64,000 nt of DNA from Lutraria lutraria (Eukaryota > Mollusca > Bivalvia > Venerida > Mactridae). Below the pieces are notes generated by a model. It saw nothing but the letters and a program-made list of their open reading frames with translations. It searched no databases and was not told the DNA's origin. Both the position numbers and the translations under genes were made by a program. Shown here piece by piece: positions 1 through 64,000 of the stretch. Each line of letters begins with the position of its first letter. The stretch's first letter is position 1. Location of the stretch: assembly GCA_964023205.1 (NCBI GenBank), contig OZ026835.1:37545083-37609082 (forward strand). The letters run 5' to 3'.

Positions 1-576
1 TAGGTCTTGTGGTTTTGGATAAGAATATTTTTTTTAATTTTCCTTAATAAAATAGAGTAAACCCTGCAGCGGGGCCAATTTTAACCCTAGGGCCATAATT
101 TGAACAAACTTGGTGGAGGTTCACTGGACAATGCCACATACAAAATATCGAAGCTCTAGGCCTTGTGGTTTTTAACAAGAAGATTTTTTCAATTTTCCTA
201 AATAGGTCAATATAAATCAAGTGAACCCCGGGGCGGGCCAATTTTGACCCTAGGGCAATTATTTGAACAATCTGTGTAGAGGTCCAATAGGCAATGCTAC
301 ACACCAAATATCAAAGTTCTAGCTAGGTCCTCTGGTTTTTGAGATTTTTTTTTAAAATCCTTCCGGTTGCTATGACAACCAGAGTTCCGCATGGAATGGT
401 ATTCTTTGAACAAGTTTGATAGAGCTTCAAGCAAGGAACACACCTGTGAAGTTTTGTTGAAATTGACCCAGTGGTTTAGGAGGAGATGTTGTTTAAAGAA
501 ATTTTTGAAGACGGATGATGGACGACGGACATAGCTCGATCCTAAAAGCTCACCTTGGCACAGGTGAGCTAAAAAT
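1..576 (+). mobile_element. 3' part of an 'AACAAGAGGRCC' family repeat
   Basis: It is closely similar to 53,340-53,930 and ends AGCTCACCTTGGCACAGGTG then AGCTAAAAA. It lies in an intron of the left RNF213-like gene. The open frames within it are not genes. Confidence 0.7.
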
Positions 577-797
577 ACGGAACACAATAAGTATTTTCCC
601 AGTTTACAAGACATTATGAAAAGTATTTACTGAGTTATCATAGCTTTCAGAAATGCCAATGTACATCCTCAAATTACTATCATGAGAATAACACTTTTTT
701 TTAGATAGTTCATTTTTGATACTTTATATTTCCCAAAGTAGCACTTAAAACATACAATCCAAAGTTGCCATTTCAGTTATGAGTGTTCATTGATTAC

Positions 798-950
798 CTT
801 TGAACTTGCATCACACGACTTTCGTTATTCCAGCCTCCCAAGTCTTGATGACCAAAAATAACAATACATTCAAATTTTGATGGATCAAACTTGAAATCTT
901 CACTAGTAAGAATATGGAATTGAACCGTTACACATCTCTCCTTGTTGCCT
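798..950 (-). CDS. RNF213: RNF213-like exon: start of the CBM20-like domain
   Basis: The exon is 153 nt, one base in and two out (GTAATC). It encodes GNKERCVTVQFHILTSEDFK, then FDPSKFECIVIFGHQDLGGW and ESRVMQVQ. The pattern V-x-F-H......V.I.G....G.W matches the CBM20 region of vertebrate RNF213 (VTVFFHA...VFIRGGEEFGESKW). The rest of the domain lies off the left edge. Confidence 0.85.
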
Positions 951-3900
951 CTGAAATACATAAAGGTATAATGAGTCATTATATGAACATTATGCAACAC
1001 AAAGTGCCTTTATATAGACACACTGATATGACAAGGAAAACTAGAACTGCCACAGAGTCACTTAAAATATCCCCACATACCGCCTTGTCACAGATGTATG
1101 GTTTAATTGTACAAAATCTGTGCGATAATCCGTGTGATGGCTTGTTATTATAATGATGGTGATCAGCTAATCTAAAATCCCACAATAGATAACTGAAAGA
1201 CAAGCTAATTTATGGCCATTTTTGAGAATTGATATTCAAGTGTGACCATGATCTTGGAGATATTGATATAATTCTATTGATGACACACCGTCCCATGATG
1301 GTGAACAAATGTACCAAGTGATTTTAAAATCTCACAATGAATGACATAGTTATGGCCTGTACAAGCTCATATCCAGTTTTATGCCCCTTTTCAACAGTCG
1401 GAGTCATATGAGGTGGACATTTCAACTAATCATCGCTCCTGGGAAGAACCAGTACTAGACTCCCATCCTCCGTAAGCAACTGCCTACTTTCTCACATAAA
1501 GAGATAGGGCTGTCCCGATACAGATCTCAGCCGATACGATATGTATTGTGATACGGTACTAGCGATATGTGATATCAAAGATACGATATAAAAATATTTC
1601 AAAGTAATGAAAAACGTTGTAATATTAGTGTTTTTGGGAACTCTGCACACTTGTTTGGTGCTAGAAAGTCCTAATTAAGTGTTATAAAGGTGTAAAACTA
1701 AAATTGTCTCCTACTTAAAATCATCAATTTGATTCACAAATGTTAGTTGATCTAGTTTAAAATAAGTAATTATGAGAAATATTATTATAACAAATGCAAG
1801 TTTTAATAATGACCTTATATCAAGAATAGAACCAAGCTATATAAAATTGTTTAAAGAATCAGGGTTATGATTGTCAATTTGATTAAAAATACTAAATTAA
1901 TAATGATCTTCTGAACGTTATGATGATGTGTTCTAAGGTTGCTAGTCCGACCACTATACTTGACACCGCGTTGAAAATTCTTACAGACAACTGTATGCTT
2001 CTTTGTTTCATTAATCGGCAAACCAAACATGCTGCCGTATGTTTTGGTAAAATTATATGGTGGCGTAATACAATTTATAAGTTAATATCTACTAGATAAA
2101 ATCTGAATATTCGAATCGAATTTCGTTGACTAGCTTTACCTCACGCTGCTTATATAATGTCTATAAATAGAGTATGGAATCCCGGATACTTGTTGAGTAA
2201 GCATTGTCGACGATGATATGAGAGTAAATTCGCAAACTTATTTTAGTTGTTCAACATTCTAAGAGTTTTTTAATATAAAATAAATAAATAAAAAAACGCG
2301 ATACGGCCGATACGGGACAGTACTGTACCGGTACGTACCGGTACGCAGCCATATCGGGACAGCCCTATAAAGAGACATGATCGGTAGCGGGGCTCAAACT
2401 CATGACCCTCTATCAGTAAGAGGTTATAGTGATTTGAAGTCAGTGACCATAACCACTCAACCACAGAGGCGGTCACAACTTTGTTAGAAGGTCTCTAGAT
2501 GGTACTTAATACAAAATATCTAAGCTCTTTTTAAATCTTCCTATATAAATCTAAATAAAACTTGTGACCCTTGGTACAGAATCATTGTAAGTCAACATTA
2601 AGTCAAGGTCAAATTCAAAGTGGGGTTCCCCGATATGGGTGGATTGAAAATGATTATCGCAACAACTGTGTAAGTATCAAAGTGTTCTAGCAAGCGGTAT
2701 TGGTGCTAGACGAAACGGTAAAATCTACATAACCTCAGACAGAAGGACGGACGGACGGACAGGACAATCACTTTATGCCCTGACATCAAAGATGCTGGGC
2801 ACATAAAAATATTGGAAAACAGACCTCAGGGATATTATTTTAGCAATTTTGTTAGAGATCCTCTACATGTTGCTACATGCAAAACACGCAAGCTCTTAAC
2901 CTTGTTCTTTAAAACAAGAAGATTTTTTTTTTAATTTCCTGCATAAATCTATGCAGAAAATGTGACCCATGGGGCAGGGCAAATTATTACCCATGGGACA
3001 TTATTTTAGCAACTTAGATACTGCTCCATGCAATATATCTAAACTTTAAACATTGTGTGTGCTTTCAGAAAAGATTTTTTTATACTATGCTTCATAAATA
3101 TAAATAAAGATGAGACTGCTGGGGCAGGGCCAATAATGACCCAATGGACATTATTTTAGCAAATTTGTTAGAGGGTCTCTAGATCTTGCTCCATGCGAAA
3201 TATCTAAGCTATAAACCTTGAGCTATTAGGCAAGAAGATTTTTTTTCTATATTTTCTATATTTCCTGGGGCGGGGCCAATTTTGACCCCAGGGACATTAT
3301 TCTAGCTTTGTTAGAGGGTCACTAGATGCCAAGCTTTAGACCATGTGGTTTTGTGAAGTGTTCTTTTTGGTTGCCATGGAAACCAGAGTTGCATGGAATA
3401 ACATTCTTTTAGCAACTTTTGTAAAGAACCCAAAGAGAATAAATAATTTGTGATAATTATTTACTTCTTATAAAATTGTCTGTAACCACAGCATCAAATT
3501 ACTAATATTTCAACCAGAACTTACCTTGATGCAAACAATTCATTTGTTCCACTTGATACAGTTTCATTTTTATTCTGTAAAATAATTAAGGATTTCTTTA
3601 AAGCTTCTTCAATTCAAAAGAAACAATGAATTTAAACAATTTAACTTAATTTAGCATCCCTATGTCCAGATGATGTTTCCATCTCAAAAAGATAAACTTT
3701 TGAATGAATAATATTAGAAAAAGACATATTATAAGCCTGTTGTCAGCTTCAATATTTGTACAAACATAAGTCTAGTTGGCCTGAGATTGCAACCAGAATT
3801 ATCTAATTTCACAGAGGCAATTTTTAAAAGCAGCTGTTTCACTAGATATTTCTTTAAAGATATATGCAGATTTTTAAGTATCAATCTGAAAACACCAACC

Positions 3901-6900
3901 GCTGTGACAATAGTGCAAAATTTACATGGAGTCAACAAAATATTTTCCAATTTCAAGTACAAAATGTATTTGCATAAATACAAAGTCTTGCATCACACAA
4001 CAGTACAAAAATTTTGATTGAATGAATGGAGAATATTCAGATTTTGTCAATCAGTGCATTGATACAGACTGTTAAACAAGACATAATTATTTGGTCATAG
4101 ACAAATATACAAACAGTCAATGAACTGCACACACCACATAATTATGTTTAAAGTAGAAACATGTAGATACCTGTTTCTTCCTAACATCTTTTGTTTCATT
4201 GCGAGCAGTGGTCATGCTTCTAGTCTGCACTTTATCAACATCTGTTCCAAGGTCTTTATCATTTGTGGTTTTTGCTTTACCATTTGAATCATCAACATCT
4301 GCTTGTAATACTGTATCAGTGTCCATAGGTTGTGAATTTGTCTTGGCATCCTTAGAATCTAATTCAAACAAACTGCTGTGCGAATTCACATTTTCTTCAG
4401 TATTGTCTAAATCAGTTTTTGGTGATTTTTTCAACCCAGTACCAAATACCATTTCTGTATCTGAGTCAGTTAACTCAGAAGTATTCTTCGTTCTGTCATG
4501 AGATAGGCTTTTGTTATCACATCCTGAAATGTTTGACATGCCATCAATAATTTTGTTCTGATCACCAAGTTCAACTCCATCTTCAGGAATTTCAATATCC
4601 TGATTACCTGTTTCTTGTGCCACTTTCCTTTTCTTTTCTTCACCTCCTTTCTGTTTCACATTTCTTTTCATTGGATTGCTACCATTAGATTCATTACTAA
4701 TATCACCTAAATGTTCTCCATTTCTATGCTCAGCTGAAGTGTTATTATCAGCAACATCATTTTGGGCAGTGTCATCAACTATCTTCAATTTTTCTATTTG
4801 AACGTCATTAGAATTAACTTCATTCTGATTTTCAGAAGTAGTTTGTTGTGTATCTTGGTACACAATATTAATATTTCCCTTTACATCAGTGCTTGTTTCA
4901 GTTGTATTTTCTGTGGGTTCTAACATCTCAACATCATCATCCGGCACAGGATCAGAAGTTTCATCCTGGGTGCTTTCCTGTACAATATTATCAGAAGGAA
5001 TTTGCTTTGATTCACCTTCAAGGTCCTTCTTTGCATCAGAACTATCAACTGTTTCAGAATCAGTCCTGCCAAGGCCAGTTTGTTTCTCTACAAGAATAGG
5101 CATGACATCAGACACTGTTACATCAGAATCTAGTTTTGGTAGTAGCTTTGTCTCACTGCCAGGTGCTGTAAATACAAAATTATAACACTATGTCTCGAGC
5201 ACATGCTTTCTGATATTTCCTGATGAATGACAAGACGCTGTGTTCAATAAATGAATATGCCACGGAGGCATGCTTGCCAAGCACTAGCCCATTTGAACAA
5301 GGTCAAGGTCAAAGTGGGTGTTTGATAATTATGGGTGGATTGAGAATGGTCATAAGCAACAACTGTGTAAATGTTCTAGTAAGCTAAGCTGGTGCTAGAC
5401 AAAAAAGTAAAATCTACTTAACCTCATGCAGAATCATTCTAAGTCCAAATTAAGTCATGGTCAAAGTGAGGTAGGATGAAACTGGTGGATTGAGAATGGT
5501 CGTAGGCAACAACTGTATAAGTATCAAAGTGTTCTAATTCGCGATGTTCGTGCTACACTAAACAGTAAAATCGACTAAACTTTGTACAGAATCATTCTTA
5601 TGGTCAAAATTAAGTCAAGGTCAAAGTGAGGTTGGATGAAATTGGTTTATTGAGAATGGTCCTGATTACCTGTTTCTTGTTCTACTTTCCTTTTCTTTTC
5701 TTCACCTCCTTTCTGTTTTACATTTCTTTTCATTGGATTGCTACCATTAGATTCATTACTAATATCACCTAAATGTTCTCCATTTCCATGCTCATTTGAA
5801 GTGTTATTATTAGCAACGTCATTATGGACAGTTTCATCAGTTATCTTCAATTTTCCTTTTTGAACATCATTAGAAATAACTTCATTCTGATTTTCAGAAG
5901 TAGTTTGTTGTGTATCTTGGTACACAATATTAATATTTCCCTTTACATTAGTGCTTGTTTCAGTTGTATTTTCTGTGGGTTCTAACATCTCAACATCATC
6001 ATCCGGCACAGGATCAGAAGTTTCATCCTGGCTGCTTTTATTATCAGAAGAAATTTGCTTTGATTCATCTTTAAGGTCCTTCTTTTCAGCAGAAGTATCA
6101 GCTCCCTCATATTTATTCCTGTCAAGTCCAGTTAGTTTCTCTACAATAATAGGCACATCAGTCGTTGTTACATCAGAATCTACATTTGGGAGTGGCTTTG
6201 TCTCACTGCCAGGTGCTGTAATTACAAAATTGTAACACTATGTCTAAAGCACATGCTTTCTGATATTCCCTAATGAATTAGAAAAAAAATCAATTGTATA
6301 CAATTATTTATCTTTTTCATAAAACTCAAACCATAACCATACCAACCACAATTTTGACCTATGGGAAATAGCGATATGATGAGAATAATCTCCACAATGC
6401 AATATATTTACATACCAAGTTTCATTAACCTAGCCTACATAGTGGTTAAGTTATAGCAGGATCCACTTTTGAGACGAATTGACGGACAGACGGATGAATG
6501 TGGATAATTCACCAAGTTTCAGCAACCTATTTTGATTTTTTTTTAAGTAATTGCAGGATCCAGTTTTGAGGCCCTGGTGTTCACATACCAAGCTTCGTCA
6601 ACTTAGCTTGAATAGTATGTAAGATATCAATGGATCAAGATTTTGCGACCTTATTTTGACTTGCCATTCCCATAGCAACCATATTTTTTCCCTGAGGGAA
6701 CAAGAGGACCATGATGGCCCTATAATTGCTCACAAGAAAAAAAACACTAGAAGAAAAGTTTTCTGTTTTTTTTCTTATATAAGTCTTTGATACATCAAGT
6801 GACCCCCCGGACAGGGCCAATTTTTACCCAAGGGCCATAATTTAAACTTGGCAGAGGTCCACTAGACAATGCTACACAGTACACACCAAATATCTAAGCT

Positions 6901-9286
6901 CTAGACATTGTAGTTTCTGACAAGAAGATTTTTTCATTTTCCTATATAAGAATGTAAAATCAAGTTACCCCTGGGATGGAGCCAATTTTGACCCCAGGGC
7001 AACATTTTGAACAAACTAGGTCAGTGTTCTGCCAAGGACACAATTCTGTGATATTCTTGCTATAAAATCCTAAACGTCGCATAAAATATTGCTTGGGTGC
7101 GATTAATGTCGCCTACGAAATTTCTCGGTACGAATCCAGAAACAAACTGCAAACGTCGCAGTAGAAATTTTTTACAGGAACCAGTGCCGAGTGCGCGAAA
7201 GCCGTTTCTTACAGCACTTCTGATTGGTGCATAATTCTGCACTGATCAATGAAATCAATTGTTTTTTTTTCAGACGGTTCATCTTTACGAAATAGCGATG
7301 CTGACAAGAGTCACAGACAATTCTAAGCTTTTTTCCAAAAGAAATGTCTGCAATCGCATCAAAACAATAATATAATGGTCAATTCTCCACCTGCCAACCC
7401 TCCTTTTACCACAATTTCACCCCGACCAGTCTTGTTGTATGAAAAATCAGATGAAACTACTGTAAACAAACATGTTATCATGCTCTAATTTATGATACGT
7501 AAGGGGAATCCATTCATGATTTTGTTATTTCATACATTGCTCGTAAGATATATATCGCCAAGTCTTAAAGTACCTTGATATTCATCAGTAGAGAACTATT
7601 ATTGGTGTTTTTTTGGTGTTTTTTTTAATATACATACCTGGTTATGTTATGTAAACCAGGTATGTATATTAACTATTTATATATGTACCTGGTTAAGCAA
7701 GACTATTTGAAAATGTACATCAAAATAAAATAGGATAATTTTCTTTATATACATAGTTACAATTCATGTGGTTATTTTTTGTCTCTGTCATTTTCAAAAT
7801 ATCCCCAATATCTTTTATTGAAGGGAACATTTGTCCCCACTTTTTTAAAAGCTTGGCAGAACACTGTAGGTAGTGATCCACAAGACAATACTACAAACCA
7901 AATATCTAAGCTCTAGGCCTGGTGGTTTTGGACAAGAAGATCTTTTTTTCCCATTGGTTGCCATAGCAATTAGTATTCAATGAATTTAATTTTTTGAACA
8001 ACTTTGACAGAGGATCACCTTGGGATCATTCCAGCCTGCCTGGTTAGCTCAGTGATTAGAGTGTTTGTCTACTAATCGAGAGGTTGTGAGTTCGAACCCC
8101 AGGCGATGCTCACACTGTCCTGGACAAATTTGACTGAAGATATTACATCCTATGTTAAATTGTCCCCCACCTCTGAATTATGTGGGGTAGCTTGGCAGAA
8201 GCTTACGGATAGAATGTTGTTAGTACTGGTTAAGGCTTAAATGAAGTCCAGGAAAGCTGGTAAGGATAACTGCCCGCCACGATATGACTGAAATAATGTT
8301 GAAAATGGTGTTAAACCCGATGAAACAAACAAACATAAGGATCATTCCAACAAAGTTTGGTTGCAATTGACACAGTGAGTAGGAGGAGATGTTGTTTTCA
8401 AGTAAATTTTATGATGCACAAAGGACAAAAAGCGATAAAAAAGCGCACCACAAGCACAGCACATATGTGTTCTGGTGAGCTAAGAACGAAATGACATGCA
8501 TAATCTCCACGTTGCCGCCAATTCACATACCAAGTCATTTACAATGCTTGAACAGTGTTTAATTTATTGCAGGATTGAAGCGGACAGACAGACAGGTGGA
8601 CGCACAGACGGAGGGCAAACATATAGTCCCCTTAGGGGATTGATAAAGACTATAAGCATGCATATTGTAGTTACATGTTGTTAAACACTAGCTATGTTGG
8701 AACACTGTAAATAGAAACAAAATAAATTTATGGATAGAACCACCGCTTTGTACTTAATACCAAATACACATCAAACAGTATCATCCATTTTTTAAAAACT
8801 TACATCAACTAATTAATGTTCAGTCACTTGTTGTATTAGAAATAGCATTTAATGCATGTTACAATCAAAATTCATACTGCAGTGTATAGATCAATACATG
8901 CACATTGAAATCATGTAAACAAACCATCGGCCAGCATATATCTCAAAGACTTACTTTCAGCAGATTTCTTTCTTCTCTGCCCACATTCTCCACAAAACTG
9001 CACACTTGGCTGAAGTTGAGCGCCACATTGACATATCTCAACCCGAGACTTGAACAATGATTTGTCAATCAGTTTACCACACTCAGTGCAGTACTTTAAC
9101 TTCACTGTTAGTTCAGCACCACAAACAGATCCATCATCAAGTTTGCCATCACAGATCACAACGGCTCCAGACATCTCTTCCTCAACCATCGTAGAGCCAC
9201 ATTCTTGACAAAACTTCCCAGTACCCTCAAGACCACACTTAGTGCTGGAGCACTTCCTCATTATATCCTCCTCAGGTTCTTCACTT
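798..9286 (-). CDS. RNF213: Second RNF213-like gene, N-terminal part (5 exons; runs off the left edge)
   Basis: Five minus-strand exons splice in phase: 9,286-8,955, 6,215-5,670, 5,165-4,171, 3,574-3,525 and 950-798. From the ATG at 9,261 they encode about 683 residues. The order is a triple zinc ribbon (residues 1-100), an acidic low-complexity linker with two basic KKRKV patches (about 103-620), and the start of a CBM20-like carbohydrate-binding domain (from about 635; VTVQFHILTSEDF then FGHQDLGGWN). Vertebrate RNF213 begins the same way: a CxxC zinc ribbon, a long disordered linker, then CBM20. The AAA, RING and RZ parts would lie left of position 1. The ATG is chosen because the zinc ribbon starts right after it, as in vertebrates. 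The frame is open back to the acceptor, so an upstream coding exon cannot be excluded. Confidence 0.85.
1366..2476 (-). mobile_element. tRNA-derived SINE, minus strand, split by the hAT element
   Basis: Read on the minus strand, the head (2,476 to 2,376) has a class-II tRNA-like start, GTGGTTGAGTGGTTA. The body and tail continue at 1,496-1,366. The same family occurs intact at 12,361-12,619. Confidence 0.8.
1505..2367. mobile_element. Non-autonomous hAT-type DNA transposon (863 bp)
   Basis: The terminal inverted repeats begin TAGGGCTGTCCCGATA at both ends. They are flanked by a perfect 8-bp direct repeat TAAAGAGA (1,497-1,504 and 2,368-2,375), the target-site length typical of hAT. No transposase frame is present. 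It sits inside a SINE. Confidence 0.9.
2477..3440 (+). repeat. Dispersed repeat with 'GGGGCAGGGCCAATAATGACC' type blocks
   Basis: Several degenerate blocks (GACATTATTTTAGCAA, TTAGAGGGTCTCTAGAT) match 61,165-61,882. A GGACGGACGGAC tract is at about 2,745. It lies in an intron of the left RNF213-like gene. Confidence 0.55.
3525..3574 (-). CDS. RNF213: RNF213-like small linker exon
   Basis: This 50-nt exon (acceptor TTACAG, donor GTAAGT) encodes NKNETVSSGTNELFAS and leaves AG. That joins the A of the CBM20 exon to give Arg. The phases fit both neighbours exactly. Confidence 0.75.
4171..5165 (-). CDS. RNF213: RNF213-like acidic linker exon, full-length copy
   Basis: The exon is 995 nt, two bases in and phase 0 out (donor CAG|GTATCT). 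It is rich in Asp, Glu, Ser, Thr and Asn with no predicted globular domain, and has a basic patch KQKGGEEKKRKV. It ends RNETKDVRKKQ and splices to the 50-nt exon. Open frames on the opposite strand here are shadows of the biased composition. Confidence 0.82.
5290..5650. repeat. Three degenerate about 130-bp units between the duplicated linker exons
   Basis: Each unit contains GTCAAAGTG, GGTGGATTGAGAATGGTC and AACAACTGT, and ends with ACCTCATGCAGAATCATTC-like bases. A related unit is at 2,590-2,720. The right end abuts the duplicated exon. Confidence 0.6.
5670..6215 (-). CDS. RNF213: RNF213-like acidic linker exon, duplicate copy
   Basis: The exon is 546 nt, two bases in and one out. It is a 5'-truncated duplicate of exon 5,165-4,171: it shares its acceptor, the intron bases before it and the first two thirds of its coding sequence. 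It encodes PGSETKPLPNVDSDV at the start, then DDDVEMLEPTENTTETST and KQKGGEEKKRKV near the end. If the donor at ACAG|GTAATC is not used the frame stops 7 codons later. With it, G|CA joins the next copy in frame. Confidence 0.75.
6236..6697. other. Intron sequence of the left RNF213-like gene
   Basis: The first 50 bases copy those before the other linker exon. The rest has GACGGACAGACGG and CACATACCAAG blocks typical of dispersed repeats here. No exon seen. Confidence 0.5.
7022..7866. mobile_element. MITE with CAGTGTTCTGCCAAG termini (845 bp)
   Basis: It has 15-bp perfect inverted ends and a 5-bp direct repeat TAGGT on both sides (7,017-7,021 and 7,867-7,871). Removing it restores the sequence of the host repeat as seen at 53.1 kb. 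No transposase is present. Confidence 0.8.
7627..7670. repeat. Perfect 17-bp hairpin inside the MITE
   Basis: The arms AATATACATACCTGGTT (7,627-7,643) and its exact complement (7,654-7,670) are separated by a 10-base loop. A partial third copy of the arm follows at about 7,683. Confidence 0.85.
8034..8338 (+). mobile_element. tRNA-derived SINE of a second family (305 bp)
   Basis: A-box-like GGTTAGCTCAGTG and B-box-like GAGTTCGAACCCC mark the tRNA head. The tail ends AAACAAACAAAC after a conserved TGTTGAAAATGGTGTTAAAC core. The 11-bp target duplication GGATCATTCCA is at 8,023-8,033 and 8,339-8,349. Confidence 0.9.
8955..9286 (-). CDS. RNF213: RNF213-like N-terminal exon: triple zinc ribbon
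   Basis: The acceptor is TTGCAG, and the donor GTAAGT leaves one base. The ATG is at 9,259-9,261 and 25 nt precede it in the exon. Three Cys clusters are visible: KCSSTKCG with KFCQECG, VICDGKLDDGSVCG with KYCTECG, and ICQCG with QFCGECG. These resemble double zinc-ribbon domains. The exon ends KKSAE plus a split codon that joins the linker exon. Confidence 0.85.
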
Positions 9287-9459
9287 CTGCAATTTTTTTA
9301 AAATCAAGGTACTAGAAGAATTGTTAATTGGGGACACCAGGAAGGAAAGAAACATTTACAAGATGCTGAAATAACTATATTTTTTCTAAGGACAGTCAAT
9401 CTTGTGTTAGAAGCCATCTCTGAATAAAGGTCACCCTGTAAATAAAGGCCATTCTTTAA

Positions 9460-10772
9460 AACAAGAGGGCCAAGATGGCCCTATATCGCTCACATGACAA
9501 TCACTGTTCACTCATCAAAACATTGTTTTGAACCGGTGACCTAGTTTTTGACCCTTAGATGACCCATGTTAGAATGTGTCCTACATATATATAAGACAAA
9601 CATTCTGACAAAATTTGGCGAAGATCCAATCAAAACCATGAAAACTACAGCATAGACAAGGTTTTCCTAAGATTTGACCTCGTGACCTAGTTTTTGACCC
9701 CAGACGACCTATGTTCGAGTTTGTCTTACATATCATTAAGACAAACATTCTGACTAGGTTTGGTGAAGATACGATCAAAATTTGACATATACAGTGTTAA
9801 TAAGGTTTTCCTAAGATTTGACCTTGTGACCTGTTTTTTTACCCTAGGTGACCCATATTTAAACTTGTCCTGAATAGTATTAAGCCAAACAATTTGACAA
9901 GGTTTGGCCAAGATCCAATTAAAACCATGACATTTAGAGCTTTTACAAGATTTTTACTTAAGATTTGACCTGGTGACCCAGTTTTTGACCCCGGCTGACA
10001 CATGTTCAACCTTGACCCACATATTATTGAGGCAAACATTCTGACAAGGTTTGGTGAAGATCCAATAAAAACTGTGACATCTACAGTGTTAACAAAGTTT
10101 TCCTAAGATTTGACCTGGTGACCTAGTTATTGACCCCAGATGACCCATATTTATACCTGACCGTTATATCATTAAAACAAACGATTTGACAAAGTTTGGT
10201 GAAGATCTAATAATAACTGTGAAATCTACAGTGTTAACATGGTTTTTCATAAGATTTGACCTAGCGACCTAGTTTTTGACCCAAGATGTTCGAACTCGTC
10301 CAAGATATTATGAAGACAAACATTCTGACAAGGTTTCATGATCATCCAATCAAAACAGTGACTTCTAGAGTGTTCACAAGGTTTTCCAGCAATTTGCCCT
10401 AGTGACCTAGTTTTTCACCGGAAATGACCCATTATCAAACTTGACCTACATATTATTAAAATAAACATTCTGACAAAGTTTCATGAAGATCCAGTCAAAA
10501 CAGTGATTTCTAAAGTGTTCACAAGGTTTTCCCTTATTTGGCCCTGGTGACCTAGTTTTTTACCCAAAATGGCCCAATATCGAACTTGCCTGAGATTTTG
10601 TTGATATTAACGTTCTGACCCAGTTTTGCTAAAATTGAGCTAAAAATGTGGCCCCTAGTGTGGTCACAACATAAAGTTTGACGACGCACGACGTACACCG
10701 CACGACGCCGGACGGAGAGTGATCCTAATACATGTAGCGCACTTTGTCACTTTGTGACATGTGAGCTAAAAA
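9460..10772 (+). mobile_element. 1.3-kb repeat built from about 120-bp units (copy 1)
   Basis: It starts ACAAGAGGGCCAAGATGGCC and ends TTTGTGACATGTGAGCTAAA. Inside are about nine degenerate units with GTGACCTAGTTTTTGACCC, then GACAAACATTCTGACAAGG and GGTTTTCCTAAGATTTGACC. A second copy is at 42.1 kb. The host sequence resumes on both sides and matches the uninterrupted copy at 13,005-13,175. Confidence 0.8.
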
Positions 10773-10890
10773 TATCATCAATTATTTGAAACAAAATGAC
10801 CTTCAAATGAAGTCCATCTGTCAATAAAGGCCCCATTTTGTCTTTCCTAAATGTGGCCTTTGTTCACAAGTTTGACTGTACCTAAACAGT

Positions 10891-12235
10891 CATCTATTTA
10901 GTTAATACAATAACTCCATAATCAAAATTTTGTAGCATTTAGAACATTAAAATGCATCCAATTAGACATGAGATTTATCAGCATTATTTGATGTAGATGT
11001 AAGAAATGTGAGTGTATATACATAAGTAGTTTTATAGGCTCTGAAGGACTGTCAACAAATACAACTTTTACTGTAATGCTCACTGAACCTCTTACAACAT
11101 GAAGACGTGTTAAATGGGATGAATGGTTTGGGTGAAACAAAATAACTAATTGATCTTATTCCAGAATAAAGCTTGACCAATTAACTGCAACTTTTGCTTC
11201 TTAGTGTCATAAGATAAAATTTAATGTTATAAATTTTATAAAGTAGATTATACTTGAAGGTAACTTTTTGTGTGCATACAAAGTAAAGTAAACCAGATGT
11301 TATAAATAGTTCATCTGTAGAGTGCCAGCTGATAAGCCATTAGATACACAACATGCTAAGGGTTGATTATGCAGAACAAAACTACATTTTGTAGATGTAT
11401 AAACAGTTAAATTGGCAGACCATTAAATTATATGCACAAGCTTCAGTCATGACCTATTAATCAAAGTATATTTGTTTTCATACCAACAATCTAAATTTAT
11501 GAACAATTTTGGTCTGTATTGTTCATTTGTCTTTTTATTTTTTTTCAATAATTCATGTACCGGTAAGACTACATGTATATGGTTTAATCAATGCCAGGAT
11601 GACATTTTATTCTAGAAAGAATCTTGAGAAATAGCGTGATGAACAGCCCCACTGGTTGCTTTGACACAGACATGTGCATATCACCACCCAACATTTTTAC
11701 TTTGACTTTCAAGTATCAATGTCTAATTACACAAATAGGATATGGATGGTCATAAACACAAGTTAAAATATGACTTCCTCTCTGTTCAAGTTTAAATAAA
11801 AATGAAGGAATTCCTCTTAATTTTCACAAGTCCACTGATCTAGTTCAACCATGGTTAATTTTCAAATTAATACACATTAAAATAATAGAAACTTAATGTG
11901 CACATTTTATCATATCTATTTTTACATTTATAACTGGCAATAAGCCAAGAATCTTTTTATCTTCAATGTCATGGTGTGCATATCTATGTTTGTACAAATA
12001 AACATGATAAATTCACATATCAAATTACATGGTTAACTGAGTATAAAGAGAGACTATACAATTACATTTTAACATACAAAAGAGATATCGATTTTTAAGT
12101 AAATGCATTCCTATATTTCGCTTTTTCATGCAATATAGCAAAGTAAAATACATTGAAGGTGTCAGTGGGTAGGCATTTAAAATATAATGCAAACTGAATA
12201 CATACAAAATGATACTGTAAATGTCAAGATATTTG
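10891..12235. other. No gene recognised upstream of the left RNF213-like gene
   Basis: AT-rich with scattered short frames. A 5' non-coding exon or promoter for the 9,261 start could lie here or further right, but I cannot point to it. Confidence 0.4.
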
Positions 12236-12650
12236 ATTTGTTTGTTCGAGTTTGACGTCCCTTTTCAACAGTCAGAGTCATATGAGGTGAACAGTCCACC
12301 TATCCATCGTTCCTGGGAAGAAGAAGTACTAGACTCCCTTCCTCCATAAGCAACTGCCTAAGCTGCCTCCGTGGTCGAGTGGTTAAGGTCCCTGACTTCA
12401 AATCACTGTGACCGCTTACTGATGGAGGGTCATGGGTTTGAGCCCCACTACCAGCCATGTCTTTTTACCGTATATTAGAAAGTAGGCAGTTGCTTATGGA
12501 GGATGGGATTCTAGAACTGGTTCTTCCCAGGAATGATGCATGTATAGGTGAACTGTCCGCCTCATACTACTCTGACTGTCGCAAAGGAGCATAAAACTTG
12601 ATATAAACAAAAAAACAAAAAGCAACTGCCTACTTTCTCACATAAAGATA
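12236..12650 (-). mobile_element. Minus-strand SINE fragment hosting the SINE above
   Basis: The flanks 12,236-12,360 and 12,620-12,650 together form the 3' portion of the same SINE family in reverse orientation. Both match 52,012-52,157. Confidence 0.7.
12361..12619 (+). mobile_element. Intact tRNA-derived SINE (259 bp)
   Basis: The head is Leu/Ser-tRNA-like (GTGGTCGAGTGGTTAAGG, B box GGGTTTGAGCCC) with an A-rich tail. It is flanked by a perfect 13-bp target duplication AAGCAACTGCCTA (12,348-12,360 and 12,620-12,632). It has inserted into a minus-strand copy of its own family. Confidence 0.9.
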
Positions 12651-13004
12651 CAATGTGCATGGTCATGATATTTGATATTGGGACACCTATCAGTTATGAG
12701 AGAATAGGTGCCAGATCCTCTAAACCATTCCTATCTTTAAAATATGTTTACAATCTACATCCAACAGTATTCATTTAATGCTAAAGAATACGCAAAAAAT
12801 ATCTTTACAAAATTTAAGTGAAGTTTTCTCTCAGACAAGGAATTTCAGTAATTATATACCAATGACGAGCATTATGTTCAGTTGACAGGGAAAAATGTGT
12901 GCCCTGAAATCCTTCAAACAAATGCCTGTACATAATATACACATTTTGATTAACTCAAGCACATGTATTTACAGGAATAAGAGAATGTCCATTCATGTGA
13001 TCAT

Positions 13005-13175
13005 CTTTTATTTGATGTTTGTGGCCACCTTCAAATAAAGCCCACCCGGTAAATATAGGCCATTTTTAAAACCTTTGTTGATTATTTAAAACAAAAAAAT
13101 ATCCTTATACATTTGTAAAGGCCTCATTTTTCTTTCCCATAATTATGGTGGTCTTTGTTCACGGGATGGACTGTA
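13005..13175. repeat. Uninterrupted copy of the host repeat split by the 9.5-kb element
   Basis: Blocks AATAAAGCCCACC...GTAAATATAGGCCA and GGCCTCATTTTTCTTTCC...GTTCACGG match the flanks of the 9,460-10,772 element (9,390-9,459 and 10,773-10,890). Confidence 0.6.
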
Positions 13176-13621
13176 ATTGTTTCTATGCTACACTGCTAAG
13201 AAGAGCAAACAAGCATCAATGGTCTGATAACCCACCACCTAAGAAAGCAAAAGCTGCCCTTTCAATGAGGAAAATTAACGAGTATTGGGCAAAATTATGC
13301 CTTTCATAGAAATGATACACATGCTTTTAATAGACACTTCATTTTTCTTTATCCATCAACAACCACTTACAACTAACCTACTGTTATACTAAATCTACTT
13401 CATCTCACAAAATAATTATATATCCATTTTCAGAAAATCAAGGTGTACTAAAGTGTGACTTAACAGTGAAAAAATATATGTAATTTATACAATCTGATAG
13501 ATATGCAAGTGTGACGGTTATTTTTAACCACAATTTCAGGAAAAATTTTAACAAATAACAAAGAATATTGACAACCTATCAACACTACATAATGCAGGGA
13601 TAATCACAAGATTTCAATGAT

Positions 13622-13931
13622 ACCAGTCTTTACATTAGCCAATCAAAACCAATCTCACTAGCTTGCTGGTTATAAAAGCCTTTGCTCTTATTATTTTAGT
13701 CAAATTTGCTGGTTAACATCAGAGTGAAAGAATCCTGGTAAAGTGTACGGTATATTAATTTCTAGGATTTTTCATTAATTTGCAGTGTACAGACCATAAG
13801 AAGTTTCTCTCCCATTTGCTGAATTTAGTCTTAAAGATTAAGGACTAGAGCCTCCGGATCGCAGCATATGTACCATGAATGAGGTTTCTTTTCCCATCGC
13901 ATAAATACAACGATGTTTGTTTGTTCTATTA
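13622..13931 (+). promoter_or_regulatory. Promoter-like leader with CCAAT and TATA boxes (left inverted copy)
   Basis: AGCCAATCA at 13,637-13,645 and TATAAAAG at 13,671-13,678 are spaced as in a polymerase II promoter. The downstream leader contains GGACTAGAGCCTCCGGATCG and ATGTACCATGA. It is inverted relative to 28,112-27,485 with the same box spacing. The leader resumes at about 14,995-15,300 after an insertion. Confidence 0.5.
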
Positions 13932-14990
13932 TTGTACGGCGGCAGAAGCCCGCCGTACACTCTGGTATGCTTATTTTTAAGTGGCAATGCAAAATCGCAA
14001 CTTCTTGCGCGAAGCAGATTACTGACAGTGCCCGAAATATTCCGAAATATCCGCAATGGTCATCACGTGATATAAACAAAACAGAAATAGAGCGAGGTCA
14101 CGTGTTACTCACACCAACTAGTGTTAGCTTGATGACGCAGTCGCTATTTATAGTCTAAGAATGGAGCGAGCTCGGGAATGAATCTGCCCATCTGTCAATA
14201 AATGCAGCCGAAACTCTTTATATCAAAGGACTTAGGAAAAATTGTTCGATCTAAATGAACTTCGATGTATAAATTATTAGAGAAATTCGCTGTGTTTATT
14301 ATCGGTGTGTTGTAATAATCATTTGATCGTGTTATAAGATACGGAACACGGTATTTATACGTTTCGATGTATTTAAAACATTATAAACATATTCACACAG
14401 ACTAATTTTATAATCGCGAGCGTGGACACTGACTTGTTTACGCAATTGTCGTTAATTAAATATCGATTTCGGAGCTCAATACAAAAAATGTCCGATCAGG
14501 TGAGAAATGATGACTTAATTGGTTCGACATAGACGGTCACTTTATGGTTCGATATAGATAGTCACTTTACAGTTGAAAATCTATGTTTGGGACCGTTATA
14601 CCTGGTTTTTACGACAACGTACCCTCAGACAACGGAGTATATTATTTTTGGAGACTTTATTTAAATATTTTATATGCATTCCAGCAGATATTGCAACGTC
14701 TGATACATCGAGGTAATAGTTTCCCCTGATTTTAATTTTAGGGTGGAAACAGAGACTACATATAGAGTACCTCGTGAACTGTAGAACCATATGACCAGAT
14801 TCATGAGATTCATGAAACATCAACGGCTTGTATTTTTGATGGAGTAGATGATCACTTTAGTTTCGGGATCAGTTAAGTCAAATTTAAATAACAAATTCGT
14901 TTGATCTGAAACTTCGCACATCCTGATAAAAAATGCTACATAGGCCACATTCTAGTATTGAATTGCCGGATGCAATTTTGCGCCGTACAA
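13932..14990. mobile_element. 1,059-bp insertion with TTGTACGGCG termini
   Basis: It interrupts the left leader copy; the right copy lacks it. The ends are exact inverted repeats TTGTACGGCG and CGCCGTACAA. The left end also forms a 10-bp hairpin (TGTACGGCGG). CACGTG occurs at 14,064-14,069 and 14,099-14,104. I saw no clear target duplication. Confidence 0.6.
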
Positions 14991-14994
14991 ACAT

Positions 14995-15300
14995 TTAACT
15001 TGTAGTTTTATGGTATTGTTTTTTGAACAAGTGCATACCTTGGACTTTGGTCAGCGTGAATATGGACTAGAGCATCTCTATTGCAAGATATGTACCATGA
15101 CAGATCTCTCTACTTCCTAGTATCAGTACCGAGTCTTAGTTATCTCTTGTATTTTATTGTGTATTGCATTTGGCGCATGTCCGGGGCTTTGGGCAGTGTA
15201 CGCAAGGGAACAGATCCTTTTGATTGCGGCATGTGTCCCATGATAGAGAATTCAATTCCCTAATTCCAATAATGGGTCATGGGCAACTCCAATTAATGTT
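14995..15300 (+). repeat. Continuation of the left leader copy
   Basis: It contains GGACTTTGGTCAG, GACTAGAGCATCTCTATTGC, ATGTACCATGACAGA and GGGTCATGGGCAACTCCAA, which match 27,490-27,770 in reverse. The 60-codon open frame here starts at the conserved ATGTACC but is probably leader sequence. Confidence 0.55.
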
Positions 15301-16293
15301 ATAGTTGAGACAACATTTTAAAAACGTCTTTATATTTATTAAATATACATGTGTCGTGCTTACTATTTTGATTCATAAATTGATTTTTGGGCATGTAGAT
15401 ATAGTGCCTTGTTTAGTTCAACAATCACTTGGGCAAAAAATCGACATATGAACATTGTTCTTGTTCAATTGTTTGATAATCATTTACTGTTTAAAAAGCT
15501 GTTCTCTCATATTTTAGGCCATAGTCGCTCGGTACTAATTCAAAAAATGTTACAGTCCTGGATAATTGACAGATTCATACAGTATCAGGTAGGGGTTCAA
15601 TGAAATGGCATTTCCCGTATTGCGATATATTGTGATGCAGTCGACCCATATCGCAACACGTATTGCAATAAATTGAAGTAATTAAAAACAGAATAAAAAT
15701 ACACACTGTACCATTATAGGTTTATTGGAAAACTGCAAATAATCAATATTTTATTATTCAAAGGATTGAATCGGCCTTTGATGGTTCAAAACAACACTAA
15801 AATTTGTGTCTGCATTAATTTATTCAATGGATTTTGTGCTCAATTATTAAAGAAAATGTCGCTGTACATTGATGTCATACCGCAGTATGTATCGGCCTGA
15901 CACTGTATCGCGATATACCAGTAGAGTACTCTATACCATGCACCACTAGTATTAGGTCATATATTAGTGCAACCTCTTACAAAGTAGTGCATGTTGATAT
16001 TAAGATCACAAAACATTCAGGAGCTAAACGGTCAACTTCACGAAAAGTTATAATTATTTATCATGTATTATAATTAATCACAAAACCACAACAATAATTT
16101 GTCAGTAATCATTTACTTTACAGGAGGGCACTACATTTCTACCTGGGAAAAGATGTAATTTATTCAAATTTGATTTTCAAACACTTGCAAACTATCACTT
16201 TAGGTCAATTTATATATGTAAATCATGTTGTTTGGTAACTTTAACAATTCAATGTAATTAAAAAGAATACGTAACATTTTCAATGATTCAACC
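15301..16293. other. AT-rich intergenic sequence
   Basis: A block at 15,610-15,930 (CGATATATTGTGATGCAG ... GTATCGCGATATACCAG) looks like a decayed repeat. No coding exon recognised. Confidence 0.4.
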
Positions 16294-16315
16294 TTAATTC
16301 GCGACTTTCCAGTTA

Positions 16316-16330
16316 AGCGCCCCCTAGCGG
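16316..16330 (-). promoter_or_regulatory. CTCF-type consensus motif in the left arm
   Basis: The minus strand reads CCGCTAGGGGGCGCT, which fits the animal CTCF core CCRSYAGRKGGCRSY at all 15 positions. Binding is not shown. Confidence 0.45.
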
Positions 16331-17109
16331 TACACCGCTGTATGGGAAAACAAAATGGCAGCGTATGGGGTCATATTCTTATCATTACATGTGCTTGACA
16401 TATTTTTCTTCTTTGTAGTTTACGGCGATTGATAGACATTGATATAATAACCGTTAGTCTCTGAAATGATGTTGTATTTAAATAGATTACGCATCCCATT
16501 TTCTTTCAATTAAATATTGACCCATTTGTCCGTTGTAACCATATTTTATGTACGTATTAGTAATATATACGGGCATTTGAAGTTAGAATGTCTGTCAGCA
16601 TGTTTATGTATTTGTATATATACATCAAAAGTACACGCTTTTCGGTAAATAATTAATTTACATGTATATTATATGTTATCAAAAACTTGTTGAATGTGAT
16701 GATTGAATAAATATTTTGACAAAACTTTGACTTGTTTATGAGATTTAACTATTGTTTCCACTTAAGCAAAAAGTGGAATCCATGCAGTCTTACGTCCATA
16801 TATAATACAATTTTTAATCATATACTATACAAAAATTACAACTATATGCCTCCAAGTTTTATATTAGGTGGGGTCATCATCGTGTATACATACATATTAA
16901 TACATGTTTCCAAAAAAACATATCTTAATTCTGATCGCGATCGATAAGATGATATATAATATTATAATCAAATGTATAGCTCTCAATACCTCTCCTACTG
17001 TAAATACATTCTTATTAATATATATGGTTTTAAAAGCATCAATAAACAACGTTTTACAGCATATCAAATGTAACAGCTGAAACAGATTCAATAAAACAGT
17101 ACATATGGT

Positions 17110-18690
17110 TAATTATTAACTTTATAAGGTGAGTATATTTTCATTGTGATAATTATCATTAAGTCACAAAATAATTGTCAAAAACTATAAGTGGAATAAA
17201 TAAGCATTCACGTAAAAACAGTTGTTAATTTCTAATAATAATTTATATTTTCAGCGTAACACAAACAAATCGCTTCTTTACTATTTACGTTTTAATAAAA
17301 CGTTTATCAGATCATAACCGAAATTATTACTATCAATGTTTTGTTCAAATGATTAAAGCAAGTTCAAACAGACATTACAGTACAGGCCGGATGTCAATTT
17401 AATTCACAACTTCGTATGTGAATAAAAACTGTGATAAATATACAGCTTATCGATTTCAAGGACTTATATACATACATGTATGTATATAAGTCCTTGTCGA
17501 TTTGAAGTTATCACAATATCTGGTACTAATTAATGTGATCCCAGTCACAATTTAAACCAAGCAGTTATACAAGTGACAAAGTAATAAACAGTATCGCCCT
17601 TTGTGCGGTATCTAGATATATATACATCAAGCTGTTTTATCAGACCCCTTATCAGTTTTATGGTGTCTGACACAGTTGGATACCAATATACTTCCTGTCA
17701 GTATAAACAGCATAAGTATGTGTTGTCTTTTTTATATTTTTAAACAAGATCCGTACTGGGTTCATGTAAGCACCATATATAGTGACAGAAATATGTGTGC
17801 GTACGTTTATAAACAACAATTTTTTCCATATTGAATATAACAGAACAGAATTATAAATTTACAAACAGGTCATGATTATTTAATAGGCTAGCTTATAATT
17901 AGTTTATAAATTAAGTATGCTTTCATTGTGATTAAAGAAGTAAATAACAAAATAATTGTCAGTCAGAAACCATCATAAGTAGAAAAAATAAGCATTCTCG
18001 TACAAACAGCTGAACATTCATTTATAATATATATTTATATTTTCAGTTTGACACCACAAATCAATATAGCGTAAAACTAATCCTACGTACTATATGTCGC
18101 ATTCTACATATACTCTTGAAATAATGATATATACTCGTACATGTATTTTGTACGGTAGCATAAAGACACATTTATACAAGATTGTATTCATCTTCAATAT
18201 CATTTCACAATATAACAAATTTGACAAATCTTTTCATTACTTATGTTTCAATAAAAAGTTTATTAGTACGCGAGTTCAAACAGACATTACATTACCGGCC
18301 GGTAATTAATTTGAAGTGTATATTCGCACCCACGTTTGTGACTATAAAAAACTGTGACAAATATACAGTTTATCGACTTCATGTTACCACAATCAGGGAC
18401 TAATTAATGTGATCCCAGCCACAATTTTAACCAATTATAAAAATAATAAACAGTATCGCTCTTTGTGCACTATCTAGATATACATCAAGCTGACATAAGA
18501 CCCCCTAGCAGTTTTATGATGTCCGACACAGTGGGAGACCAATATACTTCCTGCCAATAAGCGTTATAAAAGCCTGACATTTTATATTTATATGAACGCC
18601 TTTATATTGCCTTTTTCATATTTGTGTATTACTAAACAGGATCCAAACTGGGGTCATGTAAGCAAAAGATGGTGACGGCAAATACTAATT
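17110..18690 (+). repeat. Tandem duplication of about 0.8 kb inside the 3.4-kb element
   Basis: Copy one (17,110-17,800) and copy two (17,890-18,690) share blocks in order: AATAAGCATTC, GTTCAAACAGACATTAC, CTAATTAATGTGATCCCAG, AATAAACAGTATCGC, ATACTTCCTG and GTCATGTAAGCA. Similarity is moderate, with small indels. Confidence 0.7.
17457..17496. repeat. Perfect 40-bp palindrome
   Basis: The half-arm CAAGGACTTATATACATACA is followed directly by its complement with no loop. It is flanked by TCGATTT on both sides (17,450-17,456 and 17,497-17,503). The paralogous copy at about 18,370 lacks the palindrome and has a single TCGACTT. Confidence 0.9.
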
Positions 18691-19697
18691 GAAAGACACC
18701 ATATAACATTATAAAAGATCCGAGATATATGTGTGCACATAGTAGGACATGCCTAGATCTTTTAATATAGTTATAACATTAATTTTAGCACATCATTACA
18801 ACGAACTTGTATATGTGTTACTGACTATTATCTACCTAAATATATTTTCTGAAATATACCAGACTTAAAAAAAAGGATTTTTTTTATAATTTTAAGTTTT
18901 TTTATATCTGAGAAGAATATTGTAATAGATTTACGCACAAGCTATATATGAATTTTTATTTATATTTGTCTGTGTCTCTACATAAAGGGGACATATATAA
19001 AGACTATATATGTAACGATATGCATATACATCTAAAGCTTTGTATGTACAGTATACTAACTTAATATAATATTATAAATTTATAGCCTATTTTTAACAGT
19101 TTTCAACTTTAGGTCATCCATTTTACACATTTAACATATGGGTTTAAAAAGGCTTAAACCCGTATCCACGTCGATCTAAACTATAAAAGTATGTACAAAT
19201 GTTTATACATGTATTTCTATAACAAACTGAAAAATAGTCAAGACAGTAATGACCCGGGGAGTATTTCACCAGTTTTAAAACGTATACATTTGGTTATTTG
19301 TTTTACAAAATGTTTTTGAAGTGTGGATAAAAAAGAGTGCACTTTTAACTATAAGTTAATCATATTGTTTTATATAAACTCGCAGCTGAGAGCATTTCTA
19401 CAGGATCATTCATTATAGACCCTGATTTCTATAAGCAAATATAATAATGTCTATAGTTTGATGTAGTTTAGTCTATATAAAACTATCTGATGTAATATAT
19501 TATCTATGTGTAGATGTGCGATTTAAATAATACATGCATATAAGCATGAAATTTGTGGCACATATGAGAAATGACGGTTCAATTCGTAGATGTTTTTGTA
19601 GAAAATAACTCTCAGTAGATGATAAAATATATCCACTTCCCACTGCTTTCCGCATGACCCCATACGCTGCCATTTTGTTTCACCATATAGCGGTGTA

Positions 19698-19712
19698 CCG
19701 CTAGGGGGCGCT
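19698..19712 (+). promoter_or_regulatory. CTCF-type consensus motif in the right arm
   Basis: The plus strand reads CCGCTAGGGGGCGCT, identical to the left-arm site but in opposite orientation. The two sites point away from each other. Confidence 0.45.
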
Positions 19713-20602
19713 TAACTGGAAATCGGCGAATTTACTGGTCAAGGTTACAATTAAAACATTTTGACTTTAATCAGAACATATTTTTGTCAACATGACTCAT
19801 TCATCTAATAACTTATTAATAATAAGTAGACATTTGAAGTAAAAGTATACTGGCCTAGTAGTTTGAATTCTGAACATAGTATGCTAGCTATAAGTACAAT
19901 GTACAGTAGCCAGCTCACCATTTTTCAGAAAAGACAAAAAAAAATCATAAAATGTAACAATAATTAAAATGCTAATTTAAAATGAGGGGAAGATAGAAGT
20001 GAACAAAAGAATAAAAAGTGTACTCACTCCATACTTATTCGCCAACTACCCGCTGCAAAATTATCATTAACAGCAAATAATTCTAATTTCTATTTGTTTC
20101 GGACGAACATATTCAGTCATGATCGAAAACGAAACTAGGCTTCAGATACTTACCAGAAATTGATAAAATATTTCAGACAACATTTTCCGAAAATGACGTA
20201 CTCTTTGAAACTAATGACAAAGCAAAATTACATCCATGATTGTATTGATAACAACAGTTTTTGCAACGGTTTCCCGAAAATATGTCGACCTGGGAACCTC
20301 GACTTCGCCAAATCGAAAGTAGACTCGATGTTTAAACAACGTTACACTATGCAAATATGCGGTTCTAATTAACATCGAAAGACGTTACTTATTCAAAGTT
20401 GTAGGAGACCAACACCATATATTTCTTGCACATGCTTGTTCATTTAATAAGTATTTTATTAGTTAGTTACTGAATGAATTCTAGCTTGTCAGATGACGGC
20501 AAGTTCCATAAAACCAAACATCTTCCTTATGTTTACATGTTAAATAAAAGTACAGGTATTTACCTTAATTTAAGAGAGCGACATTATCATGTACTCTTAT
20601 AT

Positions 20603-21551
20603 CACGGTGGTTAACCGGCTCGGACTTTTTTGGATCAAATCAGCGTCCACAGACAATTTTTGATCGAGCAAAGGACTTTTACTGATTAATTTCTTGAAAA
20701 AAATGGACAAACATCCTCATTCAGGCGCAAAAACACGTACGAATTTTACAATTTCTGTACCACGGAACTTTAACATGTCTGTTCTTTCCATATATTCAAA
20801 ATAATTAACAATTTCTTGTAAATTTATTCTTTACATCGAGAAAAAGTCTGAGGTTTCTAAAGCGAAAGTGAAAGTGCATCAACATTTACCTGAATTACTA
20901 AGAAAGTACGTACATGTACACCGATTTTACAGACTTCATGTATGTTTATTGCTTTAAAATATATGTATATAGTACATTGTCTAGGTGTTCTAGTCAAACG
21001 TGGGTCTTTCAGACATCAAATTATCAGTTTTTAACGATCTAAAAGAACTGATCATAACTTATCCGTGTCCATGATCACTAGAAGTCCTTCGCTGCTAAGT
21101 TTGTTGTTTTTCTCTTTAACAACAATGAACCGAATTTTGACTGGATAAATACCCGATAAATACCTTTGATAAATTGTTATTATTCAGTTCAGTAACGATA
21201 CCGATTGAAAAACATGAAAACTTTGTAGAAATTGACATCTTATTCCTTCACTCGACACTATCGCCCAATTTTGCGTAAGAAAATGCAATTTGACTACATT
21301 TGTGCATGGACTCTGTTCTCTGTGATGTTGATTTTAAATAACATTATTTTCTTGTTAATATACATTTGTGCCGTTCCGTCGCACATAAATAGTTAAAATA
21401 AAATAAGTAGAACATATAAAATATCAAATATTTTGAATACACCTGTCTAAACTTTTAGCTTGATATTCATTTTAAAAGTCCTTTGCTCGATCAAAAATAG
21501 TCGCGGGACACTGATTTGATCCAAAAAAATCCGAGCCGGTTAACCACCGTG
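20603..21551. mobile_element. MITE-like DNA transposon with about 80-bp inverted termini (949 bp)
   Basis: Both ends begin CACGGTGGTTAACCGGCTCG, and similarity continues through GATCGAGCAAAGGACTTTTA with a few mismatches. TATAT flanks both sides (20,598-20,602 and 21,552-21,556). There is no transposase frame. Confidence 0.8.
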
Positions 21552-21702
21552 TATATTCATAAATAAGAAATGACATTTAAGCATCCAATACCGTCACACA
21601 GGATACGATCCTCAAACTTGAGATCGGTCTCCAATCTTAAATATTGCAGTATACGTACTTGCATATAAGTGGATATATTTGACTCATTGACTTGTATTAA
21701 TT

Positions 21703-21739
21703 AGGTAGTTGTACTTAGAGATCCTTAATACAACTACCT
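21703..21739. repeat. Short hairpin (11-bp arms)
   Basis: AGGTAGTTGTA at 21,703-21,713 and its complement at 21,729-21,739 flank a 15-base loop. No U-tract follows, and the function is unknown. Confidence 0.6.
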
Positions 21740-22172
21740 GCTTGTATACAGATAAAACACAGTGTCAAAACTATTCAATCTTACCAAATTAATTTTGATC
21801 TATGATATATCAGATACACAAAACAAGAATATTTGCAGTGAGACCGAGACCTCGACCACTGCATGCATGCAATCTTCATGTGTCGTCTGTTTACAAACAA
21901 TTCTGAGTAGCTCCAGTAGTATATTTTTCCGCGAATCGTTTAATATTTGCCCATTACTGGGGAGAATATATGATTTTTCTAGACGAATTATACTCATGGG
22001 TATTAGTTTATTTTAGTTGTTTGCGAGTATATAATGTAGTGCTTTTTTCTAGTTTGGCTTATCCTGACCATTCTACTGGCTAATGGCGATGACTGAATCT
22101 ATTAATAGTAGATAAGTAAGGTAAGTAAATCATGCAGGAATTGCTCTATGATTTTGACCTAGACAAGTTGTT

Positions 22173-22531
22173 GTGTGGCATGATATCTGAAATGCTATTT
22201 GAAGTTCAACGTGGTTGTATCTTAGCAGATTATGGTGAATTTGTTAACATTTAGGGTTTATTCTTTTTGATTGATGTAGGGTATGATATAACCATGTGCT
22301 TGTGAACTATGTACATGAATTTATTCATTTGTCAAATTTATACTCATGATTGTCATTATAATGTGTATTACTCATATCAAGTAAATATTTTATACTCTCC
22401 TGAATGGAGGATTGAATAAAGTATACAGTCAATATCCTTTATGAAAAAAAAAACTTCATACAAAAAACATATACCAATATGCTTCTTCTAATTCGTCTAC
22501 CTTTAACGTTTTGTTATAGTTTTTCTTGTTA
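22173..22531 (+). repeat. Direct repeat resembling a 3' UTR (copy 1)
   Basis: It matches 24,560-24,912. Shared blocks include TATACTCTCC...ATGGAGGA, then TTGAATAAAGTA (a poly(A) signal), GTCAATATCCTTTA and AACGTTTTGTT. It could be the 3' end of a retrotransposon or gene family. Confidence 0.6.
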
Positions 22532-23329
22532 TCAATTAAGTAATTAAGAGATATTAATAAACTTGAATATAACAGTACTGGACCTTATTCAAGATGTGTA
22601 CATAGCACATAGTCATACAAGATTATAAACATCAAGGTCATTCATAATAAAAAGAAGAGGAAAATCTATAATCATTTTGCATACATGAAAATGAAATAGT
22701 GATAAATTTATATTTAAAAAAATACATAAAACCGCTCGTATAAACAGGATGTAAATACAATATTACATCACATCATATTTGCATTTTTTTCATATCACTA
22801 AATTCTTCATCACATTTAAACGTATGTATTGGTTGCAATTTTGCAGTACAGAGCTAAATTAAACATAACATTGTTATCACAAATTTTCATTAAAACGATA
22901 AATTTAAACATACTAGGTCTTTTATGATAAAAAATCATTAATGCAGGATTTACGTATCTCAAAGCATACAGGACAAATGATGATAAAATGATACTCATCC
23001 TCAATATCACATGTATTACAAATTTGACAAAATATTTCGTCTTGATCAGGAATGTTATCCCTGTCTTGAGGAATGTTCTTTCTAGAGTACCTACCAGTAT
23101 CGATTCTTAAAGAGAATCACTGAGATATTCTTAAACGAGTAATCATGAACAGACATAAGTTATTTATAAGGTAAATAATTAATCTAAGTATGATTTACAA
23201 TGATCGTCTCAAAGGGAGAAAGCATGTTTACAAAATGAAAACGTCCATCGATATATGAAGTTAAGTCAAATTTATATTCACTTGACAATTAACTTAACAG
23301 ACAATTGGTGACTTCTATTCAAAGGTCAC

Positions 23330-24400
23330 ATCTTCTTTGTAAGAGAATTTGTACTTGATCTCTAAAGACCCAATCCATAGTCCACCAAAGTATGACCAAT
23401 TCCTGTTGTGTTGCGACTGAAAAATATTCGAATATACATTTTTGTACATGTATATATATGTCTCAATGAATGTAGGATAACGATTTACAAGAAGAAGTCA
23501 CCTCCCCTTATTAGGGTATGGATTCAATACATGTCAGAACGATCATTTTTAATAAGCAGATATATACTTATTACAAATCTCTGAATATATGTTATTTATG
23601 TCTCTGATACGTATAATGTACATCATGTATATATTTTGAAAAACTAATTATACATATGAAGCAAAAATGGTTATCATATAGTTACGCCAGTTCTTTGGTC
23701 TGGATTCTTCATATCAAGATTTTCGGCTACAATAGTACCTGAGACGGAGACGTAACAATGATAATTGATATTATATCTGTTTCGAATTCATGCATATATA
23801 TACATTTGTATAATAATCAAGGAATTAGTTTCATGTGGGTAAGCAATCGATGACTATAAAATCAAATACCAAGTTTCATGAATATATAACTCCAACTAAT
23901 TTTGAATTTTAACCAATATGTCGATACGTATATGATACAACCGTAACTACTCAGGCATTTCCGTAGCTCGTACATGAATATGTGTAGGATTACATATTTT
24001 TATTATTTGCATGGTTTCCCGGTCACTTCTTTTTCAACACTTGATACTCGTTTTCTCAGAATATCAGACTTTCAAATGTGTTTATCATTCGCGATTGATA
24101 TTATAGGTATCGGATTCCCATTGAAAGTGAAACAATTATTTAATTCCATCGTTGGATTCCCAGGGAAAGTAGCACGGGAACAACAACAACAACAATCAAA
24201 ATGGCAACCGAAGCACTTTTTTTAGGTAAACACCGAGGAGTTCCGATTGCATATCATAGTTGCAAGTGATACTGTAAAAAGTCTATAGCACCATCACTGT
24301 ACAGAGAAAAACATTTCTTACATGGTACTTGAAAATAAGAGAAGGACTCACCCAGTAAGTTTCCCTGAGATACTTACGATCTAACTTTTCGTGGAGCTCT
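23330..24400 (-). pseudogene. Decayed paralogue of the secreted four-cysteine gene
   Basis: Introns and exons align in order with 28.4-29.3 kb. The exon-3 equivalent (about 23,700-23,747) lacks roughly 30 bases, and the last-exon equivalent (about 23,330-23,430) keeps NRNWSYFGG but has lost the cysteines and stops early. The signal-peptide exon region (24,355-24,400) keeps the donor but has no ATG. I see no intact reading frame that would restore the protein. Confidence 0.55.
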
Positions 24401-24489
24401 ACACCAATAAAATGATTAGTAATTTGTGAATATTTGGGTATCTATTTCAATGCGATCTTCACCGTTTCACAATGACGGTCATCTTGCGC

Positions 24490-24505
24490 GCGATCACGTG
24501 ATCGC
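24490..24505. promoter_or_regulatory. 16-bp palindrome centred on an E-box
   Basis: GCGATCACGTGATCGC is a perfect palindrome around CACGTG, in a short CpG-richer stretch upstream of the decayed secreted-protein copy. Confidence 0.4.
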
Positions 24506-24559
24506 TACACAACGTTTTAATTTACGGAGTCCAGACCCTTGTATTTGAGTGACCCTGCG

Positions 24560-24912
24560 TGGCATAATATCGGGAACATCATTAGATGTAAGTTTAATGT
24601 GGTTGTATCATATCAGACTATGGTGGATTTTGTAGTATTTAGGGTGTACTTTATTCCATTGATGTATGGTATGGTAATACCATGTACATGTGAACTATAT
24701 ACATGAATGTATTCATTTGTCAAATACTCTTGATTGTCAAAAAATGTGTATTATCTATAACTTGTAAATATGTTATACTCTCCATAATGGAGGAATGAAT
24801 AAAGTAGACGGTCAATATCCTTTAGGAAAAAAGCAACTTCATACAAAAAACTTTAACCAATGCTTCTTGTAATTCGTCTAACTATAACGTTTTGTTGTAA
24901 TTGTTCTTGTTA
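24560..24912 (+). repeat. Direct repeat resembling a 3' UTR (copy 2)
   Basis: It matches 22,173-22,531 with moderate divergence and keeps the AATAAA. There is no coding frame in either copy. Confidence 0.6.
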
Positions 24913-27484
24913 AGTCTATGTTTTATGTTTCGTACACGTTGTATATTTTAAATGACTACGTACTGTTCTTTTTACTTGTCATTCCTGCAGTGTGCATGTA
25001 TTGTAATGTTGTGTCTTAACTGCTGTAATCTATGCTTTCTATGTGTATGACTGTAAAGACATATTACTTCGTTTTTGACATACGATGTACTGTTATATAT
25101 TTGTTTTATCTGTATTCTTATCAAACTCATATTTTGTGTCGGTAAATAACTATCCATAGCTAATGTTAACATGTTAATATACTATTCCGAGTAAAGTTTG
25201 AACTTGAACTTGGTTTTGATAAGGTTTTACATATGCCAATGCAGTCAATTCTAACACTTGGAGGTCTTTGGAAATAATGATTCAATTTAATAATCATATA
25301 TATTATGATTTAACAAAATTTCTTTTATTTGGCAAAATTCTGTAAAGTGTAATAAACGGTTTTCTAAGAAATACAAAAAATGCAAAACTTCACCTTATCA
25401 AAGTATAAATGACTATAAAATTATGTAGTACTAGCTAGTGTTACATTGTACATGTAATTAATTGGCAGTAAATAAATTGTTTGCTGGAGTCTTTATTAAT
25501 GTACACTAACTTTTTGTACCATGTTAACTTCAAGAGGGTAGAAGGGAGAAAGTACGTTGGGGATGGTGGTTATTTTGCGTGCCTTTTCTTTAGGAATTAT
25601 TTCCTAACCTGTTTTGTAAATTGTCATATCACAGTTTGGATGATGAACTTGGATGTAATTTTACGGACATCTTGGCCAATTAATAATTTATTTCCGTTTC
25701 AACAAATCTAAAAATTCATCAGTGAAAAATAAAAGTTATGCGGCTACTTTTAACTTGTATCAAAAATTGAGTAGAACTTTGTTTGTTATCATAGTACCAT
25801 GCTGAGTTATTAATCCTACCGGAGTTGGTTCCCTTTAAACAGTTTGTGAATACGATGAAACGTACACTTGAACATCGCAAAGTTAACTTCAAAAATATAA
25901 ATAAAGATCAAAACGTTGACTTAACTTGTGTCACTTTATATTTTAATGGTTTATTATATGTCACAAAGGTCATAACATAACAATTTGTTCCAAGAACAGA
26001 ACAGAACTTTTATTAGAGACTTGTACAAAGCAAAACACATATAGTATACAAATAAGAGCATGTCATGTGATAGGTAAAAAAGGCATATGAATGAGAAATT
26101 ATGATAGTATATGTACTAGTATTCTATTTTAGGAAAAAATATATGTATACGTAAATTGTACAAAGAGGGTGAATATAATCAATTAAGAGTAGCTAGTTAA
26201 CATGGAATATTTAAGATATAAAGCTTGTTTTATAAATCTAGCAGTATTTAGTAAAACATTTTATTTTGAGTATTTCGTAGTTCAAGAAATTTAAACAGTG
26301 GTGTTTTTTTATAACAATAATTAGGTATAAAGCTTTCAAGAAAGTCATAAACGTATCATTTATGTATTCTATATAGTTGGTACTAACTAAATTAAAAGCG
26401 TTTCATTCAGAATTTTTAACAATAAATTCCTCCGCAGTTCTGTATACTGATGAAGTTGAACAAAATAAATAGATAAATGAAGATAGATTTCAAACACACA
26501 TGAATACCACAAGGTGCTGGTACGTATATCGTAGCGAACTCATAATAAATGGTCACAGATTACGAAAATATTCGACTGATTTATATGAGTCAGTTTCAAA
26601 ATCCGCTGATTTTCTTGTTCTATGGTGATAATTTACATTTGAAGTATACCAAATACTGAGGTCAAAAATTGAAATCCAATAAAAGGAATGTGCATGCATA
26701 ATAGATACTTTAATTCCCTACTATATCTCAGGCTTGCATTATATTTAGGTATATGCTACATAAAATGATTTAACATGTACTTTTACATTATGACGCTCAA
26801 TGAGGGATTATTTCTCATGAAATCAACTAAATTATACAGAGTGATGAAATTTAATATTATTTACAAAACAAACAATTGAAGGCTTTTTCAACAAATACTA
26901 CCAGGTTTCCAATGAAGTTTTTGTTCTTTAATTGACTTTAGAAGTTGTATTTGTAACCTGTGAAAGGACACTCATAAGCGTGTTAGTTACTGAACAAATT
27001 TATCAACAATAAAACATTCAAGATAGTATTGGAATTCAAAGAAAAATCCTATTAAATTAACTACAAAAACATTGATAAACCCATGCATTAACAAAACCCA
27101 GTGAGTATAATAAATCATGCAACTTATACGATCAATTACGCCTATTTTCATGTTGTTCAAAATCACTTTTAACAAATAATAAATGATAATGTAACGTGTT
27201 TCAAGTCGTATACCGAGCGACTATGGCCTAAAATATGAAGAAAGGCAGATCGAATATAACAACAGATTGAATTAAACAATTGAACAAATACAATGTTCAT
27301 GTACATGTATCAATTTTCCTCAGGGACTACTTTGTCCGTATGATTGTCTAACTAAACATAAATAAGCACTATATATTTACATGCACAAAATCAATTTATG
27401 AATCAATGGTAAGTACGACACTCGTATGTTCAATAGACACAAAGACGTTTGTAAAATGTTAAAATGTAGTTTGAAGTAAAACAT
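24913..27484. other. AT-rich intergenic sequence
   Basis: Only short frames, with no recognisable exon, RNA gene or transposon end. Confidence 0.4.
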
Positions 27485-28112
27485 TAGTTGGAGTTGCCCA
27501 CGACCCGGTACTGGTATTAGGGAATAGAAATCTCTATCATGGTAAATATGCCGCAATCAAGAGGATCTAACCCTTACGTACACTGCCCAAAGTCCCGGAC
27601 ACGCACCAAATACAATGCACAATGAAAAAAACAAGAGATAACTACGACCCGGTACTGGTACTAGGAAGTAGAGACATCCGTCATGGTACATATGCGCAAT
27701 CGAGATGCTCTAGTCCATATTCACACTGACCAAAGTCCCAGATATGCACTCGTACAAAAATTAATAATACCATAACTATATAAAAGGACAAAGAAACGTC
27801 GTTGTATCTATGCAATGGGAATAGAAACCTCGTTCATGGTACATACGCCGCAATCCGGAGGCTCTAGTCCTTATAATCTCTTAAGACTAAATTCAGCAAT
27901 TGGGAGAAAATCTCTATCATGGTACATTCGCCGCAATCAAGAGTATTAAGCTCCACAAATTACTGATCAGTCTCAGAAATTAATACACACCTTCCATCTA
28001 ATGATACTACCACTCCAGATGTTACCCAGCAGACTGACTAATGTTCCGAGAGCGCATGCTTTTTATAAGTAGCGAGCCAGTGAGATTGATTTGATTGGCT
28101 AATTAGAAGGCT
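27485..28112 (-). promoter_or_regulatory. Promoter-like leader with CCAAT and TATA boxes (right inverted copy)
   Basis: Read on the minus strand it has AGCCAATCAA (28,091-28,100) and TTATAAAA (28,061-28,068), then four copies of a leader unit with GATTGCGGC, ATGTACCATGA and AGAGRTTTCTA. It matches the left copy base for base over long stretches. Confidence 0.5.
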
Positions 28113-28362
28113 GGTATAAAAACAAACGAATAATTGAAGTGTTGCGGTCGTCTCCACAACATGAATTAATGCATTCAACACAAACTAAAGCATTTTTTTT
28201 TTAAATTATTTCATATATCTATTTTTTTTCTTTACGAAGGCTGATTTCTTTACAATAAAAACATTGTTCGGTCTAATGTTTCATTTTTAACTAGTTCTTA
28301 TTTTAATTTGTGGTAATGTCCAGTCAAAATAAGGGGAAGATTTGTTAGAATCTGTCTTCTAT

Positions 28363-29281
28363 TTATAGTTCTCCTCTCCGGTTTATCTTGTGCAAGAGAT
28401 TTTGTATACAATGCTCAACGGCACCAGCTCGGCTCTTAGTGAACACGGTCTCAACCAAATGTGTACAATTATCAATGCAAGTTCCCAAATACTTCCATTG
28501 AATGCCCTTCACCTGACCTTGGTACGACCAGTTGCTATAGCAGTTGTCTCTACGATGCAACTGAAAGGTATACAGTAGTGATACACCTGCCTTTCTAACA
28601 CCAGTGAATTTTACACTATCAAAAAAGAACAAAATGAACGTAGAATAACGATTACATTATTAAATGAAGAAGTAGTCATCTCCCCTGATTATGAATCTTA
28701 TTAAAAGTTTAAAATACAATGCACTAATTATGCATTACGAATACATGAGAAAGGTGATAATCTTAAGCAAGGCCAAGCAGATGTATTGATCACAAATCTC
28801 CGTATATATAAATATATAAACGGCAAATATATGCATATATTTTGAAAAAAAAACTAATTATGGAACAAAAATGAATATCATATAGTTACTTGGCCTGAAT
28901 TCCTCGTTCCAAGAGCTCCGGCTATATCAGTAGCAAGTCTTAATAAATCTTCGAATCCACCATAAACAGTACCTAAGACGAAGGAGAAATAATGATAATT
29001 GACATCAGTATCGAATTCATAATGATCAAGTAATTATAATGTGTATGTGTAAGCAATCGATGACTTGAAAAACAAACCATTCATAAGCATGCAGTTTTAC
29101 TTCTTACCTTTGTATTGTCGTGGCCACTGATCAGCAGATCCTAGTGACAATGTTATCAAAAGTCTATATAAACAACATCACTGTACAGAGAGAAACATTT
29201 CTTACATGATACTAGAAAATAGGAGTCGGACTTACCCAGTAAATATGCAGACAAGATGATTGTAAAAATGTATTTCTTCAT
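28363..29281 (-). CDS. Small secreted four-cysteine protein (4 exons, about 119 aa)
   Basis: Predicted exons are 29,281-29,236, 29,140-29,108, 28,972-28,890 and 28,560-28,363, all with AG/GT borders and consistent phases. Exon 1 encodes a typical signal peptide, MKKYIFTIILSAYLLG. Exon 2 gives SADQWPRQYK, and exon 3 GTVYGGFEDLLRLATDIAGA and NSGQ. Exon 4 encodes DNCYSNWSYQGQVKGIQWKY, then GTCIDNCTHLVE and RAGAVEHCIQNLLHKI. There are four cysteines. The local pattern C-x3-W-S...G-x-x-W...C-x3-C recalls macin-type antimicrobial peptides, but those have eight or more cysteines, so the family stays open. The function is unknown; the secreted nature is well supported. A decayed copy lies at 23,330-24,400. 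Confidence 0.6.
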
Positions 29282-29780
29282 CTCTTCAATTCAAATCGTG
29301 TACAAGTCCAGTGAGAAAATTATGTAGTACAGAAATCAACCTACGTCTGACCACGGAAGTAATAACAGACGGAAAAGCAACGGTCGGTATTAATTCTACC
29401 GTATTAAAGTTACACGCCGTATTGAAGTCACACTGAATAATGCATTTACATTCATGTGGGGATGCGTAGTCTAAAGTGTGCTGGCTCTGTAGCAATTACT
29501 TGTACCGTTTTAAAAGCCTATTTATAACACAGTCTGCTTCGCTTACTGTATCAACCACGCGAATACGATTCGCCGGTCATAGATTACGCGAGTGTATTCG
29601 ATGCTTTATGAAAAATAGAAAACTGTCGAATTTATATTTCATCAGAGATGTTTGTTGAAATGCCAGGAATGTTTTGTATTCACTTTTGACTCACACGGTC
29701 AATTTTGATAACGTGTTTTAAAAAGTAGCATGTATGTATAGGCCTACACCTCTTTTTACTTTTATGTTGTTTAGTATTAT

Positions 29781-29811
29781 CAGAGACGTATAATTGTATT
29801 ATACGTCTCTG
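29781..29811. repeat. Perfect 14-bp hairpin with 3-base loop
   Basis: CAGAGACGTATAAT and its exact complement are separated by TGT. The flanking sequence shows no larger inverted ends. Confidence 0.75.
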
Positions 29812-30111
29812 GTATTATATTGCGATATTCTTTGAAGAATAAATATATGTCCGTTGAAAAGATTTTTTATTATTCTATATTAAAGTTCGTTGTTTCGGCT
29901 GCATTGCACCGTGACGGTGAGGTTTGTAACAGTGCCAACTATACAATTAATTAAAACATGGACATATAAACATGATAACTACAGGGAGGGTATCTATAAG
30001 AACTGTTATGTTATGTTAATATGTTAACTTATTCTCTCGGAGGATATATGCATTGTGTTTTGATACTTAGTTGCCGACATTGATGGTATAAACAGCCAGC
30101 TTGTTTTCCAT

Positions 30112-31600
30112 ATTGAAGGTGCACCCTGGCAATTTCGGGTTAGTTCTCGCATTGAAGTTACATCCCAGCCGTTTTGAGTAAGTTTCCCGCATTGAAGGTA
30201 CACTCCAGCCGTTTTGAGTAAGTTTCCCGCCTTGAAGGTACATCCGGGTCGTTTTGAGGTTGTTCCCGCATTGAAGGTACACCCCAGCCGTTTTGAGTTA
30301 CTTTCCCGCATTGAAGATACACCCCAGCCGTTTTGAGAGAGTTCCCGCAATGAAGGTACATCAAGGTCGTTTTGAGATAGTTCCCGCATTCAAGGTACAT
30401 CCCAGCCGTTTTGAGTAAGTTTCCCGCATTGATGGTACACTCCAGCCGTTTTGAGTAAGTTTCCCGCCTTGAAGGTACATCCGGGTCGTTTTGAGATTGT
30501 TCCCGCATTGAAGGTACACCCCAGCCGTTTTGAGTTACTTTCCCGCATTGAAGTTACACCCCAGCCATTTGAGAGAGTTCCCGCAATGAAGGTACATCAA
30601 GGTCGTTTTGAGATAGTTCCCGCATTGAAGGTACATCCCAGCCGTTTTGAGATAGTTTCCGCATTGAAGAAGGTACATCCAGGTCGTTTTGAGATAGTTC
30701 CCGAATTGAAGTTACACCACAGCCGTTTTGAGTAAGTTTCACGCACTGAAGGGACATCAGGGCCGTTTTGAGTAACTTACCCGCATTGAAAGTACATCCA
30801 GGTCGTTTTGAGATAGTTCCCTCATTGAAGATAAAAGCCAGCCGTTTTGAGTAGGTTTCCCGCATTGAAGGTACACCCAAGCCGTTTTGAGTTACTATCC
30901 CGCATTGAAGTTACATCCCAGCCGTTTTGAGTAAGTTTCCCGCATTGAAGGTACATCCAGCACGTTTTGAGATAGTTCCCGCATTGAAGGTACGTACACC
31001 CCAGCCGTTTTGCGTAAGTTTCCCACATTGAAGGTACATCCAGGTTGTTTTGAAATAGTTCCCGCATTGAAGGTACACCCTAGCCGTTTTGAGTAAGTTT
31101 CCCGCATTGAAGGTACACCTTAGTCGTTTTGAGTAAGTTTCCCGCATTGAAGGTACACACTAGCCGTTTTGAGTAAGTTTCCCGCATTGAAGGTACATCC
31201 AGGATGTTTTGAGATAGTTCCCGCATTGAAGGTACACCACGGGCGTTTTGAGTAAGTTTCCCGCATTGAAGGTACATCCAGGTCGTTTTGAGATAGTTTC
31301 CGCATTGAAGGTACACCCAAGCCGTTTTGAGTTACTTTCCCGCATTGAAGGTACACCTCAGACGTATTTAGTTAGTTTCCGGCATTGAAGTTACACCCTA
31401 GTCGTTTTTAGTAACTTACCCGCATTGAAGGTACATCGCGACCGTTTTTAAACAGTTTCCGCAGTGAAGGTATACACCCTTGCCGTTTTCAGTTAATGTC
31501 CCGTATTGAAGGTACATCCTAGCCATTTTCAGTAAGTTTCCCGTATTGAAGGTATGCCCTAGACGTTTTGATGTAGTTCCGGCATTGAAGTTAAATCATT
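30112..31600 (+). repeat. 40-bp minisatellite array (left arm, about 37 units)
   Basis: The unit is TTTTGAGTAAGTTTCCCGCA followed by TTGAAGGTACACCCCAGCCG. Variants alternate between TACACCCCAGCCG and TACATCCAGGTCG types. The unit is not a multiple of three and has few stops, so long repetitive frames appear on both strands; these are not genes. Confidence 0.95.
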
Positions 31601-32867
31601 CACCTTTTTTTGCCTGATTTATAAAGGACACGGGTAAACATATGAAGAAAATTTAACCAAAAAGTACACAATACAGTTTAATATGTCTACTTTATGGAAT
31701 GAACAATAACTAAGGAAAAAAGACCGTCTCAATACAGTATTTTTGGCGCCGAAAGTATGGTTGGGTGCATGGTCCAGAATCACATATATCAATTTCACAT
31801 GTATATTTTTAAACACGTTTTAAAAAGTTTTAAACACGTTTTGAAATGCATAATAAGATATCTTAGGACGACAATGTATTTATGTTTACATTTGAATGAA
31901 CTACCTTCTATAAATAAAGACATTAATATATTTATTGGTTTATTTATCTTATGTTCGTACTATTGGAGGAACTACGAAGTACATAATCATTTGTTTAAAA
32001 CGAAAGATTCAATGGTTCAGAGACACGGTGCCGAGTAGTTTTGTGTATTATTAGTAGTTTTGTACCCATACATTTATCGACACTTTGACCATAGTCCACA
32101 CTGCTTAGTTTGAGAATGTATTTTGCACATAACCATACGCAGTGTTAAAATGTAAAACAATTATATTTTATTATTTGGCATGATATATCTTTCATGCGTT
32201 ACTGAACCATACAGATGTCAAGAATGCTAAATAAAGAATAACAACAATGGACATGTCTTAGTATAAACTTCTAGTATATCTTAATGTCAAGCTGTTTTAT
32301 GTTTTTAATATCCATAATAGTGTGGCATATGGTGGTCGCACTGTCCGACCGTCTGTCACACTTCTTGTCATTGCAACTACATTTTTTTGTACAGTAACTA
32401 CATTTATTACGCAGTTTTCACAAAACTTTCAGAGAATGATCAGTATCAAGTGTTGTGGCGAATATTCTCAGGCTTTTTTATTCAGTAATTTTCGGCAAAG
32501 TTATTGCCTTTCAGTTTTAACTTATAATGCTTGTCGTAGCAACATCTTGTACAATTCTAATGCGATGTTAACCAAACTTTCATAGAGTGATCAGTATCAC
32601 GTGCTGTAACGCTTGGTTCATCCATCCGACTTGTTCAGTTATATACGGCAGTCAGCTTACGTGCCCGGTTTTTCCTAGACTTACCAGTACTTATTTGCCC
32701 TTAGACAAGGAACTGGCAAAGAAAAATCAGCATCTTTATCATCTTTCATAAAAGCACAGACCCTGCCACGTAAGGGATCGAACTCGAGCCGCAATGAACT
32801 AACCCCTGGACCACAAATTGTTTTTTCATTATTGTAACATATAATTTTATGCATTTTTCAATGCGAG
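31601..32867. other. Unique-looking spacer between the inverted arrays
   Basis: AT-rich, with short open frames only. No recognisable transposase, RT or exon. Confidence 0.5.
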
Positions 32868-35118
32868 AAACAAACTCAATACGTCCGGGTTGTACCTTCA
32901 TTGCGGAAACTAACTCAAAACGTCCGGGTTGTACCTTCAATACGGGAAACTAACTATATACGGTTAGGATGTACCTTCAACGCAGGAAACCAACTCAAAA
33001 CGGCCGTGATGTACGTTCTTTACGGGAATTAACTAAAAACAACTAAGATGTACCTTCAATACGGGAAATTAACTCGATGGGACTAGGGTGTAACTTCAAT
33101 GCAGGAAACTAAATAAAAACGGTCGATATGTACCTTCAACACGGGAAACTATAACTCAATGGGACAAGGGTGTAACTTCAAAACGGGAAACTGAATAAAA
33201 AAAGTCGATATGTAACTTCAAAACGGGAAACTGAATAAAACCGGTCGAGATGTACCTTCAATACGGGAAATTAACTAAAAACAACTAAGATGTACCTTCA
33301 ATACAGGGAACTAACTCAATGGGCCTAGGGTGTAACTTCAAAACGGGAAACTGAATAAAACCGGTCGAGATGTACTTTCAATACGGGATATTAAACTCAA
33401 TGGCACTAGGGTGTAACTTCAATACGGGAAACTAAATAAAACCGGTCGAGATGTATCTTCAATACGGGAAACTAACTCAATGGGACTAGGGTGTAACTTC
33501 AATGCGGGAAACAAAATAAAAACGGTCGAGATATGCCTTCAATGCGGGAAACTAACTCAATAGGGCTAGGGTGTAACTTCAATACGGGAAACTAAATATA
33601 ACCGGTCGAGATGTACCTTCAATACGGTAAACGAACGAAAAACGGTCGAGATGTACCTTCAATACGGGAAACTGACTAAAAACGGTCGAGATGTACCTTC
33701 AATGCGGGAACTAACTAAAAACAACTAAGATGTACCTTCAATACGGGAAACTAACTCAATGGGACTAGGGTGTAACTTCAATGCGGGAAACTATCTAAAA
33801 CCGGTAGAGATGTACCTTCAATACGGGAAACTAACTTAATGGGACTAGGGTGTAACTTCAATGTGGGAAACTATCTAAAACCGGTAGAGATGTACCTTCA
33901 ATGCGGGAACTGACTAAAAACAACTTAGATGTACCTTCAATACGGGAAACGAACTCAATGGGACTAGGGTGAAACTTCAATACGGGAAACTGACTAAAAA
34001 CGGTTGAGATGTACCTTCACTACGGGAATATAATAAACTAGAAGCCCAAGGGCAACATGTCGAGCCCCTGTTTAGCCAGCTTGTGATCTTGACCTTTGAA
34101 CTACAAGTACGGGTGATATTCATGACACATCATTTCATTGAAGTAAACTTTAGTACCAATTTATTTTAAAATCCTTGAATGCAAACAGAAGTTACAGCCC
34201 AGACAAGGAAAATATATTTGACCGAATGTGTAATCTTGACCTTTGACCTATGAAAATCTGGGTGTTGCCCAAGACACATGGTCTCATTGTATTATGGCAA
34301 GTCATTTTCAAATAACTCAATGCATAAGGGAGACACAGCCCTGACAAGGTGTATAAAGATTATTTTTTATGTTTGACCTCTAAGTGTGACCTTGACCTTT
34401 GAGCTAGAGACCTGGATCTTACGCACTGCACACCGTCTCATGGTGTTTAACAATTATGCCAAGTTATCTGAAAAAGTTTCTATGCATAAGGGAGTTACAG
34501 CCCGGACAAGGTCTATAATGCTCATTTTTGACGTTTGACCTCTAAGTGTGACCTTGACCTTTGAGCTAGAGACCTGGATTTTGCGCACTGCACACCGTCT
34601 CATGGTGTTTCACAATTATGCCAAGTTATTTTAAAAAGTGTCAATGCATAAAGGAGATACAGCCCGGACAAGGATCCGGACGGACACACTAACTCACTCA
34701 CTCACTCACTAACTAACTAACTAACGTACAGACACGCAACCGCCATTGTGGCGACTATGTCGAGCTCACTGCAGGCGGGCTCGACAAAAACGGTTGACAT
34801 GTACCTTCGATGTGGGAACTAACTAAAAGCGATCGAGATGTACCTTCAATACGGGAAACTAACTCAATGGGACTAGGGTGTTACTTCAATATGGGAAACT
34901 GACTAAAAACGGTCGAGATGTACCTTCAATACGGGAAACTAACTAAAAACGGTCGAGATGTACCTTCAATTCGGGAACTAACTAAAAACAACTAAGATGT
35001 ACCTTCAATACGGGAAACTAACTCAGTGGGGCTAGGCTAGGGTGTAACTTCAATGCGGGAAACTAAATAAAAACGGTCGAGATGTACCTTCAATACGGGA
35101 AACTAACTCAATGGGGCT
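32868..35118 (-). repeat. 40-bp minisatellite array (right arm, inverted, about 37 units)
   Basis: The unit is GGTCGAGATGTACCTTCAAT followed by ACGGGAAACTAACTAAAAAC. Its complement is the same consensus as the left array. An 80-bp higher-order pattern (GGTCGAGATG unit then GGGACTAGGG unit) is visible in places. It is interrupted by an insertion at 34,032-34,787. Confidence 0.95.
34032..34787. mobile_element. 0.76-kb element inserted in the right minisatellite array
   Basis: It starts CTAGAAGCCCAAGGGCAACA and ends GCAGGCGGGCTCGAC. It contains repeated TGACCTTTGA and CATAAGGGAG blocks and an ACTC/ACTA microsatellite (about 34,685-34,725). Array units resume on both sides. There is no coding frame. 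Confidence 0.7.
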
Positions 35119-36690
35119 ACCCAGCCAGCATCACTATGTCGGCCCGACGACGGCTAAAGAGGGGAATATCGACAATATTTGTCAACGTCAATCCGACATA
35201 GGGCCGACATAGGCGGATTTTATAAAAAGTGTGTATTACACTTGGTGTTAACTTATTTAAGTTCTAACCTATTCTGTAGACATGAATATGTAAAATATAA
35301 ATGATAAACACGATGAATCTGACTCTTTACATTCGTTCAAATCTCAATGTCTAGTAGATGTCGGATTGATGTAGGGCCGATGTAGACGAATGTATTTTGT
35401 CAATAATGAGTAAACTGTTTTTACATAATCAATGAGGCGAATGAAAGAAGTGAAGAAGCAAAACGTTAATTTTGCATTATAATGTAAGTATTCATTTACA
35501 TTTTGAAATCTTAGATAACTTGTAACAAGATTTAATTATCTAGGTCAACCGCCTGCATTAGTTTTCGTTGCAAGAAACATGTCAGTGAGTTTGGAAAATT
35601 ACTTTAAAAGGCATACATCAACAACAGCGGGTGGATATTGACAGTAAAGTAATTATCTTGGGAACTTATTTTAGCTTGTTGCTTTATTGTCACATGTTTT
35701 CGCGACTGTCTATAACAAAAGAAAATTGCTCATGTTACTAATTTCATGTTTATGCAGAATATCTACATTCAAGGAATTTTATGTTATTCATTTGATTTTA
35801 TTGTTTTACCATAATGGTTTATTTACACCAAAGACCAATGACCAGTATGTACTCAGTCTAATAATTAAATTCAAAATTATTTCTAAATCTTTGTGTAAAA
35901 TTACTCTTATTTCCATTTGTCTCTTGTTTTAGCTCCAGACCAGCAGATTTGTACAACTATACAGTATAAAAAAGATGAAGCAGAACTGGTTTTTAAAGTA
36001 CAGAAAGTGCACTATGTTGCTAAATAATATATTAAACATGATTGATTGGAGAAAATTATGCACTAAGAGGATTCAAGGAATTACAACTTTTATTAAATGA
36101 CAGGTATGTGGGGCTTGTACGGTAAATTTATTTCAATTAGACATTTCAACTGCTCATATTAATTTATTCTGTATAAATAATGAATGCATAAATAATTATT
36201 CTAAAAAGTTCTAATTATAAATAATATTTTGAAATAATATATATTGATGGAAATAAGATCTACCTATAGACTCTATTATATAGGAGTATAAATCATGTCA
36301 TTGTTCTGTTAATGTTGTTAATTTTTTAGTATGACTAGATACCATAGATTGTTATAAGGTACATATTTGAAATACAATGAATATGTTGTTTTTGAATTTG
36401 ATTTTATATTTTACAGGTCAATTATCAGGGAAGGATAGCAAAGACACAGCATGGCATACACATGTATTTAGTAGTTAGTTGCCAGAGAGTGTGTCGGACT
36501 ATACAATGGTTATGTTGCAAGTTGGCAATATACTAGTAACATTCATTGTAAGTTACAAATGTAATTATTATCACATATATATCATATATATAAATATATC
36601 TTGTATACCACAATTAGATATTCAATATTTTAAGCTTGATTACTCTTAGTTGCTGTGTGATATATTGTAATTTGTAAATTGGCTGGGATA
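35119..36690. other. AT-rich sequence after the minisatellite array
   Basis: The first 300 bases hold four degenerate GACATAGGGCCGACATAGG-like blocks (35,140-35,390), probably a repeat. The rest shows no gene. Confidence 0.4.
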
Positions 36691-36697
36691 TTCACCA

Positions 36698-36770
36698 GCC
36701 CGATCAGCTTAGTTGGTAGAGCATCTGACTTGCAAGCAAGAGATCGCAGGTTCGAGCCATGCATCGGGTA
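36698..36770 (+). repeat. tRNA-like sequence, Ala(UGC)-type loop (copy 1)
   Basis: It is 73 nt with a seven-pair acceptor stem, a D arm and a perfect B box GGTTCGAGCC; the loop reads CTTGCAA. The anticodon and T stems have mismatches. It is probably a tRNA pseudogene or SINE head rather than a working tRNA. Confidence 0.45.
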
Positions 36771-36919
36771 CTTTATTTTCCTCTTTCTATTACATTTGAT
36801 GCCGTTAGTATGAGACTAGCCTCGAAATCCTTTTTTTTAATAAAAAGGAAGGAGCAATGTGGCGGTGTGATACATAATAGTAATACATTGTATTTATGAA
36901 TTGGATGGGATATTCACCA

Positions 36920-36993
36920 GCCCGATTAGCTCAGTCGGTAGAGTATCTGACTTGCAGGCAGAAGGTGGCGGGTTTGAGTCCTCGCATTGGGTA
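36920..36993 (+). repeat. tRNA-like sequence, Ala(UGC)-type loop (copy 2)
   Basis: It is 74 nt, 222 bp downstream of copy 1, with the same leader (GGGATATTCACCA) and trailer (TTATTTTCCTC). The acceptor stem is full with two wobbles, the loop is CTTGCAG, and the T stem has a one-base bulge. Confidence 0.45.
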
Positions 36994-37187
36994 CATTATT
37001 TTCCTCCTATTACAGCAGTTTGATTTAATTTGAACCTAATTATCTACATGAAATAGGAAACTATTTGGCTAATTGCATTAGTTAAAGGAAATGAATTGTG
37101 CTTATTGTATGTTTTTAAATACTATGTTATCAATTTATTGATTAATTATATTGTAGCTGAAGCTGTACAATGGACAATTCAAAGTGT

Positions 37188-37770
37188 TTAGGAAGCTGAT
37201 GTTAAGGTGGTGTTGAGACAGTGCCTATGTAGTATGTCTAAGGACACAACCCGGGCAGATTTAAGATCATCGGGCACACTACCAGTAATAATGGACAAAA
37301 TAATTATATGAGTAAGGGGTTCGGCAATTTTGTGCACACTATCGATCTTTATGAAACGACTGGGAATTCTATCAATGACTGTGGCTTTATTAGCCCCTAA
37401 TTTATCTAAATACTTGATAACAGTTTCCTTGGCAACAACTGATAAAGAGTAATCATTAGGTTTTACGATAAAAAAACTTCCAAAAAAACTTCTACCAAAC
37501 ATATTTACCCTAGCAGGTAGTTTTTCTACTAATTTTTGAGCAACTGTAGTAAAAACATTATTAAAGTTTTCCGCTACACTAAGTTTATCAAAACGTAACG
37601 TGTTATCAATGTTTAATCCGAAGATAGAAGCTGAACATCTTTTTTTGGATGGTATATCTAAACCTTTAACAGTTTTCCACATTTTTTTTAGTCTATTCTA
37701 TTCTCTTCAGTACTATTTCTGAATAAATCAGTTTTACAATTTTTAATTAAATACTGCAATTGATTTCTAA
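37188..37770 (-). mobile_element. Non-LTR retrotransposon reverse transcriptase fragment (N-terminal part)
   Basis: A minus-strand frame encodes MWKTVKGLDIPSKKR, then ENFNNVFTTVAQKLVEKLP, IDRIPSRFIKID and ITGSVPDDLKSARVV. These are the pre-RT and finger motifs of CR1/jockey-type non-LTR elements. Upstream bases continue the homology across a stop. The frame is lost after SARVV, so the element is broken. Confidence 0.8.
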
Positions 37771-39289
37771 CCTGTTTATAAAGTAAAAAAAAACATCTTC
37801 ACTTCTAGATTTTTTAAAAAAGAATATCTCTCTTGCATACCCAACTTTCGCGGACATGCTGATTTGGAAAATCGATAAAAAAGTTACATTAAACAAAGAA
37901 GGGGATTTGCACTATAATCGTCATAACTTTTATTCTATTTAAAATACGAAATTTGTACTCATCACAAAAGTACAATTAATCTTTTGTCTTTCTAATGGTG
38001 TATTTTTATTATTTTAAATTAATGCTTTCTTCGACCCTTTTGCGTTTGAAAAAGACACCTATCGATTCCCTCTATATTCAATGTAAAAAGCGTAAAATTG
38101 GTAGATTTTTCAATAAAAATTTGATGTTTTCAGCATCATAACTCTTTTGGGGGAAATGTGATCAAATTTGTACTCATTACATTCGTTTGGAAAGTTTAAT
38201 TTCTTTCACCATGTAAAATATGAAAACAATAAAATAATATCTTCTTCGACCCTTTTGATGATTTTTCAAAACTACCCCTTAGATTTTTTTAAGTTCAATT
38301 CGTCAATCGTTCGGCAAATCTCGGATATTTACGTACGTTTACGGACACGACGTGCATTTGGCGATGATCATATCTGCTGATTAGGTATCCATGTATATAC
38401 AGTCACAGCATGATGCATTATACAGGGTAATAAAATTTGGACGCGTTGAATCATCAAGTTTTAGGATAATTAAGGTTAAGACTAATACATATAACAACAT
38501 GGATGAAAATATTAGAATCTGTGAAATATTTTACTTTACTTCCGTACAAAAAGCAAAATCGATATTTATGACCCAATTTGTTGATATTATAAAAAATAAC
38601 ATATTAAAATAAAAAAAATGGTTTTCACTTTTGTAAAGCCCAAATACTTTTTGAATGTTAAAATTGAAGTAGGTCTTATTTTACCAAGATAGATGTAAAA
38701 CCGATTTTACTTGCAATAAAAACGTTCCAATTTTTTTATCACAAAGTTCATATATAAATACAGCATAGTATTTTTTAATAATGTTGCAAAAAATAAGAAA
38801 AAAGCATCTGAAAACTATTTTATGACATATGCCTAATGAAAAGCATTATGTAAATATTGTTACAAATCAAGTAATATATATTCACAGTGTATCAATTCAA
38901 TTACAAAATGTACATCACTGTCCATCCATGGTTCTGTTCTATTATAATCAATTAGTGATGTACGGTTTCTTTTCAATATCTTTAAACATGATTTGGTATA
39001 CATGTATTATGTTTATCTGTTTCCTTTCGCTTTTATTTGTAACTTTCAACCAAAAGTTTACATCTTGTATGATTCTTAGTGAGAAGATCTAATCGACCTA
39101 ATTCTCCATGTATAAAATACACACATTTTTGTGTGCTACTTTTTACTCATAATAAAGATTTTCAATACTAAGTGTGAAACTTTTCAATTGCTAATCGAAC
39201 AATTCTAAAGAGTGCCTTATTGTTATGTTATGAAATATACACAGACATTTTCTTAATGTAAAGATAGATTTTTGAGTTTGGTTTTCCTA

Positions 39290-39725
39290 TTCACAACTTT
39301 GGTAACTGTTGGCAAACGCCCTCCTTTTCTGAATATATTAATGTTAACAGTAAATTTCCAACGGTCACAGTATACATCCAATATGTTAAGATTACTTTGT
39401 AGTTCTGATGAGTTAGCAAATACCACGATGGCCTCGGCTTACATTAATAAAACATGTAAATCGATGCCGTTTGCTCCGTTTAAAAGTTGGTCATCCAGAT
39501 CATTAAGGTACATGGAAAATAGAAAAGGCGACAAGCTTTCCCCCAGTCTTAGTCCAAGATGACCATAGAATAATTCGCCGATCTCATTATTAAATTTTAC
39601 TCTGGTTGTAATTTGATAATACATCCATGGACTTAATGACCTTATATAACCTTCCTCTTTGGCCTGAATTATAAAGTGTATGTCATATATTTCGGCAAAC
39701 CAAATAATCGAAAGCTTTAGAACAA
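39290..39725 (-). mobile_element. Non-LTR reverse transcriptase fragment (palm region, decayed catalytic motif)
   Basis: Minus-strand frames encode YYQITTRVKFNNEIGE, then GLRLGESLSPFLFSMYLND, and after a stop IVVFANSSELQSNLNILDVY with CDRWKFTVN. The order matches RT blocks before and after the catalytic YADD, which is no longer readable. On the minus strand this palm fragment lies upstream of the finger fragment at 37.2 kb, so the two are separate insertions or rearranged. Confidence 0.75.
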
Positions 39726-40053
39726 TCGCAATAAGTGCATTATTAATAATTAAATCTAATTAATCTATGCAGTACAAATATGTGGCCAATCGTAGCCATT
39801 TCGACCCTAAAACTTGCTTGTGATTCCACGAGAGTATAAGATAGTGCTATTCAGAATGAGACATTAACATGCAAGTGTTTGCTTCTGCGCATATCTATGT
39901 CGTTGACTGTAAGTCTTAATTACAAACAAATGTAATATAAGACTGTTGATAAAGAACTTATAACATTGTGACAAATGTAGTAACTGTTCAGTTTATCATG
40001 ATCCTTTCGATATTTCCGCTGTGTCTTGGTGATATATATAATATCCCATTTTC

Positions 40054-40066
40054 GGGGGGGGGGGGG
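40054..40066 (+). repeat. Poly(G) run of 13
   Basis: A homopolymer G tract, unusual in this AT-rich DNA. It is a possible assembly-length error site or G-rich structure. Confidence 0.8.
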
Positions 40067-40472
40067 TATAAAGGAAACACAGACACAGTAGTATTTTTCT
40101 TTCAAACAAACAATTTTGTGCATGAAGTATGTTGTTGTAATAAGTATGTTGAAATTTACTTTGTCATTTGTCATTAAACCATTTAATTATCAAACAATGG
40201 TGTTTTTATATTTTGGGGTCAATTTACCCCACCCACTTTCTAGCTATACTAAAGTAACACCATGAGTGTATTGAATAGCAAATGAATAGATAAACAATCT
40301 CCGAATATTTATTAGTCATTTAAAACCTTTTCAAATAAAAATGAAAGAACAAATGCTACTCATTTGCCATATAAGGTCATATTTTAAAGCTATTTTGTAT
40401 GTTTTATAACAGAAATAAACGACATTTTTACGTATTTATTACGACAAAGCTAACTCTTAGAAATATTGCTGG

Positions 40473-40736
40473 TTGCCATGGAAACAGCCCGGCCGTTTGC
40501 TTATCCAGCATCCCGTAATCGTCCAACAACCGGAATTTGTTAACATATACCCTAAGCTTCAAAAATATATAGATGTACAAAAATCCCGCAAGGGGGGAGG
40601 GTATCGATTATGGGCCCTTGGCCTATATCCTATAATTAAGCGTCTACAGACGCGGATCGGTAAAAGCCGGCAGGCGATATTATTATTGATCACAGTTGCA
40701 TGGGCCTTTAATTCGTTGTTAAGTTCTGTTATTTGA
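40473..40736 (+). CDS. Unrecognised ORF ending in a hydrophobic helix, next to a poly(A) signal
   Basis: The ORF has 87 codons, with basic middle residues (KSRKGGGYRLW) and a hydrophobic C-terminus (ILLLITVAWAFNSLLSSVI). AATAAA begins at 40,737, directly after the stop. It is richer in CpG than its surroundings. It may be a terminal exon or repeat-derived. I do not recognise the product. Confidence 0.25.
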   Translation: MPWKQPGRLLIQHPVIVQQPEFVNIYPKLQKYIDVQKSRKGGGYRLWALGLYPIIKRLQTRIGKSRQAILLLITVAWAFNSLLSSVI

Positions 40737-41467
40737 AATAAAGTCTTATTATATTTATGTTTTAATAAAGATTCAATGCAAATGATGTTTGTTTGTTTAT
40801 TTATTCATTGTTAACACGATCGGAATGACCTTAACTCGATTCTTAGTTTTTTTCACAGAATTTCGATACAATTATTTTTGCATAAACTACGTGAGTTTGT
40901 GCGGATGATTTCAAATAAAGTAGGTATTGTATTGTTTAATGACATAAATACGTCTTGATGAGTATGGATTGGTATTTCGCAACGCAATTTCACTTAGCGT
41001 TCATAATAATTACACATTCTCATAATGAAAGGACGAATATGCCCATTTCTTAACAATGCCCAAGATAATGAAGATGCTAATTTGTACCGCTGAGTGATGT
41101 ATGACCCTGTTTGTAACAAATATCTTCAAAAGATGATTAGCCTTTTTGATAATTTTAATTAAAATAATTGATAAATTTTCCACCTTTTTAACAATGCCGT
41201 TAGGAATTGAAGGTATGAAGGTGTTAATTTGATGGTCAAAGTTTGTACCAGGTGTCTTTAATTACGATTAGTGATCTTTGATGATCTTTAAGTAAAATAT
41301 TTTAACCAACCCGTTAATGAGCTCATTTTTTCTTTTGTTATTAACTATTGGATATATTTGCAAGCTCATTTTCAAACTCCGTCATTCACATGTTCAGTTA
41401 GTTCGGTTATTTCATCACTATAATTAACGTTCTCGGATTTTTACACACCACTTTACTGTCGGTGAAA

Positions 41468-41659
41468 ATGGCGTATAGTAATAATGATTTTTTGTCTTGG
41501 GATGATGATATAGATTTAGATAATTTGCTTGGTGATTATACCGCAGATGAAACTGTTCAGGACAATGATAGTTCAAAGCAATGTGTAACATACGTATGTC
41601 CCGAATGCCATAAGGAGTATAAGAGCATATCTGGATTTCAAAATAAACACTTGGTTTAA
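41468..41659 (+). CDS. Short ORF with a truncated C2H2-type zinc finger
   Basis: The ORF has 64 codons with a good start context (gaaaATGG). It reads MAYSNNDFLSWDDDIDLDNL, then an acidic stretch and YVCPECHKEYKSISGFQNKH. The C-x2-C and first His of a C2H2 finger are present, but the frame stops just after, before the second His. It may be the first exon or a truncated copy of a larger zinc-finger gene. I found no downstream exon. Confidence 0.4.
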   Translation: MAYSNNDFLSWDDDIDLDNLLGDYTADETVQDNDSSKQCVTYVCPECHKEYKSISGFQNKHLV

Positions 41660-42082
41660 AAATTTAAGCAAACCAAAGTTATATTACTAATACATATATT
41701 TAATTCAATGTCAAATCATACAGTTACCTAAACCAAGAAATATGCGTTTTACAAAAAAGCCATAATTTAGACAAAATGCAAGGCAAACAAAAGAACATTG
41801 AACTGAATTTTATGATGGTTCAAACAAAAACTTGATTAATAATTCAAGCAAAACAATAGTTATGTACCCTACTTTCCCTACTGAGTCATCTTAATATGGT
41901 AAACGAGTAATCCATGTTTCAAAACAATAGTTTTTAATCGATACTTTAAAGAAAACAATAGCACCACAAGCAGTACCAATTCTAGTTTGTTAAGGTCAAT
42001 AAGTGATGCCATTCCTTTCGTTCATTTAAAGATTTTCTTTAGGTCTAAATCAATTTTGAAGTAAATTTTCAGAAAAAGATAA

Positions 42083-43371
42083 ACAAGAGGACCAGGATGG
42101 CCCTATATAGCTCACATGTCAATCACTGCTCACTCACTAAAACATTGTTTTGAACCGGTGACCTAGTTTTTGACCCCAGATGACCCATGTAAGAACTTGT
42201 CTTACATATGAATAAGACAAACATTCTGACAAAATTTGGTGAATATCCAATCAAAACCATGAAAACTACAGCATAGACAAGGTTTTCCTAAGATTTGACC
42301 TCGTGACCTCATTTTTGACCCCAGATGCCCTTTGTTCGAATTTGTCTTACATATCATTAAGACAAACATTATGACAAGGTTTGGTGAAGATACAATCAAA
42401 ATTTGACATCTACAGTTTTAATAAGGTTTTCCTAAGATTTGACCTTGTGACCTAGTTTTTTTACCCTAGGTGATCCATATTTGAACTTGTCCTTAATATT
42501 ATTAAGACAAACAATCTGACAAGGTTTGGCCAAGATCCAATTAAAACCATGATATTTAGAGCTTTTACAAGATTTTTACTTAAGATTTGACCTGATGGTC
42601 CAGTTTTTGACCCCGGCTGACCCATGTTCCACCTTGACCCACAAATCATTGAGGCAAACATTCTGACAAGTTTTGGTGAAGACCCAATCAAAACTGTGAC
42701 ATCTACAGTGTTAACAAAGTTCGCCTAAGATTTGACCTGGTGACCTAGTTATTGACCCGAGATGACCCATATTTGTACTTGACCGTTATATCATTAAAAC
42801 AAACAATTTGACAAAGTTTAGTGAAGATCCAATTATAACTGTGAAATCTATAGTGTTAACATGATTTTTCATAAGATTTGACCTAGCGACATAGTTTTTT
42901 ACCCAAGATGACCCATGTTCAAACTAGTTGAAGATATTATAAAGACAAACATTCTGACAAGGTTTCATGATGATCCAATCAAAACAGTGACTTCTAGAGT
43001 GATCACAAGGTTTTCCAGCAATTTGCCCTAGTGACCTAGTTTTACTACAGAAATGACCCATTATCAAACTTGAACTACATATTATTGAATTGAACATTCT
43101 GACGAAGTTTCATGAAGATCCAATCAAAACAGTGATTTCTAAAGTGTTCACAAGGTTTTCCCTTATTTGGCACTGGTGACCTAGTTTTTGACCCCAAATG
43201 GCCCAATATCGATCTCGTCTGAGATTGTGTCCATATTAACGTTCTGACCCATTTTTGCTAAAAATGTGACCCCTAGTGTGTTCACAACATAAAGTTTGAC
43301 GATGCATGACGCCGGACGGAGACTGATCCATAAAGCTCACCCTGTCACTTTGTGACATGTGAGCTGAAAAA
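42083..43371 (+). mobile_element. 1.3-kb repeat built from about 120-bp units (copy 2)
   Basis: It is a near-complete direct copy of 9,460-10,772, with the same start and end (GTGACATGTGAGCTGAAA). There is no coding frame longer than about 75 codons. Confidence 0.8.
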
Positions 43372-46300
43372 TATAATACAATGTAAAAAATTACACGTAT
43401 TCACATAGACAATATATTCTATATTATCCCTCCTCCAGAAACGAATGACAACGACCTTGACTGTTTTTCACCTTTTGTCTTTTTTAAGTGACTATTTTAG
43501 TATGTAGTAAGTATATAACAAATTATACACAAGTGACAGTATTTAATTATTTTAAACAATCCAAACATTTGTGGCCCACTTCGCCTATTGTAAAGTTGGT
43601 GAAACTCAGTTTAGGATTGCTTTATGTCTTCAATTCCTCCCGGATCTCCAAATCCTCCTGGACTACAGATTCTGTCACACTCTTCTGAAACTATTTTAAT
43701 ATAATTCATTTTAAGTATTTCAATGATACAATGACTCAAGGACTAGCACTAATTGATTATTTTTACAACACTTCAACCATCCTGAATCCTGCAGCAAATC
43801 TGAATAGAATCAAATTATGCTGAACTTTTTAGTGCACTACAAAGAACAAAGAGGTAAAGCAAAAGATTATAAAAGCTTAAAGAAAATTGATATTTTTAAA
43901 TTAACTAGTAACCACAGTCAGTTTGACCTTCAAACAAGAGCTGTTAAATGTTGTAAATTAAGATTTTATTTTTCCAAAAGCAGTAACACTAACCATTTTT
44001 CCTGACTTTAGCCCATAAAAGAAAAGCAAAAGAATAGTAAATATACCTTAAATTTCAATCCACCTTTGTTGAATGTCATATAAGAAGCTTCCTTTTGGCT
44101 GTCTTATGAGTTTTTATGAGTGCATCTGCAAAAAAAGAATTGATGGTATGTTTGTATTTAATATAAAAAGAAAATTTGAATGTGCAAAGATTTGTGTGTA
44201 TGTTCCTTATTTGTACACTTGTTTCTTCAAGACTTTAAATTCTACTAATGAAACCACAAACAAGATTAAGAACTATCCGAAACAGCTATTTGAATTTTAG
44301 CTTGATAATGTTTTAGATAAAACTACAAATTATGACACTGAAAAAATGGATTGGGAATATATTGGCCAATTTTTCTTATCTTAAATAAATATATTTTTAT
44401 AATTAATAAAAATCAGGAAACAGCTTTCAGACTTGAATTACATGTTACTTAATATATATGTAAGTTATTAAAAATGATGTAATAAGTGTATCTTCATTAT
44501 ATTAGTCAATCTGAAGCACCATCACTTACTGTTTACTTGGTATATGTTTCTATTTGATGTTGGTGACTCTGAAGATGTGCTTGACTGACCAGGACACGAA
44601 GAGCGACACAGCAGCATGTTGCTTTTTTCTGCCTTTTTACTTTTTTTTCCAAAGTGGATAGTTTCCTTCATTGTTTCCGATATGTCCTTTTTTCTTGCCT
44701 ATAATGAAAAATATCCTTGTTTTATCAGCATAGATCCATTACAAAAGGAATATGTTGACTATTCTCAGGGCTTTTTTCCTTCTATAGCAGGGGCCCTTAA
44801 ATTCTTTAAAATCAAAGTGTTCTCTTCCCCTTATGCAAAAATTATGCGTTATTTTCCCAAATTTAAGGAAAAAGACCCTTCCCCTACCTGTGAAAAAACG
44901 CTGATTCGATTAGAAAATCTGTCATAGAAATGGCAACTTATAACTTAAAAGTCTTTGTGGCAAGGCTTTTTTTACCTGCTAGTCCTATAGTCGTCGCTGT
45001 TACAAAGCGCCATTCTCTCACTAACATTTATTTTCATATAAAATACGTTTTTTCTTCCAGAACTGACCTTACCCAAGGATTTTTGTTTCCGTATTGAATC
45101 CCCCCCCCCCTTGCCCTTAGCAAATTTATTACAATTAATGCATTTTTGTTGTTTGGTACGAACAATAAAGTTATTACCGTATTTCAGAAATCGCTCAGTT
45201 TTCATTGAAAACCTGCATACCGAACAGCTTCCATTAATTCAACCTTCCGCCTACGAACTTAGTTCCATTTTTTTTCAGTTCAATGGCATAAATACAAATT
45301 CAAATATTACGTGCATATAAGTCAAAATCAGATGGCTATGCAATATCGTAAACGAGCAATACTAGACAGTCGTAAAAAATCTAAACAATCCTGTCCCTCG
45401 GATTACTACAATATTTACTATCAGTACACACATTTCAAGGAAGGATGACGTCATAATCCTCGTGCTTTATATGCTAATTTGTCTGGTTCTTAGCTTCTAT
45501 TGTAAACATATAGAAGTCATCATTGAATTCATGTGCGATGCGATGATAACTGTGTGTCAACCAGATATCTAAAAAAAGTGGTTCATCGGGAAATTGTAAT
45601 CGATTGATTTAATGCTTATAACGTGTAACTTTTTCTTCGAGTGTGTCTTCATGTGTGAGATATTACATTCTGCAAAAGTTGAGTATACAATTAAAGAAGC
45701 AGGTAATGTAGACCATAATTTTTTTATGATATTATGATATTTGTTTAACTACTTTTTGTGATCAGATGATAAATCAAAGTACTGAAAGCACATGGAACGG
45801 GAACAGCTTTAACAACTGCATAGCGGGTGTAGAAAAGCGTTAGTAGTACTTAAGTCTGCATCGAAATTCATGTGCGAACTATCGTTCGGATTCAAAAACT
45901 CACCCTACAAAGAAATTCAACTTTTGACTGCTTTGTAGTTCCGAACAACAGCAGTACATTCAGAGCTTTGATTTCAATGATTAGTCTAATGGGATCGACT
46001 TAATGAAAAATAGTGAAAGCATACCACATAATGTTGTACTGTAATAATACAGAGAGAGAGATATTATTAGTTACAACAACATTTGTTTGTTTCTATCTTA
46101 TTTAAACTGTTAAACACTCACTTATTATGATTTTATAAAAAAATATGAATATTGTTTATTCGTCAGACAATGACAGACATTATATAAAACGCATATTGAT
46201 TTAAAACATTTTTAATTAGATGTTTCATAAGTCTATAATACATATGTGGTATGCTTTGTCTATCAAAACTAATGAACTGGTACGCTTAGCCCTGTTACGT

Positions 46301-49239
46301 TCCGGTAGTGGTACGCTTCGTCCGACATTCTTTAAAACCTAGATTTTGTGGCCAAAACAATAAGAAAATACTTACCTTGTGCGTAATGGCCACGATTTTA
46401 ATGTAAAACACCAGACACTGGCAGATATGATTCCATTTATCACTCGAAATCCCCCAAAAGCTTTAAAACTAATGTTGTTTCCAACGTTGGACAAATTCGG
46501 CGATTCAAGAATCAGGATCGGTATATTCGAATTAACGTTTCTTTTAAAGTAAAAAGAAAATACATAGTACATAAACATACTAAAGTATTATATTCTAATG
46601 ATGGTATAGTACGTTAAACAACTTTATTTGAAATCAACGAAATAATTACGGAAAATATAATTCGAATCTATCGCAATGAAAATAACTTTACATACTACAA
46701 AAACAAATCTTTAGAAATTATCATCCACTTTTCAGTGATTTATACATAAATACATGAAGATATTATTGTTTGTAACCACGGTAAGTTCTCTTTAATAATC
46801 ATATTTATTGATCGGATGATATAATCTGTTTGTTGAATGATTTCTGAATGGTCAGATTAAATTTAGATGACCAGTGCAGTGGGTGGGGTAAACCGTAAAA
46901 TAATATTATTTATTAACAGTTACAATGAGCAGTCTGTGAAATTAAGGTTTGAAATGTGGTTGCCCCAAATAGAAATTTTAGCTGCTTTTGCTTTGATTTA
47001 TTAATGAAACCAAAATTGTGGTTGTTCGAATAAAAAATTGGTTGTCCTGGACAGGTTAAGATAAGTTCAAAGACTGGTTTCAGTATCTTATAGATGTTTA
47101 CTTCATTGTCATGCTGAAATTTAAATATTGTATATCTTGTTTCAGTTTTTAACCTGGCGTAGAAGTTGGCACCAGAGGTCAACAACAAGGAAATTCTTGA
47201 AGAAGCAGAATAAAACCTTCTTTCACCAAATTGTGACCAATGAAGAGCTTCGAAATTTTTATAATACTCAAAAAGCAAAGTGCAAAATATAGACAAAATT
47301 GAGATAGGGTATAAAATATATATTTTGTCGATATAAACGAAAAGTTAAAAAAATACTTGCTGTTAAATACACTTGTTTTTTGTGCAAATATCCCTTAAAT
47401 TTAATGACACAAAAATAAAAAACAATGATTCTTCACTAGTTCATAGTGTTCTCTAGGTGCTCGACTAAAGATAAAACTCACAAATTTTGTCCAATGTCCA
47501 CAATTTCACAATATGTTAAGTCCTATATTCACAAAATTGAGATTTTTTCCCATGACTGAACTGTCTAATAAGAATAGTTCCCTAAAATTTGACACAATGT
47601 TTTGTATAAACTGGAAAGAAGAAACAGGTTTTAAGATGTAATTATTTAATAAAGTTTCACAAAGTTATAATGTTAATTCACAATATTAAGAAAAAAGGTA
47701 AATCGTCTTGGGATAAAGTATTTGTTGAATAAGTAGGTACACCATAGACATCAAATAAACCACGCTACCATGGATGACACAAGCATGAAAAAAGCGAACG
47801 TGATTCTGTTTGATATTCATGGCTGGTCGAATTTGTATGCTAACGACATCCAGTATTTTTCGATGATAATTTACAGAGGTGTGTGTGGAGATCGTGAATT
47901 AGTTTACCACCAAAAATGTTGGATTATACACACAAAACAAATTCGAACTATCAAAAATGAAGATCGAGTCAAAATAACATACTTATGGACTAAATTTCTA
48001 AATGACACATTGTAATGTTAGGAGATGTCGGCCATGTTGTAAATTTGGTTTCTTTTTTGTCAACAAATCGTTGCAGCCGATCTGGAACCAGTCAAACGTG
48101 TTTACTTCGGTTGAGTCTATTAACCGCCAAAAAAATGATACTACGCGCACGTGCGTGTAGTGCTTTCTGTCAGCAATTAATTAACACGTTCACTGTGAAA
48201 CGTTTTTTTATAATTTTATTCAGATAAGGTCCATTTATGATTTTAATTATAAATACAAATCTTATTAACTTCAGTTTAAATGTTTTTGCGTAATAATTTA
48301 TTGCTCTCCACTTGGCGGTGTGTTCTATGTCGTGTAATTACTTGGAAGTGGTTTATTTCAATTTTTGTTTAATTAGTTTGCTAATAACAAATGTCCAGTA
48401 GGTGGAGATATATAACATCAAGGAATGCACGTAAGTCAATTATTGTGTAGATCAAGCGCTGGTCTTTACATTATTTAGGGTAAACGTTAGGGTAAAACCG
48501 AAATTTCATCTTGTTTTTTTTTCCAATAAGGCGACCTGTTTACTTGTCATGTGAACTAAGTAGATATAAGTGTCTCTAAATGGTATAATTTCCCTGTTCT
48601 TAGGTCGAGCATCTAGTTTATTGTTTCATTAATGTATTTACATACATATTAGTGACATTCAATATTCATGATGATAATTTAACACAAAAATACAATATTT
48701 TTCGACTTTTTAATTCTAACTTGTATTATAACTTTCATGTGTAAGTCAGTTTGTAATACAGTTTTAGTTTCTTTAGATAACAATGTCCATGATGGCAAAA
48801 TGTTGTTAGTCCACACTAAATAATTAAAGAAATATTCGTCATACAAAATGTAAGTGTTCTAAGTGGCAAGGAGTGTCATCAATGGTTGCAAGGAGCATTA
48901 CCTTAAAGTTACGTAATTACGAATACAATTTTCCAGATTGTATATTCAGAAGAAAATAAAAACTGAAAGTAGGAAACAGTACGCTACAGGAACCAAGTCT
49001 CAAATAACTGCAAAGGGTGATCACTGCGTCGGGGATTGAACTTGTTAATCTGGGAATAAAAAATTCTGCCTTTTCTTTTTTAAGTATATTAAGTTGAAAC
49101 CTCCCGGTCATTCTGGTTACACTCTTGATTGAAATATATGAACATGATTTGAACAATACGCGTCGAAAATTGCTAACTCACTTGAAGGATGTAACCTAGC
49201 TACGCCAGGTATATGTATCGTTATTTGAGCCACTGGTTG
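43372..49239. other. Long AT-rich stretch without a confirmed gene
   Basis: Candidate minus-strand exons with good donors are at 46,378-46,560 (donor CAAG|GTAAGT) and 44,985-45,205, and an 81-codon plus-strand frame is at 47,770. None matches a family I recognise, and none could be linked into a gene. Confidence 0.35.
45100..45110 (+). repeat. Poly(C) run of 11
   Basis: A homopolymer C tract, the complement type of the 40.05-kb poly(G) run. Confidence 0.8.
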
Positions 49240-50170
49240 TATTGATAGTTTAAGTAATTATCATTTAGCTAAACAAAGGACAATTTGAGTGATATAATCA
49301 TATAGCTGAACAAAGAGCAACTAAAGAGATAATTATTTACCTAAACAAAGGACAGTTAAGTGATAATCATATAGCTAAACAAAGGACAGTTTAAGTGATA
49401 ATCATATAGCTGAACAAAGAACAGCATGAATGGTGATGTGGGTGGACAAAATAGTGTAAATACATTGTATTACCAGACAAGGTAAGTGAAACCGTTCGTA
49501 CTGCTCTGTACAAAGCTCTGTATAAAGTCTGACGCGTGTGATTGTATTGCGACTGTACAAACATCTTTATACAGTCATGATGAATCATGTGGCAGCACAA
49601 ATGCCGGACAATAAAGGTTATCATAAATGATGAATCACATGGCTGTACAAAGGCTGATATAATTAATGAATGTGGCTGTACGAGTACATTGATGTCAATT
49701 TAAATAATGGATCATGTAGCTGTACAGAAATCATCAAAAATTATGGATAATGTGACTGGACGAAGGACTGTATAAATGATGGATTATATGGCTGGAAAAA
49801 AGGTCAGTATAAATTATGAGTCTCTAGACAGGACAAAGAACAGTTTAAATGATAGTCAGATAGATGGACTAAGGTTATTATATTGTTTTGGGCAAATCCG
49901 ATATAAATGATCATTTGACTAGACAAGTCAGTCTATGTCAAGGATCATGTGACTTGTCAGAGTTCAGTAACGTTATAGCTGGGCAAATGTCAGTATACAT
50001 GAAGGAACAAACGACTGGACAAAGATGCGTATAAATGAGAAATTGGGCAGTGTTCAATATAAATAATAGTTTATACGGTTGGACAGACAGTGGTCAGTTT
50101 AAATTATTATCATATAGTTGGGAAAGCGCAGTATATATGAAGGAACATATGGCTGGATAATGTCCCTGTG
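49240..50170 (+). repeat. Degenerate tandem array of about 40-60-bp units
   Basis: Units resemble GATAATCATATAGCTGAACA then AAGGACAGTTTAA. They are irregular in length and diverge to the right (GGCTGGACAAAG, GTATAAATGA). It is non-coding. Confidence 0.65.
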
Positions 50171-51387
50171 GTTATTTTTAGTTTAGATACATCAATGGAA
50201 GAGATCCATGAAGCATATCCCAGGCCTAACATACATAATAACTACCATACTGGATACAATCATTATTATTTTGTTACAAACAAATCACAAATTTCACAGA
50301 ACCAAAATTAATTTTATTGCAAGTATAATCACATTATTCAGATAAACATTTCTAACTGATAGTGAAACACAAGTCTTTAATTTTAGAAGGAAATGCAACT
50401 TTCTTTGTTGATCACACTTGATATATAAAAATTAATCTTCTAGAATCACTTGATCAATTTTTAAAAAAAAATCTTAACCTATGAAGTTACATATATTTGT
50501 ATCTTTCATGTTGTATTATCTTTCAGTCAATCACTTAATACGTTCAAATATTTGATTAATTAAGCATTTTGTTCTTATATCAATTAGAAATATTCCAGCA
50601 ATACTTAGGCTCTTTTTTCTTCATACAATCAGTAGACTCAATTACGGTATACAAAACTTTTTTTATTACTTAAATGAAAAACATGTTCAAGTCATACAAA
50701 AAAAATTTCAAAGTGATTGTTAATTCAATTATATATAGATATGTATAACGCATATTAAGCTAAAACCACTTAAATTAGGAAATAAATTTGGTACAAATAA
50801 TTCACAAATTTAAAATGTGAATTTTCTTAGAACATTTTGAACTTAAAACATACAGTACACAGGAAGACTAAACGGTATGAATTTGCTGAAATGAAAGTTT
50901 ATATCATACTTTCATACACTGTGTTGGGCATCCCCAGGTGTTTGTCCAACTATGTCACTACAAATGTTATTGTATGCATTCAAAACAAATATTGGTCATG
51001 CACATATGGGTCTAATATACAGATTGGGTTTACTTTTATGATGTATCAGTTAATTATTAATTTTGTCTAAATATTTCAATTTAAATGAATATTAGAAATA
51101 CACCATAAACAATAAATTATAATTCAACTACCATGAACATAAAAACACATGCAGAGAAGAAACAATCAAAGGAATATATAGCAAATGTTTAATTCAAAAA
51201 GTAAAAAATGATAGCCATTGGTTGGTTCATTGACATGAAACATGCAAACATCATTAACATAGATTACCAGCATTTTTAGGAAATTAAGAACATGTTAAAC
51301 ATAAGTAACATACAAGTGAATATTCATACTATCAGGAAATTATGAAACTGATGTTCATCATTTGAACTTTGATGATGAGTAAAAAGT
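50171..51387. other. Intergenic sequence past the right RNF213-like gene
   Basis: AT-rich with no coding signal. It probably includes 3' UTR on the minus strand near its right end. Confidence 0.35.
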
Positions 51388-51393
51388 TTTATT
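51388..51393 (-). terminator. Candidate polyadenylation signal of the right RNF213-like gene
   Basis: AATAAA on the minus strand, about 370 bp past the stop codon. The motif is common in AT-rich DNA, so this is only positional support. Confidence 0.4.
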
Positions 51394-51760
51394 GATTCAG
51401 AAAAATCACCCACATTGGTACAACGATTAATTTTATTAAACAAAAGTTAAATTACAACAACAGACCATACAATACGAAAATGAATAAAAGAGTCTGAAAA
51501 ACAAATCAATCTTAAATAACAAGTTAATACTGACAACATCGCAACATGGTATCAATAGAATTAAACAAGAAATGATAAAACATTCAAGTCTATATCAATA
51601 GGCACGCATATTCACTTACACTTCCATAAATATAAATAAGGTAATAACTCTATCAACGTAACACTCAGTAACCATATACATACGGTTACTTCTTTAAAAA
51701 AACAAGTCTGCATTAAATAGTATACATCACATGTCTGAAATATTTCCATAACAAGCAGTT

Positions 51761-51923
51761 TTAGTATCTGCGGTTTCCTGTTTGTTTCATACGTAATGTA
51801 TGATAGACTGTTATCCAAGTGTTCACACTATGCTTGTACAAGATGTCAGCAGGAAACTCATTGAAGATATTTAAATCTAGTGTCTCCATTTCCTCAACAT
51901 AAGCAAACATGTAATCTTTTAGT
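51761..51923 (-). CDS. RNF213: RNF213-like terminal exon with native stop
   Basis: The exon is 163 nt from acceptor TTACAG to a TAA at 51,761-51,763. It encodes LKDYMFAYVEEMETLDLNIF, then NEFPADILYKHSVNTWITVY and the end TGNRRY. It matches the vertebrate terminus (SQFPEEILLASCVSVW...). A minus-strand AATAAA lies at 51,388-51,393. Confidence 0.94.
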
Positions 51924-54900
51924 CTGTAAAATATGAAATTGCACTTTGAATGTATATACAATGTAATCATAATGATGATAGATTTTAGTATACTGATTGT
52001 AAGGTGATTTTTTGTTTGTTTATATCGGGTTTTACGCAACTTTTAAACAGTCAGAGTCATATGTGGCGGACAGTTCACCTAACCATCGTTCCTGGGAAGA
52101 ACCAATACTATACTCCCATCCTCCGTAAGCAACTGTCTACTTTCTCACATAAAGTATTGTAAGATGAATGACAGAAGTCAATCAATACTTGAACTTTTAT
52201 TCAATAAAAGAAGAGTAAATAGTTGAATACAGAACAAGACAATTGGCATTTTTTCAATGTAACTATTTCCAACTATAGCTTCATCTTCATTTATATTAAA
52301 ACTTGTTACTACATAACACCATTAACCTCTGATGCATGTCAATACAAAGCAACAACAATTTCTTTACTACAAACACTGATATTTTTTATATACATTCGTC
52401 TTATCTTCTAACTATCAGTTAAAACTTAACCTCACCGTGAATTTACTAAAAAACATGACTCACTTGTAGTTAGTTGAGTCTGTGTAATCTTCATCGTCAC
52501 GATTTTCTCTTACTGCAACCTTTAGTAGAATGAACTCATGTAAAACTTCCACAAATTGCGACAACTTCTCCACTGATAAAGTCTTCATGAAGTCCTTCAA
52601 TTTGTCTTTCTCTTCGACCGGTAATTCCTCATGAAATTCTTTGGTAATACTCTCAAATATTGTCTGAAGCAGAAAGTATATGAGAAGAAATGTTTTAGAC
52701 ACATTCAAACTGAACATCAACAACACTGAAATCTGTAATGTTGATATAGCAAGTATTGTAATGTCAATGATACAACCAGTACTGTATAATAAAAACTCAA
52801 TGATACAACCAGTACTGTATAATGAAACTCAATGATACAACCAGTACTGTATAATCAAACTCAATGATACAACCAGTACTGTATAATCAAACTCAATGAT
52901 GCAGCCAGTACTAATACTAAGAACAAGAGGGCCATGGTGGCCCTATATCGCTCACCTGAGTATTGTAACACTAAGGGATAATTTAATCAAGGAAAGTTAT
53001 TTGACATGGTAAAGAGTTATCTACCTGTTAAGTAGTTGTTGAAATCAACTGCCCCATGGGCTGGGCCAATATTGACCCTTGGGCCATGATTTGAACAAAC
53101 TTGGTAGAGGTCAACAAGAAAATGCTACATCGAAAATAACTAAGCCATAAGTTTCGTTGTTTTGGACAAGAAGATTTTTTCTATATGGGCCTATATAAAT
53201 CTAGTGATCCCCGGGACAGGGCCAATTTTGACCTCCCTACCATGATTAGAACAAACATAGTAGAGGTCTGAAAGACAATGCTACATACCAAATATCTTAC
53301 CTCTAGGTCATGTGGTTTTGGACAAAAACACATTTTTCTTTATAAAATAGAGTAAACCCTGCAGCGGAGCCAATTTCAACCCCGGGACCATAATTTGAAC
53401 AAACTTGGTGGAGGTCCACTGGACAATACCACATACAAATATCCAAGTTCTAGGCCTTGTGGTTTTGGAGAAGATTTTAAAGATTTTCCTATATAAAATA
53501 GAGTAAACCCTTGGGAGGGGCCAAATTTGACCCCAGGGCCATAATTTGAACAAACTTGGTAGAGGTCCACTAGACAATGCCACATACAAAATATTGAAGC
53601 TCTAGGCCTAGTGGTTTTGAACAAGATGATTTTTCTATATAAGTATAAATCAAGTGACCCCCGGGGCGGAGCCAATTTTGACCCTAGGGCAGTAATTTGA
53701 ACAATTTGAGAAGAAGACTTTTGAAGATTTAAAAAAATCCTTCCGGTTGCTATGGCAACCAGAGTTCTGCATGGAATGGAATTCTTTGAACAACTTTGGT
53801 AGAGCTTTATAAGCAAGGAACACACCTGTGAAGTTTTGTTAAAATTGACCCAGTGGTTTAGGAGGAGATGTTGTCTAAAGAAATTGTTGACGACGGACGA
53901 CGATGGACATAGCTCGATCCTAAAAACTCTAATAAATACTCCAAGGTCAATGATACATTAAATACTTGTATTGTCAATAATACAACAATACCATAATGCC
54001 AACAATACAGCCAGTATTGTATTGCCAAAATACACCCAATACTAGAACTAGAATGTCAATAATGCAATTTGTACTTTAATGTCAATTACACAGCCAACTA
54101 TTTGAATACGTCAGTGTCCCTATGTATTGCGATCCAAAGCAAATATTTTATATCCATCGTAAATTTTGATCAGATCCTTGTTGGCTTGAATTTTGATATT
54201 GTGGTATGCAAGGAAAGATTCATTGCATATGTTTACAGAAACCCCTTTACCAGTAAGTTGTCAGTTGATGACCAATACATTGAGAGTCATTCAATATCAA
54301 ATTATTTATGATCATTAATAGGTCTCTAGTCATGAAGTGTGACTAGAAAATCACAGTAAAAAGGGCGAAGGGCTTTACACAGGGCAAGATAAAGAAGCAG
54401 GAAAAACTACTTAAAAGAAGAGTAGGGATACAAATGCTCAGTTCTTCTGTATCTTCTCTCCACTTCCTCTGGGATGGTCCAGAAATTACCATAGCTGTCA
54501 AATGGACCATTAAACAACAGGTAAATGAAAAAATAAATAAATAGTTATCTGGAGTTAGAAACAGACTGGCTTACAATATGAGAGACAAAAATCTTTCAGT
54601 GAAAACCAACCTCTGGATGTTGATGACGATCAACCATTACTTTAGCTTTCAGCATTGACAACAGTAACCATAGTGATTTACAATGGCCGAATTCACACAT
54701 TTGTCTAGCCTAAAAAGAATAAAATCAGATTAAATAATAATGACTTATGCAAGCAATATTTGGTACATACACGTTGGTAATACATCCACATGAATTGTAC
54801 CATCATGACTGCATAATGTACCAAGTATAGTGTAATGTGTTAAATCTAAACCTGATAATTTGATACTGAAAATGCAACAAATATGAATTTAATTGTATCA

Positions 54901-57900
54901 TGACCAGTTATTATACTTCTAAGTCTGGCGTTTTCTGAATAATCACCAATCATATGGAATTACATGTCTCATGTTATATAAAGTGAGCAAAGTACGGCTG
55001 AACAGAGATTAAAGAGTTAAGAATACTTACCCTTTGACCTTTAATACACATTTCACTCATATGTAGTCTTCCCACCATGTATGTATGTAAGTTTTCATCT
55101 TCATCGCCACCTGTAGACTTGAGGAAACTTATGGTAATGTCAAGGTTATCCAAGGTCTGACATATGTCGGGCAGGGATTTTAATTCTTCAGTGACCTGTG
55201 TCTTTACAGCAGCAGACAATGTATTCTGTGTTATAAAAGTTAATAAAATCTCATCAGTAAATGATAACAACATTTCACATTGACTGATGAAAAGAGCACA
55301 CCCTACATTTCTAATTCTTGTAGAGTCTTCATACTAGCAATTAAATTTCAGACATTAGCAACAATTTACATTTAAAGCTGGATATATATACAACCTATCA
55401 TCTTTAAAGTAATATTAGGCAATTTACATTAATTCATAATTCACTCTCTTTCATAGTTTTGTCCTTGAAGACAAAGAAGTGTAATGCACACATTGGACAA
55501 ATAAATGTAAAGTCGAACACAGCTCTAGTAAACTCGGACATTGTAAAAGTTTGGATAAAGTGAAGTACACTTGAATGTCATTTGGATTTTGTGAAGTGGA
55601 ACCATTCTATTTACTCCAACTTATGGACTTTATCCATGCTCACTAGATTGGAATATAGGCATTAGCCCCCTGGACATTTGACACCAATTGAAAATTGGCC
55701 GGACGGACATTGGCCCCCAGTAGAAATGGTAGGTAGGACATTTACCCCCTGCTTATTTCTAAGTGGACATTTGCCCCAACCAGTGCTTATTTCTTAATGG
55801 ACATTTGCCCCCAATGCTTCTATACACTAAATGTTTTTACTCATATTCTAACCTGTGGTATTTTTTCTGCGAGTTTCCGGAACACAGCATCATTTGTAAT
55901 CTCTGTTCTATACAACATCTCATCAATCTGCAGATAAATGAACATTAACATGAAGTTCTTATATACTGTATGCGAATATTTTCTTATCTGTTTAAGCAGT
56001 GTAAGGGCCCAAGATCCAAGTCATTTTCATTTATAACTAATTTTGAAGAAGATATATGTACCATTATTACATATCTTTGTAAATCTTCTTATAAATTTGA
56101 CCACACACGCTGTATGATAAATTTCATTGTTTCTCTACAATAAACTTGAAGAATATCTAGAGACCAACTTCAGAAATTTTAAGTTTGGCCTTATTGCCAC
56201 GAAAATGTGTATGGTGACTATGGAGAATCAAGTACTAGCTATATTCACCTGGAGTACATTTCCGACATCAATTCTAGACTTTGAGAATAAGAATCTATCC
56301 ATTAGTTGTCTTTCTAGTCCAGCAAAGTCATATTCTATCTTTGTACCTTTCCCCATCTCAAATGAATACTGACAGTTAGCTAGAACTAATGGTAGAATAT
56401 CATGTTCTGGATCGTAACTGATTAAATGGGCACTGGTGACTTCCCGTGGACATACAGTGGGTATGTTTGTAGTTTTCCTGTAAGTTAAGTACAATGTAAG
56501 TTTTAAATAAAACAGTACTCAAGTACGTAACATAAAACATCTTGTGTGGTTAAGAGGAAGGAGAAAAATGACTCTGATTGACATTCAATAAGATAACAAA
56601 GACAGCTAGTGTTCTATTTAACAAGTGCTTTGTTACTGTGATTTCTAGATCAGTAGTACCGCGGTGTTGTTCTGTTAAACTCATACTGCAAGCATTTAAA
56701 AGATTAATGCTGTTCAGGAAAGGAAACATTAATGTAACAGATTTATATTTTATGTTTCAATAATCAATGATTGTGTATCCAACAATCTCACCTGCGAGAT
56801 TCTTTAAGATATTTATCCAAGAAATCATTCTGTTTTCTCATCAGGAAATCTAGCAATACGTAAGAACAAAGTCCAGCTTCCTTAATTGTTGGTAGTAACA
56901 TCGCAATCGGAGTTGTGTCATCAATTGATCGAATGCAGTATTCCTTAGGTACGATCACTCCACCTAGTGTTGTAGGACACACTGAAATTGTATGTATGTA
57001 AGTATATGTTACAGTGATGGGCTAAAGACAAAGAAATGTTCTGCTGATAAAAGCGAGTAGTCTAATGGTACATAATCATGAGAAAATTCTATAAGAACTT
57101 ACTGTACATAATCAGATGTTCTCTCACAAGTTCCCAGGCATCAGTAAAATCTTGTAACAATTGAATGGTCTCACCACCAGCCACGGCTTCTGTAATAATG
57201 ACATCAAATTTATAAGCAGTTAAAATTAATTCAGTTACCACCTTAATTCTAAGTCTTTCCTAATGATACTATGACCATCTCATTCAACATCATCATTAAT
57301 CACAAATTAATAAATTTCTAAAAAGGTACATTTTCATTAATTCAGATGCTGAATACTAAATTGATAAATGTAAATTAAATTCTTTTTAAAGCTCTAAAAT
57401 TATTTTCCAAAATAATGTAAATGGGTACCTTTCTTAAGCTCAGAGACAGTGATATGAGAAGCCTCAGCTTTATCCAGTTTTCTCTGATATTTTTGGAACA
57501 AGGCTCGATGTAGTCTCAGAATGCTTGGAATAAACCTCAAAGCTCTCAAATGATGTTCCTGTAAAAATGTATTAAATACATGAACTTATTAGCTCATAAC
57601 TATAAATGTGTCCATAGGACACAAATGCACTCGCTCTATTATTCTGGTCATGGCACACTATGCATGACACAATATTTTCATACATGTAATACTAAAATAC
57701 TAATTCAAGGGAAAATACCTCCCGAGTCTTCAACCTTTGACAGAATTAAAACCCGTTATGCACAACATCACATGCTGATAAACATTCCTGTATAATTTCA
57801 AAACTCAGCATCGAATACTTTTTGAGATATGCATGGCTCAAGATTTTCAGATGGACAGACGGACAAGGGTAAACCTATATAGCTCAATCTTTCAGAGTGG

Positions 57901-60900
57901 AGGCACACAAATCCACATTAACACTTAGGTTGGACAATTGGAAATGTGATAAACAAATTTCAACACGAAAACTAAGACAATTACATTAAAGTAGGTCTAG
58001 GAAGCACCACCATTCATTTTACTAATGATCAAGGTTTAATGAATGATTACAGACATTGTTAAATAAATGCTAAAATCAAACGCATTAAGACAGCTAAGTT
58101 AAGATTATGAATAGTAATACGACACAATATGTATACCTCTTTCAAGAAAAGTTGAAGAACTTTAAACTGTTTCTGGCGCATTTGTGTTACACTGATTTTA
58201 GCATCAATTTCCTGTCGGAGATGTTGCAAAGATATCGGTGTACGATATCTCCATACACGAGGAATCAGCTGTAACGAAGACGGGTCCTCAGCTTCCGAAT
58301 GAGTTTCCGTTTCATACAATAAACACAACAAGGGGTTTGCTCCTAAATAAAACGAAAGTCAAGTTTTGAATGATATTGTGAATTAGCTGAGTTTTGTGCT
58401 AAGGAGGAGGTGCTGGTGAAGACAGTATTTTGTTGAGGGTCGATTTCTTTGTATGTTGTTTCTGGGAATCTTTTTATTAACTGTATACTTATATTGTCAC
58501 ACAATGATTTCATAAATGTGCAATTTATCCCGACCAGTGCAATGAAATGTTCAATTGTTATGTGTAGTAAGTAATTTGCTATAGGACAACTTCAATTGTA
58601 CAGCAGTACACACCAAATCACAAAAAAAAAAAAATTCATCCAATTCTATATATGCCAAGTAACAGCTCAATTAAATGCAATTATAAATACATACCTAATC
58701 TTTGATCTTGTGCTAGTAACTGGTTGTTAACCTTCAGTGTATTGTCCAAAACCTAAACATTACAAGATTATTATGCAATTTATTATGTACTCAGTACAAA
58801 GCAAACTGAATGTTTACAACTGTAGAGACATATTCTAGTAATAAATAGATATCGTAATACATGTATTACTGATCTGCATTATGTTTAATTTCTGACTAGA
58901 TCAATTAATCAACATACATTGCTTTTAAGTATATTGAGTGTCTTTTTCACAACTATTTGATCTTATTTGCCAATGTTATGATAAAAGTAAATGCATCCTT
59001 ATATAATACATGTATAATACTGGGTGAAAACATCATCTATTCTAACATAATTGTGTCGAATATTTATGATAACAATAAAGCCTCTTTTTTAAAGAATCAC
59101 TAAATGTTTGATCAGTTTTCATTGTTTCCTTTATATTTCCACTTGACGACTAGACCACAACAATATTAAGACCATTTTGGGGTTCCCGATAGTCTTAGTA
59201 CAATTCAACCTGCCTTATCAGAACCTTTCTAATTTTAAAACATCTTTACACCTAACAGGTCAGCCGGTCCCAGTTGTTTAGCATGTAATCCAAAATCTTT
59301 CAGATCCGAAAACCTCTCTAAGACTTATCCAAGAACTTTTGGAAAAGAAGGGTTCTACTGTATAAATGTTTACTATATTTTGAAGCAAATATAACAAGGT
59401 ATTACCTGCAAAACTGGTTGTACAAATTTGTTAGAAAATTGCATTTCCCATTTGTTTCTACCTTTTTTACCAGTAAGACGATATACATCCTTAGTAACTT
59501 GTTCCCCTGAAAAAAAATGCAGAAATAAGCATATGAATAAGGATTCTATAACAAATGACAAATTGGTACAAGAATAATACATGTATAGCGAGAAAGCTAT
59601 CAGTAAATACATGCAAATACATATCACATTTTATTTGGTAACACAAACAAATCTAACAGTGATCTAAAAAAAGCCAACTTCTAAAGTAAATCATTCAATG
59701 TATGTACGATATAAGGATCATATACCTTCATAGTGTGATTTCATCATATAATCTATGATTACATGCATGGTAAGTAAAACATCATCCACACTTCGGCCTA
59801 GACTTAAATGTATGTCTTCAATATCTTGTAGTAAGTGATTCCAGATATAATCGATCACTTGACCCGGCATTATGTCAGGCTTAATCAAAGCATGTATACC
59901 CTGCAATAACAAATACACACACCTTTATAAAGAGGTAGATATAATGATAGTGTTAGTATTACAGGCCCATTACCTTTTTGAATTAAGTAATACAGAACAT
60001 TAGACAAAATGATAGTAAAATATCAGAAATATGTTTTATTTCCTCTAAAATAATACATGCATTTACATAATGCCTTTCTTTAGCCACATCTTGTAATATG
60101 TTTAAAGATGCTTTTCTTATTTTTCGCATTATCATTAAAAAATACTGTGCTATAGTTCTGTAAGTACATTGTGATTAAAAAAGATTTTTTTTATTGCAAG
60201 TAAGTCAGTTTCACTGAATCAGATAAAACGTCAAGACCTATTTTCATTTTAACATTCAAAAAGCTTAAGTGCTTTAAAATATAATATTTTTTTAAAAGTA
60301 GCCCAAGCCATTTCTCCTCCCCCCTGGCCACTTTTCCATGTTGGAAAATAAATGAGCAGGGTAACATGGCCTGTAACACCGGGCGGGAACTGAAGATATG
60401 AAGCAAGCCCACAAACAAACATGTTAACAAACAAGTCTTGCTGGTTATTATTATTTTTGAAAAGATTGTTACAAGAACTTGAGTATGGGGCAGTGGCCTT
60501 AAATACTATTGAACTAGATGTTTACTTTCGGAACGAAACATATGTCTCCCCTAGCTGTACTCTAGAATTATGAGTAAGCCGTTGTTGTGACCCTAGGGAG
60601 ATGGCTGTTGTGTGTAACACGCTGGGGAATGTTTTAAAGTAATTGTACCAAGTAATTTTACAATTGTCCAAGAGATGTCCAAGTTATTACCCAGACGCAA
60701 AATATGGGTAGACCAACTAACCAATCAACCAACAGGAGTAAAATCAGTATGTCTCCCCCTACATGAAAAGTTGGATATTTCAGTTTCATAATTGGAATTT
60801 TAGCTTTGTGATAAATTAATACAATCACAAATACAAGTTTGATTCCTGTAGGCCCAACTTCAGTATGCAATGTACAAATGTAAAACTTACTGTCGTATTG

Positions 60901-63900
60901 GTTCTACAACCAAGATACATAGATAAATGTAGGATCATTCTGATTGTAGCACAGTGTGCAGGACTCATGGTTCTCTCTGGTTTAGGTCCTTGGCCTCTTA
61001 CTGCAGCTCTACCAAGTATATGACCATGCTGAGTGCTATCACCTCTGTAATGTAGGAGAAACCAGTACTTACTAATGTGGTAATACAGATTAAACTTTCC
61101 TTTAAGAAAAATTAAAGGACTCAGAGGTCCTGCGATGCACACCTGAGAATTGATTTATGGCAATATCATTTACAAATTTGATTTAAGTTTGTGCTGCAGT
61201 ACGTATAAATATTAGAAAATAAGACAACATGTGACCCCTGAGGCAGGGCAAACTTTGACCACAGGGACATTAATTTAGCATATTTGTTAGACTGTCTCCA
61301 GATGGTGCTCCATGCCAAATATCTAGGCTCTAAATTTCGTGTTTTCATACTGGAAGATTTTTTACATTTTCCTATAAAATCAATATAAAACATGTGACCC
61401 TGGGAGGGGTCCAATTATTATCACAGAGATATCATTTTAGCAACTTGTTGCTACATACTATGTATGCTACATACTATGTATATAGGCTCTAAACTTAATG
61501 CTTTAAGAGGATTTTTCTTATTTTCGTATGTTAATCTACATAATTTAGAAATGTGGCAAGGCCCCAGTGACATTTTAGCCAATTTATTAGAGTGTCTCTA
61601 GACGGTGCTCCATGCCAAATATCTAAGCTTTTACCATAAGGTTTAAGACAAGAAGTTCTTTAAGTTTTTCTTTTTGGTTGCCATGGAAACCACAGTTCTG
61701 CATGGAATGTCATTCTTTTAGCAACTTTTGTAAAGGACCACCCTAAGATCATTCCTGTGGATTGCCTAAATTTGACACAGCTGTTTCAGAGGAGAGGTCA
61801 TTTGAAGAATTGTGAATGGACGGACAATGGACAAAACAGCATATTAATACCTCAAATTGAGCTTCGTTTAGGTGAGCTAAAAATACATATATACTGATTG
61901 TGAAGCAAACATGACAATAACAAAGTCCATGCTAACTGATTAAAATGAGTTATACTAATTACTAATTCTATATCACATTGTGCCATTTCTACATTTAATA
62001 AACAAAAAGTGCAAATGTCTAAAGAAGTCTTAAATCCAACTTCAGATATATATATATATATATATAATGTAGAGTGGTTAAACAAGTATGAATGACCACA
62101 CCAATGATTAGTCTCTATATCCATGATGTATTAAAGGGCGTAGTAAACAAGGATAAGAAAAAGACAAAGGAGTAACAAATTAATCATACAGAGGATGGAT
62201 GACATGTAATGGTACATAAATATTATCTAAGTTTCTAGTTAACCCACCCTGTGTCTTGAGTATTCGAAGTCAGTAGAACATGACCCGTACCTCCGATATC
62301 TGCCCCACATTTACACTTAGAAACAACGTATGGCCTACCACACTATTTAAAATAAAATTGGTTTATACAATATCTTTGTGAAACATAATGTCATAGAATG
62401 CTCAACACAAACGTGTACAACATCACTCAGACACACTGACCTTTCTAATATGAAATCACACTTCGATTGGTCTTCAGGGCAGAACTAATATTAATAATTT
62501 GTTACAACGTCACAATTCAATACAAAATGATACTTAAAATATTTAAATGACACATTATAATACACATTGTGTTTACTGAGTGATATTGCAGCACATGTTG
62601 AGAACTCTACAATTCTCAGGTCAAATTAGTAGTAACATAAATATGGTATATCATGCTTTCTCAAAATAACCATCTCCTTCCAATAAATGTGAAACCCTGT
62701 ATTTCAGACAATGTTTTTAAAAAATCCACACCAGTTCATTGTATTCAGTCCAGTTTCACATTCATTGAAATTGATATGGCATCTGAACACACTCTATGCC
62801 ACACTGACCCTTGATCCTGAATATTTCCAGGCCGGAGCTGGTACCCCTCACCCCCGATAACAGCACCACAGTCTTTACAATTACCAACAGTAGCTGGACG
62901 ACCACACTAATAGAAAGAAACACAATCAAATTTATCAATAAACAGTTTTGTTCATATCTAAATATGGGAGTTACGTTAAAATGAGCATATGGTTAAAATA
63001 TATCAAATCTGACAATATGACATGCATCTCATCTGACCTAAGAGAATACTGTATTTATAGTTTAAGTAAAATCAGTAGTTATTTTTCAGGAAGAACATAA
63101 ATTTTCCTTGTAGAATAATATTGTGTATTCAATAGCTACAATCACTTTAAAATATATCACGAGCATTCAGTAGTTACAAATGATAATTCTAAAAAATCAA
63201 AACTTACATCACCAATCACATATGGATGTCCATTGGGGCACCCTGAAATATAATAAACAGGTAACTGTGCACAAAATGAACTGCACTCTTTATGAAAACA
63301 TGAGAGATTTTGAACTTTGGATTTTAAATGATCTTATTCAGGAAAGGTTTTAACTGTAGCAGTTCATAAACAATTATAAATTATGTGAGCTACTTTCAGT
63401 TCCAGAATATCACTCCTGAACTTTCAGGCAAATATGACACTAACTCTACTAGTAAAGTTGGAGTGAGTGAGTCTTAGACAAACAACTTCGCTTTCTACTG
63501 GTCATTCACCCTGGATATTATCATACACCAACCAAGGATATATATAAGGTCTTACTTCCAATGTACCTCACATTATCTTTGATGTCTGAATATGTTTAGT
63601 ACAACTGACTTGCTAGTAACAAGAGTGCAAGGTCACAAAATACGCCCGTAAAATTCATTTTTCCAAGCATCAAGGGCCATAACTCAGAAGAGCCTGGTTA
63701 TCGAACTTGACCGAGATCTAATGGCCATAAACATTTCCAGTAAGTTTGGTGAGGATCCGAACAAAACTGTTTGAATTAGAGAGCGGACACCGTTTTGGAT
63801 GCCGCCCGACCATGGGTGTTCCCATAATACGACCCGTTTAATAAGTCTTATTGATCATAAATAATCTTACGGTAGAATACTGGGTTGTTATCTGCCCCTC

Positions 63901-63979
63901 GTACTGTTTGCCTCGCTGCGAGTAATGCCTCTTTAACATCATCCAGATCGTCCTGTGGCATTGTGGGTAGGAAGAACTG
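51761..63979 (-). CDS. RNF213: RNF213-like E3 ubiquitin ligase, C-terminal part (17 coding exons plus one alternative exon)
   Basis: This is the 3' part of a giant AAA-ATPase/E3 ligase gene that enters from beyond the right edge. I joined 17 exons with canonical AG/GT borders and matching phases; they give 2,304 nt, or 767 codons plus stop. The conserved blocks follow vertebrate RNF213 order: an FLPTMP segment, an RZ zinc finger (CPNGH then CGRP and a C..C knuckle then IGG), GHILG, YCIRSID, ILPLVLANC..EMGKGT, FLKSTGG, LHEFILLK, and the terminal ADILYKHSV. The length from FLPTMP to the stop is close to the same part of the vertebrate protein. In mammals RNF213 ubiquitylates proteins and bacterial lipid A, and the RZ finger is needed for the latter. 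The AAA and RING parts are outside the window. Two copies of the RZ second-half exon are present (see those entries). The gene lies head-to-tail with the RNF213-like gene at 798-9,286. Confidence 0.93.
52012..52157 (-). mobile_element. Minus-strand SINE 3' fragment in the last RNF213-like intron
   Basis: It matches the tail half of the 12.4-kb SINE family in reverse, with a TTTGTTTGTTT start that is the complement of the A-rich tail. It lies between the last two coding exons. Confidence 0.7.
52464..52663 (-). CDS. RNF213: RNF213-like penultimate exon
   Basis: The exon is 200 nt, phase 0 in and two bases out at GTGAGT. It encodes TIFESITKEFHEELPVEEKD, then LKDFMKTLSVEKLSQFVEVL and HEFILLK. 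It matches the F..YK..L......L..FL...GL..FL.ELHE.I.LKL block of vertebrate RNF213. Confidence 0.94.
52766..52911 (+). repeat. 32-bp tandem repeat, about 4.5 copies
   Basis: The unit is CTCAATGATACAACCAGTAC followed by TGTATAATCAAA. The copies are nearly identical, so it is a recent expansion. It lies in an RNF213-like intron. Confidence 0.9.
52923..53930 (+). mobile_element. 'AACAAGAGGGCC' family repeat in an RNF213-like intron
   Basis: It starts GAACAAGAGGGCCATGGTGG then CTATATCGCTCACCTG, and contains repeated blocks of the type CCAGGGCCATAATTTGAACA. It lies between the exons ending at 54,611 and starting at 52,663. Confidence 0.7.
54611..54709 (-). CDS. RNF213: RNF213-like C-terminal exon
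   Basis: This 99-nt exon is phase 0 at both ends and encodes ARQMCEFGHCKSLWLLLSML and then KAKVMVDRHQHPE, corresponding to the K-x-x-x-LWxLL segment. It splices in frame to exon 52,663-52,464 across a 1.95-kb intron that holds a repeat. Confidence 0.9.
55031..55225 (-). CDS. RNF213: RNF213-like C-terminal exon (FLKSTGG block)
   Basis: This 195-nt exon is phase 0 at both ends. It encodes EELKSLPDICQTLDNLD, then ITISFLKSTGGDEDENLHTY and LHMSEMCIKGQR. It matches the L.FL.TTGGDP..PL..YL block of vertebrate RNF213. Confidence 0.93.
55853..55927 (-). CDS. RNF213: RNF213-like C-terminal exon
   Basis: This 75-nt exon, phase 0 at both ends, encodes IDEMLYRTEITNDAVF and then RKLAEKIPQ. The donor is GTTAGA. 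Confidence 0.88.
56249..56477 (-). CDS. RNF213: RNF213-like C-terminal exon (ILPLVLANC / EMGKGT block)
   Basis: The exon is 229 nt, one base in and phase 0 out. It encodes VCPREVTSAHLISYDPEHDI, then LPLVLANCQYSFEMGKGTKI and an ERQLMDRFL helix. The pair LANC and EMGKGT is diagnostic for RNF213. Confidence 0.96.
56792..56981 (-). CDS. RNF213: RNF213-like C-terminal exon (EYCIRSID block)
   Basis: The exon is 190 nt with two bases in and two out. It encodes CPTTLGGVIVPKEYCIRSID, then DTTPIAMLLPTIKEAGLCSY and LLDFLMRKQNDFL. This is one of the clearest RNF213 signatures here (P-x-x-Y-C, D-T-P-x-x-M-L-L-P). Confidence 0.94.
57103..57189 (-). CDS. RNF213: RNF213-like C-terminal exon
   Basis: The exon is 87 nt, with two bases in and one out. 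It encodes EAVAGGETIQLLQDFTDAWE and then LVREHLIMY. The single A left over forms the Met codon split with the next exon. Confidence 0.88.
57429..57558 (-). CDS. RNF213: RNF213-like C-terminal exon
   Basis: The exon is 130 nt, phase 0 in and one base out. It encodes EHHLRALRFIPSILRLHRAL and then FQKYQRKLDKAEA, which matches the LRHLPEIL..QR block of vertebrate RNF213. Confidence 0.91.
58137..58342 (-). CDS. RNF213: RNF213-like C-terminal exon
   Basis: The exon is 206 nt with two bases in and phase 0 out. It encodes ANPLLCLLYETETHSEAEDP, then LIPRVWRYRTPISLQHLR and a Gln/Lys-rich helix ending LFLKE. Confidence 0.9.
58695..58752 (-). CDS. RNF213: RNF213-like C-terminal exon
   Basis: This 58-nt exon encodes VLDNTLKVNNQLLAQDQRL, enters in phase 0 and leaves one base. 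Both splice sites are canonical (TTTAG and GTATGT). Confidence 0.88.
59406..59506 (-). CDS. RNF213: RNF213-like C-terminal exon
   Basis: The exon is 101 nt with two bases carried in and phase 0 out. It encodes EQVTKDVYRLTGKKGR and then NKWEMQFSNKFVQPVLQ, resembling the W-E-x-x-F-S segment of vertebrate RNF213. Confidence 0.9.
59726..59900 (-). CDS. RNF213: RNF213-like C-terminal exon
   Basis: The exon is 175 nt with acceptor TTGCAG and donor GTATAT, phase 0 in and one base out. It encodes a helical segment with WNHLLQDIEDIHLSLGRSVD and then DVLLTMHVI. It matches the helical C-terminal domain of the family. Confidence 0.9.
60891..61044 (-). CDS. RNF213: RNF213-like exon after the RZ finger (QHGHILG)
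   Basis: The exon is 154 nt, entering with one base and leaving in phase 0 at GTAAGT. It encodes GDSTQHGHILGRAAVRG and then a MSPAHCATIRMILHL helix. This matches the TGHVLG...MSP block that follows the RZ finger in vertebrate RNF213. Confidence 0.93.
61165..61882 (+). repeat. Dispersed repeat, same family as 2,477-3,440
   Basis: It shares the blocks TTAGAGTGTCTCTAGAC, GCTCCATGCCAAATATCTAA and TTTTTGGTTGCCATGGAAAC, and ends GGTGAGCTAAAAA. It lies in the RNF213-like intron after the RZ exons. Confidence 0.55.
62045..62066. repeat. (TA)n microsatellite
   Basis: An uninterrupted run of about ten TA dinucleotides. Confidence 0.9.
62248..62342 (-). CDS. RNF213: RNF213-like alternative exon B: second half of the RZ finger (C-x-C form)
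   Basis: The exon is 95 nt with acceptor AAATAG and donor GTGGGT, and has the same entry phase (0) and exit phase (GG) as exon A. It encodes CGRPYVVSKCKCGADIGGTG and then a tail ending in NTQDT. The frame is open with no stop. The knuckle is CKC, one residue shorter than in exon A. Splicing A to B would shift the frame, so the two are probably mutually exclusive. Confidence 0.82.
62809..62906 (-). CDS. RNF213: RNF213-like alternative exon A: second half of the RZ finger (C-x2-C form)
   Basis: The exon is 98 nt with acceptor TATTAG and donor GTCAGT, entering in phase 0 and leaving two bases (GG). It encodes CGRPATVGNCKDCGAVIGGE and then 12 further residues ending in IQDQ. The zinc knuckle has the usual CKDC spacing. 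It joins exon 61,044-60,891 through GG|A to give a Gly. Confidence 0.88.
63208..63242 (-). CDS. RNF213: RNF213-like exon: first half of the RZ zinc finger
   Basis: This 35-nt micro-exon encodes RCPNGHPYVIGD. It supplies the first Cys and the His ligand of the RZ finger and ends in phase 0. Either copy of the second-half exon can follow in frame. Confidence 0.92.
63615..63840 (+). repeat. Dispersed repeat fragment
   Basis: It starts AACAAGAGTGCAAGGTCAC and contains GGGCCATAACTCAGAAGAG and GTAAGTTTGGTGAGGATCC, in the style of the other AACAAGAG repeats here. Confidence 0.45.
63871..63979 (-). CDS. RNF213: RNF213-like exon: FLPTMP segment before the RZ finger
   Basis: The acceptor is TTTCAG and the donor GTAAG. 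The exon is 109 nt, enters in phase 0 and leaves one base over. It encodes QFFLPTMPQDD, then an acidic helix and DNNPVFY. The block leads directly into the CPNGH zinc-finger half, as in vertebrate RNF213. Confidence 0.92.
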
Positions 63980-64000
63980 CTGAAATATGAATGTCAACAT

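Follow-up and report, generated by a model that had tools for sequence, protein, structure and literature searches.

Candidate mutually exclusive exons for the second half of the RZ finger in an RNF213-family gene of the clam Lutraria lutraria

An RNF213-family gene of the clam Lutraria lutraria carries two versions, A and B, of the exon that completes the RZ zinc finger. They are probably mutually exclusive exons, spliced alternatively in one working gene. The window, meaning the whole 64,000-nucleotide stretch of DNA that was analysed, is C4:37545083-37609082 in an assembly of 728.5 Mb and 71 contigs, which was also used to search the clam's own genome. On the minus strand, the A/B pair sits close to the upper end of the window, and the gene extends past it.

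Results

Two exons for the second half of the RZ finger

Exon A (62809..62906, minus strand, 98 nt) encodes CGRPATVGNCKDCGAVIGGEGYQLRPGNIQDQ followed by the bases GG, with a CKDC knuckle and a Tyr at the general-base position. Exon B (62248..62342, minus strand, 95 nt) encodes CGRPYVVSKCKCGADIGGTGHVLLTSNTQDT followed by GG, with a CKC knuckle and a His at that position. Each is preceded by AG and followed by GT. The first-pass annotation of this DNA had given both exons these lengths, a TGTGG start after AG and a terminal GG before GT, and had put 466 nt between them; the coordinates all hold, and the intron (62343..62808, minus strand) has this length. Its description of A and B as two intact versions of the second half of an RNF213 RZ finger was borne out. 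The Pfam RZ profile (PF20173, cut-off 27) scores 72.2 bits with the A form and 69.5 bits with the B form. The spliced forms match RNF213 in the PDB with best values of 2.2e-12 (A) and 1.7e-10 (B), and the matches, among them the human and mouse entries 8s24, 9g08, 6tax and 7oik, span the RZ finger into the common downstream exon. The two exons encode segments that are 57.6% identical (tblastn E about 2e-8 within the window). Their likeness at the DNA level is confined to the exons and about 14 nt ahead of the acceptor, and its near-absence elsewhere indicates that the duplication is old.

The flanking exons are shared. E1 (63871..63979, minus strand) lies upstream of the RZ finger, encodes QFFLPTMPQDDLDDVKEALLAARQ...NPVFY and has one extra base at its end; it is an open reading frame with AG/GT borders and a phase that fits E2. 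Counterparts of E1 are present in the more distant paralogue L008, in the six other copies of the gene cluster described below and in relatives among the database proteins. E2 (63208..63242, minus strand) encodes the first half of the finger, CPNGHPYVIGD, and ends in phase 0. It provides a Cys and a His that correspond to the human zinc ligands C4505 and H4509, whose roles are described in PMC11549300. The phase-joined reading of E1 and E2 is VFYRCPNGHPYVIGD. The downstream exon E4 (60891..61044, minus strand; GDSTQHGHILGRAAVRGQGPKPER...) needs two bases from the exon that precedes it.

A and B show the features of a mutually exclusive pair, being adjacent homologous exons of similar length with equal entry and exit phases. 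Either one fits the upstream and downstream exons in frame, as had been proposed, and both E2-A-E4 and E2-B-E4 are open. The proposed frame shift of A followed by B was also confirmed, with E2-A-B-E4 running into stops. With the same exon edges, stops are also reached in E2-B-A-E4 and in the direct E2-E4 joint that skips both exons. The frame breaks on joint use or skipping for these edges, and weak donors after A would permit in-frame joint use. Messages with both exons or neither would make no full protein when the frame is broken.

Extent of the gene

More exons of the RNF213 C-terminal region were placed between 51793 and 59900 on the minus strand from open reading frames, splice scores and a phase-consistent model, with approximate edges. 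The gene model is itself approximate because it was built with generic splice scores, phase and colinearity with L008 (69 chained matches), and some of the small exons are doubtful. It aligns with bivalve RNF213 models up to their ends, including Mactra P0037 at 60.8%. Upstream of the window, open reading frames near 37.640 and 37.651 Mb hold the Walker-like motifs GETGCGKT and GKPGSSKS, candidate traces of the AAA+ ATPase modules of the RNF213 family, and a RING-like stretch lies at C4:37619858-37620037 (16 bits against a Pfam RING cut-off of 27.9). These stretches indicate that the gene reaches at least about 40 kb past the window. At a position where a RING normally has Cys-x-His, the RING-like stretch has LPCGDALC. 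The RING Pfam domain is found in none of the eight Mercenaria models among the matches listed.

Two further features of the window were observed. Neighbouring long open reading frames of 356 and 196 amino acids at 4117-6237 (minus strand) have the common beginning CYNFV.TAPGSETK and are alike over much of their Asp/Asn/Ser-rich bodies; they are perhaps duplicated exons. An open reading frame at 8911-9297 (minus strand) has several zinc-ribbon-like CxxC pairs and may belong to the beginning of the next RNF213 copy. Mactra P0037 and like relatives have the zinc-ribbon domain PF12773.

Active-site residues carried by A and B

The metal ligands of the human RNF213 finger are C4505, H4509, C4525 and C4528, the proposed ubiquitin-accepting nucleophile is C4516, and H4537 is the proposed general base, which is a prediction (PMC11549300). 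With either H4509A or C4516S, Salmonella, Listeria and the Toxoplasma vacuole are no longer ubiquitylated, and C4516S marks C4516 as essential in mammalian cells (PMC11549300). The A form aligns with the human protein without gaps from C4505 to H4537. This alignment places the first residue of A at C4516, its knuckle at C4525 and C4528, and its Tyr at the H4537 position. The B form aligns likewise to mouse and human, with a knuckle one residue shorter and a His at the base position. We infer that each exon starts with the proposed ubiquitin-accepting Cys and also carries the general-base position and two of the four metal ligands; an exon switch would thus exchange most of the RZ active site. 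The first-pass annotation was right that the knuckles differ (CKDC against CKC) but overlooked the larger change, which includes the proposed catalytic Cys at the exon start and the Tyr or His at the base position.

The variation at these positions was surveyed in 64 database proteins returned by protein searches, 60 of which fitted the RZ second-half pattern. P0022, P0036, P0059 and P0062 fell outside the pattern, and P0062 has CxxC and His when read by eye. Species and protein counts are lower bounds since each 90% cluster is represented by one protein and the searches had length limits. Across the 60 fingers the general-base column holds His in 44 and Tyr in 16, and all of the Tyr fingers are from bivalves. 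The knuckle spacing is CxxC in 50, CxxxxC in 5 and CxC in 5, the last being Mercenaria P0004, P0006, P0008 and P0038 and Ruditapes P0042. Knuckle type and base residue are only loosely linked: Ruditapes P0042 combines CxC with Tyr, and 35 of the 50 CxxC fingers have His. In the clam itself, the cluster copy L003/L034 has an Asn at the base position of exon A.

Donors, introns and RNA pairing

The A donor GTCAGT scores 2.2, and two cluster copies have GTTAGT at 2.6. The B donor GTGGGT scores 3.1 compared with 5.6 for the GTGAGT donor of B in L008, a single comparison; the A donors are also lower than this. At 466 nt, the intron between A and B is not too short to be spliced, so frame loss would have to enforce exclusivity. 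The annotation had raised in-frame inclusion of both exons through another donor as a way in which exclusivity could fail, and such a route is possible through weak donors only, the normal A donor scoring 2.2. One extends A to 147 nt (last base 62760), is in frame with B and is present in all seven copies that have A and B. The other extends A to 114 nt (last base 62793), is likewise in frame with B and occurs in the window copy alone, where it arises from a base change. Each scores about 0. In each of the seven copies, the reading frame of A remains open over 53 codons. Counted by pattern in 59 database proteins, the second half of the finger occurs once in 52, is absent from 7 and occurs twice in none.

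Docking and selector sequences had been suggested as a mechanism of exon choice. The intron after E2 contains a 20-nt stretch, ATTTTAAAGTGATTGTAGCT (63134..63153, minus strand), that is identical in the window and L008 and is the second longest exact intron match among the 36 intron pairs compared (4 of 40 were skipped). The window and L008 introns around this stretch are otherwise much diverged. It was tried as the one candidate dock, and 36 of 100 shuffled docks paired equally well with downstream sequence, which gives no backing to the suggestion. To our knowledge, docking/selector pairing is not required in all mutually exclusive exon pairs.

Copies in the clam genome

Searches of the clam's own genome gave at least eight matches each for exon A and exon B. 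Seven loci have both exons, the window's own included, and all lie at C4:37.37-38.12 Mb. This tandem RNF213 cluster (L001-L007, L032-L037) has copies in both orientations. E1, E2, A and B are open in all seven A/B loci, and E4 and E5 were found in six; neither was found within the 9 kb examined at L005/L035. In each of the other six copies the A-B intron measures 467 nt. Over 3093 bases L006 and L007 do not differ and L001 and L002 have one mismatch, and these pairs may reflect recent duplication or haplotypes that the assembly retained. The distinct A/B loci are therefore five of the seven. The cluster copies are 79-100% alike across the aligned stretch.

Two loci have one type of exon alone. 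L008, the eighth B locus, is a paralogue located 21.7 Mb away and has an intact B with no whole A. Its 567-nt intron between E2 and B contains a stretch that matches the last bases of A and its donor region, with the front of A missing. The local score of this stub is 41 compared with a best of 30 in 2000 shuffles, which makes it very likely that both exons were present in the common ancestor of L008 and the cluster and that A was lost in L008. The decay of the stub indicates that an unneeded exon copy does decay here. The eighth A match, L031/L038, is a single A-like exon (CxxC, His), and the stretch from it to its E4 yielded no B. Among the matches listed for exon A there was no further close A, and the next best was 52% identical.

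A and B types in other bivalves

Mercenaria has models of both types. P0041 and P0039 are of the A type, and P0003 and P0005 are more diverged CxxC proteins. The CxC proteins P0004 and P0006 are both named isoform X2. P0041 and the B-type P0008 have 89.7% identity across 3785 columns. In the flanks nearest the exon, 242 of 280 columns are identical, the last of which take in the differing tail of P0008, whereas the exon itself has 17 identical columns out of 33 (Fisher p=1e-5). Among the 3761 windows of this pair, 165 differ as much as the exon; because such windows occur elsewhere in the two proteins, the weight rests on the match in A and B types. Window A is 91% identical to the P0041 segment and window B is 81% identical to the P0008 segment, and the medians for windows of the same length are 69% and 65%, respectively. 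Equally conserved windows make up 8.3% for A against P0041 and 18.1% for B against P0008, which places both exons above the median but not among the exceptional. A is 81% identical to Mactra P0037, and the 68% identity of B to P0004 equals the median for that protein.

A tree of the flanks (34 rows, 178 columns) pairs P0008 with P0041 (100/99). The window groups with L008 (100/98) and then with Mactra antiquata P0037 (97/96), within a 21-row group that also holds Mercenaria, Ruditapes, Mya and Dreissena (100/98). In a tree of the exon (35 rows, 32 columns), which has few supported forks, window A is nearest to P0041 and window B is nearest to L008 and P0008. Duplication of the exon within Lutraria lutraria, which would make window A and B sisters, was rejected (p-AU 0.017). 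A clade of the six B exons was neither rejected (p=0.50) nor resolved in the 32-column tree. The simplest reading of the trees is that the A/B split predates the parting of the clam's lineage from Mercenaria and that both types have been kept in one gene here.

A readable finger was obtained from 21 bivalve species, of which nine have Tyr models as well as His models, both counts being lower bounds. The nine are Mercenaria mercenaria, Ruditapes philippinarum, Saccostrea echinata, Pinctada imbricata, Mizuhopecten yessoensis, Mytilus coruscus, Mytilus edulis, Dreissena polymorpha and Mya arenaria. RZ fingers of both kinds are thus present together in several bivalves, in separate models, and the clam gene has the two as exons.

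Selection on A and B

Between the window and L008, exon B has a dN/dS of 0.25 (dS 0.60, 31 codons). The same comparison for E4 gives 0.58 over 51 codons at a dS of only 0.12. Among the five distinct cluster copies, exon A varies at 6.1% of its sites and exon B at 4.2%, against 4.7% for the A-B intron and 11.0% for the E2-A intron; E4, which lay outside two of the five loci, is left out of this comparison. Variability inside the cluster gave no clear signal of constraint on A or B with five copies. Being recent, the copies do not test constraint independently, and the cluster is too young to show it. Comparisons outside the cluster bear on whether either exon is a relic or an assembly accident. 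For B this was rejected by the dN/dS against L008 and by the presence of the B type in four Mercenaria models, and for A by the identity to the Mercenaria P0041 segment. Selective retention of both exons is well supported by the trees, the cross-genus identities of 91% and 81% and the dN/dS of 0.25.

Discussion

We propose that A and B arose when the second RZ half-exon was duplicated in tandem long ago, before the parting from the Mercenaria lineage. The splicing machinery would include one of them, A or B, in each transcript, and a message that held both exons or lacked both would be frameshifted and likely removed. Splicing would yield either a finger with Tyr and a CxxC knuckle (A) or one with His and a CxC knuckle (B). 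The His form should transfer ubiquitin like the mammalian enzyme; the Tyr form should load ubiquitin and transfer it differently, more slowly or to other acceptors. That the switch alters the chemistry of ubiquitin transfer is a reasoned guess. In its full form, the proposal is a splice-controlled active site in which the catalytic Cys, half of the zinc site and the His or Tyr base are swapped together; one form would be competent in transfer, and the Tyr form would use other acceptors or would load ubiquitin and release it slowly; this we put forward tentatively, as one possibility.

The main competitor to alternative splicing is that each gene copy uses one exon and carries the other as a passenger in young copies that exchange sequence, with the choice made by gene copy. 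The likeness of the cluster copies (79-100%), which show no clear extra constraint on A, fits this idea, as do the presence of B alone in L008, the A-like exon alone in L031/L038 and the existence of the A-type and B-type Mercenaria models as separate genes. P0041 and P0008 are different genes, and in Mercenaria each gene might therefore use one type alone. A passenger is harder to reconcile with A and B both lying near their Mercenaria counterparts while residing in one gene of the clam lineage. Maintenance of A by gene conversion would need a donor outside the cluster, and no close A was present there among the matches listed, the next best being at 52%. We consider this explanation unlikely. 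Still less is to be said for transcripts that join A and B through an alternative donor to make a doubled half-finger. The in-frame donors (147 nt in all seven copies, 114 nt in the window copy) and the 53 open codons of A in all seven copies would allow them, but donors of about 0 compete with normal ones of 2.2-2.6, and none of the 59 database proteins has two second halves by the pattern used. A doubled half-finger is very improbable.

A different question is what the preferred A/B splice switch would do. It could be real and yet affect stability or metal binding, with the Tyr/His difference incidental. This overlaps with our proposal and is no alternative to the splicing claim. Tyr is found in 16 of 60 fingers, all bivalve, the knuckle spacing varies too, and the general-base role of H4537 is a prediction (PMC11549300), all of which would suit an incidental difference. 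The essential Cys at the first codon of the exon, judged from C4516S in mammalian cells (PMC11549300), instead makes the swapped segment catalytic. An effect confined to stability or metal binding seems rather unlikely.

The order of the RZ finger is the same in the clam as in human and mouse RNF213, with CPxGH, the catalytic Cys, the two knuckle Cys, GG and then GHxLG. We know of no alternative RZ exon described in mammals, whereas the clam has two versions of the second half. The closest parallel is rnf213-alpha-like P0041/P0008 of Mercenaria mercenaria, in which the A and B types occupy the same position between near-identical flanks; unlike the clam exons, these are separate gene models. 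Exons 9/10 of PKM and 6a/6b of MAPK8 are adjacent homologous exons with matching phases, one of which is included per transcript. The type of pair is already known, and the clam pair is one that lies inside the active site of an E3 ligase: in contrast to PKM and MAPK8, the swapped segment holds the proposed catalytic Cys and zinc ligands. RBR ligases with a Cys/His pair have a proposed nucleophile and general base, as in RNF213 (PMC11549300). They are a different class, and in the clam the general-base position would be set by splicing. No splice switch in the RNF213 RZ finger is named in the titles and abstract openings of the papers among the matches listed.

RNF213 puts ubiquitin on bacteria and parasite vacuoles, and the clam gene bears on the route of transfer by the RZ finger, including to non-protein targets. 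It offers two natural active-site segments on one scaffold that differ in knuckle spacing and in the residue proposed as general base, which makes the proposed Cys and His roles directly testable by comparing A and B fingers. Exposure of the Manila clam to peptidoglycan, LPS or poly(I:C) strongly raises some RNF213 genes and lowers others, as reported in PMC7430831, and from these responses bivalve RNF213 genes plausibly act in immunity. The A/B pair suggests that invertebrates may tune RNF213 through splicing as well as through gene number.
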